From contig NZ_FXTL01000007.1 of assembly GCF_900182665.1 (NCBI RefSeq), forward strand, positions 62,001-126,000: DNA of 64,000 nucleotides. Direction: 5' to 3'. Shown in pieces: positions 1-64,000 of the stretch. This DNA comes from Propioniciclava tarda (lineage in GTDB: Bacteria; Actinomycetota; Actinomycetes; Propionibacteriales; Propionibacteriaceae). The translations under genes were made by a program, and so were the position numbers. The stretch's first letter is position 1. Each line of letters begins with the position of its first letter. The notes beneath the pieces were generated by a model, which saw only the letters and a list, made by a program, of their open reading frames with translations, was not told the origin of the DNA and searched no databases.

Positions 1-1
1 C

Positions 2-724
2 GCCCTGCTCGTCACGGAGCCCGGCTTCACGATCGGCGACGGCGTCTTCACCACGACCGTGATCGAGGACGGCGTCCCGTTCGCCCTCGGACGCAACCTC
101 GCCCGCCTGATCCGGCACGCCGGGCGCATCGGCCTGCCCGTCCCGGACGAGGCCGAGCTGCGCGTCGGCGTCCGACAACTCTTGGACGCCGACGGCGTCA
201 CGTCCGGACGCCTCCGGATCGCGGTCACCCCGACGACCCTGCTCGTCTCGACTGCGCCGCCGCTGAACTACGGCCCCACGAGCATCACGGTCACGCTGCC
301 GTGGCAGCGCAACGAGCACTCGCCGCTCACCGGGGTGAAGTCGCTGTCGTTCGGGGAGGCGTCCGTCGCGCAGCGCTACTTCCGGCCGCTGGGCGCCGAC
401 GAAGGCGTTCTCGCCAACACAGCCGGCGAGGTGTGCGAGGGCGTCACGTCCAACCTGTTCGTCGTCCTCCACGGTCGACTGCGGACGCCGCCGCTCGCGT
501 CCGGCTGCCTGGACGGGGTGACCCGCGAGATCGTCCGCGAGAGGGTGCAGGTTGACGAGACCCCCATCCCGCTGGCGTCGCTGGGCGACGTCGAGGCCGC
601 GTTCTGGGCGTCCGCGACGCGCAAGGTCCAGCCGATCGGACGCCTCGACGGCCGCGTCCTGACCACCACGCACCCGCTCATCGCGGAGGCCGCCGCCGCG
701 ATCGCCGGGTACCGCGAGGATTGA
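2..724 (+). CDS. pabC: aminodeoxychorismate lyase (class IV PLP aminotransferase), 5' end outside window
   Basis: The reading frame is open from base 2, so the N-terminus lies upstream of the window. The protein carries the class IV aminotransferase pattern: GDGVFTTTVIEDG near the start, then RNLARLIRHAGRIGLPVP, and the C-terminal signature EGVTSNLFVV followed by LASGCLDGVTREIV. This arrangement is typical of 4-amino-4-deoxychorismate lyase, which makes p-aminobenzoate for folate with PLP as cofactor. Branched-chain or D-amino-acid aminotransferases share the fold and cannot be excluded because the Schiff-base lysine region is off the window. It precedes panE and a photolyase on the same strand; folate supplies the antenna pigment of many photolyases, which may explain the proximity (inference). 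Confidence 0.8.
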   Translation, partial: ALLVTEPGFTIGDGVFTTTVIEDGVPFALGRNLARLIRHAGRIGLPVPDEAELRVGVRQLLDADGVTSGRLRIAVTPTTLLVSTAPPLNYGPTSITVTLPWQRNEHSPLTGVKSLSFGEASVAQRYFRPLGADEGVLANTAGEVCEGVTSNLFVVLHGRLRTPPLASGCLDGVTREIVRERVQVDETPIPLASLGDVEAAFWASATRKVQPIGRLDGRVLTTTHPLIAEAAAAIAGYRED

Positions 725-774
725 ACACTCACGGGGCGCCGCATGGGTAGGCTGCCCGGGACGAAGGGGAGACC

Positions 775-1797
775 GTGAAGATCCTGGTCCTGGGCGCCGG
801 CGCCATCGGTAGCTACATCGGCGGCTCGCTCGCGGCCCGTGGCGAGGACGTGACCTTCGTCGAGCGTCCCGAGGTGGCGGAGGTGATCGCGCGGCGCGGC
901 CTGATCCTGCATCGCGGTGCCTACACCCGCACGGAGAACCGGCTCGCCGTCTTCACCTCGAACGCGGACGCCCTCGCCGCTGGTCCGTACGACGTCTGCG
1001 TGTTCGCCCTGAAGTCGTTCGATACCGAGGCGGCCGTCGACGCGCTCATCGCCACCGGTCACGAGGTGCCGCCGATCCTGTCGCTGCAGAACGGCGTCGA
1101 CAACGAGCCGTTGATCGCCGCCAAGCTGGGCGCCGACCGGGTCATCGCCGGCACCGTGTGCTCCGCGGTCGCGAAGCCGGGCATCGGCGAGATCATCGAG
1201 GAGACCCATCGCGGACTCGGCATCGCCGAGGGTCACGAGCTGTCGGGACGCCTCGCCGCGTCCCTGGACCACGCCGGTCTCGGCGCCCGGCTCTACCCGC
1301 ACGCGGGGCCGATGAAGTGGTCCAAGCTGCTGACCAACCTCACCGGCAACGCCACGTCGGCCATCCTCGACATGGGCGTCGGCGATCTGTTCTCTGACAA
1401 GCGCCTTTACGCGGTCGAGGTGGCGGTGCTGCGCGAATGCCTCGCGGTCATGGACGCGTTGGGCTTCGCGCCCGTCGACCTGCCCGGAACGCCCGTCCGC
1501 CTGCTCGCCCTGGCCACGAAGGTGCCGCGGATGATCGCCCAGCCGGTGCTGGTCAAGGCCCTCGGGTCCGGACGCGGCGACAAGATGCCCAGCTTCCACG
1601 TCGACCTCTACGGCGGCCGGGGACGCACCGAGGTGCACTGGCTCAACGGCGCTGTCGTTCGGCACGGCGCCGAGGTGGGCGTCCCGACGCCGGTCAACGC
1701 CGTCCTGACCGAGACCCTCGAGTCGCTGACCGAGGGCCGGATCGCCCTCGACACCTTCAAGAAGAATCCGGACTCCCTCCTGCGGCTCCTGCCGTGA
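775..1797 (+). CDS. panE: 2-dehydropantoate 2-reductase (ketopantoate reductase)
   Basis: A 340-aa protein of normal family length. It begins with the Rossmann nucleotide-binding motif KILVLGAGAIGSYIGG and has the ApbA/PanE segments VCVFALKSFDTEAAV, ILSLQNGVDNEPLI and KWSKLLTNLTGNATSA, where the K and N residues match the family catalytic and binding positions. It reduces ketopantoate to pantoate with NADPH in coenzyme A synthesis. The GTG start at 775 is chosen because AGGGGAG lies a few bases upstream. Its stop overlaps the photolyase start by 4 bp (GTGA), so the two are probably translationally coupled. The family also contains uncharacterised paralogues with other substrates, so the exact substrate is inferred. 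Confidence 0.88.
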   Translation: MKILVLGAGAIGSYIGGSLAARGEDVTFVERPEVAEVIARRGLILHRGAYTRTENRLAVFTSNADALAAGPYDVCVFALKSFDTEAAVDALIATGHEVPPILSLQNGVDNEPLIAAKLGADRVIAGTVCSAVAKPGIGEIIEETHRGLGIAEGHELSGRLAASLDHAGLGARLYPHAGPMKWSKLLTNLTGNATSAILDMGVGDLFSDKRLYAVEVAVLRECLAVMDALGFAPVDLPGTPVRLLALATKVPRMIAQPVLVKALGSGRGDKMPSFHVDLYGGRGRTEVHWLNGAVVRHGAEVGVPTPVNAVLTETLESLTEGRIALDTFKKNPDSLLRLLP

Positions 1798-3152
1798 CGG
1801 CAGTCCTGTGGCTGCGCCGCGACCTGCGTCGCGGCGATCACCCGGCACTGTGCGCGGCGGCGTCCGAGGGGCCCGTGCTGCCGGTCTTCGTGATCGATCC
1901 GGCGTTCTGGGACGCCGCAGGTCCCGTCCGACGGGGCTGGCTGGCGGCGACGCTGCTGGCCACCAACGACGCCTACGGCGGGCGGCTGACGCTGCTGCGC
2001 GGTGATCCTCGCGAGCGCATCCCCGCGCTGGCCGCGGTGGTGGGGGCTGGATCGGTGCACGTGTCGACCGAGACCGAGCCCCAGGGGCGGGCGCGCGACG
2101 TCGCGGTGTCGGCGGCGCTGGCCGAGGGTGGCGTTGGCTGGATCGAGACCGGGTCGCCCTACGCAGTCACGCCCGGGCGGATCGTGACCGGCCAGGGCAC
2201 GGGATTCAAGGTGTTCACCCCCTTCGCCAACGCCTGGCGCGGGCACGGCTGGCGCGGACCGGCGATCGAGCCGGACGGCGTCCGGTTGCTGGAGGGGGCG
2301 TCCGACGAGGGGGCCTGGGCGGTCGTCCGGCAGGCGCTGGCGGACTGCCCGATCCAGCTGCCCGAGGCAGGAGAGCCGGCGGCGCTGCGGCGGTGGCGGC
2401 GCTTCGTGGACGAGGCGTTGGAGGACTACGACATCGATCGGGACCGTCCGGACCTGGACGGGACGTCCTGGCTGTCGCCGTACCTGAAGTTCGGCGTCGT
2501 CCACCCGAGGACGCTGCTGGCTGACCTGGCCGGACGCCCCGGACCCGGCGCCGCGCGGTTTGTCACCGAACTTGCCTGGCGCGAGTTCTACGCCGACGTG
2601 CTGTATCACCACCCCGACTCGCTGTGGCACGACCTGCGTCCGGAGCTGGCCGACATGAGCTACGACGATCAGGACGAGCGCTTCGACGCCTGGCGGGAGG
2701 GGCGCACTGGCTACCCCATCGTGGACGCCGGCATGCGGCAGCTCCTCGCCACCGGCTGGATGCACAACCGCGTCCGGATGATCACGGCCAGCTTCCTCAC
2801 CAAGGACCTGCACGTGTGGTGGCCGCACGGCGCCCGTCACTTCCTGGACCACCTGATCGACGGCGACTTGGCGTCCAACGCGCACGGCTGGCAGTGGACC
2901 GCCGGCACCGGCACGGACGCCTCCCCCTACTTCCGCATCTTCAACCCCGTCAGCCAGGGCGAGCGCTTCGATCCGCACGGCGACTACGTGCGACGCTGGG
3001 TGCCGGAGCTGGCTCACCTGCCAGGGGCGTCCGCGCATCGTCCGTGGAAACACGCCGACGGTTACGCCCACGACTACCCGCGCCCCATCGTCGATCACGC
3101 GGCCGAGCGGGCCGTGGCGCTGGAGCGCTACGCCGCGGCGAGGGGCAGGTAG
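1794..3152 (+). CDS. phr: deoxyribodipyrimidine photolyase (class I cryptochrome/photolyase)
   Basis: 452 aa. The N-terminal alpha/beta antenna domain starts VTAVLWLRRDLRRGDHPAL, and the C-terminal helical FAD domain has SPYLKFGVVHPRTLL, ELAWREFYADVLYHHP, a stretch with WMHNRVRM, and DGDLASNAHGWQWTAGTGTD, all hallmark FAD and DNA-binding segments of class I CPD photolyases. It repairs UV-induced pyrimidine dimers using blue light. The frame is open far upstream, but the GTG at 1794, which overlaps the panE stop by 4 bp, gives exactly the family N-terminus, so I chose it. A cryptochrome-like role is possible but the repair-type FAD domain is complete. Confidence 0.92.
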   Translation: MTAVLWLRRDLRRGDHPALCAAASEGPVLPVFVIDPAFWDAAGPVRRGWLAATLLATNDAYGGRLTLLRGDPRERIPALAAVVGAGSVHVSTETEPQGRARDVAVSAALAEGGVGWIETGSPYAVTPGRIVTGQGTGFKVFTPFANAWRGHGWRGPAIEPDGVRLLEGASDEGAWAVVRQALADCPIQLPEAGEPAALRRWRRFVDEALEDYDIDRDRPDLDGTSWLSPYLKFGVVHPRTLLADLAGRPGPGAARFVTELAWREFYADVLYHHPDSLWHDLRPELADMSYDDQDERFDAWREGRTGYPIVDAGMRQLLATGWMHNRVRMITASFLTKDLHVWWPHGARHFLDHLIDGDLASNAHGWQWTAGTGTDASPYFRIFNPVSQGERFDPHGDYVRRWVPELAHLPGASAHRPWKHADGYAHDYPRPIVDHAAERAVALERYAAARGR

Positions 3153-3161
3153 TCGCGGTCC

Positions 3162-3183
3162 CTGAGCTTGTCGAAGGGCTCAG
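3162..3183. repeat. REP-like hairpin between convergent phr and zwf
   Basis: CTGAGC at 3162-3167 pairs with GCTCAG at 3178-3183 around a TTGTCGAAGG core. The right arm overlaps the zwf stop codon (3180-3182). The sequence matches the TGAGC-TTGTCGAAGG type of dispersed palindrome seen between genes in many actinobacterial genomes, and a related paired copy lies at 6053-6101. It may act as a terminator for either gene, but there is no T tract. Confidence 0.6.
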
Positions 3184-4628
3184 ACCCAGTCGGTCGGACC
3201 CGCCCAGCCGGCGCGGTAGGTCGACATGGGCACCGCTCCGGACGCCCATGCATCCAGGACCGGACCCACGATCCGCCAGCACTCCTCGGCGACGTCGCCG
3301 CGGACCGACAGGATCGGGTTGCCCTCGAAGATGAACTCCAGGATCTCGCCGTAGGGACGCAACGGGCTGTCGTCGAGGTCGGTCGAGAGCACGGTCTCTT
3401 CGAGGTCGAACTTGTCTCCGGCGCCGTTCGTCGACAACTGCAGCGCGATGGTCTGCGGCTTGATCCCGATGGAGAGCACGTTGCGCGGCGCCTCGCCTTT
3501 GAACCCGACCGGCACGTGCGCGACGGGCTTGAAGATCGCGGTGATGCCGTTGCGCTCGTCGCCCAGCGCCTTGCCGGACCGCAGCGTGAACTTGACCCCC
3601 GCCCAGCGGGCGTTGTTGACGCGCAGGTCGACCTCGGCGAGCGTCTCGGTGTTGCGGGCCGGATCGACGCCGTCCTCGGCGGTGTAGTCGGGCACTTCGC
3701 GGTCGCCGATGTGGCCAGCCGTGTAGCGGGCGCGGCGCGAGCTGGTGACCGGGTCGCCCGTCCACAGGCTCGTCGCCCGGAGGGTGTGGGCCACGAGATC
3801 GCGCACCTCGCGCTCGTCGATGGACGCCACCTCCTCCATCGCAAACAAGGCCATGACCAGCAGCAGGTGGCTCTGGATCATGTCTCGCAGGGCGCCGTTG
3901 CGGTCGTAGTAGCCGGCGCGGCCTTCGAGGGCCAGCACCTCGTCAACGACGATCGCGACGGACTCGATGTTCTCGCCGTTCCAGACCGGCTCGAAGATCC
4001 GGTTGGTGAACCGGAGCCCGAGCAGATTCAAGACCGTCGCCTTGCCCAGGAAATGGTCGATGCGGAAGATCTGCCGCTCCGGCACGAGCTTGGCCAGCAG
4101 GGTGTTGAAGTCGTGGGCTGTCGAGCCGCTGGTGCCGAACGGCTTCTCCAGCCCGAGGCGGAGGCCCTCAGGCAGAGTGACGCCGACCAGGGCCTGACAA
4201 GCCTTGATGGTGACGGCCGGCGGCAGCGCGAAGTACAGCACCGAGTTTGGCGGCAGCGTAGACACGAAGGGCCCGATGGCCTGTGGATCGGTGACGTCGA
4301 TCTTGACGTACCGCGTCCGCGCGACGATCTCCTCGATGCGGGCGGGCTTGGTCTTGGCCTCGGTCAAGGCGTCCCGAACGAGCTGCTTCCACGCGTCATC
4401 GCTGACGTCGTCCATGGCCGCTCCGATGACCGTCACGGCGAACCGTCCGGTCGAGTTGAGCAGGGTGCCCAGTCCGGGCAGTAGCAGCCGGTGGGTCAGG
4501 TCGCCGGACGCCCCGAAGATGACGAGCGTCACCTCCTGGGCCGCGCCGGGGGCGGTGGTCGAAGCGGCCGGGACGTTCGCGAGGTCGGTCACCAAGTCAT
4601 TCAACACCGGACGCCTCGCGCGCGCCAT
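3180..4628 (-). CDS. zwf: glucose-6-phosphate dehydrogenase
   Basis: 482 aa, slightly short for the family (usually about 460-510). It has the nucleotide-binding motif FGASGDLTHRLLLPGL near residue 35, the EKPFGTS loop, and the active-site signature RIDHFLGKATVLNLL, then RFTNRIFEPVWN, all diagnostic of glucose-6-phosphate dehydrogenase. It oxidises glucose-6-phosphate to 6-phosphogluconolactone and yields NADPH in the oxidative pentose phosphate route; pgi and polyphosphate glucokinase lie further along the window. ATG at 4628 is the only start giving the full nucleotide fold and has a GAGGCGG stretch just upstream. The sequence is divergent at the N-terminus (GDLTHR in place of GDLAKRK), suggesting an actinobacterial subtype. 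No 6PGL or gnd is adjacent. Confidence 0.93.
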   Translation of the reverse strand: MARARRPVLNDLVTDLANVPAASTTAPGAAQEVTLVIFGASGDLTHRLLLPGLGTLLNSTGRFAVTVIGAAMDDVSDDAWKQLVRDALTEAKTKPARIEEIVARTRYVKIDVTDPQAIGPFVSTLPPNSVLYFALPPAVTIKACQALVGVTLPEGLRLGLEKPFGTSGSTAHDFNTLLAKLVPERQIFRIDHFLGKATVLNLLGLRFTNRIFEPVWNGENIESVAIVVDEVLALEGRAGYYDRNGALRDMIQSHLLLVMALFAMEEVASIDEREVRDLVAHTLRATSLWTGDPVTSSRRARYTAGHIGDREVPDYTAEDGVDPARNTETLAEVDLRVNNARWAGVKFTLRSGKALGDERNGITAIFKPVAHVPVGFKGEAPRNVLSIGIKPQTIALQLSTNGAGDKFDLEETVLSTDLDDSPLRPYGEILEFIFEGNPILSVRGDVAEECWRIVGPVLDAWASGAVPMSTYRAGWAGPTDWV

Positions 4629-4727
4629 CCGCCTCGGTCGGGTTCACGGCCGCCGTCGCCGGCTTCGCAGGCGCGTCGCCGACCGCTGGTGGCTGAGCCC
4701 CGGACGCCACGACGGGCGGTGCTGTCG

Positions 4728-5612
4728 TCACGTCCGTGGCCCCTCGGCCACCCTTGCGACCTCAGCCCCCGACGCCACCACGGACGGAGCCACGCCAGCG
4801 GCGTCCGGGATGGGTCGGGTGGTCCGGCCACCGTCGCGACGGAGCCGCTGTCCGGCAGCGGCGAGTTCGACCTCAAGCAGCGACGTGCTCTCGCGCTCCG
4901 CGTGGTGCGCCTTCGCGCCGCCGCGGACGCCGAAGAGCCGTTTGCTGAACACCAGGTAGGCGACCAAGAAGAGGTTGACGACCAGCGCGCCGATGCGCAG
5001 GGGCGTGATCTTGACGATCAACTCGTGGATCTCCAAAGGCAGGAACAGCGAGGTGGCGATCACCGCGACGTACTCGCCCCACCGCTTCATCAGCCACAGG
5101 CCGACGCCCTCGACGATGTTGAGGCAGGCGTAGAGCCCGATGCCCAGGGCAGCCAGGCGAACGGTCGACGCCGGCAGCGCCAACGCCTGCTGGATCCAGT
5201 GCATGGCGTTCAGGTCCTCGATGCTGATTCCCAGCTGGGCACCCAGCGGACGCAGCAGCGGGAGGTACGTGTCGAGGGTTTGCCGCACCGAGTCCTGGTG
5301 GCCGTTGAACTGGAAGATGCCGAACGCGATGACCCCGATCAGCAGGCCGCGCAGGGTCTTGTCGACGGCCAGCACGCGCAGGATGACGGCGTCCCGCAGC
5401 GCCTTGCCGCGCAGGATGACCGGGGCCTGGTCCGCCGGCCCGGCTCCGGCCGGCTTGCCGATGACGTAGTCGCCGCAGCGCAGGCAGCGCCAGGCCTCGC
5501 CCCACGGGGTGGGGATCCGCAGCCGGGCGGCCAGGTTGGCCTCGGACGGCGCGTACGTGACGTGCCCGTGCAGTCCGCAGCTGCGCACCTCGAGGCTGTA
5601 GTTCTTGAACAC
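4728..5612 (-). CDS. DUF2127-type membrane protein with N-terminal CxxC motif
   Basis: 294 aa. The first 45 residues hold paired Cys and His residues (RSCGLHGH and CLRCGDY) that could form a small zinc site. They are followed by about four hydrophobic segments (LRGLLIGVIAFGIFQF, VRLAALGIGLYACLNIVEGVGLWLM, YVAVIATSLFLPLEI, IGALVVNLFLVAYLVFSKRLF) spaced as in DUF2127 integral membrane proteins, then a cytoplasmic tail of about 65 residues. Function unknown. GTG start at 5612; the gene is divergent from the small gene at 5656, with 43 bp between the starts. The 99 bp between its end and zwf show no gene. Confidence 0.7.
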   Translation of the reverse strand: MFKNYSLEVRSCGLHGHVTYAPSEANLAARLRIPTPWGEAWRCLRCGDYVIGKPAGAGPADQAPVILRGKALRDAVILRVLAVDKTLRGLLIGVIAFGIFQFNGHQDSVRQTLDTYLPLLRPLGAQLGISIEDLNAMHWIQQALALPASTVRLAALGIGLYACLNIVEGVGLWLMKRWGEYVAVIATSLFLPLEIHELIVKITPLRIGALVVNLFLVAYLVFSKRLFGVRGGAKAHHAERESTSLLEVELAAAGQRLRRDGGRTTRPIPDAAGVAPSVVASGAEVARVAEGPRT

Positions 5613-5655
5613 GACGGTCAGCGTACAAGTGGGCTTCGTGGGTCAAGATAGAGCC

Positions 5656-6006
5656 ATGACCGACGATCGCTTCCTGTACCGAACCGTCATCGACGCCCTC
5701 GTCGTGCAGTGCCGCGACGGCCAAGGGCAAGTGTCCGCGCACCGCGTCCGGGCGGGCGTCTGGAACGAGAACGCCGAGGCCGTCGACGACGCCTCGCCCG
5801 ACCAGCACGAGATGAACGTCCTGCTCGCGGGGCTGACCGAGGAGCAACGCCATGCGTTGGCCGTGCTCTTCGCCGAGGAATTCTCCTCGGGCGTCTACAA
5901 CGCGCTGCAGGTGCTCGAGTTCGCCCGCGTCGTGCCCTTCGACGCGGGCACGGCGTCCGACCACTTCCTCGACCGGATGGACGGCTGGTCCTGGCCGGAG
6001 GACTGA
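5656..6006 (+). CDS. small conserved hypothetical protein (116 aa)
   Basis: ATG at 5656 gives an acidic, soluble 116-aa protein with a tidy end (WSWPED) and codon use like its neighbours. The pattern VWNENAEAVDD, HEMNVLLAGLTEEQRHALAVLF and EEFSSGVYNALQVLEF resembles short DUF-type proteins of the DUF6547 kind, but I am not certain of that family. No catalytic motif, signal peptide or membrane segment is visible. It is divergent from the DUF2127 gene and followed by a paired palindromic repeat. Confidence 0.6.
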   Translation: MTDDRFLYRTVIDALVVQCRDGQGQVSAHRVRAGVWNENAEAVDDASPDQHEMNVLLAGLTEEQRHALAVLFAEEFSSGVYNALQVLEFARVVPFDAGTASDHFLDRMDGWSWPED

Positions 6007-6052
6007 TCCGGCCGGCGGCAATCGCTGAGAGGTGGGCCGCGAGGCCTCCGTC

Positions 6053-6101
6053 GGCTGAGCCTGTCGACGCCCTGGCCGCTGCGGCTTCGACGAGCTCAGC
6101 C
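6053..6101. repeat. inverted pair of REP-like palindromic elements
   Basis: The left arm at 6053-6071 and the right arm at 6083-6101 are near-perfect reverse complements (17 of 19 positions by eye), separated by 11 bases, and would form a long cruciform or hairpin. Each arm contains the same TGAGC-TGTCGA core as the element at 3162-3183. It lies in the 138-bp gap between convergent genes at 6006 and 6145, where it could stop transcription from both sides. Confidence 0.65.
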
Positions 6102-6144
6102 AGCGATGAAGCAGACTCACACAGAGCCAGAGGTCAGGACGTCC

Positions 6145-6546
6145 TCAGCCCACGGCCCGTCGGACGCCCGCCACCACTCGACCCAAGTCGAGGCCATAGG
6201 TGGGGCCTGACGTCGCCTCGTACTCGGCGAGGCGTCCAGCGCCGCGTTCGACCAATCTGGACGCCCCGCGCGCGTTCCCGCGTCCGGCGTGGGTGAGCGC
6301 GACGGCCAATTGAGCCAGCCCCTGCCATAGGCCGCGCTCGGCTTCCGGGCAGGACTTCCAGCGGCCCTCCAACACCTCGTGCGCCGCGAAGGGACGCCCC
6401 GAGGCGATCAGAGCACGTGCGGCGTCCAGGGTCTCGATCGGGGGTCGGGGGGAGTCGTCGACCGGCGGTACGCCGACGGCGTCCCAGTCCAGCGGACGCC
6501 CCAGCGCATCCCGAGGACGGGTGCGGCGCGCGGCGGGCTCGGACAT
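6145..6546 (-). CDS. DUF309 family protein
   Basis: 133 aa. The central block matches the DUF309 family: ARALIASGRPFAAHEVLEGRW followed by the GLWQGLAQLAVALTHAGRGN stretch and GASRLVERGAGRL. Family members are small helical proteins with a conserved HE..E and W.GL..LA pattern; no biochemical role is established. The N-terminal 35 residues are proline-rich and probably disordered. It sits on the minus strand 52 bp after the end of the 228-aa hypothetical gene. Confidence 0.82.
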   Translation of the reverse strand: MSEPAARRTRPRDALGRPLDWDAVGVPPVDDSPRPPIETLDAARALIASGRPFAAHEVLEGRWKSCPEAERGLWQGLAQLAVALTHAGRGNARGASRLVERGAGRLAEYEATSGPTYGLDLGRVVAGVRRAVG

Positions 6547-6598
6547 GCGAACACCGTAGGCGCCGGGATCGCTCCCGGCACCTACGGTGTCCGACGAG

Positions 6599-7285
6599 TC
6601 AGGCCGAAGCCTGCGCGAGCTTTTCGTCCATGCGGGCGGCCAAGAGGCTCTTGGCGTACTGCAGCAGCGCTAGTTGATCGCGGAGGTCCGCGTACGGCGT
6701 CCGTTTGAGCTGCATGTTGAAAAGCTCGCCCTCGGCCTCCATGACGCGGAGGCGGGCGTAGTAGAGCGTGTCCTCGGTGAGGTGGGCCAGGACGACCATG
6801 CCCGTCAACAGCGGATGGTTCATGGTGACGTTCTGGCCGCGCTCGCGACCGTGCTCCAGCTCGACGGCGAGGGCGTACGCGAACTCGTCGAGGTGGCCGA
6901 GCGTGGGGGCGTCCAAGAAGGTCTTGGGCTCGCTCATGAAGTCGTTGAGGACGTTCTGGACGGGCTTTCCGCCCTCGGACGGCTTGAGATAGCCATCGCG
7001 GATCAACGCCGCGAGCAGGCCCAGAATCTTGTCGGCCTCGCCGCGGGGCACGACGTTGAGTCCGTGCCGATCGGCGGGGGCGATCTCGTCCAGGGTCAGT
7101 TCGGCCCAGTTGCGCCGGATGCCGAGCGACCGGCAGAACGAGCCGACGGCGTCCGAGGTCAGGAAGTCGAAGACCACGTCCGCGCCTTCGGCAAAGCTCG
7201 ACACCGTGTCGACCACGTAGTGGGCGAGGGTGGTGGAATCGGCCTTGGCCTGAACGGCTTCGGCGAAGGACGCGTACGTGGTCAT
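6599..7285 (-). CDS. hypothetical protein (228 aa)
   Basis: A soluble, mostly helical 228-aa protein with no membrane segment or signal peptide. I do not recognise the family. Visible features are a histidine-rich stretch in the second half (TLGHLDEFAYALAVELEHG and NVTMNHPLLTGMVVLAHLTE) and an acidic N-terminal half. An SD-like AAAGAG lies shortly upstream of ATG 7285. It follows the GlsB-type gene by 27 bp and may be co-transcribed with it. The coding assignment rests on sustained high-GC third positions and absence of a better frame. Confidence 0.6.
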   Translation of the reverse strand: MTTYASFAEAVQAKADSTTLAHYVVDTVSSFAEGADVVFDFLTSDAVGSFCRSLGIRRNWAELTLDEIAPADRHGLNVVPRGEADKILGLLAALIRDGYLKPSEGGKPVQNVLNDFMSEPKTFLDAPTLGHLDEFAYALAVELEHGRERGQNVTMNHPLLTGMVVLAHLTEDTLYYARLRVMEAEGELFNMQLKRTPYADLRDQLALLQYAKSLLAARMDEKLAQASA

Positions 7286-7312
7286 CGGACTCTTTCGGGT
7301 GGACGTGGTCGG

Positions 7313-7579
7313 TTAGCGGGGCAGCGGACGGCGGCCGGTGACCGCGCGGACCACACCGAGCAGGATCACGGCGCCGAGAACGGCGGTCAGCAGGGAGGCG
7401 ATGAGGCCGTTGCCCTCGGGTTGGAAGCCGAACAGGCCCAGCACCCAGCCGCCCACGAGGCCGCCGACGATGCCGACGAGGATGTTCAGCAGCACGCCCT
7501 GCTGGGCGTCGGTCTTCATGATCATCGAGGCGATCCAGCCGGCGATACCGCCGATGATGATCCACAGCAAGAAACCCAT
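7313..7579 (-). CDS. GlsB/YeaQ/YmgE family stress-response membrane protein
   Basis: 88 aa with three hydrophobic, glycine-zipper-rich helices: FLLWIIIGGIAGWIASMIM, NILVGIVGGLVGGWVLGLFG and IASLLTAVLGAVILLGVV. The spacing and the GxxGG patterns match the transglycosylase-associated (YeaQ/YmgE/GlsB) family of small inner-membrane stress proteins. ATG at 7579 was preferred over an upstream in-frame start because AAAGGA precedes it at suitable distance and the upstream residues are not family-like. The molecular role in this family is unknown. Confidence 0.85.
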   Translation of the reverse strand: MGFLLWIIIGGIAGWIASMIMKTDAQQGVLLNILVGIVGGLVGGWVLGLFGFQPEGNGLIASLLTAVLGAVILLGVVRAVTGRRPLPR

Positions 7580-7723
7580 GATCGGTCCTTTCGAGAGGTA
7601 AACGCCGGGCTCCGTGCCTGGCAAAACCCAACCTACGGACGCCTCCGACAGGGACCAACGCCGCAGACGGAACCTGCATGGTGCAGTCAGCGCCGATGGG
7701 TGCCGACCCCCAACGACGGCGGA

Positions 7724-8374
7724 TCAGGGCTCGATCAGGCCTGTCCGGATCGCGAAGCGGGTGAGCTCGAGGCGGTCTTTCATGCCGAGCTTTTCGAGCA
7801 GATTGGCGCGATGGCGCTCGACGGTCTTGGGGCTCAGCACCAGCATGTCGGCGATCTCCTTGCCGCTGTGGCCCTCGGCGATGAGCTTGAGGATCTCCTC
7901 CTCGCGGGGGGTGAGCAGCGAGGAGGAGGCGCTCTCGGACCCCTTGGCCACGTAGTCCCGGATCAGGCGCGTCACGGCCCCCGGGTACAGGAACGGCTCG
8001 CCCCGCAGCGCCGAGCGGCATGCCGTGATCAGGTCGCGGTCGGCCTCGGCCTTGTGCACGTAGCCGGCCGCGCCGTGCTTCAGCGCCTCGAAAAGGTACT
8101 GCTCGTTGTCGTGCATCGACAGGATCAGGATCGGCACCTGCGACCCCCTGCGCGACAGCTCCCGCGCGGCCTGCAGGCCGGTCATCCGCGGCATCGTGAT
8201 GTCGAGAATCGCCAGATCGATGCCGCCCGCGACCACCCGCTCCACCGCGGACGCCCCGTCCCCGACCTCGGCGACCACCTTCAGGTCGGGCTGTGAGTTC
8301 AAGATCATGCGGACGCCCTGGCGCACGAGCGCGTGGTCGTCTGCGAGCAGGATGGCGGCGGGCTTGGTGGGCAT
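7724..8374 (-). CDS. NarL/FixJ-type response regulator
   Basis: 216 aa. An N-terminal receiver domain carries the acidic pair ADDH, the phospho-acceptor Asp58 in AILDITMPRMTG and the conserved Lys in GYVHKAEAD. The C-terminal LuxR-type helix-turn-helix reads LTPREEEILKLIAEGHSG..IA and SPKTVERHRANLLEKLG. It is the last gene of the run TspO-like, kinase, regulator, 7 bp after the kinase stop. The divergent histidine kinase at 10323 is of the matching NarL class and is the likely partner (inference from location and class). Confidence 0.92.
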   Translation of the reverse strand: MPTKPAAILLADDHALVRQGVRMILNSQPDLKVVAEVGDGASAVERVVAGGIDLAILDITMPRMTGLQAARELSRRGSQVPILILSMHDNEQYLFEALKHGAAGYVHKAEADRDLITACRSALRGEPFLYPGAVTRLIRDYVAKGSESASSSLLTPREEEILKLIAEGHSGKEIADMLVLSPKTVERHRANLLEKLGMKDRLELTRFAIRTGLIEP

Positions 8375-8381
8375 GGGGGTC

Positions 8382-9392
8382 CTAGAGGAACAGGGCCGCC
8401 AGGCACAGCACGACCACCAGCAGCGTAGCTGCCACCGCCAGCACCTGTTGAGTGCGGCGCGGGTTGACCAGATCGGGGGCTAGCGGCTGGCGCCCGGTCG
8501 TGGGTGAAGCAGGCGTCAGGGGAGGTGCCGGTGGGCGTCTGTCGGGCAACGGCGGCACCGGAACCATGCGCAGCCCGCCCGTGTTCGGCTGCAGGTCTTG
8601 GATCACCGCGTCGGCGGACGCCGGTCGAAGTCTTGGATCCTTGGACAGGCAGCGGCTGACCAACTCGGCCAGGTCGGACGGGACCGACGAAGGAAGGGGC
8701 GGCGGCGGCTCGTTGACGTGGGCGAGCGCGATGGCGACGGGTGTGGCGCCATCGAACGGCTTCACCGAGGTGAGCATCTCGTGGGCGACGACGCCCAAGG
8801 CATAGAGATCGCTCGCAGGCGACGCGGGCTGTCCGGTGGCCTGCTCAGGGCTGAGGTACTGCGGCGTCCCCAGCACTTCGCCATGCTGCGTGAGGGGCTC
8901 GCCTTGGACCGCGCGGGCGATCCCGAAGTCGCTGAGTTTGGCCTCCCCGGACGCTGTGACGAGGATGTTGCTGGGCTTCACGTCACGATGGATGATGCCC
9001 CACTCGTGCGCTTCGGCCAGGGCGGACGCCACCTGGATCACCACCGAGCGGACGAACTCGGGCTCCAAGGGCCCTCGTGTGGCGATCAGTTGGGCGATCG
9101 TTTTGCCGGTCACCAACTCCATGACGAGGAAGGCCAACCCGTGGTCCTCGCCGTAGTCGTAGACGTTGACGATGTTGGACGACCGCAACTTCGCGGCATA
9201 CTGCGCCTCGTCCCGAAAGCGGCGGGCGAACACCTGCTCGGACGCTGTGTGCGGGTGCATGATCTTGATCGCCACGGGCCGATGAAGCAGCTCGTCGTTG
9301 GCCTCCCAGACCGCGCCCATTCCGCCGGATGCGATCCGTCGCCTGAGGCGATAGCGCTCCTTGAGGACGAACCCGTCCTTGAGTCGTTCCAT
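8382..9392 (-). CDS. PknB-type serine/threonine protein kinase with C-terminal membrane anchor
   Basis: 336 aa. The kinase core is complete: glycine loop IASGGMGAVWEA (residues 20-31), ATP lysine in VAIKIMH (Lys43), catalytic loop IIHRDVKPSN, metal motif LSDFGIA and activation segment GTPQYLSPEQATG. A proline-rich linker (about residues 272-310) leads to a single C-terminal helix, QQVLAVAATLLVVVLCLAALFL, with essentially no extracellular domain, unlike PknB proteins with PASTA repeats. It therefore senses no external ligand by itself. Its ATG overlaps the stop of the upstream TspO-like gene (TGATG), so the two are coupled. Confidence 0.93.
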   Translation of the reverse strand: MERLKDGFVLKERYRLRRRIASGGMGAVWEANDELLHRPVAIKIMHPHTASEQVFARRFRDEAQYAAKLRSSNIVNVYDYGEDHGLAFLVMELVTGKTIAQLIATRGPLEPEFVRSVVIQVASALAEAHEWGIIHRDVKPSNILVTASGEAKLSDFGIARAVQGEPLTQHGEVLGTPQYLSPEQATGQPASPASDLYALGVVAHEMLTSVKPFDGATPVAIALAHVNEPPPPLPSSVPSDLAELVSRCLSKDPRLRPASADAVIQDLQPNTGGLRMVPVPPLPDRRPPAPPLTPASPTTGRQPLAPDLVNPRRTQQVLAVAATLLVVVLCLAALFL

Positions 9393-10258
9393 CAGCGTCC
9401 GGTTCTTGGCACGTTCGCCAGGCTAGCCGCACCGTCCGCAGCCCTCACCTGGGGTGCGGACCCGCGCATCAGTGGCCAGACGAAGGCGAGCGTGACAGCG
9501 ACAGCGCCCGCGAAGGCCAGCCCCGCGATCAGCGGCGACGACAGGGCACCGTGCGTGCGCTGACGGATGATCCAGATCAGCGCCCAGCACACCGCGATCG
9601 GGATGCCCCAAACTCGGGGATAGCGGATCGACGCGGCCACCGCGGCGGCGATCACGACGAGCAGCAAGATGACGGCAAGGGCCTGGGACGCCGCACCCGC
9701 CGGATTCGAGCCTCCGTGGCGAACGACCGCCATCACGTTGGCCGCTGACGCCACGAGCAGCCAGCCCAAATAGAGCCCGAACGTGCCTTCGACGATGATC
9801 GCGGCGGCCGGACCTGCCGCGCGGCGTCCGCGGACGCGTTCGAGGAGCATGATCACGGATGCCAGCACTGCCAGCACCAGGGGAATCGTCGCCCAGACGA
9901 TGCCGCGCATGGCGGCGGTGATCCACAGCATGTTCAGCAGCATCGACATGGCGGCCGGCCACACCCCGGTGCGTCTCCGCTCATTGGACCGGGAGTCCGG
10001 GAACCACACCAGGACGGCGCAGCCGAACAGGCCGAGGTAGATCACGGTCCAGATCGAGAATGCGAGGGTAGCGGGCGCCAGCAGCGTCGCGTCCGGCCCG
10101 AAAATGCCACCGGACGAGGCCCCGATACCCGGTCCCATCAGCGTCGAACTGGATAGCCCCGCGTACAGCAGCAGGAGGGCCGCGAAGCCGATGCCGAGCT
10201 TCGGCAGGAACGACAATTCAGCAGAGGTGAGCGCCCCAGTCGCCTGCTCCTGTGCCAT
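9392..10258 (-). CDS. TspO/MBR-like multi-helix membrane protein
   Basis: ATG 10258 gives 288 aa with roughly eight to nine hydrophobic segments. The segment LAPATLAFSIWTVIYLGLFG is the signature region of TspO/MBR-related proteins, and later tryptophan-containing helices (LNMLWITAAMRGIVWATIPL) fit. It is longer than classical TspO (about 160 aa), like the extended tryptophan-rich sensory proteins of actinobacteria. Ligand unknown; family members bind tetrapyrroles. It begins an operon with the kinase and response regulator and is divergent from the histidine kinase across 64 bp. An upstream in-frame extension exists but would run into the divergent gene, so I rejected it. Confidence 0.68.
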   Translation of the reverse strand: MAQEQATGALTSAELSFLPKLGIGFAALLLLYAGLSSSTLMGPGIGASSGGIFGPDATLLAPATLAFSIWTVIYLGLFGCAVLVWFPDSRSNERRRTGVWPAAMSMLLNMLWITAAMRGIVWATIPLVLAVLASVIMLLERVRGRRAAGPAAAIIVEGTFGLYLGWLLVASAANVMAVVRHGGSNPAGAASQALAVILLLVVIAAAVAASIRYPRVWGIPIAVCWALIWIIRQRTHGALSSPLIAGLAFAGAVAVTLAFVWPLMRGSAPQVRAADGAASLANVPRTGR

Positions 10259-10322
10259 CTCACCCCGATCCGAATCTCCCCGACGATACCGCGACACCGG
10301 CAACGGACATAGAGTGCGCAGC
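10259..10322. promoter_or_regulatory. divergent promoter region between TspO-like operon and histidine kinase
   Basis: The 64 bp between two divergent start codons must hold the promoters and ribosome sites of both transcription units. I see no clear palindromic operator. The two-component genes face away from each other here, so this is the natural place for autoregulation by the NarL-type regulator. The exact promoter boxes are not distinguishable by eye. Confidence 0.45.
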
Positions 10323-11339
10323 ATGCCCATGTTCTGGCGGCTGTTCCTCGCAAACGCGGTCGCCTTGGCGGTGGCGTTCCTGGCTCTCGCGTTCGGGCTG
10401 GTTACTGTCTCGGTCCCGCCAACCAGCGACCAACTATTCATCCTGATTCTGGGCTTCGCGTCGCTGTTGCTGGTCAACGCCGCCATGGCGAGCTACGGCC
10501 TCACGGGGATGTCGGAGCTCCGGGAAGCCATCGCGCATCGATCCGATGAGCCCATCGTGCTTCCGGCTGGCGCGGCTCCCGAGCTGCGTACGCTCGCGGC
10601 CACGTACAACGCGATGCTGGACAGACTCGAGAACGAACGGACGGCCACCGCGAGGGCTGCTCTGCGGGCGCATGAGGACGAACGCGCTCGCCTCGGACGC
10701 GACCTCCACGACGAGATCGGCCAGAACCTCACCTTCTTGCTGCTTCGGCTCCGGGACGTAGGCAAGGCTGCGCCTCCCGAGTTGGAAGCGGAGTTGGAGG
10801 CCGTCTCGGACGCCACCCGGACGACGCTGGAGCACGTGCGGTCCTTGTCCCGGCAGCTTCGGCCCGGCGCCCTCGCCGACCTCGGACTCAAGCCGGCGCT
10901 GGCGTCCCTGCTGGACGATGCCCGCCAACTGGGCCTCTCCACGGACCTTCAGTTCGCCGGCTGGGTCACCCCGGACGCCGAACGCGACCTGGCCATCTAC
11001 CGGGTCGTCCAAGAAGCACTCACGAATATCATCAAGCACGCCCAGGCGACGTCGGTGACGGTGTCCGTCGAGCGGATCGACGACATGCTGGCGGTCAGGA
11101 TCGCTGACGACGGCCACGGACGCGCCGGCATCGACGGAACCGGCACCGGCAGCATGCGCGAGCGCGTCCGGCTTGTCGGTGGCACCTTCCGTCGGGAGGC
11201 CAGCCCCGGAGTGGGCACCACCGTGGCCATCGAGGTCCCGTTCGCTGTCTCGGGCGGCACCGAGTCGGGCCCTCCGACCCGACCCATCCCGACGATCAGC
11301 ATGTTCCCGCCGCCCGCCTGGGGAGAGACCGACGACTGA
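10323..11339 (+). CDS. NarL-class sensor histidine kinase
   Basis: 338 aa. Two N-terminal membrane helices (about residues 5-30 and 37-57) flank a very short external loop, so it probably senses something within the membrane or inside the cell. A HAMP-like linker follows. The HisKA_3 phospho-acceptor box is RLGRDLHDEIGQNL with His129, and the HATPase domain has YRVVQEALTNIIKHAQA (N box), RIADDGHG and GTGTGSMRERVRLVGG. The start is ATG 10323; a longer frame exists upstream but overlaps the divergent gene and lacks the helix arrangement. Likely partner of the regulator at 7724-8374. Confidence 0.9.
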   Translation: MPMFWRLFLANAVALAVAFLALAFGLVTVSVPPTSDQLFILILGFASLLLVNAAMASYGLTGMSELREAIAHRSDEPIVLPAGAAPELRTLAATYNAMLDRLENERTATARAALRAHEDERARLGRDLHDEIGQNLTFLLLRLRDVGKAAPPELEAELEAVSDATRTTLEHVRSLSRQLRPGALADLGLKPALASLLDDARQLGLSTDLQFAGWVTPDAERDLAIYRVVQEALTNIIKHAQATSVTVSVERIDDMLAVRIADDGHGRAGIDGTGTGSMRERVRLVGGTFRREASPGVGTTVAIEVPFAVSGGTESGPPTRPIPTISMFPPPAWGETDD

Positions 11340-11391
11340 TGTGGCGCGCCGGTTTCGGCCGCGACTCAGCGCCCAGGTAGCCTGACGGACT

Positions 11392-11859
11392 GTGAATTCG
11401 CGAGCCATTCTTCCCGGCGTCCAGGGTGCGGTCGGCCTGGCCAACGATCTGTGGCGCGGACACGTGCTCACCGTCGACGGCGTCCGCGCCAAGAGCGAGG
11501 GCGGCTTCTACCTGCTGCCCGGCACCGACGGGCAGCCCGTCAAGGCGAAGCTGAAGGGGCGCTACTTCACCGACCAGCCGGTGCTCACCATCGGCGACGC
11601 GAGCTATGCCACCGGGGAGCCGAGCCCGCCGTTCCTGTTCATCATCGCCTTCCTGCCGGTTCTGTTCTTGTTCGGAGGGAACCCCTTCGCCATCGCGCTC
11701 GCCGCGGTGGGCGTATTCGTCAACTTCTGGGTGATCCGGGCGCAGCGGGCGGAGGCGTGGAAGTCGATGACGATTCTCGGGCTCTTCGTGGGAGGCGTCC
11801 TGTTGATGGCCATCTGGGCGTTCGTGTCCAGCTGGGTGATGAGCCTGCTGCCGCACTGA
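11392..11859 (+). CDS. hypothetical membrane protein (155 aa)
   Basis: GTG start at 11392. The first 80 residues form a soluble domain (LWRGHVLTVDGVRAKSEGGF, VKAKLKGRYFTDQPVLTIGD), followed by two or three helices (PPFLFIIAFLPVLFLFGGNPF, IALAAVGVFVNFWVIRAQRA, MTILGLFVGGVLLMAIWAFVSS). I do not recognise the family. It follows the histidine kinase by 52 bp on the same strand, so it could belong to the same transcript, but no functional link is visible. Confidence 0.62.
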   Translation: MNSRAILPGVQGAVGLANDLWRGHVLTVDGVRAKSEGGFYLLPGTDGQPVKAKLKGRYFTDQPVLTIGDASYATGEPSPPFLFIIAFLPVLFLFGGNPFAIALAAVGVFVNFWVIRAQRAEAWKSMTILGLFVGGVLLMAIWAFVSSWVMSLLPH

Positions 11860-11937
11860 CGCCCGTTCAGGTGCCAGCCTCAGAGCGAGGCCGGCGAGGC
11901 GTCCGCTCTGTCTTGAGGCGGCCGGGCGGACCCAGGA

Positions 11938-12675
11938 TCAGAGGGCGAGGCCGACGAGGCGTCCGATCCAGTAGGTGACGCCCATCGCGACCAGCCCGCC
12001 CACGACGTTGCGCGCCATCGACTTGCCCACGGGCGTGCCGCCCCAGCGGGCCCCGAAGTAGCCGGTGAGGGCCAGGGCCGCCACCACGGCGGCGATCGTC
12101 ACGTAGATCTTGGACGCCGTCGGCGCGAGCAGCATGGCGGCCAGCGGCAGCATCGACCCGGCGGCGAAGGCCAGGGCCGACGAGATCGCGGCGTGGGTGG
12201 GGTTGGTCAGCTCGTTGGGGTCGATGCCCAGTTCGGCCTCGGCGTGCGCGGCGAGGGCGTCGTGGTCGTGGAGCTGCCGGGCAACCTGGGCGGCCAGCTC
12301 CGGGGTGAGTCCCTTGTCGACGTAGAGCGACGTCAGCTCGGCCAGCTCCTCCTCGGGCATCTCTTCCAACTCGCGCCGTTCCTTGGCCAGGAGCGCCGAC
12401 TCGGAGTCGCGCTGGGCGCTGACCGACACGTACTCGCCGACAGCCATCGACAGGGCGCCGGCCGTCACGCCCGCGACGCCCGCGGTGAGCAGCGCGGCGA
12501 ACTCCATGGTGGCGCCGGCGACGCCGGTCAGGATGCCGGCCGTGGACACGATCCCGTCGTTGGCGCCCAGCACCGCCGCGCGGAGCGCGTTGATCCGGGG
12601 TGCGTGCGAGCCGGCGGACGCCTCCTTGGCCTGGTAGGCCTGGGGGTCTTCCGCCAACGGTTTGGTGTCCGGCAT
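11938..12675 (-). CDS. VIT/CCC1-family iron/manganese transporter
   Basis: 245 aa. The N-terminal signature LRAAVLGANDGIVSTAGILTG and the following GALSMAVGEYVSVSAQRDSE are classic VIT1/CCC1 motifs, with the conserved Glu and Met residues at the metal path. The cytoplasmic linker (residues about 95-155) is rich in acidic residues (LLAKERRELEEMPEEELAEL), as expected for the metal-binding hinge, and three more helices end the protein. Members export Fe2+ or Mn2+ out of the cytoplasm. No Fur/IdeR-type box is obvious upstream. Confidence 0.9.
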   Translation of the reverse strand: MPDTKPLAEDPQAYQAKEASAGSHAPRINALRAAVLGANDGIVSTAGILTGVAGATMEFAALLTAGVAGVTAGALSMAVGEYVSVSAQRDSESALLAKERRELEEMPEEELAELTSLYVDKGLTPELAAQVARQLHDHDALAAHAEAELGIDPNELTNPTHAAISSALAFAAGSMLPLAAMLLAPTASKIYVTIAAVVAALALTGYFGARWGGTPVGKSMARNVVGGLVAMGVTYWIGRLVGLAL

Positions 12676-12761
12676 GGGTCCTCCTGTCCGACGGTCAGCA
12701 TCTCATTGTGGTGGACGCCGCCGCACGGCGTGGCTGCCCCGGGCGGTGAGGCCCCGTCGCG

Positions 12762-13256
12762 ATGGGGTCGCTGCACGAGCCGACCGGCGACCCGGTGAGG
12801 CCTGCGCAAGGTGCCCGGCGCGGCGGCGTCCCGGTGCTCGCGGCGGGGATCCTGCTGCCGATGACGTACCCCGGATTGCCGGAGACGGTGCCGACGCACT
12901 TCGGCGTCGGGGGCCAGCCGGACGGCTGGGGTCCGAAGTCCAGCATCTTCGTGGTCTTCGGCGTGCTGACCGTGATGATGGTGGGGATCAGCGTGCTGTC
13001 GCGCTTCCCGCGGGTGTTCAACGACTCGGTGGCCGTGACCGAAGGGAACGCCCAACGGGTGTATCGGGCGGGGGAGCGGCTCATGGTGTGGCTGCTGGGG
13101 GCGCTGGGGGTCATCGTCCTCGGGCTCACCTCGGCCTCGATCGAGCCTGACGGCATCGGCATGCCCATCGTGTGGGTGGGGGTGGCGTTGACGATCCTCG
13201 CCACCGTCGCGGGGGTCGTCGGGACGGTCCGCGCTGGCCTCGCTGGTGGTCTTTAG
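12762..13256 (+). CDS. DUF1648-type membrane protein
   Basis: 164 aa. The segment LPETVPTHFGVGGQPDGWGPKS is the typical DUF1648 motif (P..vPtHf...G.pD.wg.k), which is also found at the N-terminus of SdpI-like immunity proteins. Four hydrophobic helices follow the pattern of small DUF1648 membrane proteins. No SdpI C-terminal half is present, so immunity is not implied. It is divergent from the VIT gene; the ATG at 12762 lies 86 bp from the VIT start. Confidence 0.75.
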   Translation: MGSLHEPTGDPVRPAQGARRGGVPVLAAGILLPMTYPGLPETVPTHFGVGGQPDGWGPKSSIFVVFGVLTVMMVGISVLSRFPRVFNDSVAVTEGNAQRVYRAGERLMVWLLGALGVIVLGLTSASIEPDGIGMPIVWVGVALTILATVAGVVGTVRAGLAGGL

Positions 13257-13464
13257 GGGGATGCCGCAGCACTTGCCGGTCCGTCCGGGCCAGTGCGGGC
13301 GATCTCTTGCCCAGGAGTGAGGCGAGGCGTCTGGGCGGCGTCCAAGACTCAAGGAGGGCACGATCAGGGTGCTTCTCAGGCCGCTCTAGGCGTCATCTCA
13401 ACGCGGGTCGCTAGTCTTTCCGCGGAACCAACCAGCCCACCACCCACGAAACGGCAGGTACTTC

Positions 13465-14697
13465 ATGCTCCACAGGCGCGCCCTCATGGGCCTCGGCCTC
13501 GCCACCAGCGCTGCGGGCCTCGCGGCGTGCACCGCGCCAGGGGCCCCCGTTGTCACGACGCCCTCGACCGCGTCGGGCTCGACGAGCGCGGCCGCGTCCT
13601 CAACCTCGACCTCGGCCAAGCCGAGCCAGACCACGCCGGCGGCGACGGCGTCCGATGGTGCTTGGGGGGAACCGGACGTCAAGCTCGGCGACCCGATCGG
13701 GGACGGCTCCCAGGCGCCGTCGCCAGACCCGCAGCCCTTCCAGCGAGAGATCAAGAAGCTGGCCAAGGGTGAGAAGCCGCCGCAGTTCGTGGTGTTCAGC
13801 TGGGACGGCGTGTCCGGCGACGAGAACCGGGTGCAGGCCTACATCAAGGCGGCGCACGAGGTGCAGGGCACCCAGACGATGTTCCTGTCGGGCCTGTACT
13901 TCCTGCCGCAGTCCAAGAAGACCGAGTACCACCCGCCCAAGCGCAAGCCGGGGGCGTCCGACATTCCGTACATGTCCGACCTGACCGTGCGCCGGACCAT
14001 CGAGAACGCAGCGATGGCGTGGAAGTACGGCAACGAGATGGGCACGCACTTCAACGGGCACTTCGACGGCGGCGCCAAGACCTGGACCAGCGACGACTGG
14101 GAAGTCGAGCTCAACGAGGCCATCAAGCTCGTGACCCACTGGCGCACCAACACCGGCTGGACCGACATCGATCCGCTGCCCTTCGACTACACGAAGGAAC
14201 TCGTCGGTGCCCGGACGCCCCTCCTGGCAGGTGCCGCCACCCTGATGCCCATCGCGAAGAAGCACGGGTTCCGGTACGACTCGTCCGGCGTCCGCAAGAA
14301 GGGCTGGCCGGTCAAGAACAGCTACGGCATCTACGACATGTCGATGTTCGCCGTGCCGTTCCGGACCGGCTCGAGCCTGCCCATGGACTACAACTACTAC
14401 TTCACCCAGGCGGGCGGTAAGAACACCGGCACCCCGGCCCAGCGTGCGACCTGGCAGGCGGAGCACCTCGACTCGCTGCGAGCCGGGCTCAAGATGTGCA
14501 TGTCCACGAACCGCGCGCCGCTGATCATCGGCAACCACCTCTCGCCCTGGCTCGGCGGTATCTACCAGCAGAACCTGCTCAAGCTGATGACCGAGTTCGG
14601 CAAGACGCCCGGCGTCCAGTTGGTGTCGTTCCGCTGGCTCTGCGACTGGTTGGACGCCCAGGATCCTGAGGTGCTGGCGGATCTACAGAAGTCGTAA
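13465..14697 (+). CDS. secreted polysaccharide deacetylase-like lipoprotein
   Basis: 410 aa. The N-terminus (HRRALMGLGLATSAAGLAAC) is a signal peptide with lipobox LAAC, so the protein is probably a membrane-anchored lipoprotein; the RR pair suggests Tat export. A low-complexity Ser/Thr/Ala linker (about residues 24-65) precedes the catalytic domain, which starts FVVFSWDGVSGDENRV (metal-binding Asp) and has the GTHFNGHFDGG stretch carrying the HxxxH metal ligands of the NodB fold. A later IIGNHLSPW could supply the catalytic His. It likely trims acyl groups from a cell-wall glycan; the substrate is unknown. Confidence 0.8.
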   Translation: MLHRRALMGLGLATSAAGLAACTAPGAPVVTTPSTASGSTSAAASSTSTSAKPSQTTPAATASDGAWGEPDVKLGDPIGDGSQAPSPDPQPFQREIKKLAKGEKPPQFVVFSWDGVSGDENRVQAYIKAAHEVQGTQTMFLSGLYFLPQSKKTEYHPPKRKPGASDIPYMSDLTVRRTIENAAMAWKYGNEMGTHFNGHFDGGAKTWTSDDWEVELNEAIKLVTHWRTNTGWTDIDPLPFDYTKELVGARTPLLAGAATLMPIAKKHGFRYDSSGVRKKGWPVKNSYGIYDMSMFAVPFRTGSSLPMDYNYYFTQAGGKNTGTPAQRATWQAEHLDSLRAGLKMCMSTNRAPLIIGNHLSPWLGGIYQQNLLKLMTEFGKTPGVQLVSFRWLCDWLDAQDPEVLADLQKS

Positions 14698-14874
14698 CTC
14701 GCCGATCGCCCGCGGGTTCCGGATGCCGGCACCCGCGAAGCCGGTGAAACCTAGCTTCTCGTAGTCCATGACGTCCACCAACTGCTGCGGCGTCGGTGGA
14801 TCGGGCCACCCGACGAAGAGTCCGGAGATCATGTCGGGCGTGACCGCACCAGCGTCCGTGACGTACTCGACCAT
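14683..14874 (-). pseudogene. remnant of a GNAT acetyltransferase with an internal deletion
   Basis: This 63-aa frame joins two pieces that belong to different ends of GNAT family N-acetyltransferases. Residues about 12-33 (VTPDMISGLFVGWPDPPTPQ) match the N-terminal strand region of one common GNAT subfamily, and residues about 37-56 (DYEKLGFTGFAGAGIRNP) match the C-terminal YE.LGF segment. The acetyl-CoA binding middle is absent. It overlaps the end of the deacetylase gene by 15 bp in convergent orientation. I infer a decayed gene; a short functional protein is possible but unlikely. Confidence 0.5.
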
Positions 14875-15053
14875 GGGTTGATCCTGGCACGTGGTACACC
14901 GTCGGCACGTTGGCTCACGTCAAATGGTTGGCCAAGTCTGTCGTGGACGCCGTCGCAGCAGGCTCGCTTCGATGGGGGGTAGGCCACGCGGGTCCAACGG
15001 TCGGGGTGGAGGCGAGCGCGAGCGTTTGATGCAGCACGTTCTAGCCTGAGGCC

Positions 15054-15242
15054 ATGGCAAAAGAACCCCCACGTTTCGAGGTCGTCCATTCTGAGGGCGC
15101 GATCTACAAGACGCAGATCCTCCGTGATACCGAGACTGGCGTGAACTACCTGTGGCGCACCGAGGGCTATGGCGCGGGGCTGACCCCCTTGCTCAACGCC
15201 GTCGGCGGCGTCGTGATTACGGGACTTCCAGAGCGCCGCTGA
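15054..15242 (+). CDS. DUF6440-like small protein
   Basis: 62 aa, complete. The pattern RFEVVHSEGAIYKTQILRDT followed by GVNYLWRTEGYGAGLTPLL matches small DUF6440-type proteins (E..Y....ILvD..TGV.YL...GYgGGLTPLLd). No catalytic residues or membrane segment; function unknown. The ATG at 15054 follows a region with no obvious strong ribosome site. Flanking gaps of 179 and 126 bp show nothing else. Confidence 0.62.
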   Translation: MAKEPPRFEVVHSEGAIYKTQILRDTETGVNYLWRTEGYGAGLTPLLNAVGGVVITGLPERR

Positions 15243-15368
15243 CGCCCGTGCGGTCCCGCGGGCGCGCCCCGCTTCGATCTCCTGGGCCGAGTGATCCCGG
15301 GTGGGACGAACTCGCCGCACGCGCCCTTGGGCCGTGTGCCTGCCTGCCCTCGACGCCGAACGGCGCCG

Positions 15369-15791
15369 TCAGTACAGGGACGCCTCGCGCAGCAGCTTGA
15401 GCGCCTCATCGCGGGGCGTGAGCTTCATGATCAGCAGGGCGCGGCCGAGGCGTCCGGCTAGCTCGGCGTAGAGGTACTCGATGCTGACGCTCGAGCCTTC
15501 GAAGACGTCCAGCAGCTCGGCCAGCCCGCCCGCGTGGTCTGGCACCTCGACGCCCACGACGTCGGTCAGCTTGGTCCGGAACCCGGCGGACTCGAGGGCC
15601 GCGACGGCGGCGGCCGGGGAATCGGTGATGACCCGCAGGATGCCGAACCGCTCCGTCTCGGCGATCATCGCCGCCCGCAGGTTGACCTCCGCGGACGCCA
15701 GCGTGCGGGTGGCGTCGGCCAGCACGCCCGGACGGTTCTCGAGGAAGACCGAGACCTGGCGAAGCTCGAAAACGTGCTCGTCCTCAAGCAT
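15369..15791 (-). CDS. tandem ACT-domain protein linked to arylacetate CoA ligase
   Basis: 140 aa made of two ACT units: VFELRQVSVFLENRPGVLAD.TR (residues about 6-30) and RTKLTDVVGVEVPDHAGGLAE (about 71-91). Both have the ligand-binding turn (RPGVL, HAGGL). Such proteins are commonly encoded beside phenylacetate-CoA ligases and are thought to sense aromatic amino acids. It overlaps the end of paaK by 8 bp, closing the ior-paaK operon. Probable regulator or allosteric partner of that pathway (inference). Confidence 0.85.
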   Translation of the reverse strand: MLEDEHVFELRQVSVFLENRPGVLADATRTLASAEVNLRAAMIAETERFGILRVITDSPAAAVAALESAGFRTKLTDVVGVEVPDHAGGLAELLDVFEGSSVSIEYLYAELAGRLGRALLIMKLTPRDEALKLLREASLY

Positions 15792-17091
15792 GGGTGGTGA
15801 CCTTTCGTCGATCGAACACGCGCTTGGCCTTGCCCTCTGAGCGCTCGATGGTTTGTGGGTTGACCAGGACGCACCGCGCCTGGATGCCGGTCTCCGCGTG
15901 CAGTTCCCGCTCGATCGCGCGTTCCAGCGCCAGCACGTCGCCGAGGTCGTCGCTGAACAGCGACTCGCTCATCTCGACCTCGACGGTGAGGGTGTCCATG
16001 CTGCCGTCGCGGTCGACGATGATCCGGTAGTGCGGCTCGACGTCCGCCACGCGCAGCAGCACCTGCTCGATCTGCTGCGGGAACACGTTGACCCCGCGGA
16101 CGATCAGCATGTCGTCGGTGCGTCCCATCAGCCGGTGGATGCGCCGAGACGTCCGCCCGCACGCGCAGGGCTCCGGCATCAGGTAGGTGATGTCGCGCGT
16201 CCGGTAGCGCAGCACCGGCGTCCCCTCGCGGGTCAGCGTCGTCAGCACCAGCTCGCCGCGTTCGCCGTCCGGCAGCGGACGCCCCGAGTCCGGGTCCACG
16301 ATCTCGGGGTAGAAGTGGTCTTCGAAGATGTGCAGGCCGTCCTGACCAGGGCATTCGGCGCCGACGCCGGGGCCGATGATCTCGGTCAGCCCGTAGATGT
16401 CGAACGCCTTGATGCCCAGCCGGCGCTCGATGTCGGCGCGCATCTCGAGGCTCCAGGGCTCGGCGCCGAAGAAGCCGACCCGCAGGGGCAGCGCGGCGGC
16501 GTCCACCCCGTGCTTGGCGGCGTACTCGGCGATGTAGAGGGCATACGAGGGCGTGCAGCAGAGCGCCGTCGTGCCGAAATCGACCAGCGTGTCGAGCTGG
16601 CGGTGCGTGTTGCCGGACGAGACCGGCAGCACCATGGCCCCCAACGCCTGCCCGCCGTAGTGGGCGCCGAAGCCGCCCGTGAAGAGTCCGTAGCCGTACG
16701 CCACCTGAACGATGTCGGATGCCCCGACGCCGCCCATGTCGAGGGTGCGTCCCATGACGTCGCCCCACAGCTCGAGGTCGCCGCGCGTGTAGGCGTCCAC
16801 GACCGGCTTGCCCGTCGTGCCGGACGACATGTGCGCCTCGACGATCTCGGACCGGTCGACTGCGAGCAGCCCGAACGGGAACACCTCCCGCATGTCGCAC
16901 TTCGACGTGAACGGCAGCCGCGCGATGTCGTCGAGTGTCTCGATGTCGTCGGGCCGGACGCCCGCGGCGTCCAGTCGCTGGGTGTAGAACGGCACCCGCT
17001 CGTACAGCCGCCGCACCTGCGCTCGCAGGCGCTCGGCCTGCAGCCGCCGCAGCTCCGCGACCGGCAGCGTCTGGACCCCGTCGTTCCACAT
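15784..17091 (-). CDS. paaK: phenylacetate--CoA ligase family enzyme
   Basis: 435 aa, normal length. The AMP-binding motif HMSSGTTGKPVV, the segment FDIYGLTEIIGPGVG, the hinge region LRYRTRDITYL and the C-terminal GRTDDMLIVRGVNVFP and KAKRVFDRR are diagnostic of PaaK-type adenylate-forming ligases. Cysteines CACGRTS are the usual zinc-like pair. With iorAB it would interconvert arylacetyl-CoA and arylacetate plus ATP, as in aromatic amino acid fermentation or auxin-type metabolism. Located between iorB (31 bp gap) and the ACT protein (8 bp overlap). Confidence 0.9.
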   Translation of the reverse strand: MWNDGVQTLPVAELRRLQAERLRAQVRRLYERVPFYTQRLDAAGVRPDDIETLDDIARLPFTSKCDMREVFPFGLLAVDRSEIVEAHMSSGTTGKPVVDAYTRGDLELWGDVMGRTLDMGGVGASDIVQVAYGYGLFTGGFGAHYGGQALGAMVLPVSSGNTHRQLDTLVDFGTTALCCTPSYALYIAEYAAKHGVDAAALPLRVGFFGAEPWSLEMRADIERRLGIKAFDIYGLTEIIGPGVGAECPGQDGLHIFEDHFYPEIVDPDSGRPLPDGERGELVLTTLTREGTPVLRYRTRDITYLMPEPCACGRTSRRIHRLMGRTDDMLIVRGVNVFPQQIEQVLLRVADVEPHYRIIVDRDGSMDTLTVEVEMSESLFSDDLGDVLALERAIERELHAETGIQARCVLVNPQTIERSEGKAKRVFDRRKVTTHA

Positions 17092-17122
17092 GGCTACACG
17101 GTGCCGGACGCCGGGGTGTCGC

Positions 17123-17728
17123 TTAGCTCGTCTCAGACTCCAAGCGGACGCCGAGGGCGGAGGCCGCCACGCGGCGTCCGACCTCGAAGCCCTTCAGGTT
17201 CGCCTCGGCCGTGCCGGGCGGCACCAACTCGGTGATGGCTTGGGCGTAGGCGTCCAGGGGTAGGTCGGTCAGCATCGAGACCGCGCCGAGCAGGACCGTG
17301 TTCTTGGCCTTCGGGTTGATCTGGCTGCGGAGCTCCCGCATGTCGAACCGGACGACCCGTCCGAACCGGGACGCGATCTCGTCGTCGATGTCGGCCGGGT
17401 AGGCGGCGATGCCCGTCGGCAGCATGTCGGTGTCCGCGTAGATCGCCGTCGCCCCGGGACGCGCCCACGGCGCCCAGCGCAGCAGCTCCATGCGCTCCAG
17501 TGCGTAGATGACGTCGGCCTCGCCGCGGCCGATGACGGGGGAGTGCACCTCCGGCCCGAACCGGACGTGGCTGAACACCGGTCCGCCGCGCTGGCTCATG
17601 CCGTGCACCTCGGACTTCTTGACGTCCAGACCGGCGAGCATCGCAGCCTCGGCGAGGATGTCGGACGCCAGGATGATGCCCTGGCCGCCGACGCCGACCA
17701 TCAAGACGTTGGTGACGTTCTCAGCCAC
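17123..17728 (-). CDS. iorB: indolepyruvate ferredoxin oxidoreductase, beta subunit
   Basis: 201 aa. The gamma-domain motif MVGVGGQGIILASDILAEAA at the start, SEVHGMSQRGGPVFSHVRFG and NTVLLGAVSMLTDLPL are the characteristic segments of IorB/PorG-type subunits. With IorA it oxidatively decarboxylates indolepyruvate or phenylpyruvate to the aryl-acetyl-CoA, passing electrons to ferredoxin. It overlaps iorA by 8 bp and precedes paaK. Confidence 0.92.
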   Translation of the reverse strand: MAENVTNVLMVGVGGQGIILASDILAEAAMLAGLDVKKSEVHGMSQRGGPVFSHVRFGPEVHSPVIGRGEADVIYALERMELLRWAPWARPGATAIYADTDMLPTGIAAYPADIDDEIASRFGRVVRFDMRELRSQINPKAKNTVLLGAVSMLTDLPLDAYAQAITELVPPGTAEANLKGFEVGRRVAASALGVRLESETS

Positions 17729-19385
17729 GGTCGGCCCCCTTGCAGACCGCGCTGAGTTCGAGCGCGCGCCAGGCCTTCTTCTCTTCGAGCTTGCCGGACT
17801 TCGACAGGTCCTTGGCCTCCATGATGCAGAGGCCGACGGCCGCGAGGAGTTTCACGCCCGGCTTGGCGGCGAGTTCGTCGATGGTCTGGGCGATGAGCGC
17901 CTTGTTGTTGCCGTCCACCACCGCGACGTTCTCCTCGGGCATCCCGAGGGCCCGGCACAGCAGGGTGTAGTCGACGTGGGTCGAGTTCTCGTGGCCCATC
18001 CGTTCGCCGGACATCGGGTTCTCCTGGGCGCCGGTCATCGCGGTCGTGCCGTTGTCGAGGACGACGAACAGGCCGTCGCGCTTGTTCCAGATGGCGTTGA
18101 GCAGGCCGGTGATGCCGGAGTGCGCGAACGTCGAGTCCCCGATGACGGCCGAGACGTGGGCGCGCTCGGTGTGGCTCTGCCCGGCCTGGGCCAGCACGAT
18201 GTCCATGCCGTGGGCCATCGTGAACGACGCACCCATGTCGACGAGAGTGTCCATGATCCGGTAGGGCGGCAGGACACCGAGGCTGTAGCAGCCGATGTCG
18301 CCCGACACGTAGAGCCCGCGCTCGCGGAGCACGTCGAAGACGTGGCCGTGCGGGCAGCCGGTGCACAGGCCGGGCAGCCGCGGGGGCACCTCGATGTGGC
18401 CGTCCGGCACGGACGCCGGCACGCTCAGTCCGAGCGAGGCGCGCAGCACCTCGGGCGAGAACTCGCCGATGGTCGGGAAGGTGTCCTTGCCGTGGCAGGT
18501 GATGCCCCACGCGCGAACCTGGGTCTCGATGATCGGGTCCAGCTCCTCGACGACGTACAGCGTCTCGACGGACGCCGCGAAGTCGCGGATCAACTGCTCG
18601 GGCAGCGGATTGACGATGCCCAGCTTGAGCACGGACGCGTCCGGCAGCACTTCACGGACGTAGCTGTACGGGACGCCGGAGGTGATCACGCCGACGCTGC
18701 CGCGGCGCTCGAGGATGTTCGCCGGATGCGTCTCGACGACCCGGGCGAGCTCGCCCATGCGGGCCTCGACGGCGAGGCGGCGTCCGCGGGCGTGGCCGGG
18801 GATCATCACGTACTTGGCGGGGTTCTGGTCGACGCCGACCGGGTGCTTGGCCGGCTTGATGGTCAGGTCGACGTCGTCCACGACGCCCTTGCTGTGCGAG
18901 AGGCGGGTCGTGGTCCGGACGAAGCACGGCGTGTCGTGCCCCTCGCTCAGCTCGAAGGCCCAGCGGGTGAACTGCCGTGCGTCGGCGGGGGTCGAGGGCT
19001 CGAACATCGGCAGCTTCGCGGCGATCGCGTAGTGCCGGTTGTCCTGCTCGTTCTGCGAGCTGTGCATGGACGGGTCGTCCGCGGTCACGACGACCAAGCC
19101 CGCGTTGACGCCGGTGTAGGCGGCCGTGAACAGGGGGTCTGCGGCGACGTTGACGCCGACGTGCTTCATCGTCACCAGGGCCCGCCCACCGGCGATGCAG
19201 GCGCCGAGGCCCACTTCGAGGGCGACCTTCTCGTTGACCGACCACTCGGTGTAGAGGTCGGGGTAATGGATCAACGCCTCGAGGATCTCGGTGGACGGCG
19301 TCCCCGGGTAGCCGCAGCCGACGGCCACCCCCGCCTCCCAAGCCCCCAGCGCGATGGCTTCGTTGCCACTCAACATCTTGCGCAC
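17721..19385 (-). CDS. iorA: indolepyruvate ferredoxin oxidoreductase, alpha subunit lacking C-terminal ferredoxin domain
   Basis: 554 aa from GTG 19385. The alpha domain starts KMLSGNEAIALGAWEAGVAV with GYPGTPSTEI; the TPP-binding beta domain has CTGCPHGHVFDVL, GDIGCYSLGVLPPYRIMD and the GDSTFAHSGITGLLNAIWN stretch, with Mg/TPP residues. The start was moved downstream of a longer frame because AAGAAAGG precedes GTG 19385 and the extra residues are not family-like. The usual C-terminal two-cluster ferredoxin domain is missing: after GLCIMEAKDL the protein ends at SAVCKGADRG with no CxxCxxC motif. Electron exit must use another protein or a separate ferredoxin. Confidence 0.9.
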   Translation of the reverse strand: MRKMLSGNEAIALGAWEAGVAVGCGYPGTPSTEILEALIHYPDLYTEWSVNEKVALEVGLGACIAGGRALVTMKHVGVNVAADPLFTAAYTGVNAGLVVVTADDPSMHSSQNEQDNRHYAIAAKLPMFEPSTPADARQFTRWAFELSEGHDTPCFVRTTTRLSHSKGVVDDVDLTIKPAKHPVGVDQNPAKYVMIPGHARGRRLAVEARMGELARVVETHPANILERRGSVGVITSGVPYSYVREVLPDASVLKLGIVNPLPEQLIRDFAASVETLYVVEELDPIIETQVRAWGITCHGKDTFPTIGEFSPEVLRASLGLSVPASVPDGHIEVPPRLPGLCTGCPHGHVFDVLRERGLYVSGDIGCYSLGVLPPYRIMDTLVDMGASFTMAHGMDIVLAQAGQSHTERAHVSAVIGDSTFAHSGITGLLNAIWNKRDGLFVVLDNGTTAMTGAQENPMSGERMGHENSTHVDYTLLCRALGMPEENVAVVDGNNKALIAQTIDELAAKPGVKLLAAVGLCIMEAKDLSKSGKLEEKKAWRALELSAVCKGADRG

Positions 19386-19475
19386 GGTTTCGACCTTTCT
19401 TGCGACCGCCTGCGAGCCTACGCTGGCGTCGGTGCCCGGTTCGGGAATTCCTAGCGCCATTCGCTACAGCGGCGG

Positions 19476-20138
19476 CTAATGCTCGTGATCGTGCCCGCAG
19501 GAACCATCGCATTCGTGGTCCTCGGCGTCGACCAGCGGGGTGTCGACGACGATCGGTTCGACCACGATCGGGGCGTCCGCTTCGCCCGACCAGGACGCCT
19601 TCAGCCCGTTCTTGGTGAGGATCCGGACGGCCTCGGCCGCGACCGCCGGCACGGCCGCACTGTCGGCGTCGAACGTGCCGAAGGCGATCTCGAGGCGTCC
19701 GTGCAGCACCATCTCGTCCAGGTCGCCGATGAGCGAGTAGAGGTAGCCGCGTAGGCGTCCGCCGCCGGCCTCGATCTGCGCCAGGGCGTCCTCGAGGTCC
19801 TCCATCGCATCGGACGCCTCAAAGGCGTCCCCGTAGCTGAACAGGATGCCCGCCTCGAAGAGTTCGTCGAGGGACGCCATGAGCGCGGCCGCGTCCGGTG
19901 AGAGCTCGGTGACGACCTCGTTGTAGGCGTCCACGACCTCGTCCACGACCGCCGGCACGTCGGCCGGGGCGACGGGGGCGTCCTCGGGGAAGAACTCGGC
20001 GAAGTTCTGGGCGAACTCGGTGAACTCGTCGACGAGCTCCTCCACGTCCGCCCCGCCGGACGCCAGCCGCATCGTGATGGCCCCCCGGAACGTGGTCTCG
20101 GACGGCGGGTACTTGCTGGAGAAGGCGGCACCGGTCAT
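19476..20138 (-). CDS. DUF6891-like acidic protein with His/Cys-rich C-terminus
   Basis: 220 aa, strongly acidic. The second half (LRGYLYSLIGDLDEMVLHG.L, IAFGTFDADSAA) resembles the DUF6891-type domain (GY.Y...gD...v...g.L.i.fG.f). The first half is helical and acidic. The tail HECDGSCGHDHEH is a short metal-binding stretch with two Cys and several His. Function unknown; the tail suggests nickel, zinc or cobalt binding. It is 90 bp downstream of iorA in the same direction but probably a separate unit. Confidence 0.6.
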   Translation of the reverse strand: MTGAAFSSKYPPSETTFRGAITMRLASGGADVEELVDEFTEFAQNFAEFFPEDAPVAPADVPAVVDEVVDAYNEVVTELSPDAAALMASLDELFEAGILFSYGDAFEASDAMEDLEDALAQIEAGGGRLRGYLYSLIGDLDEMVLHGRLEIAFGTFDADSAAVPAVAAEAVRILTKNGLKASWSGEADAPIVVEPIVVDTPLVDAEDHECDGSCGHDHEH

Positions 20139-20148
20139 GCCCTTTACG

Positions 20149-20455
20149 TTATCCCTCGGGCGCGGACGCGTCCGGCCGTTCGGTGCGCAGGCGCCGCCCC
20201 TGGGTGACGAACTTCTCCTCGGCGGCCACCACCGCCTTGATCATCGAGACGTCCCGGGGCGGGAGCTGGATCGACCGTTCGGCCTCGATACCCGCCAGCA
20301 GCTCGCGAACGCGCTCGAGCTCGGCGTCCACCTCGCCGCCGGAAGGCGTACCGCCACGCCGAGGCCGGCAGGCGCCGCAGCGGCGGCTTGCGCGGGTCCG
20401 TGGGGGACGGCGCCGTGACCTGCTTGGTGAGGGTCTCGACCTGCTCGGGCTCCAT
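20149..20455 (-). pseudogene. 102-aa conserved protein interrupted by a 1-base frameshift
   Basis: Two reading frames join into one sensible protein. The first (from ATG 20455) reads MEPEQVETLTKQ to ASAWRYAF and then becomes arginine-rich noise. The second, one frame over, reads EVDAELERVRELLAGIEAER, then QLPPRDVSMIKAVVAAEEKF and ends at 20149. Removing a single G at 20341-20342 fuses them as WRYAFGGEVDAELERV, about 102 aa. Either a recent mutation broke the gene or the base is a sequencing error. The family is not recognised; similar short proteins occur in actinobacteria. Confidence 0.65.
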
Positions 20456-20476
20456 CCGTCCTCCTTGGCCGGCAGG

Positions 20477-21394
20477 CTAGTGCGCGCTGCCGCCGGTCGC
20501 GTCCGGTGTGGACGCCCGCGTCCCGCTCAGCGCCTCGCGCAGGTAGACGGCCGAGCCGATCCAGACCAGGACCAAGCCCAGCCAGTAGGTGGGCGTGACG
20601 TGCTGGCCGACGACGAGGACGCCGATCATGAACTGGATGGTCGGCGCCAGGTACTGCAGGATCCCGACCACGCCCAGCGGCAGCCGGGGGGCGGCGATGG
20701 CGAAGAGCCACAGCGGAATCGCGGTGATGGGTCCGGTCAGCATCAGCAGCGCGTCGGCCGGGACGGACGTCCCGAACTGGCCGGTGCCCGTGGCCGCCAG
20801 GACGATCAGGAAGGCCGCGCAGGGCACGACCAGCAGGCCCGATTCGACCAGGAGCCCCTGCAACGCGGGCAGGTGCGCCTTCTTCTTGGCGACGCCGTAC
20901 AGCCCGAACGAGAGGGCGAGCGTCAGCGAGACCCACAGGGTCTCGAAGCTGCCCCAGGCGATGACGACGACCCCAGCGACCGCGAGCAGTCCGCCTAGGC
21001 GACCGCCGCGTCCGAGCCGTTCGCCGAAGAACAGGACGCCGAACAGCACGTTGGCGAGTGGGTTGATGAAGTAGCCCAGGGACGCCTCGACGACGTGCCC
21101 CGAGTTGACGGCGAAGATGTAGGTGACCCAGTTCAGCGCGATCAGCAGGGTGGCGGCCAGCAGTCGGGGGAAGTTGGCCCGGGTGAAGACGCCAGCCACC
21201 CACCGCCACGACTGGCGCAACACCAGCAGCACCAGGAGGACCGACACGAACGACCACACGATCCGGTGCGCCAGGATCTCGAACGCCCCGGCCGGCTTCA
21301 GCAGCGGCCAGTAGAGGGGAAACAGGCCCCACAGGAAGTAGGCGGTGACACCGGCGAGCAGTCCGGTTCGCTGGGCGTCGGAGGAGCGGGTCAC
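20477..21394 (-). CDS. rarD: RarD/EamA-family drug-metabolite transporter
   Basis: 305 aa with ten predicted helices in two EamA repeats. The start GLLAGVTAYFLWGLFPLYWP and the segment LNWVTYIFAVNSGHVVEASL..FINPL are the RarD hallmark motifs, with FGERLGR as the loop. It probably exports a small metabolite; substrates are not established for most RarD proteins. The frameshifted 102-aa gene lies 21 bp downstream on the same strand. Confidence 0.88.
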   Translation of the reverse strand: MTRSSDAQRTGLLAGVTAYFLWGLFPLYWPLLKPAGAFEILAHRIVWSFVSVLLVLLVLRQSWRWVAGVFTRANFPRLLAATLLIALNWVTYIFAVNSGHVVEASLGYFINPLANVLFGVLFFGERLGRGGRLGGLLAVAGVVVIAWGSFETLWVSLTLALSFGLYGVAKKKAHLPALQGLLVESGLLVVPCAAFLIVLAATGTGQFGTSVPADALLMLTGPITAIPLWLFAIAAPRLPLGVVGILQYLAPTIQFMIGVLVVGQHVTPTYWLGLVLVWIGSAVYLREALSGTRASTPDATGGSAH

Positions 21395-21562
21395 GAAGAA
21401 CTACTCAATCACCAACCGTGGACGGCGCCCAATCCCGTCCGGACGCAGGCGACGGGTGTGCACTGTCTCGTAGGCGGGGCACCCAGAAGATCCGAAGTCT
21501 CCAGCGGCCAGGCGCTGTGGACCGCACCACACCGACGTGAAGGCCGCCCGGAATCGGGAGCG

Positions 21563-21622
21563 GGATCGTGGTGGATGAGCTCCCGACTACGGTGTCGAAG
21601 TCACCACCATCGGTGAACCCGG
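21563..21622 (+). repeat. imperfect direct repeat, copy 1 (rarD-dcd gap)
   Basis: Begins GGATCGTGGTGGA and contains CCGACTACGGTG near its centre and CACC...CCATC then GA.CCCGG near its end. The second copy is at 21902-21964, about 340 bp away in the same orientation. The ends are well conserved and the middle is not. Confidence 0.45.
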
Positions 21623-21901
21623 TGGGCGCGGTGCGGAGTTATCCACAGGTTTGAAACCCGCCGCCCCTATTGTTGGCGTGCATCAGACAGTGTCGTTGAC
21701 CCCGGACATTCGGGCGCTCCTGACTACCGCCGCGACAACGTCCACGCATCCTCGCTGCTGACGACCTTGCGCTATGGCGGCTACGACGTGCGGAGTGATC
21801 CCTGTTCCGTGGCCCACCACGTGGGCTCGGCCTTGAGGGTGCGGGGGTGGGCCGAGGGTCCGGCGGTTTGCCTCAGTTGCCGGTCTCGCTCGTCCCTCCG
21901 C

Positions 21902-21964
21902 GGATCGTGGTGGAATCTCCACCGACTACGGTGGCGCACCCACCGCCATCTCCGCAGAGCCCGG
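21902..21964 (+). repeat. imperfect direct repeat, copy 2 (rarD-dcd gap)
   Basis: Begins GGATCGTGGTGGA, has CCGACTACGGTG and CACCGCCATC and ends at AGCCCGG, matching copy 1 at 21563-21622 at these blocks. It lies 23 bp before the chosen dcd start, so it may overlap the dcd promoter. Confidence 0.45.
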
Positions 21965-21986
21965 ACAGCGCAATAGGGTGAGCCAC

Positions 21987-22562
21987 GTGCTGCTCTGCGA
22001 TCGCGACATCTTGGCCCGGGTGGACGCCGGCGACATCGGCCTGGACCCGTTCGACCCCGTGTTGGTCCAGCCCTCCAGCGTGGACGTCCGCCTGGACCGC
22101 TACTTCCGCCTCTTCGACAACCACCGGTACCCGGCGATCGATCCGGCCGAGGAGCAGCCGGAGCTGACCAGGCTCGTCGAGGTGGACGCCGCCGAGGCGT
22201 TCGTCCTGCACCCGGGTGAGTTCGTGCTGGCCTCGACGCTGGAGGTCGTGACGCTGGCGTCCGATCTGGCAGCCCGGGTGGAGGGTAAGAGTTCGCTCGG
22301 ACGCCTCGGCCTGCTCACCCACGCGACCGCCGGCTTCGTGGACCCGGGGTTCTCGGGGCACGTGACGCTGGAGCTGTCCAACGTGGCGACCCTGCCGATC
22401 AAGCTGTGGCCCGGCATGAAGATCGGGCAGCTGTGCTTTTTCCAGTTGAGCTCAGCGGCGGAGCATCCCTACGGGACGGGCGTCCGGGGCTCGCACTACC
22501 AAGGGCAGCGCGGGCCTACGGCGTCCCGAAGCTGGGAGAACTTCACCGTCAGCGGGCTCTGA
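21987..22562 (+). CDS. dcd: dCTP deaminase, dUMP-forming type
   Basis: 191 aa from GTG 21987. The start [11 protein letters not shown], the segment [40 protein letters not shown] with the catalytic Glu and Ser/Arg set, and the tail [16 protein letters not shown] match the mycobacterial bifunctional enzyme that converts dCTP directly to dUMP. An upstream in-frame GTG at 21978 would add three residues (MSH); I prefer 21987 because it matches the family N-terminus and has GGGTGAG upstream. The last 14 bp overlap the convergent TetR gene. Confidence 0.93.
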
Positions 22563-23157
22563 GCGACGCCTGGGCCGCGCGGGTCGCGTCCGAGGCGGCG
22601 CCGGTCATGAAGGTATCGAGGTGCAGTTGGAACACCTGGTCGGGCAATCTTTCGGCGCCGTCGGTGATCTCCAACATCACCCAGCCGTGCACCGCGGCCC
22701 ACATCGAACGGGCCAGGAGCCGGGCGTCCGAGGGGCGCAACGTGCCGGCTTCGATGAGATGCGAGACGGCGTTCAGCAGGGGCTCGAACGACTGGAAGGC
22801 GATGTCCGGCGGGGGCGCCTCGGGGTGGCAGCCGAACATCACCAGGTAGAGCGAGGAGTGGTCTAGGGCCCAGCGGCGATAGGCCATGCCCAGGCGCTGC
22901 AGGCACTCCAACGAGTCGCCGGCGCCGAGGGCCTCGCGCTGCGCTGCGCTGAAGCTGTCATGAGCCTCGCGGACGATGGCCTCGATCAGCTCCGCCTTGC
23001 CGCCGAAGATCGTGTAGATGGCGCTCGTCGACGTGCCCTGGGATTGCGCCAATTCGCGCAGCGACAACGCGTTCGGGCCGTGCTGGGCCAGACGGTCGGC
23101 GGCCGCCGAGACCAGTCGCTGTCTCAGGTCGGAGGGGTAACTCTTCGGACGCGCCAC
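22549..23157 (-). CDS. TetR/AcrR-family transcriptional regulator
   Basis: 202 aa. The N-terminal helix-turn-helix reads [21 protein letters not shown] followed by [20 protein letters not shown], typical of TetR. The C-terminal domain ([20 protein letters not shown] and [14 protein letters not shown]) is of the TetR_C_33/WHG type. Its target is not evident because neighbours are convergent (dcd) or in the same direction (alkD starts upstream, ends 16 bp before it). It may autoregulate. Confidence 0.9.
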
Positions 23158-23173
23158 GGGTAGCCGGTAGCCC

Positions 23174-23911
23174 CTACAGCGCGGTGAGATTGGGACTGTG
23201 ACTAGGAGTTTCGTCCTTGCTCAGGTGTTTCATCGCCTCTCGCCTACTCAGCGGCGACAGCCACGAGGAGTGCGAGAAGACGAATGAGCGCACCCAGTCG
23301 GCGTCCGTATACGCGTACTGGCGCAGCGCCCACCCGATGCCCTTGCGAATGAAGAACTCGCGTCCGAACGTGCTGTCGGTCAGGTTGAGCAGGACGACGT
23401 CCCGCAGCAGCGCGGTGTCGGTGGCCGCTTTGGACCCCAGCTGGCACACGATGGCCGCGCGGCGCAGCCATAGGTCGTCCTCGTCGGCCCACGATCGCAT
23501 CCGCGCGCCCTCGGTGACGGGATGGGTCCGCAGGATTCCTCCGATGAGGTGCGGTGCGACCCAGTCGACGAGATCCCACCAGGCGCCGGTCACGACGAGG
23601 TGGCGGTACAGGCCCATCGCGTCCGGGGTCTGGTGGGCGCGGTAGAGGCGGTGGCCGGCCAGCTCGAGCGCCGCGTAGCGCTCTTCCCTCTGGGACGCCT
23701 CGTCCCAGAGTCGCCGGACGGCTGCCTCCCAGGCCAGTGCGGACGCGAGCGGGTGGGCTTTGATGATCGGCCGGACGATCCGGCGCATGTCGGGGTTTGA
23801 CACGCCGTAGAAGGGCAGCGCCGACTTCATGTAGCGCTGCATCGCCGGTGCGCGCTCGGGGTCGGCGGCTGCCGCGAGCGCAACGCGGAGCTGCTGGACG
23901 AGGTCGGGCAT
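23174..23911 (-). CDS. alkD: AlkD-type DNA alkylation repair glycosylase
   Basis: 245 aa of HEAT-like helical repeats. Key segments are RYMKSALPFYGVSNPDMRRI at the start and the SWADEDDLWLRRAAIVCQLG stretch with the catalytic Asp-Trp-Arg surroundings, then FFIRKGIGWALRQYAYTD, as in AlkD and DUF1061-like alkylation repair proteins. It excises positively charged alkylated purines without base flipping. Located between the TetR gene and the M15 peptidase, same strand, 17 bp gap on each side. Confidence 0.9.
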   Translation of the reverse strand: MPDLVQQLRVALAAAADPERAPAMQRYMKSALPFYGVSNPDMRRIVRPIIKAHPLASALAWEAAVRRLWDEASQREERYAALELAGHRLYRAHQTPDAMGLYRHLVVTGAWWDLVDWVAPHLIGGILRTHPVTEGARMRSWADEDDLWLRRAAIVCQLGSKAATDTALLRDVVLLNLTDSTFGREFFIRKGIGWALRQYAYTDADWVRSFVFSHSSWLSPLSRREAMKHLSKDETPSHSPNLTAL

Positions 23912-23928
23912 GACCCCAGTCTGGCGGC

Positions 23929-24510
23929 TCAGGGGCCGCCGAGGTACTCCTCAAGGGTCAGCGTTGAGGTCGGCCCGAACGCGGCTGCGGCGTCCGGCCC
24001 GATGTAGCGGTAGTGCCACGGCTCGTAGTGGTAGCCCGTGATCTCGGTCTTGCCCGCGGGGTAGCGCAGGACGAAGCCGTCCTTGTAGGAGTTGGCCCGC
24101 AGCCAGGCGAACTCCTTCGTCTTCGGGAAGCTGACGCCGCGCCCCGACGGGGAGCCGACGTCCACGGCCAGCCCTGCCTGATGTTCACTGTGTCCTGGCG
24201 GTGCCACGTAGCTGTCGCCGTCGTCGCCGTACTGAGGCGGCGGATTCGCCGACAGTGCCTTCTGGGTCGCGTAGCTGCGGTAGCCCACCCGCCACACGAT
24301 CGTCAGACCCGCCCTCTTCGCGTCCTTGACCATGGCGGCGTACGCGGCGTACGCGGCGTCCGCTTCGGCGATGAGTCGAAACGTCGTGGAGACCTTCGGC
24401 GTGAAGTTCTTGGAGACACCGTGTTGATGGTTGATGAGGGCGACCCCGTTGACGGTCAGTGGGGTGTCCAGGGCGGCGCCCGACGCAGGCCGCTTGAGGA
24501 GGCAGGCCAT
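23929..24510 (-). CDS. VanY-like M15B D-Ala-D-Ala carboxypeptidase without signal peptide
   Basis: 193 aa. The metallopeptidase motifs are complete: GYRSYATQKALS, SEHQAGLAVDVGS (His and Asp zinc ligands) and HYEPWHYRYIG (third His with catalytic Glu). This fold trims D-Ala from peptidoglycan stem peptides. Unusually, the N-terminus (MACLLKRPASGAALDTPLT) has no signal sequence or membrane helix, and the only in-frame start before the nadC stop is ATG 24510. It lies 51 bp after nadC in the same frame. It may be exported by another route, be cytoplasmic, or have lost its leader. Confidence 0.85.
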   Translation of the reverse strand: MACLLKRPASGAALDTPLTVNGVALINHQHGVSKNFTPKVSTTFRLIAEADAAYAAYAAMVKDAKRAGLTIVWRVGYRSYATQKALSANPPPQYGDDGDSYVAPPGHSEHQAGLAVDVGSPSGRGVSFPKTKEFAWLRANSYKDGFVLRYPAGKTEITGYHYEPWHYRYIGPDAAAAFGPTSTLTLEEYLGGP

Positions 24511-24561
24511 CTCAGCCTCGGTCGATCGGGCTCGCGACCGACTCGGTACCAGCGACGGTGA

Positions 24562-25413
24562 TCAGGCGCTCACGTAGTCCAGGCCGATGTCGAGCACGCG
24601 GGCACTGTGGGTCAGCGCGCCGGACGAGATCAGGTCGACGCCCGCCTCGGCCAGCGGCACCGCGGTCTCGGCGGTGATGCGTCCGGACGCCTCGGTGATG
24701 AGGCGTCCGTCGACGATCGTCACCGCCTCACGCAGCAGCTCGGGGCCCATGTTGTCGAGCAGGACGGCGTCCACCTTGAGCGTCAGCAGCTCACGGAGCT
24801 GGTCGAGCGAGTCGACCTCGACCTCGATCTTCACCAGGTGGCCGCAGTTGGCCCGCGCGGCCTCGACCGCCTGCCGGACGCCGCCGGTCACGGCGATGTG
24901 GTTGTCCTTGATCAGCACCGCGTCGTCCAGGCCAAAGCGGTGGTTGGCGCCGCCACCGCAGCGGACGGCGTACTTCTGCAGCGCCCTCAGCCCCGGCACG
25001 GTCTTGCGGGTGTCGGCGATCTTGGCACCTGTGTGCGCGATGGCGTCCGCAATCTTCGCGGTGCCGGTGGCGACCCCGGACAGCTGGCCCAGGAAGTTCA
25101 GGGCAACGCGCTCGCCCGTGAGGAGTCCGCGCGCCGGACCGGACGCCGTGGCGATGATGCTGCCCGGCTCGACGCGCGAGCCGTCGGAAAGGTGCACGGT
25201 GACTTCGATGCGCGGGTCCACCAGCTGCCAGGCCAGGATCGCGCAGCGGATGCCGGCGACCACCCCGTGCTCGCGCGACGCGATCTGGACCGTCGCGTGG
25301 GCGTCCGCCGGAATGAGGGAATCGGTCGTGACGTCCCCGGCGCGGCCGAGGTCCTCGAGGAGGGCGGCCCGGACGGCAGGCTCGATGACGAAGTCGGGAA
25401 GTTCGCGCAGCAT
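24562..25413 (-). CDS. nadC: nicotinate-nucleotide diphosphorylase (carboxylating)
   Basis: 283 aa. Diagnostic segments are EDLGRAGDVTTDSLIP at the N-terminus, GIRCAILAWQLVDP, ADTRKTVPGLRALQKYAV.CGG, NHRFGLDDAVLIKDNHI and EVEVDSLDQLRELL, as in quinolinate phosphoribosyltransferase. It turns quinolinate and PRPP into nicotinate mononucleotide, the last of the three de novo steps encoded here. It starts 10 bp after the nadB stop, consistent with one nadA-nadB-nadC operon. Confidence 0.95.
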   Translation of the reverse strand: MLRELPDFVIEPAVRAALLEDLGRAGDVTTDSLIPADAHATVQIASREHGVVAGIRCAILAWQLVDPRIEVTVHLSDGSRVEPGSIIATASGPARGLLTGERVALNFLGQLSGVATGTAKIADAIAHTGAKIADTRKTVPGLRALQKYAVRCGGGANHRFGLDDAVLIKDNHIAVTGGVRQAVEAARANCGHLVKIEVEVDSLDQLRELLTLKVDAVLLDNMGPELLREAVTIVDGRLITEASGRITAETAVPLAEAGVDLISSGALTHSARVLDIGLDYVSA

Positions 25414-25423
25414 GGTGTGGCTC

Positions 25424-27004
25424 CTAGCGGGGGTCGTCGAGGACGTCGGCGAGGTCGATGAGCGTGTGCTCGGCGTGGGGGTCGAGCTGGGCGTAGTCGG
25501 TGCGCGTGTGGCCGCCTCGCGACTCGCGCCGGGTCAGCGCTGACGACGCCAGCATGTACCCCACGAGACCCTCGTCGGTGTCGACGTGGTCGCGTAGTTC
25601 ACGCAGGGCGGCCTTCAGCCCGGCCTCGTCGCGCAGGACGCCGCAGTGGCGGCTCATGACCGCGCGGACGGCGTCCACGTCGGCCTTGGGGGTCTGCGTG
25701 CGGGCGGGTCCGATGTTGACGGTGTGGGTGATGACCGGCATCGGGTGCGGGTGCTGGGGGTGGCCCTTGGCGAGATCCGCGGCGACCCAGCGAGCACAGA
25801 CGATCGCCTCCAGCAGCGAGTTGGACGCCAGCCGGTTGGCCCCGTGCAGGCCCGTCGAGCTCACCTCGCCGACGGCGTACAGGCCCCGGACGGTGGAGCG
25901 TCCGGCCTCGTCAACCAGCACTCCACCCATGTGGTAGTGGGCGGCCGGACGCACCTTGAGCAGGTCGACGGCCGGGTTCAGGCCTGCATCGCTCAGGATC
26001 TTGCTGATGCCCGGGAAGCGCGCGGCGAAGCCCGGACCTGGGTGCGTGCGGGCGTCCAGGTAGACGGTGTGGCCGGCCTGCAGGGCGGCCCACTCGGCGC
26101 GAGAGACGACGTCGCGGGCGCTCAGCGGGTTCTCGATGACCCGGTCGCCGTTCTCGTCGATCAGGATGGCTCCCTCGCCGCGGACCGCCTCGCTGACCAG
26201 GGGCATCGGGTCGAGCCCGACGTCCAGGCCGGTGGGGTGGAACTGCACCATCTCGACGTCGCGTAGCACGGCCCCGGCGCGGGCCGCGAGGGCGAGCCCG
26301 CCGCCCCGGGACGAGAGCGGGTTGGTGGTGTGCTGGAACAGGCTGCCGATGCCGCCCGTGGCCAGCACGACGCGATCGGTCTGGACGACCACGGTCCGTC
26401 CGCCGGTGCGGTTGCGGCCCGGACCCGAGGCGTCCATGAGGGTGTCGAAAGACGACTCACCGCCCAACTCGACCCGGAGGCCGACGACGGCGCCGTTCTC
26501 GGTCAGGATCTCCGAGCCCCACGCGTTGTCCCAGAGCTGGATGCTCGGCAGGGTCCGGGCCTTCTCGACGCACGAGCGCAGCAGCTCGGCGCCCGTCATG
26601 TCGCCCTGGGCGTGGACGATCCGGCGGCGGCAGTGGGCGCCCTCGAGCCCCAGGATGTAGCTGCCGTCCGGGTTGCGGTCGAAGCGCGTGCCGATCTCGG
26701 CCATCCGCTCGATGGCGTCCGGGGCGGCCTGGGTGATGCGCTCCACGGCGTCCGTCTCGCAGAGCCCGGCGCCGGCGGCGAGGGTGTCTCGGGTGTGCAG
26801 CTCGGGGGAGTCGTCCGGCCCGACCGCCGCGGAGACGCCGCCCTGGGCCCAGCCGGTCGACGTGCCGGTGGTGATCGGTCCGGCCGAGAGCACGATGCAC
26901 GGGATGGGGCTCAGTTCGATCGCCGTCATCAGGCCGGCCAGGCCGGCCCCCACGATGACGGGGCCGTCGCTGACGACGACGTCCGCGATGACCTTCGCGC
27001 TCAC
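25424..27004 (-). CDS. nadB: L-aspartate oxidase
   Basis: 526 aa. The FAD motif GPVIVGAGLAGLMTAIEL, TGWAQGGVSAA, the segment VRGEGAILIDENGDRV and the ATGGIGSLFQHTTNP and GEVSSTGLHGANRLASNSLL motifs are the standard L-aspartate oxidase landmarks. It oxidises aspartate to iminoaspartate for NadA. The GTG at 27004 overlaps the nadA stop by 4 bp and matches the expected N-terminus; the much longer upstream frame is a read-through of the nadA region in another frame. Confidence 0.95.
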   Translation of the reverse strand: MSAKVIADVVVSDGPVIVGAGLAGLMTAIELSPIPCIVLSAGPITTGTSTGWAQGGVSAAVGPDDSPELHTRDTLAAGAGLCETDAVERITQAAPDAIERMAEIGTRFDRNPDGSYILGLEGAHCRRRIVHAQGDMTGAELLRSCVEKARTLPSIQLWDNAWGSEILTENGAVVGLRVELGGESSFDTLMDASGPGRNRTGGRTVVVQTDRVVLATGGIGSLFQHTTNPLSSRGGGLALAARAGAVLRDVEMVQFHPTGLDVGLDPMPLVSEAVRGEGAILIDENGDRVIENPLSARDVVSRAEWAALQAGHTVYLDARTHPGPGFAARFPGISKILSDAGLNPAVDLLKVRPAAHYHMGGVLVDEAGRSTVRGLYAVGEVSSTGLHGANRLASNSLLEAIVCARWVAADLAKGHPQHPHPMPVITHTVNIGPARTQTPKADVDAVRAVMSRHCGVLRDEAGLKAALRELRDHVDTDEGLVGYMLASSALTRRESRGGHTRTDYAQLDPHAEHTLIDLADVLDDPR

Positions 27005-28020
27005 GTGCCGGCCTTCTTCGTCTCGGACGCCGTCGGCGCGGCCTTGGGCGGTGGCCCGACCTGCAGCATCCGGTCGACGGCGGCGCGGGCACGCTCGGCC
27101 ACCTCGGGGTCGATCTCGACCTGGGTCGTCATGGTCTCCAGGCTGTGGCGGATCTTCGCCAGCGTGTTCAGCTTCATGTACGGGCAGAGGTTGCACGGGC
27201 GCACGAAGTCGACGTCGGGGTTGGACTGCGCCACGTTGTCGCTCATCGAGCACTCGGTCATCAGCGCGACCTTGAGCGGCTTGCGCTTCTCGACGTAGTC
27301 CTGCATCTGGGCGGTCGAGCCGGCGAAGTCGGCGGCCTCCACCACGGGACGCGGGCACTCGGGGTGCGCCAGCACCTCGACGCCCGGGTAGTCGATGCGC
27401 ATCTGCGCGATGTCGGCCGGGGTGAACCGTTCGTGCACGATGCAGGAGCCGGGGTGGGTGATCATCTGGACGCCCGTCTGGGCGGCGATGTTCGCGGCCA
27501 GGTACTGGTCGGGGATCATGATGACCTCGGGTACGCCCAGGCTCTCGATGATGTGCACCGCGTTGCCGGAGGTGCAGCAGATGTCCGATTCGGCCTTCAC
27601 CGCGGCGCTCGTGTTCACGTACGTCACGACTGGGACGCCGGGGTGCTTGGCGCGCAGCGCGCGGACGTCCTCGGGGGTGATCGACTCGGCCAGCGAGCAG
27701 CCAGAGTTGATGTCGGGGATCAGCACCGTCTTGGCCGGGTTCAGCAGCTTGGCCGTCTCGGCCATGAAATGGACGCCGGCGAGGACGATGACGTCGGCGT
27801 CCACCGTGGTCGCCTCGCGAGCCAAGGCGAGGGAGTCGCCGACGATGTCGGCGACTCCGTGGTAGATCTCGGGCGTCATGTAGTTGTGGGCCAGGATGAC
27901 GGCGTTGCGCTCGCGCTTGAGGCGCAGGATCGCGTCCACGTCGTCGGTCATGGTCGCCCACTCGACGGACGGGATGACGTGGTCGACCTTGCTGTAGAGC
28001 TCGGCAGCGGTGGGGCTCAT
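27001..28020 (-). CDS. nadA: quinolinate synthase
   Basis: 339 aa. The three 4Fe-4S cysteine sites are visible: VADIVGDSLALARE region with VTYVNTSAAVKAESDICCTS, VLAHPECPRPV, and the last NLCPYMKLNTL. Other family segments include AHNYMTPEIYHGVADI and FAGSTAQMQDYV. It condenses iminoaspartate with dihydroxyacetone phosphate to quinolinate. A strong AGGAGG lies 4 nt before ATG 28020. A 15-bp interrupted palindrome sits 19 bp upstream of the start. Confidence 0.95.
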   Translation of the reverse strand: MSPTAAELYSKVDHVIPSVEWATMTDDVDAILRLKRERNAVILAHNYMTPEIYHGVADIVGDSLALAREATTVDADVIVLAGVHFMAETAKLLNPAKTVLIPDINSGCSLAESITPEDVRALRAKHPGVPVVTYVNTSAAVKAESDICCTSGNAVHIIESLGVPEVIMIPDQYLAANIAAQTGVQMITHPGSCIVHERFTPADIAQMRIDYPGVEVLAHPECPRPVVEAADFAGSTAQMQDYVEKRKPLKVALMTECSMSDNVAQSNPDVDFVRPCNLCPYMKLNTLAKIRHSLETMTTQVEIDPEVAERARAAVDRMLQVGPPPKAAPTASETKKAGT

Positions 28021-28038
28021 GGGGCCTCCTGAGGCATT

Positions 28039-28053
28039 TGCTCAACTTGAGCA
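28039..28053 (-). promoter_or_regulatory. candidate operator of the nadABC operon
   Basis: TGCTCAA at 28039-28045 and TTGAGCA at 28047-28053 form a perfect 7+7 palindrome around one base, 19 bp before the nadA start and overlapping the likely leader. An NrtR-type regulator is encoded at 32277, and NrtR proteins commonly control NAD synthesis genes. I infer NrtR binding. The actual NrtR consensus in this lineage is not known to me. Confidence 0.5.
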
Positions 28054-28093
28054 CAAGCACTGTACAACGCCGGACGCCCCTGTGAAAAGTCGG

Positions 28094-28396
28094 CTAGCGC
28101 GCGAGCACCTCGACGCGGCAACGCAGCCCGGACGCCCGAGCCAGCCGGGCATCCGCGGTCAGCAGGGTGGCGTCCATCGCCTCGGCACGTGCGACATAGG
28201 CGGCGTCGTAGATCGTGAGGTTGTTGCACAGTTCCCAACAGCTCAGCAGGAGGCCGACCCGTTGCAGGGGCAGTTCGGCGAGGTCGCTGAGGGCCAGCGC
28301 TGCCCGCCGGTCCGTGAGCTGGCCACCTCTCGACAAGCCGCGCCAGGCCGAGGTTACCTCGAGGTCGATCAGCGCCGGAGCGGCCAGCTCTTCGCC
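28094..28396 (-). pseudogene. N-terminally deleted VapC-type PIN-domain toxin
   Basis: The translated remnant reads EELAAPALIDLEVTSAWRG, then DLAELPLQRVGLLLSCWELC, NNLTIYDAAYVARAEAMDAT and LLTADARLARA, which is the body of a VapC PIN ribonuclease with two of its acidic catalytic positions (YDAAYVA and TADARLA). The first strand with the initial catalytic Asp is absent: going upstream the frame runs straight into the end of the molybdenum hydroxylase gene. No VapB antitoxin is nearby. ATG/TTG starts internal to the frame would give an inactive 80-aa protein. Confidence 0.7.
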
Positions 28397-28456
28397 GCTG
28401 AGCCGACTTCGTGCCCTCTCCCGAGGCCGCTGAAAGGCGCGCGTTTTGTCCGCGGT

Positions 28457-31393
28457 TCAGCGGTGCTGCAGGCCGACCGTGGGGGTCTGTAGGGCGTTCC
28501 AAACCCGCTCCGGGGTGAAGGGCAGGTTGTCGATCGCGACGCCGGTGGCGTTCAGGATCGCGTTCCGGACGGCCGGCGCGACGGCGTCCTTCGGGATCTC
28601 CGCGACCGCCTTGGCGCCGAATGGACCCGTCTTCTCCCAGGTCTGGACCAGGTAGACCTCCACGTCCGGCATCTCGTCGGCGCGGTAGATCTTGTACGGA
28701 CCGAACTGGGCGTTCAGCATGCGGCCGCCCTCGTCGAAGGCGTACTCCTCGCAGTGCGCGTAGCCGAGCGCCTGGATCAGGCCGCCCTCGACCTGACCGG
28801 ACGCGGTGACCGGGTTGATCGCGACGCCGCAGTCGACGGCCATGACCAGCTTCTTGACGGTCACCTGGCCGGTCGTGATGTCGACCTCGACCTCGGCCAT
28901 CTTGGCCGCGAACGGCGGCGGGCAGTCGACGGCCATGAAGGACTCGACGGCCATGATCTGCTCCTGGTCCTTCTGGTGGAGTGAGTGCAGCGCCACCCGT
29001 TCGAGCGTCACCGAACGGCCGTCGGACGCCCACGCCTCGCCGTCGCGCAGGGTGACGCCGTCGGCGTCCACCTCGAGGAGCATGGCCGCCCGCTCGCGGA
29101 TCCGCTGAGCGACCTTCTCGGCCGCCCGCTTGACCGCCGTGCCGGAGATGTACGTCGTCGAGCTGGCGTAGGCGCCGACGTCGAACGGGGTCATGTCGGT
29201 GTCGGAGGAGTAGACCAAGATGCGGTCCAGCGGGACGCCCAGCGTTTCGGCGGCGATCTGGCCGAGCACCGTGTCGGCTCCCGTGCCGATGTCGGTGGCC
29301 CCGATCAGCAGGTTGAACGAGCCGTCGTCGTTGATCTTGATGGACGCGCCGCCCATGTCGAGGAACGGAATTCCCGAGCCGTGCATGGCGAGCGCGAAGC
29401 CGATGCCGCGGCGGATGTTCGGCCGATCCTTCGGGGAGACCCAGTCGGGGTCGTTCCGGCGATGCCAGCCGATCGCCCGCTGAGCCTGGGCGACGCACTC
29501 CTCGGTGCCGCAGGTCATCACCTTGGGGTACTCGTCGAGTTCCTCCTGGATGGCGGTCTCGCCCAGGTGCGGCGCGATGTCGAGCTCGTCGCCGACCTTG
29601 ACCCAGTTCTTGCGCTTGAACTCCAAGACGTCGAGGCCCAACTCGTGGGCGATGTCCTCAAGGTGCGCCTCGAGCGCGAACTCCGACTGTGGAGCCCCGT
29701 AGCCGCGGTAGGCGCCCGGCACCGGGATGTTGGTGTAGACCACGTCGCAGCGGAACCGCTTGTTCTTGGCGTTGTACTGCGACAGCCCGCGCATGCCGGT
29801 GATCGTCTGGACGGTGTAGCCGTGCGAGCCGTAGGCACCGGTATTGCCGATGACGTACAGGTCCTGGGCGAGGAGGGTGCCGTCCTCGGCGACGCCGGTG
29901 CGGTAGGTCAGCGTCTGCGGGTGGCGCGTCCGAGCCGAGATGAACTCCTCTTCGCGCGTCAGAACCAGCCGCACCGGACGCCTCGTCCGGATGGCCAGCA
30001 ACGCGACGATGTCTTCGATCAGCATCTCCTGCTTGGCGCCGAAGCCGCCGCCGATGCGCGGCTTGATGACCCGAATGTCGCGGACGGGCATCTCGATCAG
30101 CGGCGCGATCATCCGCCGGACATGGAACGGCACCTGGGTGGCCGTACGGATCACCATGCGCTCGTCCTCGTCGAGCCAGGCCACGGCGACGTGCGGCTCC
30201 ATCGGGCACTGCTGCACCTGGTGGACGCGGAACGTCTGCTCGAAGTAATGCGGCGCCTCGGCCAGCGCCTTCTCGACGTCGCCGCGCTCGGCGAAGATCC
30301 AGTGCACCTTGTTGAGGGACGCGTCCCGGATGTGCTCGGTGTCGTCCTCGTCGTGGATGACAGGAGCGCCCGGCTTCAGCGCCTCGCGCTCGTCGAAGAC
30401 GGCCGGCAGCACGTCGTAGGTCACCCTGATCAGGCGGCAGGCCTCGGCGGCGATCTCCTCGCTGTCGGCCGCGACGGCGGCCACGCGGTCGCCCACGTGC
30501 CGGACCTTGTTGTCGAAGCTGACCTGGTCGTACGGATGCGGGTTGGGGTAGCTCTGCCCGCCCGAGGCGTACTTGATGCGCTTGGTGTTCTTGTAATGCA
30601 GCACCTCGTGGACGCCGGGCAAGGCGCGCGCGGCCGAGTCGTCGATGTCGAGGATCCGGGCGTGGGCATGCGGCGAGCGCAGCACCTTCGCGGTGAGGGT
30701 GCCCCGCAGCTCGATGTCGTCGGTGAACGCGGGATTGCCCTTGGCGAGCTTGACGATGTCGACCTTCAGCTCCGGGTGGCCGACGACGGCCAGGTCCGGC
30801 ACGTCGCGCGACGGGATCACCTTCGGCACGGCCGGGCGCACGTCCGGCGGCATGGCCGACGGGTCGTAGGCCGACGCGTGGACGCCGTCGGTCAACGCCT
30901 CGACGACGTGAACCGCGAACGGCTCGACCGGCTCGCCGCGCAGCACGGACGCCGCGCGCAGCACCGCCTCGACCGGCTTCACGTACCCCGACTCGCGGTC
31001 GAGGATGCCACTCAGCATGTCGCGAACCTCACCTTCGCTCGGCGACGGACTCCGCCGCAGCAGCGCCAGCGTGCCGAGCACCATCGCTCCGGACGAGTAG
31101 CCCGACTGCAGCGCGCCGACATCGGCGAATGCCTGCTGGATCGGATGCAACTCCCGCGCGGTGTTGAGCGCCTCGACCGTGGTGACCTCATGGCCGTCGG
31201 CCTGCAGTGCCAGCATCACGTCGGCGCTGGCCAACTCGCCGTCCAGCAGCACCGCGGCGGCGCCCGTCTCGCCCGTCTCGGACGCGAACCGGACCGATTT
31301 GAGCCCCTCCGCGCGCAGGACGTCCATCAGGGTCGCGCCTGGCGAGACGTCGCGGGTGATCAGCGTGCCGTTCAGGGTGAAAGTGAGGTTCAT
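28457..31393 (-). CDS. xanthine dehydrogenase-family molybdenum hydroxylase fused to a cysteine-less ferredoxin-like domain
   Basis: 978 aa. Residues 1-160 have the fold pattern of the two-cluster 2Fe-2S domain (VRFASETGETGAAAVLLDG; QSGYSSGAMVL; LSGILDRESGYVKP), but all eight cluster cysteines are replaced (positions 38, 43, 46, 58, 97, 100, 132, 134). From about residue 200 the large molybdopterin subunit is intact: KGNPAFTDDIELRGTL, QVQQCPMEPHVA, IGGGFGAKQE, GAYRGYGAPQSEFALE and GPFGAKAVAEIP, with the catalytic Glu. The fused order and GAYRGYGA motif resemble selenium-dependent xanthine dehydrogenases. Substrate unknown; it lies between NAD genes, so a pyridine or purine ring is plausible. 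The FAD subunit is 11 bp upstream. Confidence 0.88.
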   Translation of the reverse strand: MNLTFTLNGTLITRDVSPGATLMDVLRAEGLKSVRFASETGETGAAAVLLDGELASADVMLALQADGHEVTTVEALNTARELHPIQQAFADVGALQSGYSSGAMVLGTLALLRRSPSPSEGEVRDMLSGILDRESGYVKPVEAVLRAASVLRGEPVEPFAVHVVEALTDGVHASAYDPSAMPPDVRPAVPKVIPSRDVPDLAVVGHPELKVDIVKLAKGNPAFTDDIELRGTLTAKVLRSPHAHARILDIDDSAARALPGVHEVLHYKNTKRIKYASGGQSYPNPHPYDQVSFDNKVRHVGDRVAAVAADSEEIAAEACRLIRVTYDVLPAVFDEREALKPGAPVIHDEDDTEHIRDASLNKVHWIFAERGDVEKALAEAPHYFEQTFRVHQVQQCPMEPHVAVAWLDEDERMVIRTATQVPFHVRRMIAPLIEMPVRDIRVIKPRIGGGFGAKQEMLIEDIVALLAIRTRRPVRLVLTREEEFISARTRHPQTLTYRTGVAEDGTLLAQDLYVIGNTGAYGSHGYTVQTITGMRGLSQYNAKNKRFRCDVVYTNIPVPGAYRGYGAPQSEFALEAHLEDIAHELGLDVLEFKRKNWVKVGDELDIAPHLGETAIQEELDEYPKVMTCGTEECVAQAQRAIGWHRRNDPDWVSPKDRPNIRRGIGFALAMHGSGIPFLDMGGASIKINDDGSFNLLIGATDIGTGADTVLGQIAAETLGVPLDRILVYSSDTDMTPFDVGAYASSTTYISGTAVKRAAEKVAQRIRERAAMLLEVDADGVTLRDGEAWASDGRSVTLERVALHSLHQKDQEQIMAVESFMAVDCPPPFAAKMAEVEVDITTGQVTVKKLVMAVDCGVAINPVTASGQVEGGLIQALGYAHCEEYAFDEGGRMLNAQFGPYKIYRADEMPDVEVYLVQTWEKTGPFGAKAVAEIPKDAVAPAVRNAILNATGVAIDNLPFTPERVWNALQTPTVGLQHR

Positions 31394-31404
31394 CGCCAGC
31401 CCTT

Positions 31405-32157
31405 TCAGTTGGACGCCAGCGCGTCGAGGACGCGTGCCAGATGGACGGCGGCCAGGTGTCGCCGGTAGTCGGCGCTGCCGCGGAAGTCGGCCGAGGGTTC
31501 CAGCCAGGACGCCGGATCGGCGGCCTCGGCGTCCACCACGATCGGCGTCGCGGCGACGCCGGTGACGGCGCGCGCGACCGAGCGGTCGGGACGGCGGCGT
31601 CCGACGACGGCGACGATGGGGACGTCGGCCGGGGTGCGCCGGGTCGCCGACGTAGCCCAGGTGCCGTCGGTCGCCACGACGACCGCCGTGATCACGCCGC
31701 GGCCTACGCCCTCGGCCAGCACGGTCGCCAGCGCGACCGTCCGCTCCCCGGACGCGTCCGCCAGCACGACGGAGGCGTCCGCGGCCAACAGCCCCGCGAG
31801 CAGGACGCTCTCGGGGTCCCGGCCTGCCACGACACCGCCGATGGTCGCCCGGCCGCGCAGCGTGGACGGCTCCTCGGCGCGCGCGAGATCCCTCAGCGCG
31901 CCCGGCAGCGATTCGGTGTCGGCCACGGCCTGCAGCGACGCCATCGCGCCCAGCCGGACGCGACCCGCGGCGTCCGAGACGATCGACGACAGCCCCAGCG
32001 ACTGCAAGTCGACGACCTCGATGTCGCCCAACTCGCCGGTGTTGAGGCGTCCGACCAGGTCGGAGCCGCCGCCGAGAACGTGGGCTCCGTCCCGCTCCAG
32101 GAGGGCGAGCGCCTCCTCCAGGCTGGACGGGCGGTGATAGGCCGATACTCGCGGCAT
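31405..32157 (-). CDS. FAD-binding subunit of molybdenum hydroxylase
   Basis: 250 aa. It opens with the CoxM/XdhB-type pattern YHRPSSLEEALALLERDGAH, then VLGGGSDLVGRLNTGEL for FAD binding, RVRLGAMASLQAVADTESL and the TLRGRATIGGVVAGRDPESV stretch, where the second FAD motif normally reads I.N.ATIGGN. The C-terminal CO dehydrogenase flavoprotein domain is present. A textbook AAGGAGG precedes ATG 32157. It is paired with the large subunit downstream (11 bp). With no Fe-S clusters between the molybdenum site and the flavin, direct electron transfer would have to be unconventional. Confidence 0.85.
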   Translation of the reverse strand: MPRVSAYHRPSSLEEALALLERDGAHVLGGGSDLVGRLNTGELGDIEVVDLQSLGLSSIVSDAAGRVRLGAMASLQAVADTESLPGALRDLARAEEPSTLRGRATIGGVVAGRDPESVLLAGLLAADASVVLADASGERTVALATVLAEGVGRGVITAVVVATDGTWATSATRRTPADVPIVAVVGRRRPDRSVARAVTGVAATPIVVDAEAADPASWLEPSADFRGSADYRRHLAAVHLARVLDALASN

Positions 32158-32276
32158 GGCAGCCTCCTTAGACGCTGGCGAAACCTGCTCACCCGGGGCC
32201 GGGCTACCCGCGAAACGTACCTGAGCGCGCGCCGGATGCCTATGGAAAACCAAGTTGCAGCGGGCGGCAACCTGCC

Positions 32277-33197
32277 TCAGCGCGAGCGCGTCGTGGGCAG
32301 CTTGGTGCCGGCCGCCGAGCGCTGCTGAACGACGTCGCGCCGGAAGCGGTAGAGCCGCGCCGGACGCCCTCCCGTCGCCGCGGAGGCGCCGGTGTCCTCC
32401 ACCAGCGCTTGCTGTTCGATGAGGCGGCGGAAGTTCTGCGTGTGGACGGCTCGTCCGGCCAGGGCCTCGACGCACGACTGAAGCTGGCCGAGCGTGAACT
32501 CGTCGGGCATCAGTTCGAACACGACCGGCCGGTAGGTGATCTTGGCGCGCAGCCGGGCCACCGCCGTGGCGACGATGCGGCGATGGTCGGCGTCCATCCT
32601 GACGCCGGTGAACGGTGCCGAGACGCCGCCGGGAGCCTCCGCGATCAGCCCGGCCTCGTAGAGCAGTTCGTAGCGCTGCAGGGCCAGGTCGGGCTCCCAG
32701 GGCTGGGAGTCCAGCCCGAACAGGGACGCCGCCCGCGCGGCCCGCCGCTCGCGGGCGGTCGCGTCGGCGTCCTCGACCCAGGTCCGGACGCCGCCGACGA
32801 CGGCGTCCAGCGCGGACGTGCCGTCGCGCAGGTCCTCGGAGGGGAACAGCTCGTACCACGGACGCCACACGCCGCTGCGCGGCCCCGTGCCGGAGTTCGC
32901 GGTGAGGCCCAGGTAGCAGATCGAGATGCGCCGCGCCGCCCGGTCGCGGTCGGAGTCGGCGAACGTGTACAGCTGCTCGAGGTAGCCGAGCTGGCGTCCG
33001 GTCTGGCTCTCCGCCCACGCCCGCACTGCGGCCTGCAGCGACCGGTGGCCCTCGAGGAGCGGTCCGGAGGGCAGGCGCGTCGCGTCGTTCACCTCCAGGA
33101 CGCAGGGCGTGCCGTCCACCATGGCCACGACCACCGCGACGACCTCGGCCGCGACCGCCTGGGCGGCGGTCGGGTCCGGCGTCGGCGTCGTGGTCAT
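32277..33197 (-). CDS. nrtR: NrtR-type NUDIX-like transcriptional regulator of NAD metabolism
   Basis: 306 aa from ATG 33197, overlapping the upstream phosphotransferase stop by 4 bp (ATGA). The N-terminal half folds like a NUDIX protein (VEVVAVVVAMV-like strand, LQAAVRAWAESQTGRQLGYL) but lacks the catalytic GX5EX7REUXEEXGU box, so it is probably a ligand-binding domain. The C-terminal winged helix (LMPDEFTLGQLQSCVEALAG, NFRRLIEQQALVEDTG, GGRPARLYRFRRDV) is the NrtR DNA-binding type. Expected to sense ADP-ribose or a nucleotide and control nadABC 4 kb away (inference from family). Confidence 0.85.
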   Translation of the reverse strand: MTTTPTPDPTAAQAVAAEVVAVVVAMVDGTPCVLEVNDATRLPSGPLLEGHRSLQAAVRAWAESQTGRQLGYLEQLYTFADSDRDRAARRISICYLGLTANSGTGPRSGVWRPWYELFPSEDLRDGTSALDAVVGGVRTWVEDADATARERRAARAASLFGLDSQPWEPDLALQRYELLYEAGLIAEAPGGVSAPFTGVRMDADHRRIVATAVARLRAKITYRPVVFELMPDEFTLGQLQSCVEALAGRAVHTQNFRRLIEQQALVEDTGASAATGGRPARLYRFRRDVVQQRSAAGTKLPTTRSR

Positions 33198-34141
33198 GAG
33201 GAGAGGATATTCGGACGCCGACGCGGCGGCTCGCCGACGTCGAGGGGCTCTGCCGCCAGGGAGTCCAGGGCCTGGTGGGCGACGGCCAGCAGCGGCGGGC
33301 TGTCGTCGGAGTTCGTGACGAACGCCAAAGCCAGGTACAGCGCCCAGGCGCGCGCTCGAGTCCAGACGTGCGGGTCGTAGGGGCCGGCGGACGCGGCGGC
33401 AACGAAGCGGCGGCGTCCGGCTCGGTCGTAGCTGAGCCACGCGGTCGCGAGGTCGGTAGCGGGGTCGCCGCAGCCGACGTCGCCCCAGTCGAGGACGCCG
33501 GCGAGGCGTCCGGAGTCAGCGAGCAGCAGGTTCAGCGGATGCAGGTCGCCGTGCAGCCACACCGGCGGGCCGCCCCAGGCGGGCGCGGCCGACCACGCCG
33601 CCCAACGGGCGGCCAGGTCCTCGCTCGCGCGGTTGTAGGAGGCCAGTCGGGTGGCGACGCGCTGACTCATCACGTCGCCGCCGATGGGGCCACCCCGCCA
33701 AGGGTTCACGGGGGCGTCCGCTGGCGCGGTGGTGTGCAGCGCGACCAGCGTCTCCGCGAGGTCCGTGGCCGACGGCGTCCGCTGGGCGATTCCGACGTCC
33801 GAACAGCGGATCCCGTCGCGATAAGGGGAGATGAGCCACGGGTGCGGGAAGTCGGCCGACGGCGTCCCGGCGTGCACGGCGGCGGGAACGAACGTGTTCA
33901 GGCGCGGTGCGAGGACCGGCAGCCAGTCGCGCTCGTGGGCGATGAGCGGGACCGCCAGCGCGCGCCGCGGCAGGCGCACCAGCAGGTCGTCGCCGAGGCG
34001 GTACAGCACGTTGTCCCAGCCATGCCCCAGTTCGGCGATCGGCAACTCAGCCCACTCCGGACGCTGCTGCCCGATCAGCCGCCGGACCAGGTGCTCGTCG
34101 ATCGGCCACTCGGCAGCCGGGATGTCGCCCACAGGTGCCAT
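33194..34141 (-). CDS. aminoglycoside phosphotransferase-like kinase (APH family)
   Basis: 315 aa. The kinase-like fold is visible in ELGHGWDNVLYRLGDDLLVR near the ATP site, WLHGDLHPLNLLLADSGRLA (catalytic HGDLHPxN) and VLDWGDVGCGDPATDLA (metal Asp). APH family members phosphorylate antibiotics, amino sugars or small metabolites; resistance is not implied. It is translationally coupled to nrtR by an ATGA overlap and divergent from the Eda-like gene across 8 bp. Confidence 0.85.
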   Translation of the reverse strand: MAPVGDIPAAEWPIDEHLVRRLIGQQRPEWAELPIAELGHGWDNVLYRLGDDLLVRLPRRALAVPLIAHERDWLPVLAPRLNTFVPAAVHAGTPSADFPHPWLISPYRDGIRCSDVGIAQRTPSATDLAETLVALHTTAPADAPVNPWRGGPIGGDVMSQRVATRLASYNRASEDLAARWAAWSAAPAWGGPPVWLHGDLHPLNLLLADSGRLAGVLDWGDVGCGDPATDLATAWLSYDRAGRRRFVAAASAGPYDPHVWTRARAWALYLALAFVTNSDDSPPLLAVAHQALDSLAAEPLDVGEPPRRRPNILSS

Positions 34142-34149
34142 TCAACCCC

Positions 34150-34782
34150 ATGGCGTCCGGCATGATGGGCGCCATGTCAGGCGTGGTGGAGGCCCTCGAG
34201 GGCAGGACTTTGTTCGCGGAGCTGCCGAGGGGCCTGTCCGGCTGGATGGGTGCCTGCGAGGTCCTGCTGCAGGAGCGCGTCCGTGCCTGGGCGTTCCCGG
34301 TCGGCGACGGCCACGCCCTGGCCGACTCGCTCCGGATCTTCGGACGCCGCGCGCGCATCGGAGTCCGGGGCGTCCGGACGCCTCAGGAGGTCTCGGACGC
34401 CTTCGCCGCCGGGGCCCACTTCGTCACGTCGCCGGTGGCGTCCCCTGAGCTGCTCGAGGCCGCCGGGGGGCGTCCGTTGGCGCTGGGCGGGCTGACGCCG
34501 AACGAGGTGCATGACGCGCTGGGACTAGGGGCGACGACGGTCCAGGTGATCCCGGCCGACGCCCTGGGCATGGCCTACGCGCGGGCCCTGGGCGACCTCT
34601 TCTCGGGTGCCGAGCTCATCGCGTCCGGACGACTGGAGCCCTTCCAGTGCGAGATGTGGCACGACGCGGGGGCGATCGCCGTCGGACTCGCGCCCGGCGT
34701 CCTCTTCCCGGAGGCGGCCAAGGGCGCGACGTCTGACCTGGATGCGCTCAGGCGCCGGGCTCGGGAGTTTGCCAGCGCCTGA
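34150..34782 (+). CDS. KDPG/KHG aldolase-like protein lacking the Schiff-base lysine
   Basis: 210 aa from ATG 34150. The TIM-barrel pattern of Eda proteins is visible: VGDGHALADSLRIFGRRARI, GAHFVTSPVASPELLEAA, PLALGGLTPNEVHDALGLGA and TTVQVIPADALGMAYARAL. The last segment corresponds to the FKFFPAE motif of KDPG aldolase, but the Lys that forms the Schiff base is Gln (VQV). The EVTLRT active-site stretch is also absent. It is probably not an ordinary aldolase. Several in-frame starts exist (34135 GTG, 34150, 34162, 34165, 34174 ATG); the family-like region begins after 34174. Confidence 0.68.
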   Translation: MASGMMGAMSGVVEALEGRTLFAELPRGLSGWMGACEVLLQERVRAWAFPVGDGHALADSLRIFGRRARIGVRGVRTPQEVSDAFAAGAHFVTSPVASPELLEAAGGRPLALGGLTPNEVHDALGLGATTVQVIPADALGMAYARALGDLFSGAELIASGRLEPFQCEMWHDAGAIAVGLAPGVLFPEAAKGATSDLDALRRRAREFASA

Positions 34783-34949
34783 GCGGGTTCTCGGTACCGC
34801 GTGGTTCTCGTTGCCGAACACGCCCCCGCTGCGCCCGTTTTGGCCATCGCCAACCACGCTGGACCCGATTTGGCCGAACCACCCGACGAATACGTTGCAA
34901 CATCTGACCGCTGCTGCTGGTCGTGGATGCACGTCGTTAGGCTGCGTTC

Positions 34950-36617
<1,668 letters not shown>

Positions 36618-36627
36618 CCCGTCCGGG

Positions 36628-36776
36628 TCAGGACCCGACCATGAAGGTGCAGTAGTTCCCGGCGACATGCCCTGCAGCCCCAGGCTGCTGAAGCACGCCT
36701 CGATGAGGGGACAGTCGTGCACGACGGAGGTGAGCTGGACGATCCAGTTCGTCGTGACCCCGGGGGTGAAGATCAA
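36628..36776 (-). other. possible C-terminal remnant of an unidentified gene
   Basis: On the minus strand, two adjacent frames give unusually protein-like text: FTPGVTTNWIVQLTSVVHDC, then PLIEACFSSLGLQG in one frame, and AGNYCTFMVGS ending in a stop in the next. Joined by one frame change they resemble the tail of a secreted, cysteine-containing protein. There is no start or upstream continuation. It sits convergent to pgi in a gap of 194 bp. Weak evidence; may be chance. Confidence 0.25.
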
Positions 36777-36811
36777 TGGGGGGACGCCGCCGGCTGGGTA
36801 GCCTGGTCGCC

Positions 36812-37477
36812 ATGCCCTTCCCCAGACCGGTCCGCGTTGCCCTCGGGCTCTGCGTCCTCGGTGCGCTGAGCATCGCCGCGAGCGTCGGGGGAGCCGCGGC
36901 GTGGGCGTCCCACTCGTCCGAAGGACGCCTGCAGACCGTCGCCGGCGTCGAGCCCCACGACGTCGCGATCGTCCTCGGCGCCGAGGTGCTGTCGGACGGG
37001 ACGCCGGCCAAGTTCACCGCCGCCCGCCTCGACGTCGCGATCAAGCTGTACAAGGCGGGCAAGGCGAAAGTGCTCGTGGTCAGCGGAAATAACTCCGCGG
37101 AGCATCACCGCGAGACCACGAACATGCGCCGCTACCTGGTCGCGCGCGGCGTCCCGTCCGCGAAGATCGTCGAGGACGCCGCCGGCAACGACACCTACGA
37201 CACCTGCATCCGGGCCCGCAACACGTTCGGGATCACGTCGGCCATCCTGGTCTCGCAGACGTACCACCTACCCCGCGCCATCACCGCCTGCCGCAGCCTC
37301 GGGGTGGACGCCGTCGGCGTCGGTGATTCGTCGGTCGCGAAGCTGCGCTTCTGGCGGACGGGCGTCCTGCGCGAGTATCCGGCCAACGTGAAGCTGGCAC
37401 TCGACGTGCTGAGAGGCGCGGGTCCCGAGGTTGCCGAGCCGCCGTCCAGGGCCGTGGCTGACGCTCTAGGCCGGTAA
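36812..37477 (+). CDS. SanA/YdcF-type DUF218 membrane protein
   Basis: 221 aa. An N-terminal hydrophobic segment (VALGLCVLGALSIAASVGGAAA) anchors it, followed by the DUF218 domain: VAIVLGAEVLSDGTPAKFTA, VLVVSGNNSAEHHRETTNMR, EDAAGNDTYDTCIRARNTFG and VSQTYHLPRAITACRSLGVD. This is the SanA/ElyC arrangement linked to envelope integrity and vancomycin exclusion. ATG 36812 gives the natural leader; a longer upstream frame adds only arginine-rich residues. Its last 12 bp overlap the convergent HAD gene. Confidence 0.85.
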   Translation: MPFPRPVRVALGLCVLGALSIAASVGGAAAWASHSSEGRLQTVAGVEPHDVAIVLGAEVLSDGTPAKFTAARLDVAIKLYKAGKAKVLVVSGNNSAEHHRETTNMRRYLVARGVPSAKIVEDAAGNDTYDTCIRARNTFGITSAILVSQTYHLPRAITACRSLGVDAVGVGDSSVAKLRFWRTGVLREYPANVKLALDVLRGAGPEVAEPPSRAVADALGR

Positions 37478-38269
37478 TCCCAACGCTCGGAGGTGGCCGA
37501 GCGCCGCGTCCAGATCGGGGCAGGCGAACCGCGCCTGGCCGAGTGCGGCGTGGGTGAGGGCGTACGGCGTCAGCGGGGGCATGCACAGCGCAACTCCGGC
37601 CCGCGACAGCATGCCGAGATCGTTCTCGCCGTCGCCGATCGCGATGGCGTCGGCCCAGTCGACGCCGAGGTCCCCGAGGACGAAATCGCCGCCCTTCGTG
37701 GCCGCCGACTCGGCGTGGACGACGTCGTAGTAGCCCGGGTAGGACGAGACCACCGTCAGGCTCGGATCGGACCTGAGGCCCTCGATCACGGCGCGCTGGG
37801 CGGGGCTCGTTTCGAAGATCAGCATTTTGATGACCCCGGCGACCTGGTCGAGCGGCAGCACGGTGGGGTGGACGAGCGTCATGGACGAGTCCTGACGGAC
37901 CATCGGCGTCGCATCGTCTTCGACGAACCAGTCGGACGCCGTGTACAGCCAGACCTCCATGCCGGCGGCCCGGCCGCGGGCCAGGACGGACGCGACGACG
38001 GCGTCCGAGAGGTGACGTTCGCCGATGTCGACCCAGCCGTGCGGCGTCCGGCGTTGGGCCGCCGACCCGCTGCCGCCGGCCACGTGCGTCACCATCGGCA
38101 GATCGGACGCCGTCCGCCGCAGGGAGCCAACCGTGCGTCCGGAGCACAGCGCTACCGGGACGCGGGCCGCGGCGAGGGCGTCCAGCAGGGCGAGCGCGCC
38201 CGGCTTGAAACCGGACTCGTCGCGCAGCGTTCCGTCGACGTCGATCAGGGCGGCTCCGAACGTGCGCAC
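37466..38269 (-). CDS. HAD-superfamily Cof-type sugar/nucleotide phosphatase
   Basis: 267 aa. HAD motifs are in order: DVDGTLRDESG (catalytic Asp), ALCSGRTVGSL, KGGDFVLGDLG and IAIGDGENDLGML. The Cof-type layout with a C2 cap fits sugar-phosphate or flavin-phosphate phosphatases. Substrate unknown. It is divergent from argS across about 62 bp and convergent with the SanA-like gene. Confidence 0.85.
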   Translation of the reverse strand: MRTFGAALIDVDGTLRDESGFKPGALALLDALAAARVPVALCSGRTVGSLRRTASDLPMVTHVAGGSGSAAQRRTPHGWVDIGERHLSDAVVASVLARGRAAGMEVWLYTASDWFVEDDATPMVRQDSSMTLVHPTVLPLDQVAGVIKMLIFETSPAQRAVIEGLRSDPSLTVVSSYPGYYDVVHAESAATKGGDFVLGDLGVDWADAIAIGDGENDLGMLSRAGVALCMPPLTPYALTHAALGQARFACPDLDAALGHLRALGLPA

Positions 38270-38331
38270 GCGTCCTCCTTGGGGTCGGTCCCCAACCTAG
38301 CCGCAGCGCTGAGCGTGAGAGAATGCCGACC

Positions 38332-39969
38332 ATGTTGTCACTGCCCTCGTTGCTCACCTCGCGTGTCGAAGCCGCCGCCGGGATCGATCCGGAGATGCGT
38401 CCGGCGACCAAGCCGCAGTTCGGCCACTTTCAGAGCAACGTGGCGCTGCGCCTGGCGAAGTCCGAGGGACGCCCTCCGCGCGAGGTCGCGGCGCGGCTCG
38501 TGGCCGAGATCGACGTCGCCGACCTGTGCGAGCCGCTCGAGATCGCGGGGCCGGGCTTCATCAACGTCCGGATCAAGGCGTCCGTGCTGGCGCAGGTGGC
38601 GTCCGAGCTGATGAACGACCCGAACACAGGCATTGACAAGGCCGAACGCCCTGAGGTCGTCGTGATCGACTATTCGGCGCCGAACGTGGCCAAGCCGATG
38701 CACGTGGGCAACCTGCGCTCGACGATTATCGGCGACTGCTTCAACCGGGTGCTGACCGCGCAGGGCCACCGGGTGATCCCGCAGAACCACATCGGCGACT
38801 GGGGCACCCAGTTCGGAATGCTGGTCGAGCAGATCTTGTTCGAGGGCGCGGACGCCTCCGCGATGACCCTGGACGACTCTGTCGCGCTCTACCGGCGGGC
38901 GCAGGCGCACTTCAAGGACGACGCCGACTGGGCGGACGCCGCCCGCCGCCGGGTGGTCGCGCTGCAGTCGGGCGACCCGCAGACCCGCGAGATCTGGCAG
39001 CAGTTGATCGAGGTCAGCAAGTTGGGCTTCAACGAGGCGTACGACCGGCTCGGCGTCCTGCTGACCGACGAGCACCTGGCGGGGGAGTCCATCTACAACG
39101 CCGATCTGCCGGCCGTCGCTGCCGACCTGGAGGCGCGCGGCATCGGCGTCATCGATGACGGCGCGCTGTGCGTCTACGTCGACGGCATGGACGCCCCCAT
39201 GATCGTCCGCAAGAGCGACGGCGGCTTCGGCTACGGCGCGACGGACCTAGCGGCGATCCGTTACCGCATGGGCACGCTGCACGCCGATCGGCTCATCTAC
39301 GTCGTCGGCATGCCGCAGGCGTTCCACTTCGAGCAGGTGTTCGGGGTGGCCCGGAAGGCGGGCTACCTGCCGGACGGCGTCCGGGCTGAGCATGTCGGCT
39401 TCGGATCGGTGCTGGGCGCGGACGGCAAGATGCTGCGGACCCGTGAAGGTGGCACCGTCACGCTCACCTACCTGCTCGACCAGGCGGAGGAGGTCGCGGC
39501 GCGTCCGGTGGCGATGGCGGCGATCAAGTACTCGGATCTGTCGAACTCGCTCCACAAGGACTACGTCTTCGACCTCGATCGGATGACGGCGACCACGGGC
39601 AACACGGGGCCGTACCTGCAGTACGCGCACGCTCGGGCGTCCCGGATTCTGCGCAACGCGGCGGAGTTGGGGCTCACGGTGCCCGCGGCGGTCACGGTGC
39701 TGGACGCCCCCGAGGAGCAGGCGCTGGCGCTGCTGCTGTCGCGGTTCGGCGAGGTGGTGGCCGAGGTCGGCGAGAACCTGCAGCCGCACAAGCTGTGCGC
39801 CTATCTGTACGACCTCGCCACGGCGATGAGCGTCTTCTACGAGCAGTGCCCGGTGCTGAAGTCGGACGGCGAGGTGCGCGCGTCCAGGTTGGCGCTGTGC
39901 GCGACGACCAAGAAGGTGCTCGCGGTGGGCCTGGGCCTGTTAGGCATCGAGGCGCCGGACGCCATGTGA
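38332..39969 (+). CDS. argS: arginyl-tRNA synthetase
   Basis: 545 aa from ATG 38332. The HIGH-type motif appears in APNVAKPMHVGNLRSTIIGD, the KMSK-type region in GADGKMLRTREGGTVT, and the C-terminal anticodon-binding domain in NLQPHKLCAYLYDLATAMSV. An in-frame ATG nine bases upstream (38323) would add three residues; I prefer 38332 because GAGAG is then at better distance and the family usually starts at this point. It charges tRNA-Arg. The downstream 155 bp have no gene until a remnant at 40125. Confidence 0.95.
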   Translation: MLSLPSLLTSRVEAAAGIDPEMRPATKPQFGHFQSNVALRLAKSEGRPPREVAARLVAEIDVADLCEPLEIAGPGFINVRIKASVLAQVASELMNDPNTGIDKAERPEVVVIDYSAPNVAKPMHVGNLRSTIIGDCFNRVLTAQGHRVIPQNHIGDWGTQFGMLVEQILFEGADASAMTLDDSVALYRRAQAHFKDDADWADAARRRVVALQSGDPQTREIWQQLIEVSKLGFNEAYDRLGVLLTDEHLAGESIYNADLPAVAADLEARGIGVIDDGALCVYVDGMDAPMIVRKSDGGFGYGATDLAAIRYRMGTLHADRLIYVVGMPQAFHFEQVFGVARKAGYLPDGVRAEHVGFGSVLGADGKMLRTREGGTVTLTYLLDQAEEVAARPVAMAAIKYSDLSNSLHKDYVFDLDRMTATTGNTGPYLQYAHARASRILRNAAELGLTVPAAVTVLDAPEEQALALLLSRFGEVVAEVGENLQPHKLCAYLYDLATAMSVFYEQCPVLKSDGEVRASRLALCATTKKVLAVGLGLLGIEAPDAM

Positions 39970-40124
39970 GGGGTTCATTGCTGCGCAGTTAGCGCTCGAC
40001 GCGTGAATCGTGCAGCAATGAAGCACGCGTGTGGGCCGGGCTATCCACGGATTCGCCCTGGGTGACACCAAACAGCGGTCGGCGCCCCCTGTGGAGGGGA
40101 CCTTCCTACCCGAGAGGGATCCCC

Positions 40125-40547
40125 ATGGCCCCGCCGTTTCCGACCCACCCTGGCCAGCGCGGCCTCGCGACAGGACGCCAACTGGCCGCTGCGGGGTGGA
40201 GCGCCTCAGCGGTCCATCACCTGACCCGATCTGGACGCCAGATCCTTCCTGAGACGCGGAGCGGTTCGGCGAGGTGCGGGCGGCGCGCGCACGTGGCCTC
40301 ACGATCCACGCGCTCGAAGAGGGACTGACCCTTGCGATCCGTGTGCATGCCGAGCTCACCTCGGGACGGCACAACAGCACTCGTGGCGTCCGTGAAGGCC
40401 TCCGCGATGTCGAAGCTGGCGCGTGGTCGGTGCCCGGTGGCGCCGATCACGCTGCGCGATCGACCGTTCGAGTTCCTGGACGCCGTCGCCGCCACCACGC
40501 GGCAGCGGACTGCCTTCAAGGCGGCGAGACCTGCGCGCTCAGCGTGA
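40125..40547 (+). pseudogene. degraded AbiEi/DUF559-like transcriptional regulator
   Basis: Three pieces of one protein occur in order but in different frames. The first (frame from ATG 40125) is THPGQRGLATGRQLAAAGWS followed by ASAVHHLTRSGRQILPETRS, the N-terminal wHTH of AbiEi-type antitoxin proteins. The second (from about 40274) is RGLTIHALEEGLTLAIRVHA and DVEAGAWSVPGG. The third (about 40440-40547) is ITLRDRPFEFLDAVAATT ending in a stop. The nuclease-like middle and its catalytic residues are mostly missing. I infer a decayed gene with frameshifts and at least one deletion. Confidence 0.6.
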
Positions 40548-40567
40548 CTTCGGCCGCACTGAACCGA

Positions 40568-41347
40568 TTACGTCTTCAGCACGTCCGGATGCTTCAGCCG
40601 ATCAGCGGCGAGCCAGGCGGCGCCGACGATCCCGGCGGCGTTCCGCAGCTCGGCCGGGACGATCGGGGTATTCAGCTTCAGCAGCGGCAGGAACTTGTCG
40701 GAGTTCTTGCTGACACCGCCGCCGACCACGATCAGGTCGGGCCAGAGGTAGAACTCGAGGCGGCTGTAGTACTCCTGCAGCCGCGGCGCCCACTGCTCGA
40801 ACGTGAGCCCCTCGCGCTCGCGCGCGCTGGCCGCGGTCGAGGGCTCGCAGTCGGCGCCGTTGATCTCGATGTGGCCGAGCTCGACGTTGGGCACCAGGAC
40901 GCCCTTGTTGATCACGGCCGTGCCGATGCCGGTGCCGAGCGTGGTGAGCACGACGAGTCCCGGGTGGCCCTTGGCCGCCCCGTAGTGCACCTCGGCGACG
41001 CCAGCGGCGTCCGCGTCGTTGACGAGGAAGATGTCGCGACCCAAGGCATCCTCGAAGATCCGCTCGGCGGGGGCGTTGATCCAGGACTTGTCGATGTTGG
41101 CGGCCGTCCGGGTGACGCCGTGGGTGACCACGGCCGGGATGGTGATGCCGATGGGTCCGTCGTCCAGACCCTCCGCGAAGTGGTCGACGAGCTGCTTCAC
41201 GACGGCCGCCACGTTCTGCGGGGTCGACTCGGCGGGCGTCGGGATGCGCAGCCGGTCCGTCGCGAACTCGCCCTTCTTGAGGTCGACGAGCGCCCCCTTG
41301 ATGCCTGATCCGCCGATGTCGATGCCGAGAACGTGACGCTTAGCCAT
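40568..41347 (-). CDS. ppgK: polyphosphate glucokinase (ROK family)
   Basis: 259 aa, the usual length for the family. ROK motifs: GIDIGGSGIKGALVDL, ITIPAVVTHGV, NDADAAGVAEVHYG, LTTLGTGIGTAVINKGVLVP and NVELGHIEINGAD with the catalytic residues; WPDLIVVGGGVSKN is also typical of polyphosphate/ATP glucokinases of actinobacteria. It phosphorylates glucose using inorganic polyphosphate (and often ATP). The downstream PH-domain gene overlaps it by 8 bp (41340-41347). Confidence 0.9.
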   Translation of the reverse strand: MAKRHVLGIDIGGSGIKGALVDLKKGEFATDRLRIPTPAESTPQNVAAVVKQLVDHFAEGLDDGPIGITIPAVVTHGVTRTAANIDKSWINAPAERIFEDALGRDIFLVNDADAAGVAEVHYGAAKGHPGLVVLTTLGTGIGTAVINKGVLVPNVELGHIEINGADCEPSTAASAREREGLTFEQWAPRLQEYYSRLEFYLWPDLIVVGGGVSKNSDKFLPLLKLNTPIVPAELRNAAGIVGAAWLAADRLKHPDVLKT

Positions 41348-42929
41348 GGCTGAACCCTAGCGACTCGCTCGCACCCTCGGCAGGGGTGTCGAGGGTCGGC
41401 ATCGCCCTTTGTCGGGACTGCCGGGCGCGGTCCAGTTCCGCGAACGCGAACTCGGACGCCGCCGGCTCGGCCATGACGGTGGTCGCGGCACGGAACACGT
41501 CCGAGGTGTGCACTTCGATGGTCGCGATCCCCAGCTTTCGGCGGACCGGACCCGTGGTCGTCCGCACCGACTGGACGCGCGCGTGGGGCACCACCCAGGT
41601 CGTCCGCGTGAGCCAGCCCGACCGGACGACCAAGACGCGGGCGTCCCAGCCGCAGGCGATGAACCGCCAGCCCAACGGCGAGATCCACCGGGCCGCCCGC
41701 GGGCCCGGACGCAACGCGATGGCGTCCAGGTCGACGTCAGGCCACAGCGCCCGAAGCGCCACGTCGACCGCCTGCCGGTTGCCGATGGGCAGCATGATCG
41801 AGGACGCCCCCGCGCCGTCCTCGTTGGTGGTGATGCCGCGCAGGCCGAGGAAGGAGAGGTCCACGCGGGCGCGTCCGATCAGGCGCCACAGGACGGGCTC
41901 GTGGATCCGGATCGCCTGCACGCGGTGCACGGGCACCGTCTCCGATGTCAGCGAGGTGAGACCCCGGGTGATGCGCAGCCCAGCCGGCGTCTGGGCCAGC
42001 GTGTACCGGAACTGGCCGAGCACCCGACTCGACAGGAAGCTGGCGATGGAGATCGCGATCGGCAGGATGCCTCCGCCGATGAGCAGCGGCGTTGCGGTCA
42101 CCACGCCGATGACCAGGGGGATCGCAGCCGCCAGCACCAGCAACAGCAGCTCGTGCGACAGCGCCGCGCCCAGCACGAGTTCGCCCGCGGGCACGGTCAG
42201 CAGGACCCGATCGTGGACGCCGCGGTCGTCCCAGGCGCTCGTCCCGGCCGCCGCCGCAGCCGTCGAGGGGGTGAGCCCGTGCGCCCTCCTCATCAGGAAG
42301 TCACGCAGTTCCACGGCCCGCGTCCGGGAGAGGTACTGCAGGCGGACCGGCGCGTCCCCGCCGACGTCGATCGTCACTTCCGCCATGCCGAGCAGCCGCG
42401 CCGCGAAGCGCTGCGTGACGTCGACCGACTGGATGCGTTGGTAAGCGATCCGCTTGCTCTCGTGCTCCACGCCCTTGTGTTCCACCCGGAACTCGGACGC
42501 CGTCGCGATGAAGCGGGTCGTCCACCAGGTCCACAGGTTCCACGCGACCGACACCAGCCCCACGGCCCCGACGATCAGCAGCCACCAGGGGAACCGTCCG
42601 AGGTCGGCCGGAATGATCTCGCCCCGATTCTCGATGAACTGGCGTCCGAAGAAGATGACCATCGCCACGAGCCAGACCCAGACCTGCACGATCGGGGTCA
42701 GCGGGTGCGGTCGTTCTTCGGTGAGCACCGATCCGGACGCCGCGGGCGCGGCCCCGTCCTCGGTCGGCTTCTCGGCCGGCCACGCGGACGCCCGATCCGC
42801 CGCGAAGTCGGGTCGGCCGGCGTCCGTGGGCCGCTGCTCCGGGACGGCGCCGTGCACCTGCTCGGCGGGCGAACGGACGCCGGCGGCGTCCGGTGGTAGG
42901 AACTCGGGCATCGAATCGGACGGGGTCAC
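41340..42929 (-). CDS. bacterial PH-domain membrane protein (YdbT-type)
   Basis: 529 aa from GTG 42929, which overlaps the stop of the upstream PH protein by 4 bp (GTGA). It contains repeated bacterial PH (bPH_2) domains: RIAYQRIQSVDVTQRFAARL, GMAEVTIDVGGDAPVRLQYL, VPVHRVQAIRIHEPVLWRLI and VVPHARVQSVRTTTGPVRRK. Several pairs of helices lie between (IVQVWVWLVAMVIFFG; LLLLVLAAAIPLVIGVV). The first 70 residues are proline/alanine-rich and disordered. These proteins form envelope complexes with a small partner (YdbS-like), here encoded just upstream. Function in the cell is unsettled. Confidence 0.88.
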   Translation of the reverse strand: MTPSDSMPEFLPPDAAGVRSPAEQVHGAVPEQRPTDAGRPDFAADRASAWPAEKPTEDGAAPAASGSVLTEERPHPLTPIVQVWVWLVAMVIFFGRQFIENRGEIIPADLGRFPWWLLIVGAVGLVSVAWNLWTWWTTRFIATASEFRVEHKGVEHESKRIAYQRIQSVDVTQRFAARLLGMAEVTIDVGGDAPVRLQYLSRTRAVELRDFLMRRAHGLTPSTAAAAAGTSAWDDRGVHDRVLLTVPAGELVLGAALSHELLLLVLAAAIPLVIGVVTATPLLIGGGILPIAISIASFLSSRVLGQFRYTLAQTPAGLRITRGLTSLTSETVPVHRVQAIRIHEPVLWRLIGRARVDLSFLGLRGITTNEDGAGASSIMLPIGNRQAVDVALRALWPDVDLDAIALRPGPRAARWISPLGWRFIACGWDARVLVVRSGWLTRTTWVVPHARVQSVRTTTGPVRRKLGIATIEVHTSDVFRAATTVMAEPAASEFAFAELDRARQSRQRAMPTLDTPAEGASESLGFSHG

Positions 42930-43432
42930 AGCCCGGCTCCGCCCGCTTCTGACAGCTCGATCATCCGATCGCGCAGGGCGACGGCGTCCGCGTGGGGGAG
43001 GCCGGGGATGGTGGCGCGCGACTGGACGGCGGCGGTGATCAGCTGCACGTTGGCGAGGCCCTGCGACCGCAGCAGCGGACCCGAGCTGACCTCGACCATC
43101 TGCAGACGGCCGAACGGGATGACCGTGAGTTCCCGCGTCCAGAGCCCGTGTGTGATGCACAGGTCGCTGTCACGTTCGGCCCAGCCCCACGAGCGGACCC
43201 AGCGCCCCGCCCGGACGACCCGCCACGCCGTCCACGCCAGTCCGACCCCGGCGATCACGGCGGTCAGCCAGGTGAGCTGCAGCGCGATCCAAGACGCCGC
43301 CGCGGCCACGCACCAGAACACAAGGCTCGTGAGCAGCGCGGACAGCCGCCTCACGACCACGTACCGCGGCGAAAGAGACCGCCACGCGGCGTTGTCGGGG
43401 CGGAACAGTGAGTCGGGCGTCGATTCGGTCAC
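42926..43432 (-). CDS. small bacterial PH-domain membrane protein (YdbS-type)
   Basis: 168 aa. Two helices (LSALLTSLVFWCVAAAASWI and LTWLTAVIAGVGLAWTAWRV) precede a single bPH_2 domain with WGWAERDSDLCITHGLWTRE, LTVIPFGRLQMVEVSSGPLL and ANVQLITAAV. The pair with the larger protein downstream (4-bp overlap) is a common actinobacterial arrangement. GTG/ATG starts at 43432. Confidence 0.88.
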   Translation of the reverse strand: MTESTPDSLFRPDNAAWRSLSPRYVVVRRLSALLTSLVFWCVAAAASWIALQLTWLTAVIAGVGLAWTAWRVVRAGRWVRSWGWAERDSDLCITHGLWTRELTVIPFGRLQMVEVSSGPLLRSQGLANVQLITAAVQSRATIPGLPHADAVALRDRMIELSEAGGAGL

Positions 43433-43491
43433 GACTCAACCGTACGGGAGGCGCGTCGCGGGCCCCTACCGACCGGTGGCCAGCCGAAGGT

Positions 43492-44139
43492 CTACCGACG
43501 CTCGGGCTGCGCGGGGGGCGTCCGGCGCGGTTTGGCCTTGACGCTAACGCCGCCGAAGAGGCACATGCCGCGGAGCCGGACGGTGGGCGCCCCCGGAACC
43601 GGGGACGCGTCCTTGACGTCGGACCCGCCGAAGATGCTGATCACCTGGTTCTCGACCCGGACGCCCTCGGGCACGATGACCGTGAGACCGCCGAACAGGC
43701 AGGCGAGGTCGATGTCGATGACCGGGGACGTGAAGGTGGCGTCCCGCATGTCGAGTTCGGTGCCGCCGAAGAGGGTGAGGCTCATGATCTGGGCCGGGAT
43801 GAACCACTGACCCTTGCGTGACGTTCCGCCGAAGATCGACAGGGCGAAGCCGTTGCCGTCGCTGGGACGGGGTGCGCCGAACGTCCAGGACGCTGGCGCG
43901 GACGCCCGGGCGACCGCGAGGTCCTGGGTGAGGGGGACGAGGTCGCCCACCGTCTTCGCGTTCATCGCCGCCGACAACCGGTCGGCGTGCTCGTCGACGG
44001 TGAGGCGTCCTTCGGCATAGGCCTGGGCGAGGACGCCGGCGACAACGTCCCGATCGGCGTCCGATGCCCGCAACGAGGGCGACGGCTGGCCGGGGCGGTA
44101 GGGATCAGGGACAGCGGGCCAGGGGCCGGGGGCGGTCAT
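43492..44139 (-). CDS. DUF1707 SHOCT-like and LiaF-type protein
   Basis: 215 aa. The N-terminal DUF1707 region reads LRASDADRDVVAGVLAQAYA followed by EGRLTVDEHADRLSAAMNAK, and the C-terminal half (ALSIFGGTSRKGQW, SLTLFGGTELDMRDATF, VIDIDLACLFGGLTVIVPEG) has the LiaF-like cell-wall-antibiotic-response fold. There is no clear membrane helix between, so it may act at the membrane surface. It precedes the tRNA-Gly region (110 bp). Confidence 0.87.
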   Translation of the reverse strand: MTAPGPWPAVPDPYRPGQPSPSLRASDADRDVVAGVLAQAYAEGRLTVDEHADRLSAAMNAKTVGDLVPLTQDLAVARASAPASWTFGAPRPSDGNGFALSIFGGTSRKGQWFIPAQIMSLTLFGGTELDMRDATFTSPVIDIDLACLFGGLTVIVPEGVRVENQVISIFGGSDVKDASPVPGAPTVRLRGMCLFGGVSVKAKPRRTPPAQPERR

Positions 44140-44249
44140 GGCCCAAGAGTAACGTCCGCCGCCGAACAGGCGAGTGCTGCGCAGGCTCCGGACGCCGGGG
44201 CCGGTTTGCCTGGACGTCGGCGCGGGCGGCTAAACTAGGGCGACGCCTG

Positions 44250-44323
44250 GCGGGCGTAGCTCAATGGTAGAGCGCCAGCTTCCCAAGCTGGACACGCGGG
44301 TTCGATTCCCGTCGCCCGCTCCA
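44250..44323 (+). tRNA. tRNA-Gly (anticodon CCC) with encoded CCA
   Basis: The cloverleaf is complete: acceptor GCGGGCG pairs with CGCCCGC at 44313-44319, D arm GCTC...GAGC, anticodon stem CCAGC/GCTGG with loop TTCCCAA (anticodon CCC), T arm GCGGG-TTCGATT-CCCGT and a chromosomally encoded CCA at 44321-44323. Its 3' half is duplicated at 48132-48175, so it is the integration site of the adjacent island. The gene is kept intact at the left junction. Confidence 0.97.
44279..44322 (+). repeat. attL core (tRNA-Gly 3' half)
   Basis: Starts at CTTCCCAAGC in the anticodon arm and ends at CGCCCGCTCC. It is identical to 48132-48175 over 44 bp; outside, the bases diverge (G before the left copy and T before the right; A after the left and G after the right). 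This defines the crossover segment. Confidence 0.9.
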
Positions 44324-44338
44324 ATCGAACAGTGCTTG

Positions 44339-45004
44339 TCACTGTGCATTTTCCCCCGGTCCTGATCCGTGGCCGGCAACCTCGCCCGGGCCGCCGTGCC
44401 CATACCGTGCCCAATGGGTGCCCAACTGGGCCTCCGCGAGCTCGTCCATGCCCTGCGCGATGGCACGGTCACGGTCGGCCGTCCGGTGCTGGTAGACGAG
44501 TGCCGCGTGGAGGTTCGCGTGCCCCATCCGGCCCATCAGCTCGCGCGTGCTCGCCCCGGTCATCGACGCCAGGTGGTTGCCCGTGTGCCGCAGGTCGTGG
44601 ACGCGGTAACCCGACAGACCGGCCCCGGCGAGGGCCCGCTTCCACACCCGGGCGAAGTTCGCCCGCAGGGGAGTGGCGCTTTGGGGGCCGACGAACACCC
44701 TGCCAGCAGGGCCGGCCTCGGCGAACGTGTCGAAGTGCTCACGGATGGCCGGAACCAAGGAGGTCGGCAGGCTCACTCGACGCACCCCGGCTGCCGTCTT
44801 CGGTTCCTTGATCGACAGCTTCGATCCGATCTCCGAGACCGCCCGACTGACTTGGACCGTGGCGGCGTCCAGGTCGAAGTCGGACTTCCGGAGCCCGAGC
44901 AGCTCGCCCCACCGCAGCGACCCGAACACCGCGAGCAACACGAGCAGCCGATAACGGGGCTCGATCGCCTCGGCCAGCCGGCCCACCTCCTCGAGGGTCA
45001 GCAC
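44339..45004 (-). CDS. tyrosine recombinase/integrase, N-terminally truncated
   Basis: 221 aa containing only the catalytic domain. All active residues are visible: Arg31 in GSLRWGELLG, Lys69 region IKEPKTAAGVRRV, His136-x-x-Arg139 in RVHDLRHTGNHL, His162 in MGHANLHAALVYQH and Tyr171. The usual SAM-like core-binding and arm-binding domains (about 160 residues) are absent: the frame upstream of GTG 45004 meets a TGA after CRGRFTKPV. The gene points away from attL and its 3' end carries the putative arm sites. Probably a defective integrase left by a deletion. Confidence 0.85.
   Translation of the reverse strand: MLTLEEVGRLAEAIEPRYRLLVLLAVFGSLRWGELLGLRKSDFDLDAATVQVSRAVSEIGSKLSIKEPKTAAGVRRVSLPTSLVPAIREHFDTFAEAGPAGRVFVGPQSATPLRANFARVWKRALAGAGLSGYRVHDLRHTGNHLASMTGASTRELMGRMGHANLHAALVYQHRTADRDRAIAQGMDELAEAQLGTHWARYGHGGPGEVAGHGSGPGENAQ
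44396..44424 (+). repeat. three GTGCCCA repeats with 11-bp period (left arm-type sites)
   Basis: GTGCCCA occurs at 44396-44402, 44407-44413 and 44418-44424, that is, exactly every 11 bases, one DNA turn. The repeats lie inside the 3' end of the integrase gene, close to attL. On the coding strand they encode residues near LGTHWARYGHGG. They look like integrase arm sites, but could be coincidence of the coding text. Confidence 0.5.
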
Positions 45005-45036
45005 CGGCTTGGTGAATCTACCTCTACAAGATCAAG

Positions 45037-45055
45037 GCGCCGGCTCCGCCGGCGC
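45037..45055. repeat. short GC hairpin at the truncated integrase start
   Basis: GCGCCGGC (45037-45044), loop TCC, then GCCGGCGC (45048-45055) forms an 8-bp perfect stem. It lies in the region 45005-45138 between the broken integrase and the next gene, which has no coding sense and repeated CTGCGGT and TCCTCGC words, consistent with deletion debris. Confidence 0.45.
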
Positions 45056-45138
45056 ACGCTGCGGTCCGCTCCTCGCTCCGCTGCGGTGCGGTCCTCGCGT
45101 TCGTCCATGAGGCAAGGGCGGAGCCGAGCGCGTCTGAC

Positions 45139-45645
45139 CTACGACGGGAGCTCGCTTTCGCTCTCCTGCAAACCCTCAGGGAGGCCCACGCGCATCATGA
45201 ATCGACCGTAAGCCTGAGCGAGCGCTTCCCGGTATGGACTCATCAACTCCAGCCGTCGGGCGTGGACCGCATCCTGCTTGGGCACGCTGAACAGATGCCT
45301 AAAGTTGACGACGCTCCACTCATCAAGGCTTCCAGGGCAGGGCGGTAGCAGGAAGTCCGGTATCGACTGCTGGCGCACGAGGTTCGTCCGGTATGCCGCC
45401 TGTCGATACTGCGGCCATTTCCCGATTACGTACTCATACGGGTGGACCGCTGCGACAAGTAGAGACGTCTGGGCGCCCTTCGGAATATCGCAAGACTGGG
45501 TGAGTACGATCACGTTGAGAGTAGTGACAGATAGCTTCCAGGCGTCATTCTCGCGACGCGGCGTGGCAAGATCGTGACTGAGAAGGATGTCTCCTTGCTG
45601 AAGTTCGCTCTGATCAGTGACCTCCCGCATCCATATCGGCGCCAT
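45139..45645 (-). CDS. hypothetical island protein with VLTQSCDI motif (168 aa)
   Basis: ATG 45645 is chosen because MAPIWMREVTDQSELQQGDI fits as a soluble start and follows the upstream gene by one base. The protein carries QGDILLSHDLATP and IVLTQSCDIPKGAQTSLLVA, a pattern of hypothetical proteins with QGDI...LTQSCD that I cannot name. It may include a small beta-rich domain. No membrane segment. Lower GC than host genes. Last gene of the three-gene TIGR04255 operon. Confidence 0.65.
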   Translation of the reverse strand: MAPIWMREVTDQSELQQGDILLSHDLATPRRENDAWKLSVTTLNVIVLTQSCDIPKGAQTSLLVAAVHPYEYVIGKWPQYRQAAYRTNLVRQQSIPDFLLPPCPGSLDEWSVVNFRHLFSVPKQDAVHARRLELMSPYREALAQAYGRFMMRVGLPEGLQESESELPS

Positions 45646-45646
45646 T

Positions 45647-46009
45647 CTACATCTCCGACCAAAAATCGGAAGTAGGTGAGTAATCCATCGCATTGGAGGA
45701 ATCTCGAGAAAGCTCGAAGTCAACATCTGCTCCTAGAAGCAGGGAGTCCAGATTTGGCTCATCCTCAACCTCGAACCATCCGTGTGGGACCGACTTCGGA
45801 ACCGTCTGGCTCGTCTTAAAGAGCAGTTCTCTCAATCGCAGTTCAAGGAGATTCAGGTCCCATGAGCCAGGGAATTGGGCGGAGCTGGCAGTTGGGCGCC
45901 AAGATGGGGGCGCAGGGGGCGCGAGGGGAGCGATCGGGGCGAACGCGATCAGGGCCGAGGCAACCGCGATGGGCAGCTTGGTGGCGAGTGACCCGTCAGT
46001 TTTCGCCAT
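45647..46009 (-). CDS. hypothetical island protein with N-terminal hydrophobic segment (120 aa)
   Basis: ATG 46009 overlaps the TIGR04255 gene end by 14 bp. Residues about 10-34 (LPIAVASALIAFAPIAPLAP) could be a signal or membrane anchor; the rest is acidic (WFEVEDEPNLDSLLLGADVD). I do not recognise a family. Its position between two coexpressed genes suggests a common role. Confidence 0.6.
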   Translation of the reverse strand: MAKTDGSLATKLPIAVASALIAFAPIAPLAPPAPPSWRPTASSAQFPGSWDLNLLELRLRELLFKTSQTVPKSVPHGWFEVEDEPNLDSLLLGADVDFELSRDSSNAMDYSPTSDFWSEM

Positions 46010-46760
46010 CGAATAGACTCCTTGTCCTGTCAGTGATCCTGGCCTCGAACTCCCTATTCTCCTCGTTCTTCAACTCATCAGCGATAGCGAGGATTTCATC
46101 AAGGTTCGACGTCTGGCAAGGCCGCTTGAAATCGAGATCCAAGAGGAACTGGTTGTTGGTGCCGCCATCCTGAGGCTCCAGCGACGCGAATGCGATACGG
46201 GCGGTCGTTTCATTTGGCAATGCGGACTCCACCTGCGAGATGAACGACCTAAATGGCGCCTTGCCTCCAAGGGCGGTTGGCACCGGAACGGTGAAGTATT
46301 CGTCCGTGTCAACGGCGCCAGAGGGTATGACTATGCGGTTGATGTATCTGATCGATACGCTTCGGTATCCCCGCTGATCCCCATAGATCTCCTTCGTCAG
46401 ATCGACCAACTGCTCTAGGCGCCCCCGTAGTTCCGGCCACTGGTGATAGGGTCGACGCGTCCCAACGACCTGGAATCGATCACTCAAGATCGCGAAGCGG
46501 TTGAAGGTTGCATCTTTGAAAATGAATCGAGTCGCGCCTTGCTGCAGAGTTAACCCAATCATCTCCGTTTGGTCCTGCCCCACCGATGCACTCATCTGTT
46601 GTTGAGCCTCTGGCGTGGTCGGGTAGATACCCCGGAGTGTGGCGTACGCGAGCCCGGGGGTGGCCACTGTCCATTCAACAGGGGCGTCCAACTCGAGCTG
46701 AAAAATCGCCTCTTCGATTGGTGGGTTCGCGTACCGTCGCCCAGGTGTGTACCCCGACAT
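45996..46760 (-). CDS. TIGR04255-family protein
   Basis: 254 aa from ATG 46760, preceded by AAGGGG. The opening RRYANPPIEEAIFQLEL with NPPI.EA matches the TIGR04255 family (sporadically distributed proteins of unknown function often found on mobile elements), as do YRSVSIRYINRIVIPSGAVD and the later LDLDFKRPCQ. No enzyme motif. The first gene of a compact three-gene operon with a 14-bp overlap and a 1-bp gap, so the trio likely acts together. Confidence 0.78.
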   Translation of the reverse strand: MSGYTPGRRYANPPIEEAIFQLELDAPVEWTVATPGLAYATLRGIYPTTPEAQQQMSASVGQDQTEMIGLTLQQGATRFIFKDATFNRFAILSDRFQVVGTRRPYHQWPELRGRLEQLVDLTKEIYGDQRGYRSVSIRYINRIVIPSGAVDTDEYFTVPVPTALGGKAPFRSFISQVESALPNETTARIAFASLEPQDGGTNNQFLLDLDFKRPCQTSNLDEILAIADELKNEENREFEARITDRTRSLFDGEN

Positions 46761-46982
46761 GCAACCCCTTCCAGTGCAAGTAGTCTCAACTCTACCCGGG
46801 ATGTCGAGGTGTGCTGTCCGACTCGGCCACCGCGAGTCGTGCCCAGGCGACAGATCGACGAGGGGGCAAGTCCCCTTATGGGTTCTGGACCGGCCGCTGG
46901 GATCCATGGACTCCGTAGTCGACGTGACTCTTCTACGGGTCGGGAGCCCTTCGCAAGGAAAAGGGGAGTCCTAGGGTTCGCA

Positions 46983-47912
46983 TCACTCGAATCTGTTGAA
47001 CCAGTCCCCGTCCACCTGGATCACGCTGCGCAGGCCCAGCTTCTGCTCGTTGACGAGCATCGCAAGTCGTTCACCGTCGATGAGGTCCACCGTAGGAGCG
47101 GTGACGATAGCTGCCCTGCGGGCCGGTTCTGTGAACTTCCCCAGGGTGACGAGGATGGCACGCTCCGCACCCTTGGTCTGGGCGTCCCTCTGGAAGAGAG
47201 CAACCACCTCGCGACCGACCGGCTTGCCGTTGGGGTCATACCGCTTGACCTGGACAGCAACCCGGGACGACAGGACGGGACTCAGCGGCGCCGTGCCAAT
47301 GCCGTCGATACCCTCGTCGCCGCTTCCACCGACGCGCTCGAGCTCCACGCCGTACAGCCTGAGCAGGTACAGGACGAACTCCTCGAAACCGTCAGGGCTC
47401 AGTCGGTGGAGTCGTGCCAGCAGGACATCCTGCCATCGTTCGGCGACAGGAGCGCCCTGTTCGGCCGCCAATATGGCCTCCTCCTCGTCGATGTCATCGA
47501 CGACCTCCTCGGTGTCGACAGAGACGCCGGCAGCGGCCTTCTCCTTCACGCGCTTCGGCCGATTGCGACGGAACTCGCGGTCCAACTCCAACGCGCGCCG
47601 CTGGCCCTCGGCCGAGGGCATCGCGAGCAGTTCCTTGCCCAAGGCGGTCACCAAGAAGACGCCCCGCTTGGGGCTCTCAAGTGCCCCGATGAGCTTGGCG
47701 TAGGAGCGTGCCCACTGGACGCGCTCCAGATAGACGGACGACTCGGGCCGATTGGCGTGCGCGACCGCGAGCATCTCATCGGTCGGGGCCAAGTCCTCCA
47801 ACACCTGGGTCGTGATCTCACGAGCCGTGGCAGATCCACCCAGCTTCGAAACCGCTCGCACGGTTGGCAGGATCAAGTCGGAGTAGGCCGGCAGGTCATC
47901 GGAGTGCACCAT
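46983..47912 (-). CDS. mrr: Mrr-type restriction endonuclease
   Basis: 309 aa from ATG 47912, with GGGAGG in suitable position. The N-terminal winged helix (Mrr_N; MVHSDDLPAYSDLILPTVRA, LVTALGKELLAMPS) precedes an acidic linker (about residues 130-150) and an Mrr catalytic domain: SPDGFEEFVLYLLRLYGVEL, RVGGSGDEGIDGIG (catalytic Asp) and RVAVQVKRY (Q-x-K). Mrr enzymes cut DNA bearing foreign methylation. The C-terminus carries VDLIDGERLAMLV, usual for Mrr. It is the only clear defence gene in the island. Confidence 0.88.
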   Translation of the reverse strand: MVHSDDLPAYSDLILPTVRAVSKLGGSATAREITTQVLEDLAPTDEMLAVAHANRPESSVYLERVQWARSYAKLIGALESPKRGVFLVTALGKELLAMPSAEGQRRALELDREFRRNRPKRVKEKAAAGVSVDTEEVVDDIDEEEAILAAEQGAPVAERWQDVLLARLHRLSPDGFEEFVLYLLRLYGVELERVGGSGDEGIDGIGTAPLSPVLSSRVAVQVKRYDPNGKPVGREVVALFQRDAQTKGAERAILVTLGKFTEPARRAAIVTAPTVDLIDGERLAMLVNEQKLGLRSVIQVDGDWFNRFE

Positions 47913-48038
47913 CCCACCCTCCCACAGGGATAATGGGAACGAGCGCATCGCCGGTGCCGGGCAGGTCGAAACCCCATCGAAGCCGGGGCAAGCGGACGAC
48001 ATCCAAGACGTTGCCAAATCGAACAGGTTGCCAAAGTC

Positions 48039-48115
48039 GTGCCCAAAGCGGTAGCCGGACGTGGCCGCGACGGGTGCCCAGAGGACACAGATGCAAGGCG
48101 TTCGAGGGGTGCCCG
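48039..48115 (+). repeat. GTGCCC repeats near attR (right arm-type sites)
   Basis: GTGCCCA occurs at 48039-48045 and 48074-48080 and GTGCCCG at 48109-48115, spaced 35 bp from each other, between the Mrr gene and attR. The same heptamer is found near attL. The 35-bp steps are not a whole number of turns. Confidence 0.45.
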
Positions 48116-48131
48116 CGGTCAGGTGTTCCAT

Positions 48132-48175
48132 CTTCCCAAGCTGGACACGCGGGTTCGATTCCCGTCGCCCGCTCC
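48132..48175 (+). repeat. attR core (duplicated tRNA-Gly 3' half)
   Basis: Identical to the 44-bp core at 44279-44322. It marks the right end of the island. Beyond it, the sequence continues with a terminator at 48182 that fits the original tRNA transcript. Confidence 0.9.
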
Positions 48176-48181
48176 GATGAC

Positions 48182-48203
48182 GGCCTCGCGAACGCGCGAG
48201 GCC
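48182..48203 (+). terminator. intrinsic terminator downstream of attR
   Basis: GGCCTCGCG (48182-48190), loop AACG, then CGCGAGGCC (48195-48203) is a perfect 9-bp stem followed by CTTTGCCTTTG. Oriented on the plus strand, it fits the terminator of tRNA-Gly that was displaced 3.9 kb by the island. It also lies just beyond the chaA stop (48215) but has no T run on the minus strand. Confidence 0.8.
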
Positions 48204-48214
48204 CTTTGCCTTTG

Positions 48215-49306
48215 TCAGGGCGACGCGGCCAGGAACACGTACGCCGCGAAGATGACCAGATGGACGCCGGCCTGCAGACGCGACGCGCGTCCGGGCACGA
48301 CCGTGAGGATCGACACGAGGCAGGTCAGGGCGAGCAGGGCCAGGTGGATGGGCTCGAGCCCCAGGTGCAACGGGGTCGGGTAGACCGTCGAGACGACCGC
48401 CAACACCGGGATCGTGAGTCCGATGGACGCCACGGCCGATCCGTAGGCCAGGTTGAAGCTCGTCTGGACGCGGTCGCGGGCGGCCGCGCGTCCGGCGGCC
48501 AGCGTTTCCGGAGCCAACACCAGCAACGCGATCACCACGCCGACGAACGAGGCCGGCAGGCCCAGCGCGGCCAGGCCGTCCTCGATGGCGTGCGTCTCGA
48601 CCTTGGCGAGGCCGACGACCGCGACGAGGGACGCCACCAGCATCCCCACGCTCACCAGCGTCTCGCGGTCTGTCGGCCGGTGGCCGTGATCGTCCCCGGC
48701 GTCCACCTGCTGGCCGCTCGAGTCGACCGGCAGGAAGTAGTCGCGATGTGACTTGGTCTGCGTCAGGACGAACAAGACGTAGAGGGCCAACGAGGCGACC
48801 GCGGCGAAGCCTAACTGGGCCGGCGTGTAGGTCGGTCCAGGGTTGGCGGTGAAGTTCGGCAGCACCATGGTCACGGTGGCCAGCGTCATCACGGCGGCCA
48901 ACATCCCGCCGGAGCCCTTGGAGCGGAAGCGTGCTTCGCCGCTACGACCGGCGTTGACCAGGAGTGAGACGCCGACGATCAGGTTCAACGTGATCATCAC
49001 GGCGGCGAAGACCGTGTCGCGAGCCAGGGTCGGCTGAGCCTTGGGTCCGGACATGGTCATCACGATCAGGCCGACCTCGATGATCGTCACGGCGATGGCC
49101 AAGATGATCGAACCGAACGGGTCACCGACCCGGGCGGCGATGACCTCGGCGTGGTGGACGCCGGCCAGCACCGAGCCCGCGAGCAGGACGCCGAGCAACG
49201 CGGCCAGGACCCCCGCAGGGGATGACCCCCAGGTGAGGGCCAACGCGATCAGCGCCAGAGGAGGGAGGAGGGTGTGCCACCGGTCGACCGCGCTACGAAA
49301 TCTCAT
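48215..49306 (-). CDS. chaA: calcium/proton exchanger (ChaA type)
   Basis: 363 aa with about eleven helices. The signature of the CaCA superfamily is visible in FGSIILAIAVTIIEVGLIVM (with conserved Glu) and in GVVIALLVLAPETLAAGRAA (second Glu), which flank the helical repeats. It exchanges Ca2+ or Na+/K+ for protons. Its start is 19 bp from a 12-bp palindrome at 49325-49336. Confidence 0.88.
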   Translation of the reverse strand: MRFRSAVDRWHTLLPPLALIALALTWGSSPAGVLAALLGVLLAGSVLAGVHHAEVIAARVGDPFGSIILAIAVTIIEVGLIVMTMSGPKAQPTLARDTVFAAVMITLNLIVGVSLLVNAGRSGEARFRSKGSGGMLAAVMTLATVTMVLPNFTANPGPTYTPAQLGFAAVASLALYVLFVLTQTKSHRDYFLPVDSSGQQVDAGDDHGHRPTDRETLVSVGMLVASLVAVVGLAKVETHAIEDGLAALGLPASFVGVVIALLVLAPETLAAGRAAARDRVQTSFNLAYGSAVASIGLTIPVLAVVSTVYPTPLHLGLEPIHLALLALTCLVSILTVVPGRASRLQAGVHLVIFAAYVFLAASP

Positions 49307-49324
49307 CGCGGGTCATCCTACTAT

Positions 49325-49336
49325 ATTGTCGACAAT
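49325..49336. promoter_or_regulatory. 12-bp perfect palindrome upstream of chaA (operator candidate)
   Basis: ATTGTCGACAAT (49325-49336) is a perfect palindrome directly between the stop of the upstream gene (49337) and the chaA start (49306). On the minus strand it is followed by TATAGTAGGATG, where TATAGT could be a -10 box and AGGATGA the ribosome site. It resembles half-site spacing of GntR-type repressors. Which protein binds is unknown; a TetR gene is at 49987. Confidence 0.5.
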
Positions 49337-49921
49337 TCAGGATTCGATGGTGTCGTAGCGCGGCAACGGCCCGTAGACGACCGGCTCGGTCCGGGGCGGC
49401 GCCGCAGGCCGTGGCTGCCGCACCTCCCACCAGTCCGCGTAGAAGCGGCGCATGGGGGGCAGCCACACCAGCCCCGCCGCGAGGGCCAGAGGGACGAGGC
49501 TCCAGGGCGCCAGCCAATGCCCGAGGAACGACAGCCCACCCACCGCGAGCGCCACCAGCGTGGCCCAGCGGGACCAGCGGTAGCCCCGCCACGCGTAGTA
49601 GCCGGCGATCATGGCAACCGCGCCGATCAGCACCGACGCCACCCACACGGCCAGCACCAGCAGCAGCCGAAGGTGATCGCCGATCTGCGTGGGCACCGCC
49701 CCCTGCAGCCAGGACGCCTCCGCGAAGTGGTGGACCGACAACCACATGCCCCACAGCAGGGCGGCCCCGACGAGCCCGGTGCCGATGGTCTCCAGCGCCA
49801 GGACGACCCAGGCCACCCACGGACGCCTCGGCTCGCCGGTACGAGGGCTGAGCGACACGGATCGAGGAACGACGGACGCGCGACCAAGCGGCACGGCCAC
49901 GGGTGGGCTCGTCTGGTCCAT
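49337..49921 (-). CDS. hypothetical multi-helix membrane protein (194 aa)
   Basis: ATG 49921 has AAGGAGG 6 bases upstream and was preferred over a longer frame at 49972. Four to five helices (about VAWVVLALETIGTGLVGAALL, LLLVLAVWVASVLIGAVAMI, WATLVALAVGGLSFLGHWLA, LVPLALAAGLVWL) follow a proline-rich N-terminus; a charged tail ends RTEPVVYGPLPRYDTIES. Family unknown. It is downstream of the TetR gene on the same strand by 65 bp, so the regulator may control it and chaA. Confidence 0.6.
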   Translation of the reverse strand: MDQTSPPVAVPLGRASVVPRSVSLSPRTGEPRRPWVAWVVLALETIGTGLVGAALLWGMWLSVHHFAEASWLQGAVPTQIGDHLRLLLVLAVWVASVLIGAVAMIAGYYAWRGYRWSRWATLVALAVGGLSFLGHWLAPWSLVPLALAAGLVWLPPMRRFYADWWEVRQPRPAAPPRTEPVVYGPLPRYDTIES

Positions 49922-49986
49922 CGGCGTCCTCCTTGGATCGCCGCCCAGTCTAGAGGCCAGGCTCGCGACCACTCACGCCGGCCGGA

Positions 49987-50589
49987 TCACCACTCGTCAG
50001 CCAGGAGGTTCTGCAGCAGGCGACCCACCGGCTCGATCAGGTGGCGGGTGCTGACCGTCGGCAGCGTGCCCACGCGGACGATGTCGCGGGCGAGCATGAG
50101 CCCGATCACGGTGCTCGACGCGAGGGCCCCGCGCAGCAGATGGTTGGTGTGGCCTAGCTCCGCGGCGAGGCGGGCAAACACCTCCCGCGCCAGGAACTCG
50201 CCCAGCAGTCTGGTCCGGCGGGGGAGTTCCTCGTCCGTGCCCAGGAAGTCGGTGATCGGACGCCGGTACTTCGGGTGCTCCCACAGATCGAACAGGGCCT
50301 GCGACAGCCGGCTGCCGATGACGGAACGCTCCGCTTGCGCGAGCCCAGCGACCAGCCCGGGAACGTCCAACTCCTCATCCAGGAGGACGGTGACCAACAG
50401 GTGTGCCTTGGAGGAGTAGTAGTGGTGGACGAGCGCCGGGTCCACGTCGGCCTGCCTCGCGATCGCCCGCAGCGACGTCTTGTCGTAGCCCTGAGTGGCG
50501 AACAGGTCCAGGGCCGACGTCGCGATCGTGCCGCGCGTGTCGTCCTTGCCGGGCCGACGTCCGCGGGGGCGGGTGAGTTGCATCGTCAT
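49987..50589 (-). CDS. TetR-family regulator
   Basis: 200 aa. The helix-turn-helix TIATSALDLFATQGYDKTSL, RAIARQADVDPALVHHYYSS is a TetR_N domain, and the C-terminal part has the TetR_C (TipAL-like) pattern (LFDLWEHPKYRRPITDFLG). It is divergent from the HAD gene at 50625 and upstream of two membrane proteins. Target unknown. Confidence 0.9.
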   Translation of the reverse strand: MTMQLTRPRGRRPGKDDTRGTIATSALDLFATQGYDKTSLRAIARQADVDPALVHHYYSSKAHLLVTVLLDEELDVPGLVAGLAQAERSVIGSRLSQALFDLWEHPKYRRPITDFLGTDEELPRRTRLLGEFLAREVFARLAAELGHTNHLLRGALASSTVIGLMLARDIVRVGTLPTVSTRHLIEPVGRLLQNLLADEW

Positions 50590-50624
50590 GTCAGGTCCTC
50601 CTCCTGTTGACGTAACCTGCCGGG

Positions 50625-51284
50625 GTGAACAGGACGCGTTGGCCAGTGATGCTCTTCGATCTCGACGGCACCGTCGCGAACACGATTCCCCTGATCCTCG
50701 CGTCCTACGCTCGGGCGACGATGAGCGTCCTCGGAACTCCCGTGTCCGAGGCCGAAAGCCGGCTGTGGATCGGCGAGACCCTGGCCCACACCTTCAACAC
50801 CCGCTTCCCGGAGCACTCCGAGAAGCTCGTGGCAGCGTATCTAAGCTGGAACGTCGCCAACATGGATCAACTGGTACAGCGTTACGAAAACCTCGAAGAA
50901 CTCATCATCTACCTCAAACGTGAGGGTGTCGTCCTGGGGGTGGTGACCTCCAAGAGGCGCAGTTCGGCCGAACAGACGCTCGCCGCGGTCGGCTTGACCG
51001 CGTTGCTGCCGCTTGTTGGCTGCATGGAGGACACCGCCCAACACAAACCGTCGCCCGATCCGTTGCTTCGTGCCGTCGAGCTCTTGGGACGCCGACCGGA
51101 CGAGTGCGTCTACGTCGGGGACACCCCGTTCGACCTCCAGGCGGCCAAGGCCGCCTGCATGGCGGCCATCGGGGTCACGTGGGGCGCGGGGTCGCGTGAG
51201 GAGTTGGACGCCGAAGGCGGCACCGCGATCGTGGGCACGATCGACGAGCTGCGTCGAGAGCTGCTGTCGCCGACGGCGTCCTGA
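50625..51284 (+). CDS. HAD hydrolase (phosphoglycolate phosphatase/PpaX-like)
   Basis: 219 aa with GTG start. Motifs: MLFDLDGTVANTIPLIL (catalytic DxD), LGVVTSKRRSSAEQTL, KPSPDPLLRAVELLG (Lys) and YVGDTPFDLQAAKAACMAAI, as in haloacid dehalogenase phosphatases with a C1 cap, like PpaX or Gph. Substrate not determinable. It ends just before a strong bidirectional terminator. Confidence 0.87.
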   Translation: MNRTRWPVMLFDLDGTVANTIPLILASYARATMSVLGTPVSEAESRLWIGETLAHTFNTRFPEHSEKLVAAYLSWNVANMDQLVQRYENLEELIIYLKREGVVLGVVTSKRRSSAEQTLAAVGLTALLPLVGCMEDTAQHKPSPDPLLRAVELLGRRPDECVYVGDTPFDLQAAKAACMAAIGVTWGAGSREELDAEGGTAIVGTIDELRRELLSPTAS

Positions 51285-51298
51285 CAAGCAAGAACAGA

Positions 51299-51327
51299 CC
51301 AGGGGCGCCGGAGACCGGCGCCCCTGG
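51299..51327. terminator. bidirectional hairpin between convergent genes
   Basis: CCAGGGGCGCCGG (51299-51311) pairs perfectly with CCGGCGCCCCTGG (51315-51327) around the loop AGA, a 13-bp stem. It sits between the HAD gene (+) and the CoA-transferase (-) and likely ends both transcripts. A short T-rich tail (TGGTT) follows on the plus strand. Confidence 0.85.
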
Positions 51328-51342
51328 TGGTTGATGCTGGAG

Positions 51343-52845
51343 TCAGCTGATCTTCATCGAGCCCGTGTCGAGGAAGCGCTGATGCCACGACAGCGCCTCG
51401 GTGAGGAGGTGCGGGGTGTGGACGCCCTTGACCGCAGCGCGGTCGAAGTAGTCGTGCAGCTGGGCTCGGTAATCCGGGTGCGCGCAGTTGTCGATGATCT
51501 TCTTGGCGCGCTGCTTCGGCGACAGCCCACGGCAGTCGGCGAGGCCCTGCTCGGTGATGATGACCATGGCGTCGTGCTCGGTGTGGTCGTGGTGGCTCAC
51601 CATCGGCACGATGGCCGAAATATCACCATTCTTGGCCACGGACGGGGTCACGAAGCAGCTGATGAAGGCGTTGCGCGTGAAGTCGCCCGAGCCGCCGATG
51701 CCGTTCATCATCTTCGTGCCCATGACGTTGGTCGAGTTCACGTTGCCGTAGATGTCTGCCTCGAGCAGGCCGTTGCAGGAGATGACGCCGAGTCGGCGGA
51801 TGACCTCCGGGTGGTTCGACACCTCCTGGGGCCGCAGGATGATCTTCGTCCGGTAGAAGGACGCCTTGTCGTTCATCTTCTCGGCGCACGTCGGCGACAG
51901 GGAGAAGGCGGTGGCGGACGCCACGGCCAGCTTGCCGGCGTCGATCAGGTCGACCATGCCGTCCTGGATGACCTCGGTGTAGGAGACGAACTGGTCGAAC
52001 GGGGCGTCCAGCAGGCCGGCGAGCACCGCGTTGGCGATGTTGCCGACGCCCGACTGCAGGGGCAGCAGGCTGCTCGGGATGCGTCCGGCCTTGACCTCGC
52101 CGCCCAGGAAGTCGATGAAGTGGCTCGCGATCGCCTTGGACTCGTCGTCGAGGGGCTTGAACGGGGTGTTGCGGTCCGCCGAGTCGGTCTCGATGACGGC
52201 CACGACGCGGCTGAAGTCGATGTCGTAGGTGGTCGAGCCGATGCGCTGCCCGGCCGAGGTGATCGGGATGGGCTCGGTGTGGGGGGCCATCTTGTTGGAG
52301 TAGATGTCGTGCATGCCCTCGAGGTCCTCGGACTGCCACGAGTTGACCTCGAGGATGATGCCCTTGGCCTTCTCCATGTACACGTTGTTGTTGCCCACCG
52401 AGGAGCTGGGCACGACGGTGCCGTCCTCCTTGATCTTGGTGACCTCGATCACGGCGAAGTCCATCTCACCCCAGAAGCCGTGGCGGACCTGCGCCGCGGA
52501 GTGCGACAGGTGCACGTCGTGGTAGTCGGAGGTGCCGTTGTTGATGGCGTTCCGCATGGAGGGGTCGGACTGGTACGGCATGCGCATGCCCACGCCGCCG
52601 GTCTCGGCCAGCGCGCCGTCCAGTTCGGGGGCGGTGGATGCACCGGTCAGCACATTGATCCGGAACTCGTCGCCGCGGGCGTGCGCGGCCTTGATCTGGG
52701 CCGCGAGTGCAACGGGGAGGGCCTTGGGGTAGCCCGAACCGGTGAAGCCTGCGAAGCCAATGGTGTCGCCGTTCTTGATGAGCTTCGCGGCCTCTTCGGC
52801 GCTCATCACCTTGCTGCGGTACTTCTCGCTCAAGATGCGCGTCAT
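51343..52845 (-). CDS. succinyl-CoA:acetate (propionate) CoA-transferase
   Basis: 500 aa. Typical segments of the acetyl-CoA hydrolase/transferase family: NGDTIGFAGFTGSGYPKALP, DVHLSHSAAQVRHGFWGEMD, LLPLQSGVGNIANAVLAGLL, the catalytic Glu segment QFVSYTEVIQDGMVDLIDAG, and GVISCNGLLEADIYGNVNST. In propionibacteria, this enzyme links propionyl-CoA or acetyl-CoA with succinate in the Wood-Werkman cycle, and its presence supports the family assignment of the host. AGAGAGGAAA precedes ATG 52845. Confidence 0.92.
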   Translation of the reverse strand: MTRILSEKYRSKVMSAEEAAKLIKNGDTIGFAGFTGSGYPKALPVALAAQIKAAHARGDEFRINVLTGASTAPELDGALAETGGVGMRMPYQSDPSMRNAINNGTSDYHDVHLSHSAAQVRHGFWGEMDFAVIEVTKIKEDGTVVPSSSVGNNNVYMEKAKGIILEVNSWQSEDLEGMHDIYSNKMAPHTEPIPITSAGQRIGSTTYDIDFSRVVAVIETDSADRNTPFKPLDDESKAIASHFIDFLGGEVKAGRIPSSLLPLQSGVGNIANAVLAGLLDAPFDQFVSYTEVIQDGMVDLIDAGKLAVASATAFSLSPTCAEKMNDKASFYRTKIILRPQEVSNHPEVIRRLGVISCNGLLEADIYGNVNSTNVMGTKMMNGIGGSGDFTRNAFISCFVTPSVAKNGDISAIVPMVSHHDHTEHDAMVIITEQGLADCRGLSPKQRAKKIIDNCAHPDYRAQLHDYFDRAAVKGVHTPHLLTEALSWHQRFLDTGSMKIS

Positions 52846-52987
52846 CGGGTTTCCTCTCTGAAAGCATGACGATTAGGACGTAGGGTATCCGCAACGTCGG
52901 TCGGGTGCGCACGTATCCCCGCCGCCGTTCCGACCCGCGGTCACCATTGTTCGTGGCGGAACATCACGCGCCGAACAGGAGCCGACC

Positions 52988-53725
52988 ATGACTGCCCTGC
53001 CCAGCACCGGCGACGCGCCTGAGCCGCGCGTTCCCGACCGGGCGCGGAGGCGTCCGGAACGCCCGCTGTGGCTGGTGATGGCCACGTACGCGCTGGCGTC
53101 CCTGCTGGTCGTATCGCTGGTCCAGGCGTTCCTGGTGCGCGTGCACAACGTGTCGTCCGGGTCGATGCAGAACACCCTCGGCGTCACCGACCGGGTGCTG
53201 TCCTCCCGGCTGCCGTACGGCGGCGGCGGGCCGGCCCGCGGCGACATCATCATCTTCGCCCACGGCGACACGTGGGACTCGACGGTGCGCAGCCCGGACC
53301 CCAGCCCCTTCAAACAGGCCGCGCGTACCTTCGGGGACATCACCGGCATCGGCATTTCGAACTCGAACTACACGGTCAAGCGCGTCATCGGGCTGGCGGG
53401 CGACACGGTGGCGTGCTGCGATACCGGCGGACGCGTCCTCGTGAACAACCAGCCACTGACAGAGCCCTACCTGTTCGAGGACATCCCCTTCCGCGCCGGC
53501 AGCTTCGACTGCGCCACCGATCCGCGGTCGAGCCGGTGCTTCGGCCCCATCACGGTGCCGGTCGGCAACCTGTTGGTGATGGGCGACCATCGATCGGTGT
53601 CGGGGGACTCCGTCGCCGGCTGCCGCAGCGCGCTCGCCACGGCCGACTGCGCCAAGTTCGTCCGGCTGGACCAGGTCACCGGCAAAGTGATCGCCAAAGT
53701 GTGGCCACCGGGTCCGGTCGGCTGA
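52988..53725 (+). CDS. lepB: signal peptidase I
   Basis: 245 aa. A single N-terminal helix (LWLVMATYALASLLVVSLVQ) is followed by the catalytic Ser59 in NVSSGSMQNTLG, the general-base Lys in NYTVKRVIGLAGDTV, and box E GNLLVMGDHRSVSGDS. It removes signal peptides from exported proteins. AGGAG precedes ATG 52988. It is one of the longer actinobacterial forms with an extra loop carrying paired cysteines (CATDPRSSRC; CRSALATADC). Confidence 0.93.
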   Translation: MTALPSTGDAPEPRVPDRARRRPERPLWLVMATYALASLLVVSLVQAFLVRVHNVSSGSMQNTLGVTDRVLSSRLPYGGGGPARGDIIIFAHGDTWDSTVRSPDPSPFKQAARTFGDITGIGISNSNYTVKRVIGLAGDTVACCDTGGRVLVNNQPLTEPYLFEDIPFRAGSFDCATDPRSSRCFGPITVPVGNLLVMGDHRSVSGDSVAGCRSALATADCAKFVRLDQVTGKVIAKVWPPGPVG

Positions 53726-53742
53726 GCATCCCGAACCACAAC

Positions 53743-53772
53743 GCGGCCGCCGTCGGACTCGACGGCGGCCGC
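53743..53772. terminator. GC-rich hairpin between lepB and mutarotase
   Basis: GCGGCCGCCGTC (53743-53754) pairs with GACGGCGGCCGC (53761-53772), loop GGACTC: a 12-bp perfect stem. It lies between convergent genes ending at 53725 and 53785 and would serve both. No T tract is seen, so it is a probable Rho-assisted or stem-only terminator. Confidence 0.75.
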
Positions 53773-53784
53773 GCTGCGTGGTGA

Positions 53785-54645
53785 TCAGAGCAGCGTGATG
53801 CGCTGGCGCAGGGTGTGGGTCTGGCCGGGCAGCAGCCGGATGGCGTCGTCCAGGACGTTCGCGGTCTCGATACACACCATCGAGGTCCACTCGTCGTCGC
53901 CGAAGTCGGCCATGGCGGCGGCCTTGTCGGCCCACGGGTTCCACACGACCGTGTTGCCCGAGCCGATCTTGCTGACCTCGAGCGAGCGGCCCAGCACGGG
54001 GTCGTTCAGCACCAGCGAGTCCTTGTGCTTGTAGATCCGGTCGGTCTCGCCGGTGAAGGTCACCTGGCCCGCCTGGACGCCGTCGGCGGCGGGGGCGCCC
54101 GCGGCGCGGTCGAGGTACGAGCAACCGTCGAGGCCGTCGATCGTGATCTGGCGAACGTCGCCGACGTTGAGGTAGGTGTGGAAGGCGCTCTCGAACGTGA
54201 AGGGCTCGTCACCGTTGTTGGTGACCTGCATGCCGATCTGCACGTATTCGGGGGTGAACTTGGCCAGCGCGTAGGCCGTGTAGTTGTGGGGGAAGTGCTG
54301 GTGGTCCATGGCGTAGTCGAGTTCGTACTCGACGAGGAGCCGGCCGTCGGCGTCCAGGGTGTCCTTGAGATCGGACCGGTGCCACGTGTCCAGCCGTGCG
54401 AAACCGTGCTGGGGGCTGAGGTCGCCGGAGGGGCCCATGGCGAACCACGGGAAGACGATCGGGATGCCGCCGCGAATCGGGGAGCCTTCGGCGAACGCGG
54501 ACTTCTTGCTCATCCAGAGGACCGGCTGTTGGCCATCGGGCGTCCAGGACCAGATGTGAGCACCGTGATCGAAGATCCCGTAGTGCCCGGCGCCTCGACG
54601 CGCCTCGATACCCCGAAGTGGGTTGGTGGTCTCCTCGTGTGCCAT
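53785..54645 (-). CDS. D-hexose-6-phosphate mutarotase (aldose 1-epimerase fold)
   Basis: 286 aa. Family segments: GIPIVFPWFAMGPSGDLSPQ with the HGFARLDTWH motif (catalytic His in the first part), TFESAFHTYLNVGDVRQITI and VVWNPWADKAAAMADFGDDE with the conserved Glu further on. It interconverts hexose-6-phosphate anomers and fits with pgi, zwf and ppgK. The 260 bp following its start (54646-54905) hold no other gene; AGGGAGGG precedes the ATG. Confidence 0.88.
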   Translation of the reverse strand: MAHEETTNPLRGIEARRGAGHYGIFDHGAHIWSWTPDGQQPVLWMSKKSAFAEGSPIRGGIPIVFPWFAMGPSGDLSPQHGFARLDTWHRSDLKDTLDADGRLLVEYELDYAMDHQHFPHNYTAYALAKFTPEYVQIGMQVTNNGDEPFTFESAFHTYLNVGDVRQITIDGLDGCSYLDRAAGAPAADGVQAGQVTFTGETDRIYKHKDSLVLNDPVLGRSLEVSKIGSGNTVVWNPWADKAAAMADFGDDEWTSMVCIETANVLDDAIRLLPGQTHTLRQRITLL

Positions 54646-54905
54646 GACTGACCCTCCCTTGGGTTGTAGCTCCAGGGCGGTTTGCCCCTCGGCTGACTCG
54701 CTCTTGCGGCCACCCTAGCCCTCGCGCGTCGGCGCGACAGCCCCTTGCGGGCAATTGCGGACGCCGACGCCCGGCTTTGCTTTCGGGCGGCCGGCGGGAC
54801 GGCGTCCGTGCTTGTCAGCGGGCACGCGCCCGCCGCCGCGGAGACGACGAAGGGCGTCGCAGCGGACCCGAATCGGCCGGCTTCGACGCCCCTCGCGTGC
54901 TCGAA

Positions 54906-56213
54906 CTACTGGGAGATGCGGCGGCACTCCATGTAGAAGCGCTTGTCCTTGGCGTGCCCCATCGAGAAGGTCTTGCGCGGCAGCGCCCCGTCGACGGCGA
55001 TCGACTTGAAGAACGTCGACTTGCCGATCGCCGGCAGCAGGAAGCCGATGGTGCCCGGCTCCTTGGCCAACTTGTCGGTGGCCGCCTCGCCGTGGATGTA
55101 GTCGATCTCGGCCTGCGGATTGGCCTTCAGCCAGGCGTCGAGAAACTCCTGCAGCGTGCCCACGGCGAGCTCGTGGGTGGCGTCCGGGAGCTCCAGCAGC
55201 CGGTACCCGGTCGCCGAGATGACGCCGACCCGCTGGTTGGGTCCGTCGGCGCGCACGGCGGCGTCCAGGGCGGCCAGATCGGGCATGGGCGTCGACACCG
55301 CGGTCGGGAAGGCCTGGGCGAGCGCCGGGACGAGACCGTCGGCCTCGAAGATCACGCGGTGGATCGGCTCGAACACGAGCGAGTCATCGTGCAGGTTGAC
55401 CAGCTCGACCAGGGCCCAGCGTGCCGGGTGATCCATCGGGGCGCCGGTGTTTTTGAGCTCGGTCCAGATGGCCTTCGCGGTGGCCAGGGAGTGGTTGCCG
55501 TCGCCCATCGCGAACAGCAGCGGCCGGTCGTTGTCGAGGTCGTACTTCGCGCGGTAGGTCTCGGCGGAGATCAGCGACGCCAGGGCGTCGGTGATGGCGA
55601 CCTGCGTGGCGGCGTCCGAGACGAAGCGTCCGGTGAGGTGGCCGGAGCCCTCCATCAACTCGACGTCGTAGGCGACGTCGAGGTCGGCCAGGCTCGCCCG
55701 TACCGGAGCGAGCACGGCGCCGGTCGGATCGTCGTAGAGGACCAGGATGTGGGGCGACTCGATGTCGGCGCCGCGGCGGACGCGCATCCGCGGTGGGAGC
55801 CGGTCGAGCACGGTGCCCTCGGTCGCCCGGACCAGGGTCTGGCTGCCCTTGTTGTAGTCGTAGGTCTCCAGGTCGAGGGCGACGACGAGGCCCTTCTGGG
55901 TCTTGCCGCCCACGGTGCGCTCGACGTAGACGAAGGCGTCGTGGGGGGCGAGGACGCCGTCCGTCAGGTACGCCTTCATGGCCGCCTGACAAGCGGCGAT
56001 GCGCGCATCGACGTCGGGGGCGTTGAGGTACAGCTCGGGCAGGATCATGCGGTACGTCGACGGGGCGGAGCCGACGTGGCGCTCGACGCGCTCCCAGTAC
56101 TCGGGCTCGGAGGTGAACTGATCGCAGGCGATGACGGCCCAGGTGCTGAGGTCAACGCCCTCGACGGGGAGCAGCACGGTCGGGACGGCGACGCCGATCT
56201 GGTTCGCGGACAT
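54906..56213 (-). CDS. DUF1015 family protein
   Basis: 435 aa. Diagnostic segments: VLLPVEGVDLSTWAVIACDQ, FAMGDGNHSLATAKAIWTEL (conserved GDGNHR-like motif) and LVELVNLHDDSLVFEPIHRV near the middle. Some relatives sit next to serine synthesis genes or act on phosphonate or sugar phosphates; the enzyme activity is unknown. AGG precedes ATG 56213. Flanking genes are not related. Confidence 0.88.
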   Translation of the reverse strand: MSANQIGVAVPTVLLPVEGVDLSTWAVIACDQFTSEPEYWERVERHVGSAPSTYRMILPELYLNAPDVDARIAACQAAMKAYLTDGVLAPHDAFVYVERTVGGKTQKGLVVALDLETYDYNKGSQTLVRATEGTVLDRLPPRMRVRRGADIESPHILVLYDDPTGAVLAPVRASLADLDVAYDVELMEGSGHLTGRFVSDAATQVAITDALASLISAETYRAKYDLDNDRPLLFAMGDGNHSLATAKAIWTELKNTGAPMDHPARWALVELVNLHDDSLVFEPIHRVIFEADGLVPALAQAFPTAVSTPMPDLAALDAAVRADGPNQRVGVISATGYRLLELPDATHELAVGTLQEFLDAWLKANPQAEIDYIHGEAATDKLAKEPGTIGFLLPAIGKSTFFKSIAVDGALPRKTFSMGHAKDKRFYMECRRISQ

Positions 56214-56288
56214 GCGGGGGCCTCTTTCGATGAGGTGTGGACGCCGTTCAGCTTAGAACGATGGCGCAGACTACGCAGGAAGTTGACG

Positions 56289-56834
56289 TTACTCGGGCCG
56301 AAGATGGGGGCCGGCCAGGCGAGGCAGGATCACGCCCAGCAGCCGGTCGATCTCGGCGGCGCAGGCAGCCGCCGCCGCGACCCCCTGGCGGTACGGGTCG
56401 GCCACGTCCCCGTCGCGTCGGGGCGGGTTTCGCCGAGCACGAACGGCCTCGATCGCGTGGACGCCGGCCGCGGCGTCCGGCAGGGCAGCGAGCCCGTCGG
56501 CGAACTGGCTGAGGGTGAAGGTCTTGGTGACCGCCCCGGGCCAGTCGTCGAGGATGAACGTGCGATGGTCCCGGGCCATCGTGAGGATGAGGTCCGACCC
56601 GGCCACCAAGTCGGGCGAGAGGCGCTGTGAGCGGAATCCGCTCGGGTCCGCGCCGCGCTCGACGGCTTGGGCCGCCATCAGCTCCTCCAGCGGAGCGCGG
56701 TCGAAGCCCCAGACGCCGGCGCTGGCGAACGCGACGGCGTCCGCCGAAACCAGCGAGCGCGACCGCACGTCGGCGTACGCCGACCGGCAGATGTTCGCGG
56801 TGCAGACGTACAGCACCCTGAGCGGTGGGGTCAT
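56289..56834 (-). CDS. low-molecular-weight protein-tyrosine phosphatase
   Basis: 181 aa. The P-loop VCTANICRSAYADV has the conserved C-x5-R motif, with a catalytic Asp in VADPYRQG. In envelope-polysaccharide clusters such phosphatases reverse tyrosine phosphorylation of chain-length control kinases; no such kinase is seen nearby. It overlaps the PqqD-like gene by 4 bp (ATGA). Probably coupled to the HPr-kinase-like operon. Confidence 0.9.
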   Translation of the reverse strand: MTPPLRVLYVCTANICRSAYADVRSRSLVSADAVAFASAGVWGFDRAPLEELMAAQAVERGADPSGFRSQRLSPDLVAGSDLILTMARDHRTFILDDWPGAVTKTFTLSQFADGLAALPDAAAGVHAIEAVRARRNPPRRDGDVADPYRQGVAAAAACAAEIDRLLGVILPRLAGPHLRPE

Positions 56835-57112
56835 CGGGCCTCCTCGGCGACGTCCAGCAGGCCCCGGTCGGCAAGGTCTGCCAGGAAACCGGAGAGGTCG
56901 GACGCCACCCGCTCCGGGGGCGTCGCGGTGAGCTCGGCCATCGTCTCGACGACGGGCTGCCCGTCGGCGATCACCAGCCAGGCCATCGCGGCCGTCCCCT
57001 CCAGGATCACCGGCTCTCCGTCGGGCAGGACCATCGCGTAGACGTTGTGGTCCCGGTCGATGAAGTCACTGCCGGCGACCCAGGCCACGCTGGCGGGGAT
57101 CTCGTACGTCAT
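56831..57112 (-). CDS. PqqD-family peptide-binding protein (1 of 2)
   Basis: 93 aa. The pattern VYAMVLPDGEPVILEGTAAM followed by AWLVIADGQPVVETMAELTA is the PqqD/RRE-type fold (a small winged helix that binds peptides or domains of ribosomally made products), as is ERVASDLSGFLADLADRGLL. ATG 57112 overlaps the preceding cistron. It is the second PqqD-like protein in the operon (other at 58037). No radical SAM enzyme is nearby. Confidence 0.75.
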   Translation of the reverse strand: MTYEIPASVAWVAGSDFIDRDHNVYAMVLPDGEPVILEGTAAMAWLVIADGQPVVETMAELTATPPERVASDLSGFLADLADRGLLDVAEEAR

Positions 57113-57789
57113 CGGCGTCCCCTGATCCTCGCAAGGAGCCGACGCCCGGCCTTCCCGGCCTCCCGGCCGAACAGCGGCACCCTCTGGGCGTAGGCCGTCA
57201 ACACGTCGCGGCGGCTCGCCGCGTGGCCGAGGCGCATGGAGAGGTGGTCGGTGTTCAGGAGCGCGACCCGGGCCAGCAGGTGCAGGCGAGCGCGGAGCCC
57301 GGGGGTGGCCCGCCAGCGCGCAGCGAAGATCTCGGCCCGGCTGGGTTCCCGGTTGGCCGACAGCAGCCGCCACAGGTGCTCGGCGGGGTGGCCGACGAAG
57401 TCGTCGAGGCGTCCGGACGCCGCAGCCAGGGCCAGGTCGGCGTCCAACCGCGCGGCCAGGTCCCGGCACCGCTTCTGTTCGTCGGCACTGGCGCCCTCCC
57501 ACAGCAGCTGGGCGTCGGGGTGCCGGACGCCGCCGCCTCGGGCCGCGTGCAGCAGCAAGATCAGGCGCTGCCCATCGGTGCTCGGCACCGGGCAGGGCTG
57601 GTGGGCGATGTGGCGTTCGAGGCGCTCGGACCACAACACGTCGAAGGCGGCCTCGGCGTCCAGGTCGACCCCGGGGAAGCGGCGATGGAGGTCCACGTAG
57701 CCGAGTTGGGTGTGCCACAGGGACGCCGCGTGCTCGAAGATCGATCCCGTCTCGAACCGGGTGACCACCGACCAGCCGTGCTTGATCAC
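57109..57789 (-). CDS. C-terminal part of split nucleotidyltransferase family protein
   Basis: 226 aa from GTG 57789. It starts IKHGWSVVTRFETGSIFEHA, then HTQLGYVDLHRRFPGVDLDA and ERHIAHQPCPVPSTDGQRLI, the body of a nucleotidyltransferase-fold protein of the kind found in actinobacterial polysaccharide/peptide clusters. Its first half is in the adjacent gene (57786-58037). The junction is a GTGA overlap, and one missing base would fuse the two frames as ALVAA-VIKHGW. Either a real frameshift or a natural split. Confidence 0.65.
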   Translation of the reverse strand: MIKHGWSVVTRFETGSIFEHAASLWHTQLGYVDLHRRFPGVDLDAEAAFDVLWSERLERHIAHQPCPVPSTDGQRLILLLHAARGGGVRHPDAQLLWEGASADEQKRCRDLAARLDADLALAAASGRLDDFVGHPAEHLWRLLSANREPSRAEIFAARWRATPGLRARLHLLARVALLNTDHLSMRLGHAASRRDVLTAYAQRVPLFGREAGKAGRRLLARIRGRR

Positions 57790-58037
57790 GCCGCCACCAG
57801 GGCACGGGCCTGACTCGGACGGACCAGGACGTCGGCGTCCGTGCTCAGGCGCGGAACGGCCCGGGACGTGGTCGATCCGTCGTCGTGGGTGATCAGCTCG
57901 ACCGGACGCAGGCCGTCGTCCACCGCCGGGCCCTTGATGTGCAGGACGTCGGCACCGATCTCGCGCGCGACGCAGTCGACCACGGCGTGGGCGAGGTGCG
58001 TCCGCAGGCCGATCGGGACTTCCAGTTCGGCCGTCAT
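57786..58037 (-). CDS. N-terminal part of split nucleotidyltransferase family protein
   Basis: 83 aa from ATG 58037. It contains the nucleotidyltransferase active-site pattern ADVLHIKGPAVDDGLRPVEL and RLSTDADVLVRPSQARALVA (metal-binding DxD). The protein ends directly after ALVAA, and the remainder of the domain is read one frame over in 57109-57789. A combined length of about 309 residues is typical for the intact family. The stop overlaps the PqqD-like gene upstream (TGATG). Confidence 0.65.
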   Translation of the reverse strand: MTAELEVPIGLRTHLAHAVVDCVAREIGADVLHIKGPAVDDGLRPVELITHDDGSTTSRAVPRLSTDADVLVRPSQARALVAA

Positions 58038-58309
58038 CAGGACGCCTCGTCCACCGACAGCAGGCCCTGCGCGACCAAGAGGTCGATGACGTCGCTGGTC
58101 AGCTGGACGAGATCGGCGTCCGCGGGGACCCCGAAGAGTTCATCCAGCGCGGCGGCAAGTTCGTTGCCCTTAATCCCGTCGGTCGCCAGCTCGTAGGCGG
58201 CCGAGCCGACCAGGCTGAGCGCAATCAGCCGCTCGCCCATGAGCACCAGGGCGCCCTCGTCGTGATGCAGGACGTCCGCGGCGGGGACGCTCGTCAACCG
58301 CCTGATCAT
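58037..58309 (-). CDS. PqqD-family peptide-binding protein (2 of 2)
   Basis: 90 aa. RRLTSVPAADVLHHDEGALV, then LMGERLIALSLVGSAAYELA and LTSDVIDLLVAQGLLSVDEA fits the PqqD fold. Its start ATG 58309 overlaps the HPr-kinase-like stop, and its stop overlaps the nucleotidyltransferase start. Only weakly similar to the other PqqD-like protein (56831-57112) by eye. Confidence 0.72.
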   Translation of the reverse strand: MIRRLTSVPAADVLHHDEGALVLMGERLIALSLVGSAAYELATDGIKGNELAAALDELFGVPADADLVQLTSDVIDLLVAQGLLSVDEAS

Positions 58310-59103
58310 GGGCGGGTCAGCCAGTCGTCGACCAACGCGTCCAGGCTGGCGACCTCGCGGTAGGTCAGCCGGACGGTGTGGTCCAGAGAGTCGAGGATCC
58401 CGGCCAGGGTGTGCAGCGGACGAGGCAGGAGGGACAACGACGACGATTCCGGAGCCAGGGCCATGATGGCCTGCACGGTGTCGAGGGGCTGGATGGTCGG
58501 CCGTCCGTGATGGTGCTGATCCCGGTTCAACAGCACGACCCTGCGCAGCACCGGCGCCTCGGGGGCGGGGAGCAGGCCGAGGTCGTCGGGCGAGATCTCA
58601 GCTTTCGGAGCCCCCTTCTCGCCCCGGGTCGACAGCGGCTTCGGGTAGGGGTAGATGCGCCGGGAGACGTCGACGCCCACCGTCTCGTCCGTCAGGTACC
58701 CGTAGCGACTGCCCAGGGAGCGAATCAGGGTCGTCTTGCCGGTGCCGCCCGGCGCGACGAACGCCACCGCGTCACCGGTGTCGACATTCGCGACGGCGCC
58801 CGCGTGAAACATGTAGAGCTTCCCGGCTTGGGCGCGGATCTTCGCGTACGTCACCTCCTGGGTGAGCCGCTGCAGCAGGATCTCGGGGTTGACCGTCTGG
58901 ACGCCGCCGAGGTCAGTGTCCGCCCGCTCGGCCGGCCCTAGCAGCCGAACCGGCACGGGATCGGTGATCACGGCCGACGAATCGGCTGTGGGGCCCACGC
59001 AGCGGCTCCAGGCCCGCTCGAGCGTTCCCTGCAGTTCGGGATCGTGCGACGCGACGTCGACGGGCGTCCATGACGCCAAGCCGCTCAACCACACCCGTCC
59101 CAC
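58306..59103 (-). CDS. HPr kinase-like P-loop protein
   Basis: 265 aa. The P-loop VAPGGTGKTTLIRSLGSRYG and Walker-B-like TVGVDVSRR are as in HPr-kinase-related proteins that accompany PqqD-like and nucleotidyltransferase genes in actinobacterial clusters. The N-terminus (MGRVWLSGLASWTPVDVAS) is not a membrane anchor. It starts the minus-strand run that continues through the phosphatase at 56289. Its ATP-dependent role is not known; HPr itself is not encoded nearby. Confidence 0.78.
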   Translation of the reverse strand: MGRVWLSGLASWTPVDVASHDPELQGTLERAWSRCVGPTADSSAVITDPVPVRLLGPAERADTDLGGVQTVNPEILLQRLTQEVTYAKIRAQAGKLYMFHAGAVANVDTGDAVAFVAPGGTGKTTLIRSLGSRYGYLTDETVGVDVSRRIYPYPKPLSTRGEKGAPKAEISPDDLGLLPAPEAPVLRRVVLLNRDQHHHGRPTIQPLDTVQAIMALAPESSSLSLLPRPLHTLAGILDSLDHTVRLTYREVASLDALVDDWLTRP

Positions 59104-59126
59104 GGCAGACAGGCTAGCCCAGGCGA

Positions 59127-60521
59127 TCAGGCCCGCTCGCGGGCGAGGTAGGCCGTGAGCGCGGCGTCCGTGCTGGGCAACTCCAGACCGGTCGCCTTGA
59201 TCTTCGCCAGGCTCAGCGTCGAGTTGGTCGGACGCGGTGAGACGACCTTGCCGGCGGCGTACTCCTCGGTCGACTGCGGGGAGACATCGGACGCCGATCG
59301 TCCGCTCAGCTCGTAGACCCGCGCCGCGATGTCGAACCAGCTCAGCGTCGGGCCGTCGCAGGTGACGTTGTAGGTGCCGAAGGGTGCCTGCTCGCTCAAC
59401 AGGTGCTGAATCGCCCGCACCAGGTCGGTGGTGAAGGTGAGGCGTCCGTACTGGTCGGCCACCACCTTGGGCTGGACGCCCTTGCCGGCCAGGGAGGCCA
59501 TGGTGCGGACGAAGTTGTGGCCCTCGCCGATTACCCAGCTGGTGCGGAGCAGGTAGTGACGCGGAACCTGGGCGACCAGCGCGTCCCCCGCGGCTTTCGT
59601 CTGCCCGTAGACGCCCAGCGGGCTGAACGGCTCGTCCTCGTCATGCTCGGTGCGGGTTCCGTCGAACACGTAGTCGGACGATACGTGGACGAGGAGGGCC
59701 CGCTGCTGGCGCGCGATCGCTGCGAGGCGTCCGACGGCCGTCACGTTGATCGCCCAGGCGCGCGTCCGGCCCTCGGGGGTCTCGGCGAGGTCGACGGCCG
59801 TGTAGGCGGCGGCGTTGATGATCGTGCCGTAGGGACGCCACGAGAAGGCCGCGACGGCGTCCGGGTCGGTGAGGTCGAGCTCGTCGACGTCGACGGCGTC
59901 CGCGTCGGGATAGGCCTGCTGCAGGGCCAGGCCGAGCTGGCCCTTGGCGCCGACGATCAGCGTCCGGCGCGGCCCCATGGGGGTGACGTCAGCCAGACGC
60001 GGATGTGCCGCGTCGGCGTCCGAGATCGTCGCTTTGTTCAGCGGGATCGGCCACGGGATGGACGCCTGCTCGTCGGCCAGGTTCACGTAGGTGTACTCGG
60101 AGCGGGCATCGGGCGACCAGTGCTCGTTGACGAGGTAGCCGTAGAGCGTGTTGTCCTCGAGGGCCTGATAGCCGTTCGCGACCCCGCGCGGCACGTAGAC
60201 CGCCTTGTCGAGCCCCATCTCAAGGGTGAAGGTGGTGCCGAAGCTCGGACCCTCGCGCAGGTCTACCCAGGCGCCCATGATGCGTCCGGCACCGAGGCAG
60301 ATCAGCTTGTCCCAGGGCTCGGCGTGCAGCCCCCGCGTCGATCCGGCCGCCTCGTTGAACGACATGTTGCTCTGCACCGGGCTGAAGTCGGGCAGCCCGA
60401 GGGCCATCATCTTCTCCCGCTGCCAGTTCTCCTTGAACCACCCACGGGCGTCTCCGTGGACGGGCAGGTCAAAGACCATCAGGCCGGAAATGGGGGTCGC
60501 GTGGGCTGCGAGGTCTGTCAT
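59127..60521 (-). CDS. rfbC-rfbD: fusion of dTDP-4-dehydrorhamnose 3,5-epimerase and dTDP-4-dehydrorhamnose reductase
   Basis: 464 aa from ATG 60521, with GGAGAAG upstream. Residues about 1-185 form RmlC (SNMSFNEAAGSTRGLHAE with the catalytic His, AVYVPRGVANGYQALED with the second active-site group), and about 190-464 form the reductase RmlD (LIVGAKGQLGLALQQAYPDA, VHVSSDYVFDG, GVYGQTKAAGD). Both last steps of dTDP-L-rhamnose synthesis are therefore in one chain. The first steps' gene rfbB lies 530 bp away in the same operon; rfbA is not in the window. Confidence 0.93.
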   Translation of the reverse strand: MTDLAAHATPISGLMVFDLPVHGDARGWFKENWQREKMMALGLPDFSPVQSNMSFNEAAGSTRGLHAEPWDKLICLGAGRIMGAWVDLREGPSFGTTFTLEMGLDKAVYVPRGVANGYQALEDNTLYGYLVNEHWSPDARSEYTYVNLADEQASIPWPIPLNKATISDADAAHPRLADVTPMGPRRTLIVGAKGQLGLALQQAYPDADAVDVDELDLTDPDAVAAFSWRPYGTIINAAAYTAVDLAETPEGRTRAWAINVTAVGRLAAIARQQRALLVHVSSDYVFDGTRTEHDEDEPFSPLGVYGQTKAAGDALVAQVPRHYLLRTSWVIGEGHNFVRTMASLAGKGVQPKVVADQYGRLTFTTDLVRAIQHLLSEQAPFGTYNVTCDGPTLSWFDIAARVYELSGRSASDVSPQSTEEYAAGKVVSPRPTNSTLSLAKIKATGLELPSTDAALTAYLARERA

Positions 60522-60548
60522 TGTTCTTCTCCGGTGAGTCATGGAAGC

Positions 60549-62546
<1,998 letters not shown>

Positions 62547-62550
<4 letters not shown>

Positions 62551-63497
62551 GCCTGGCCGACGTCAAGGTCGTGGGTGACCATGGCTTCGACGACCTGCTC
62601 GAAGGTCACCGAAGGCGCCCAGCCGAGCACGCGGCGGGCGGCCGAGGAGTCGCCGCAGAGTTCGGTGGCGTCCGCGGGCCGGATGAACGTGGGATCGACT
62701 CGGACGTAGCGTTCCCAGTCGGCGATGCCGACGTGCGCGAAGGCGATGCGGACCAGGTCCCTGACGCTGTGCGACTCGCCGGTGGCGATGACGTAGTCGG
62801 CCGGGTGGGGGTGTTCCGCGGCCAGCCGCATGGCGCGGGCGTAGTCGGGGGCCCAGCCCCAGTCACGGCGCGCGTCGAGGTTGCCCAGCGTCAGTTCCGT
62901 TGCCCGGCCCTGCGCAATGGCCGCGACTCCGGCGGTGATCTTCCGCGTGACGAACGACGTGGGGCGGCGGGGCGACTCGTGGTTGTACAAGATCAGGCTG
63001 CTGGCCGCCAGCCCCCGGGCGCGGTAGACCGCCACCGCCTGGTGAGCGAAGGCCTTGCTGACCCCGTAGGGGTTGACCGGTTGGATCGGAGTGCCCTCAT
63101 GCTGCGGGGCGCTCGCGGGCTCGCCGAACATCTCTGCGCTGCCGGCCTGGACGAATGCCACGCGCCTCCTGGACGCCTGCTGGACGCGCCACGCAGCCTC
63201 CATGAGGCCGATGGCGCCGACCGCGTTCACCTGCGCGGTCAGCACGGGCTGCTCCCAGCTCAGGGCGACCGACGACACGCCGGCCAGGTTGTAGACCTGG
63301 TCGGGTGCGACGTCGGCCAGCAGGGCGGCCATGGCGTCGGCGTCCGCGAGGTCGCCCTCGTGCAGCCGGACGCCGGCGGGCGGCGAGCAGGGGATGCCGG
63401 GCGCGACGAGCCCGTCGACCTCGTACCCGGCCGCGAGGAGATCCTCGGCCAGGTAGCTGCCGTCTTGCCCGCCGACACCCGTCACGAAGGCCCGCAT
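62547..63497 (-). CDS. gmd: GDP-mannose 4,6-dehydratase-like epimerase/dehydratase
   Basis: 316 aa. FVTGVGGQDGSYLAEDLLAA, then QVYNLAGVSSVALSWEQPVL and the catalytic PYGVSKAFAHQAVAVYR (YxxxK) with ESPRRPTSFVTRKITAGVAA match Gmd. It converts GDP-mannose to GDP-4-keto-6-deoxymannose, precursor of fucose or rhamnose (or other GDP-sugars). It is slightly short for the family and overlaps the truncated transferase by 4 bp. The second Gmd-like gene is upstream (63499). Confidence 0.85.
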
Positions 63498-63498
63498 G

Positions 63499-64000
<502 letters not shown>

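Follow-up and report, generated by a model that had tools for sequence, protein, structure and literature searches.

A probably cluster-free member of the xanthine oxidase family in Propioniciclava tarda, related to the urate reductase XdhD

The xdhD-like locus of P. tarda

Here, we analysed a gene pair on a stretch of 64,000 nucleotides from Propioniciclava tarda (the window). A complete open reading frame with an ATG start encodes an XdhD-like protein of 978 amino acids, in which an Fe-S-type domain is fused to a molybdopterin domain, and a ygfM-like gene for an FAD subunit is located directly upstream on the same strand (Table 1). The larger frame matches the Pfam profiles Fer2_2 (59.7 bits, cut-off 30.3), Ald_Xan_dh_C, MoCoBD_1 and MoCoBD_2, and its residues 1-160 align over their full length to solved two-cluster subunits, e.g. 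4zoh_C, 1rm6_C and 1n5w_A. The MoCo-binding domains and the catalytic glutamate make the protein a member of the xanthine oxidase family; the GPFGAKAVAEIP glutamate (E932), GGGFGAKQ and AYRGYGAPQ are all kept. An AlphaFold model (pLDDT 80, pTM 0.83) retains the family fold and resembles the fused Fe-S/Mo enzymes 1dgj and 1sij, its confidence being lower in the blocks that contain the former cluster loops.

Xanthine dehydrogenases and aldehyde oxidoreductases (1rm6, 1dgj, 1sij) share with the P. tarda protein their fold, domain order, catalytic glutamate and molybdopterin site. They carry two [2Fe-2S] clusters, whereas the P. tarda protein has a ligand for neither, as none of the eight family cysteines is present. 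The cysteine columns were read after aligning the protein to 26 intact Fe-S domains and are occupied by S38, T43, A46, D58, S97, S100, D132 and E134, the same eight residues that an earlier note on this DNA had named. Its further claims, that the remaining domain and the molybdopterin domain with its catalytic glutamate are intact, that the FAD partner is encoded next door and that the protein has lost the normal Fe-S wire but not its fold, likewise hold in the alignments, Pfam domains and gene order. A substitute cluster motif was not found: the eight remaining cysteines all lie in the molybdenum part and form no CxxC-type motif. An Fe-S or replacement-metal motif in the FAD subunit was discarded as well, since this protein has no cysteine at all. 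Judged from these residues, the folded P. tarda protein would contain no cluster.

The xdhD-like gene adjoins nadABC and is located outside any urate operon, which counts against a function as urate reductase. Between it and nadA lies a PIN-domain (VapC-like) fragment, for which the first 19 profile positions are missing and which has the appearance of a toxin remnant left at an insertion scar. A possible NAD-related regulator, a protein with an NrtR-type winged-helix domain, is encoded near nadABC and upstream of the ygfM-like gene. A function tied to these adjacent NAD genes was considered and rejected, as the conserved neighbours of the relatives give no pointer to NAD synthesis.

Table 1 Features of the xdhD-like locus (positions in the window).
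Feature	Position	Strand	Basis or occurrence
xdhD-like gene, fused cluster-free Fe-S domain and molybdopterin domain, 978 aa	28457..31393	-	ORF, domain profiles, structure matches, trees
Two-cluster [2Fe-2S] domain without cluster cysteine, residues 1-160	30914..31393	-	Fer2_2 above cut-off, alignments
Ser38 for Cys, N-terminal ferredoxin-like cluster	31280..31282	-	36/36; codons TCC, TCG, TCA, TCT, AGC, AGT
Thr43 for Cys	31265..31267	-	36/36; four codons
Ala46 for Cys	31256..31258	-	A/G/S across clade
Asp58 for Cys	31220..31222	-	36/36; GAC 18, GAT 18
Ser97 for Cys, C-terminal helical-domain cluster	31103..31105	-	36/36; four codons
Ser100 for Cys	31094..31096	-	S/A/T across clade
Asp132 for Cys	30998..31000	-	36/36; two codons
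Glu134 for Cys	30992..30994	-	36/36; two codons
Molybdopterin domain, residues 200-970	28484..30796	-	MoCoBD_1, MoCoBD_2, Ald_Xan_dh_C; 1rm6_A, E 2.9e-106
Glu612, counterpart of Glu606 in E. coli XdhD, which is proposed to orient urate	29558..29560	-	Alignment; PMC12507026 (available text)
Glu932, Glu in GAKAVAE motif, catalytic Glu position of the xanthine oxidase family	28598..28600	-	Alignment
ygfM-like FAD subunit, flavin motifs LGGGS and TIGG kept, no Cys	31405..32130	-	FAD_binding_5, 65.8 bits; best NCBIfam match TIGR03312
PIN-domain (VapC-like) fragment	28094..28420	-	
NrtR-type winged-helix protein	32277..33440	-	

Conservation and repeated loss of the cluster cysteines

A scan of genome contigs for relatives yielded 66 loci. 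Complete loss of the cysteines is common to 36 sequences from separate assemblies of Acidimicrobiia and Chloroflexota, the P. tarda protein counted in, a recurrence of one pattern that goes beyond chance or sequencing error. S38, T43, D58, S97, D132 and E134 are invariant in all of them with varying codons, the loops around the former cysteines are conserved (GETGAxAVLxDG, QSGY, DRE), and dN/dS of the Fe-S domain amounts to 0.027-0.098 in close pairs of the clade. Invariant replacements, codon variation and low dN/dS together indicate that selection maintains the domain in its cluster-free form. Hence, the clade-wide sharing asked about in the earlier note was found, and the substitutions are not peculiar to one decaying allele; decay or a sequence artefact has a negligible probability in view of the invariant residues with synonymous codon variation and of dN/dS values of 0.03-0.10 here and 0 to 0.023 in the Fe-S domain of E. 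coli XdhD. Among 148 genomes of its order, the gene was found only in P. tarda (E <= 1e-150), which suggests that it was acquired by horizontal transfer.

The loss did not occur only once. E. coli XdhD has none of the eight cluster cysteines and carries a different set of replacements (D A D S / S N S D), and in the tree it is sister to the XdhD-like protein of Cetobacterium somerae (L113:11992-14856), its closest sampled relative, with all eight cysteines intact (support 100/100). The C. somerae gene belongs to a urate gene cluster with ssnA and genes for a YgeX-type lyase, YgeY and a YgfM-like protein. Placing all cysteine-less proteins in a single clade was rejected by the AU test with a p-AU of 1.6e-57, a value to be read in the light of long branches and of a grouping chosen by cysteine pattern. 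A single origin is thus rejected on the molybdenum-domain tree and the AU test: cysteines were completely lost at least twice, in E. coli and in the Acidimicrobiia/Chloroflexota lineage, and a half loss took place in Caldilineaceae. In three proteins of this family (L041:5619-8567, L043:10001-13051 and L044:3540-6554), which have the same fused architecture and approximately 55-57% identity to the P. tarda protein, the replacements (D S D G) are confined to the four ligands of the N-terminal ferredoxin-type cluster, while CGYC and the C-terminal pair are retained. Replacement residues differ among the E. coli, Acidimicrobiia/Chloroflexota and Caldilineaceae losses. All eight cysteines are present in two Chloroflexota sister proteins (L045, L049); the flanking sequence examined for them, a small sample, contains no YgfM-like gene, unlike that of the cysteine-less loci.

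Relation to E. coli XdhD and the urate pathway

The molybdenum-domain tree groups the P. tarda protein with the XdhD proteins of E. coli and Cetobacterium, apart from XdhA-type enzymes (96/91). The earlier note knew of no described family with this pattern, a claim that does not stand: E. coli XdhD shows the same complete loss and is described as a urate reductase in the available text of PMC12507026. According to that text (2025), E. coli XdhD and a co-purified protein of approximately 30 kDa, putatively YgfM, turn urate into yanthine with NADH, and no yanthine is formed once xdhD has been deleted. A cysteine-less relative thus still performs net redox chemistry. The E. coli XdhD (YgfN)-YgfM pair (TIGR03313/TIGR03312) and its P. 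tarda counterpart have in common the fused Fe-S-type and molybdenum domains, an FAD subunit gene immediately upstream, the absence of all eight cysteines, the glutamate at position 606 or 612, respectively, and a genome that encodes the urate pathway. They differ in their replacement residues and lost the cysteines independently. At 36%, the identity between the two proteins is low and counts against a urate-reductase reading, and the score of the P. tarda protein with TIGR03313, the equivalog NCBIfam model of XdhD, stays below the cut-off (655 versus 1101.9 bits), which counts against XdhD identity. Hence, the protein is XdhD-like and no member of TIGR03313; this label is based on the tree, the active-site glutamate and the genomic context.

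The active-site residue is shared widely. An equivalent of Glu606 was found in 36 of 36 cysteine-less sequences and in nine further sampled sequences of the XdhD group; XdhA and other molybdenum hydroxylases lack it. Intact clusters are found in six members of the subclade on the E. coli side of the tree (L103-L106, L111, L112); the two of them examined for this residue, L103 and L104, lack the glutamate, so that membership in the clade by itself does not fix function.

Genomic context adds to the picture. YgfM is present in all 34 cysteine-less loci with a readable upstream flank, with GG and TxGG motifs kept. Operons of the Acidimicrobiia relatives comprise YgfM, SsnA-like amidohydrolases, YqeB and YqeC, the latter two downstream in most cases, and HyuA in some; one Chloroflexota relative also has YgeW, YgeY and HyuA at its locus. 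Luciferase-family genes are frequent neighbours, matching Chloroflexota clusters for which the available text of PMC12507026 describes a putative F420-dependent step by a luciferase-family enzyme. The P. tarda genome has its urate genes elsewhere: YgfK, SsnA and HyuA lie together and YgeW, YgeY and YqeA together in a separate place, both groups on contigs other than that of the xdhD-like gene, and a third locus (L078; G000:C4:106000-124500) holds YgeX, two purine permeases, an intact fused molybdenum hydroxylase, YqeB, YqeC and SelD. This third locus also encodes a SirA-like protein and an aminotransferase-V-type lyase and resembles a selenium-dependent molybdenum hydroxylase cluster, and all three marker genes of such enzymes (YqeB, YqeC, SelD) are present in the genome. 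With XdhD-YgfM, P. tarda possesses homologues for every reductive urate step of E. coli named in the available part of PMC12507026. P. tarda thus shows two traits of an XdhD-type urate reductase, a YgfM-type FAD subunit encoded next to the enzyme and the genes of the urate pathway elsewhere on its contigs.

Taken from homology and genomic context, the gene pair probably encodes a urate reductase of the XdhD-YgfM type without an Fe-S relay, and urate reduction in P. tarda would proceed by analogy with E. coli XdhD. Reductive urate breakdown would begin at the molybdenum domain, which would take the C6 oxygen from uric acid and yield yanthine (2,8-dioxopurine), and the two-cluster Fe-S domain would serve as a cluster-free scaffold between flavin subunit and molybdenum domain.

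E. coli K-12 xdhD (L005:11317-14187) bears the RefSeq product name of an Fe-S binding subunit, despite having no cluster cysteine. Of 5426 complete E. coli genomes, 5130 carry the cysteine-less domain, and thousands of genomes probably bear a wrong product name. Missing cluster ligands of XdhD are not mentioned in the available text of PMC12507026, of the commentary PMC12990295 and of the older PMC2276186 and PMC2997495, nor did we find a report of Fe-S ligand loss in the xanthine oxidase family in the open-access literature, which is not proof of absence. Apparently, the missing ligands of XdhD and their repeated loss have so far gone unreported.

Electron supply without an Fe-S relay

How should electrons reach the molybdenum in an enzyme without clusters? 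In the XdhD literature, as far as its text is available, electron transfer is described as if it were like that of an ordinary xanthine dehydrogenase. In Kdh, an intact relative, the cofactors are spaced by 13.5, 13.8 and 10.8 Å, and steps below approximately 14 Å are usual (PMC8305194). Modelling suggests that E. coli YgfM docks in the usual place (PMC12507026, available text). Without clusters and with such docking, the gap between FAD and molybdenum is too far for one step, which counts against a flavin-driven reduction. Two kinds of compensating element were sought and rejected. Beyond the cysteine sites, the cysteine-less enzymes are set apart from cysteine-bearing relatives by scattered positions, none of which forms an obvious wire, so that neither a specific new partner nor an electron-hopping residue emerged. 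A single alternative donor gene beside all cysteine-less enzymes was not found either, as the luciferase-family gene accompanies many Acidimicrobiia and was not found in the P. tarda genome, which has YgfK.

We find it evenly balanced whether this relay-free enzyme of the xanthine oxidase family, with at least two origins in the urate-reductase clade, therefore has its molybdenum reduced in a way undescribed for the family, be it by a new electron path, by a new cofactor in the empty pockets or by purine-to-purine oxygen exchange. Regarding the individual routes, electrons from the YgfM flavin could reach the molybdenum by a path other than a 2Fe-2S relay, through different docking or an unrecognised carrier, a reading we put forward tentatively. 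We prefer it over an exchange because every readable cysteine-less locus still encodes YgfM, GG and TxGG motifs included.

In the less likely case of an exchange, a redox-neutral ping-pong reaction at the molybdenum would pass oxygen from urate to a second purine or take two electrons from another substrate, using the same pocket and no internal wire, with YgfM as structural partner. Pyrogallol-phloroglucinol transhydroxylase of the DMSO reductase family, a molybdenum enzyme catalysing a net non-redox hydroxyl transfer, is a precedent; its fold and family are unrelated to the xanthine oxidase family and it has its own Fe-S subunit. The exchange fits the loss of all relay ligands at least twice in one family while the molybdenum pocket stayed almost unchanged, a mere handful of non-cysteine positions separating cysteine-less from cysteine-bearing enzymes. 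Moreover, the controls named for the XdhD assay in the available text of PMC12507026 are those without enzyme or substrate, a control without NADH not being stated there. However, the same text reports that urate, NADH and enzyme alone still gave yanthine, and a flavin subunit whose motifs are preserved throughout would be superfluous for a pure exchange.

It is improbable that another metal or cofactor has taken the place of the clusters, bound in their old pockets by the conserved Ser, Thr, Asp and Glu residues and carrying electrons. Six of the eight replacements are polar or acidic and do not vary, and the loops keep their cluster-loop sequence, but hydrogen bonding in an empty pocket accounts for the same conservation, and the differing sets of E. 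coli and Caldilineaceae offer no common ligand set. Even less probable, indeed very nearly dismissible, is the borrowing of an intact Fe-S subunit encoded elsewhere, a case the earlier note had named as speaking against its reading: the P. tarda genome does encode three intact Fer2_2 domains, but each has a molybdenum subunit of its own, encoded alongside or fused to it (an XdhABC type, a fused molybdenum hydroxylase and an XdhC plus Mo type), none of all Fer2_2 matches is an orphan, and the cluster-free domain is fused at the very place of the small subunit.

In E. coli XdhD and, independently, in a large Acidimicrobiia/Chloroflexota lineage, the ligands of both clusters are missing, and the current understanding of XdhD is therefore incomplete: either flavin electrons reach the molybdenum otherwise, or the reaction differs from what the assay suggests. 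The cysteine-bearing Cetobacterium enzyme, the half-lost Caldilineaceae enzymes and the cysteine-less enzymes form a natural series for testing the electron path of XdhD, the enzyme that starts the urate breakdown route by which gut bacteria have been proposed to lower blood urate.
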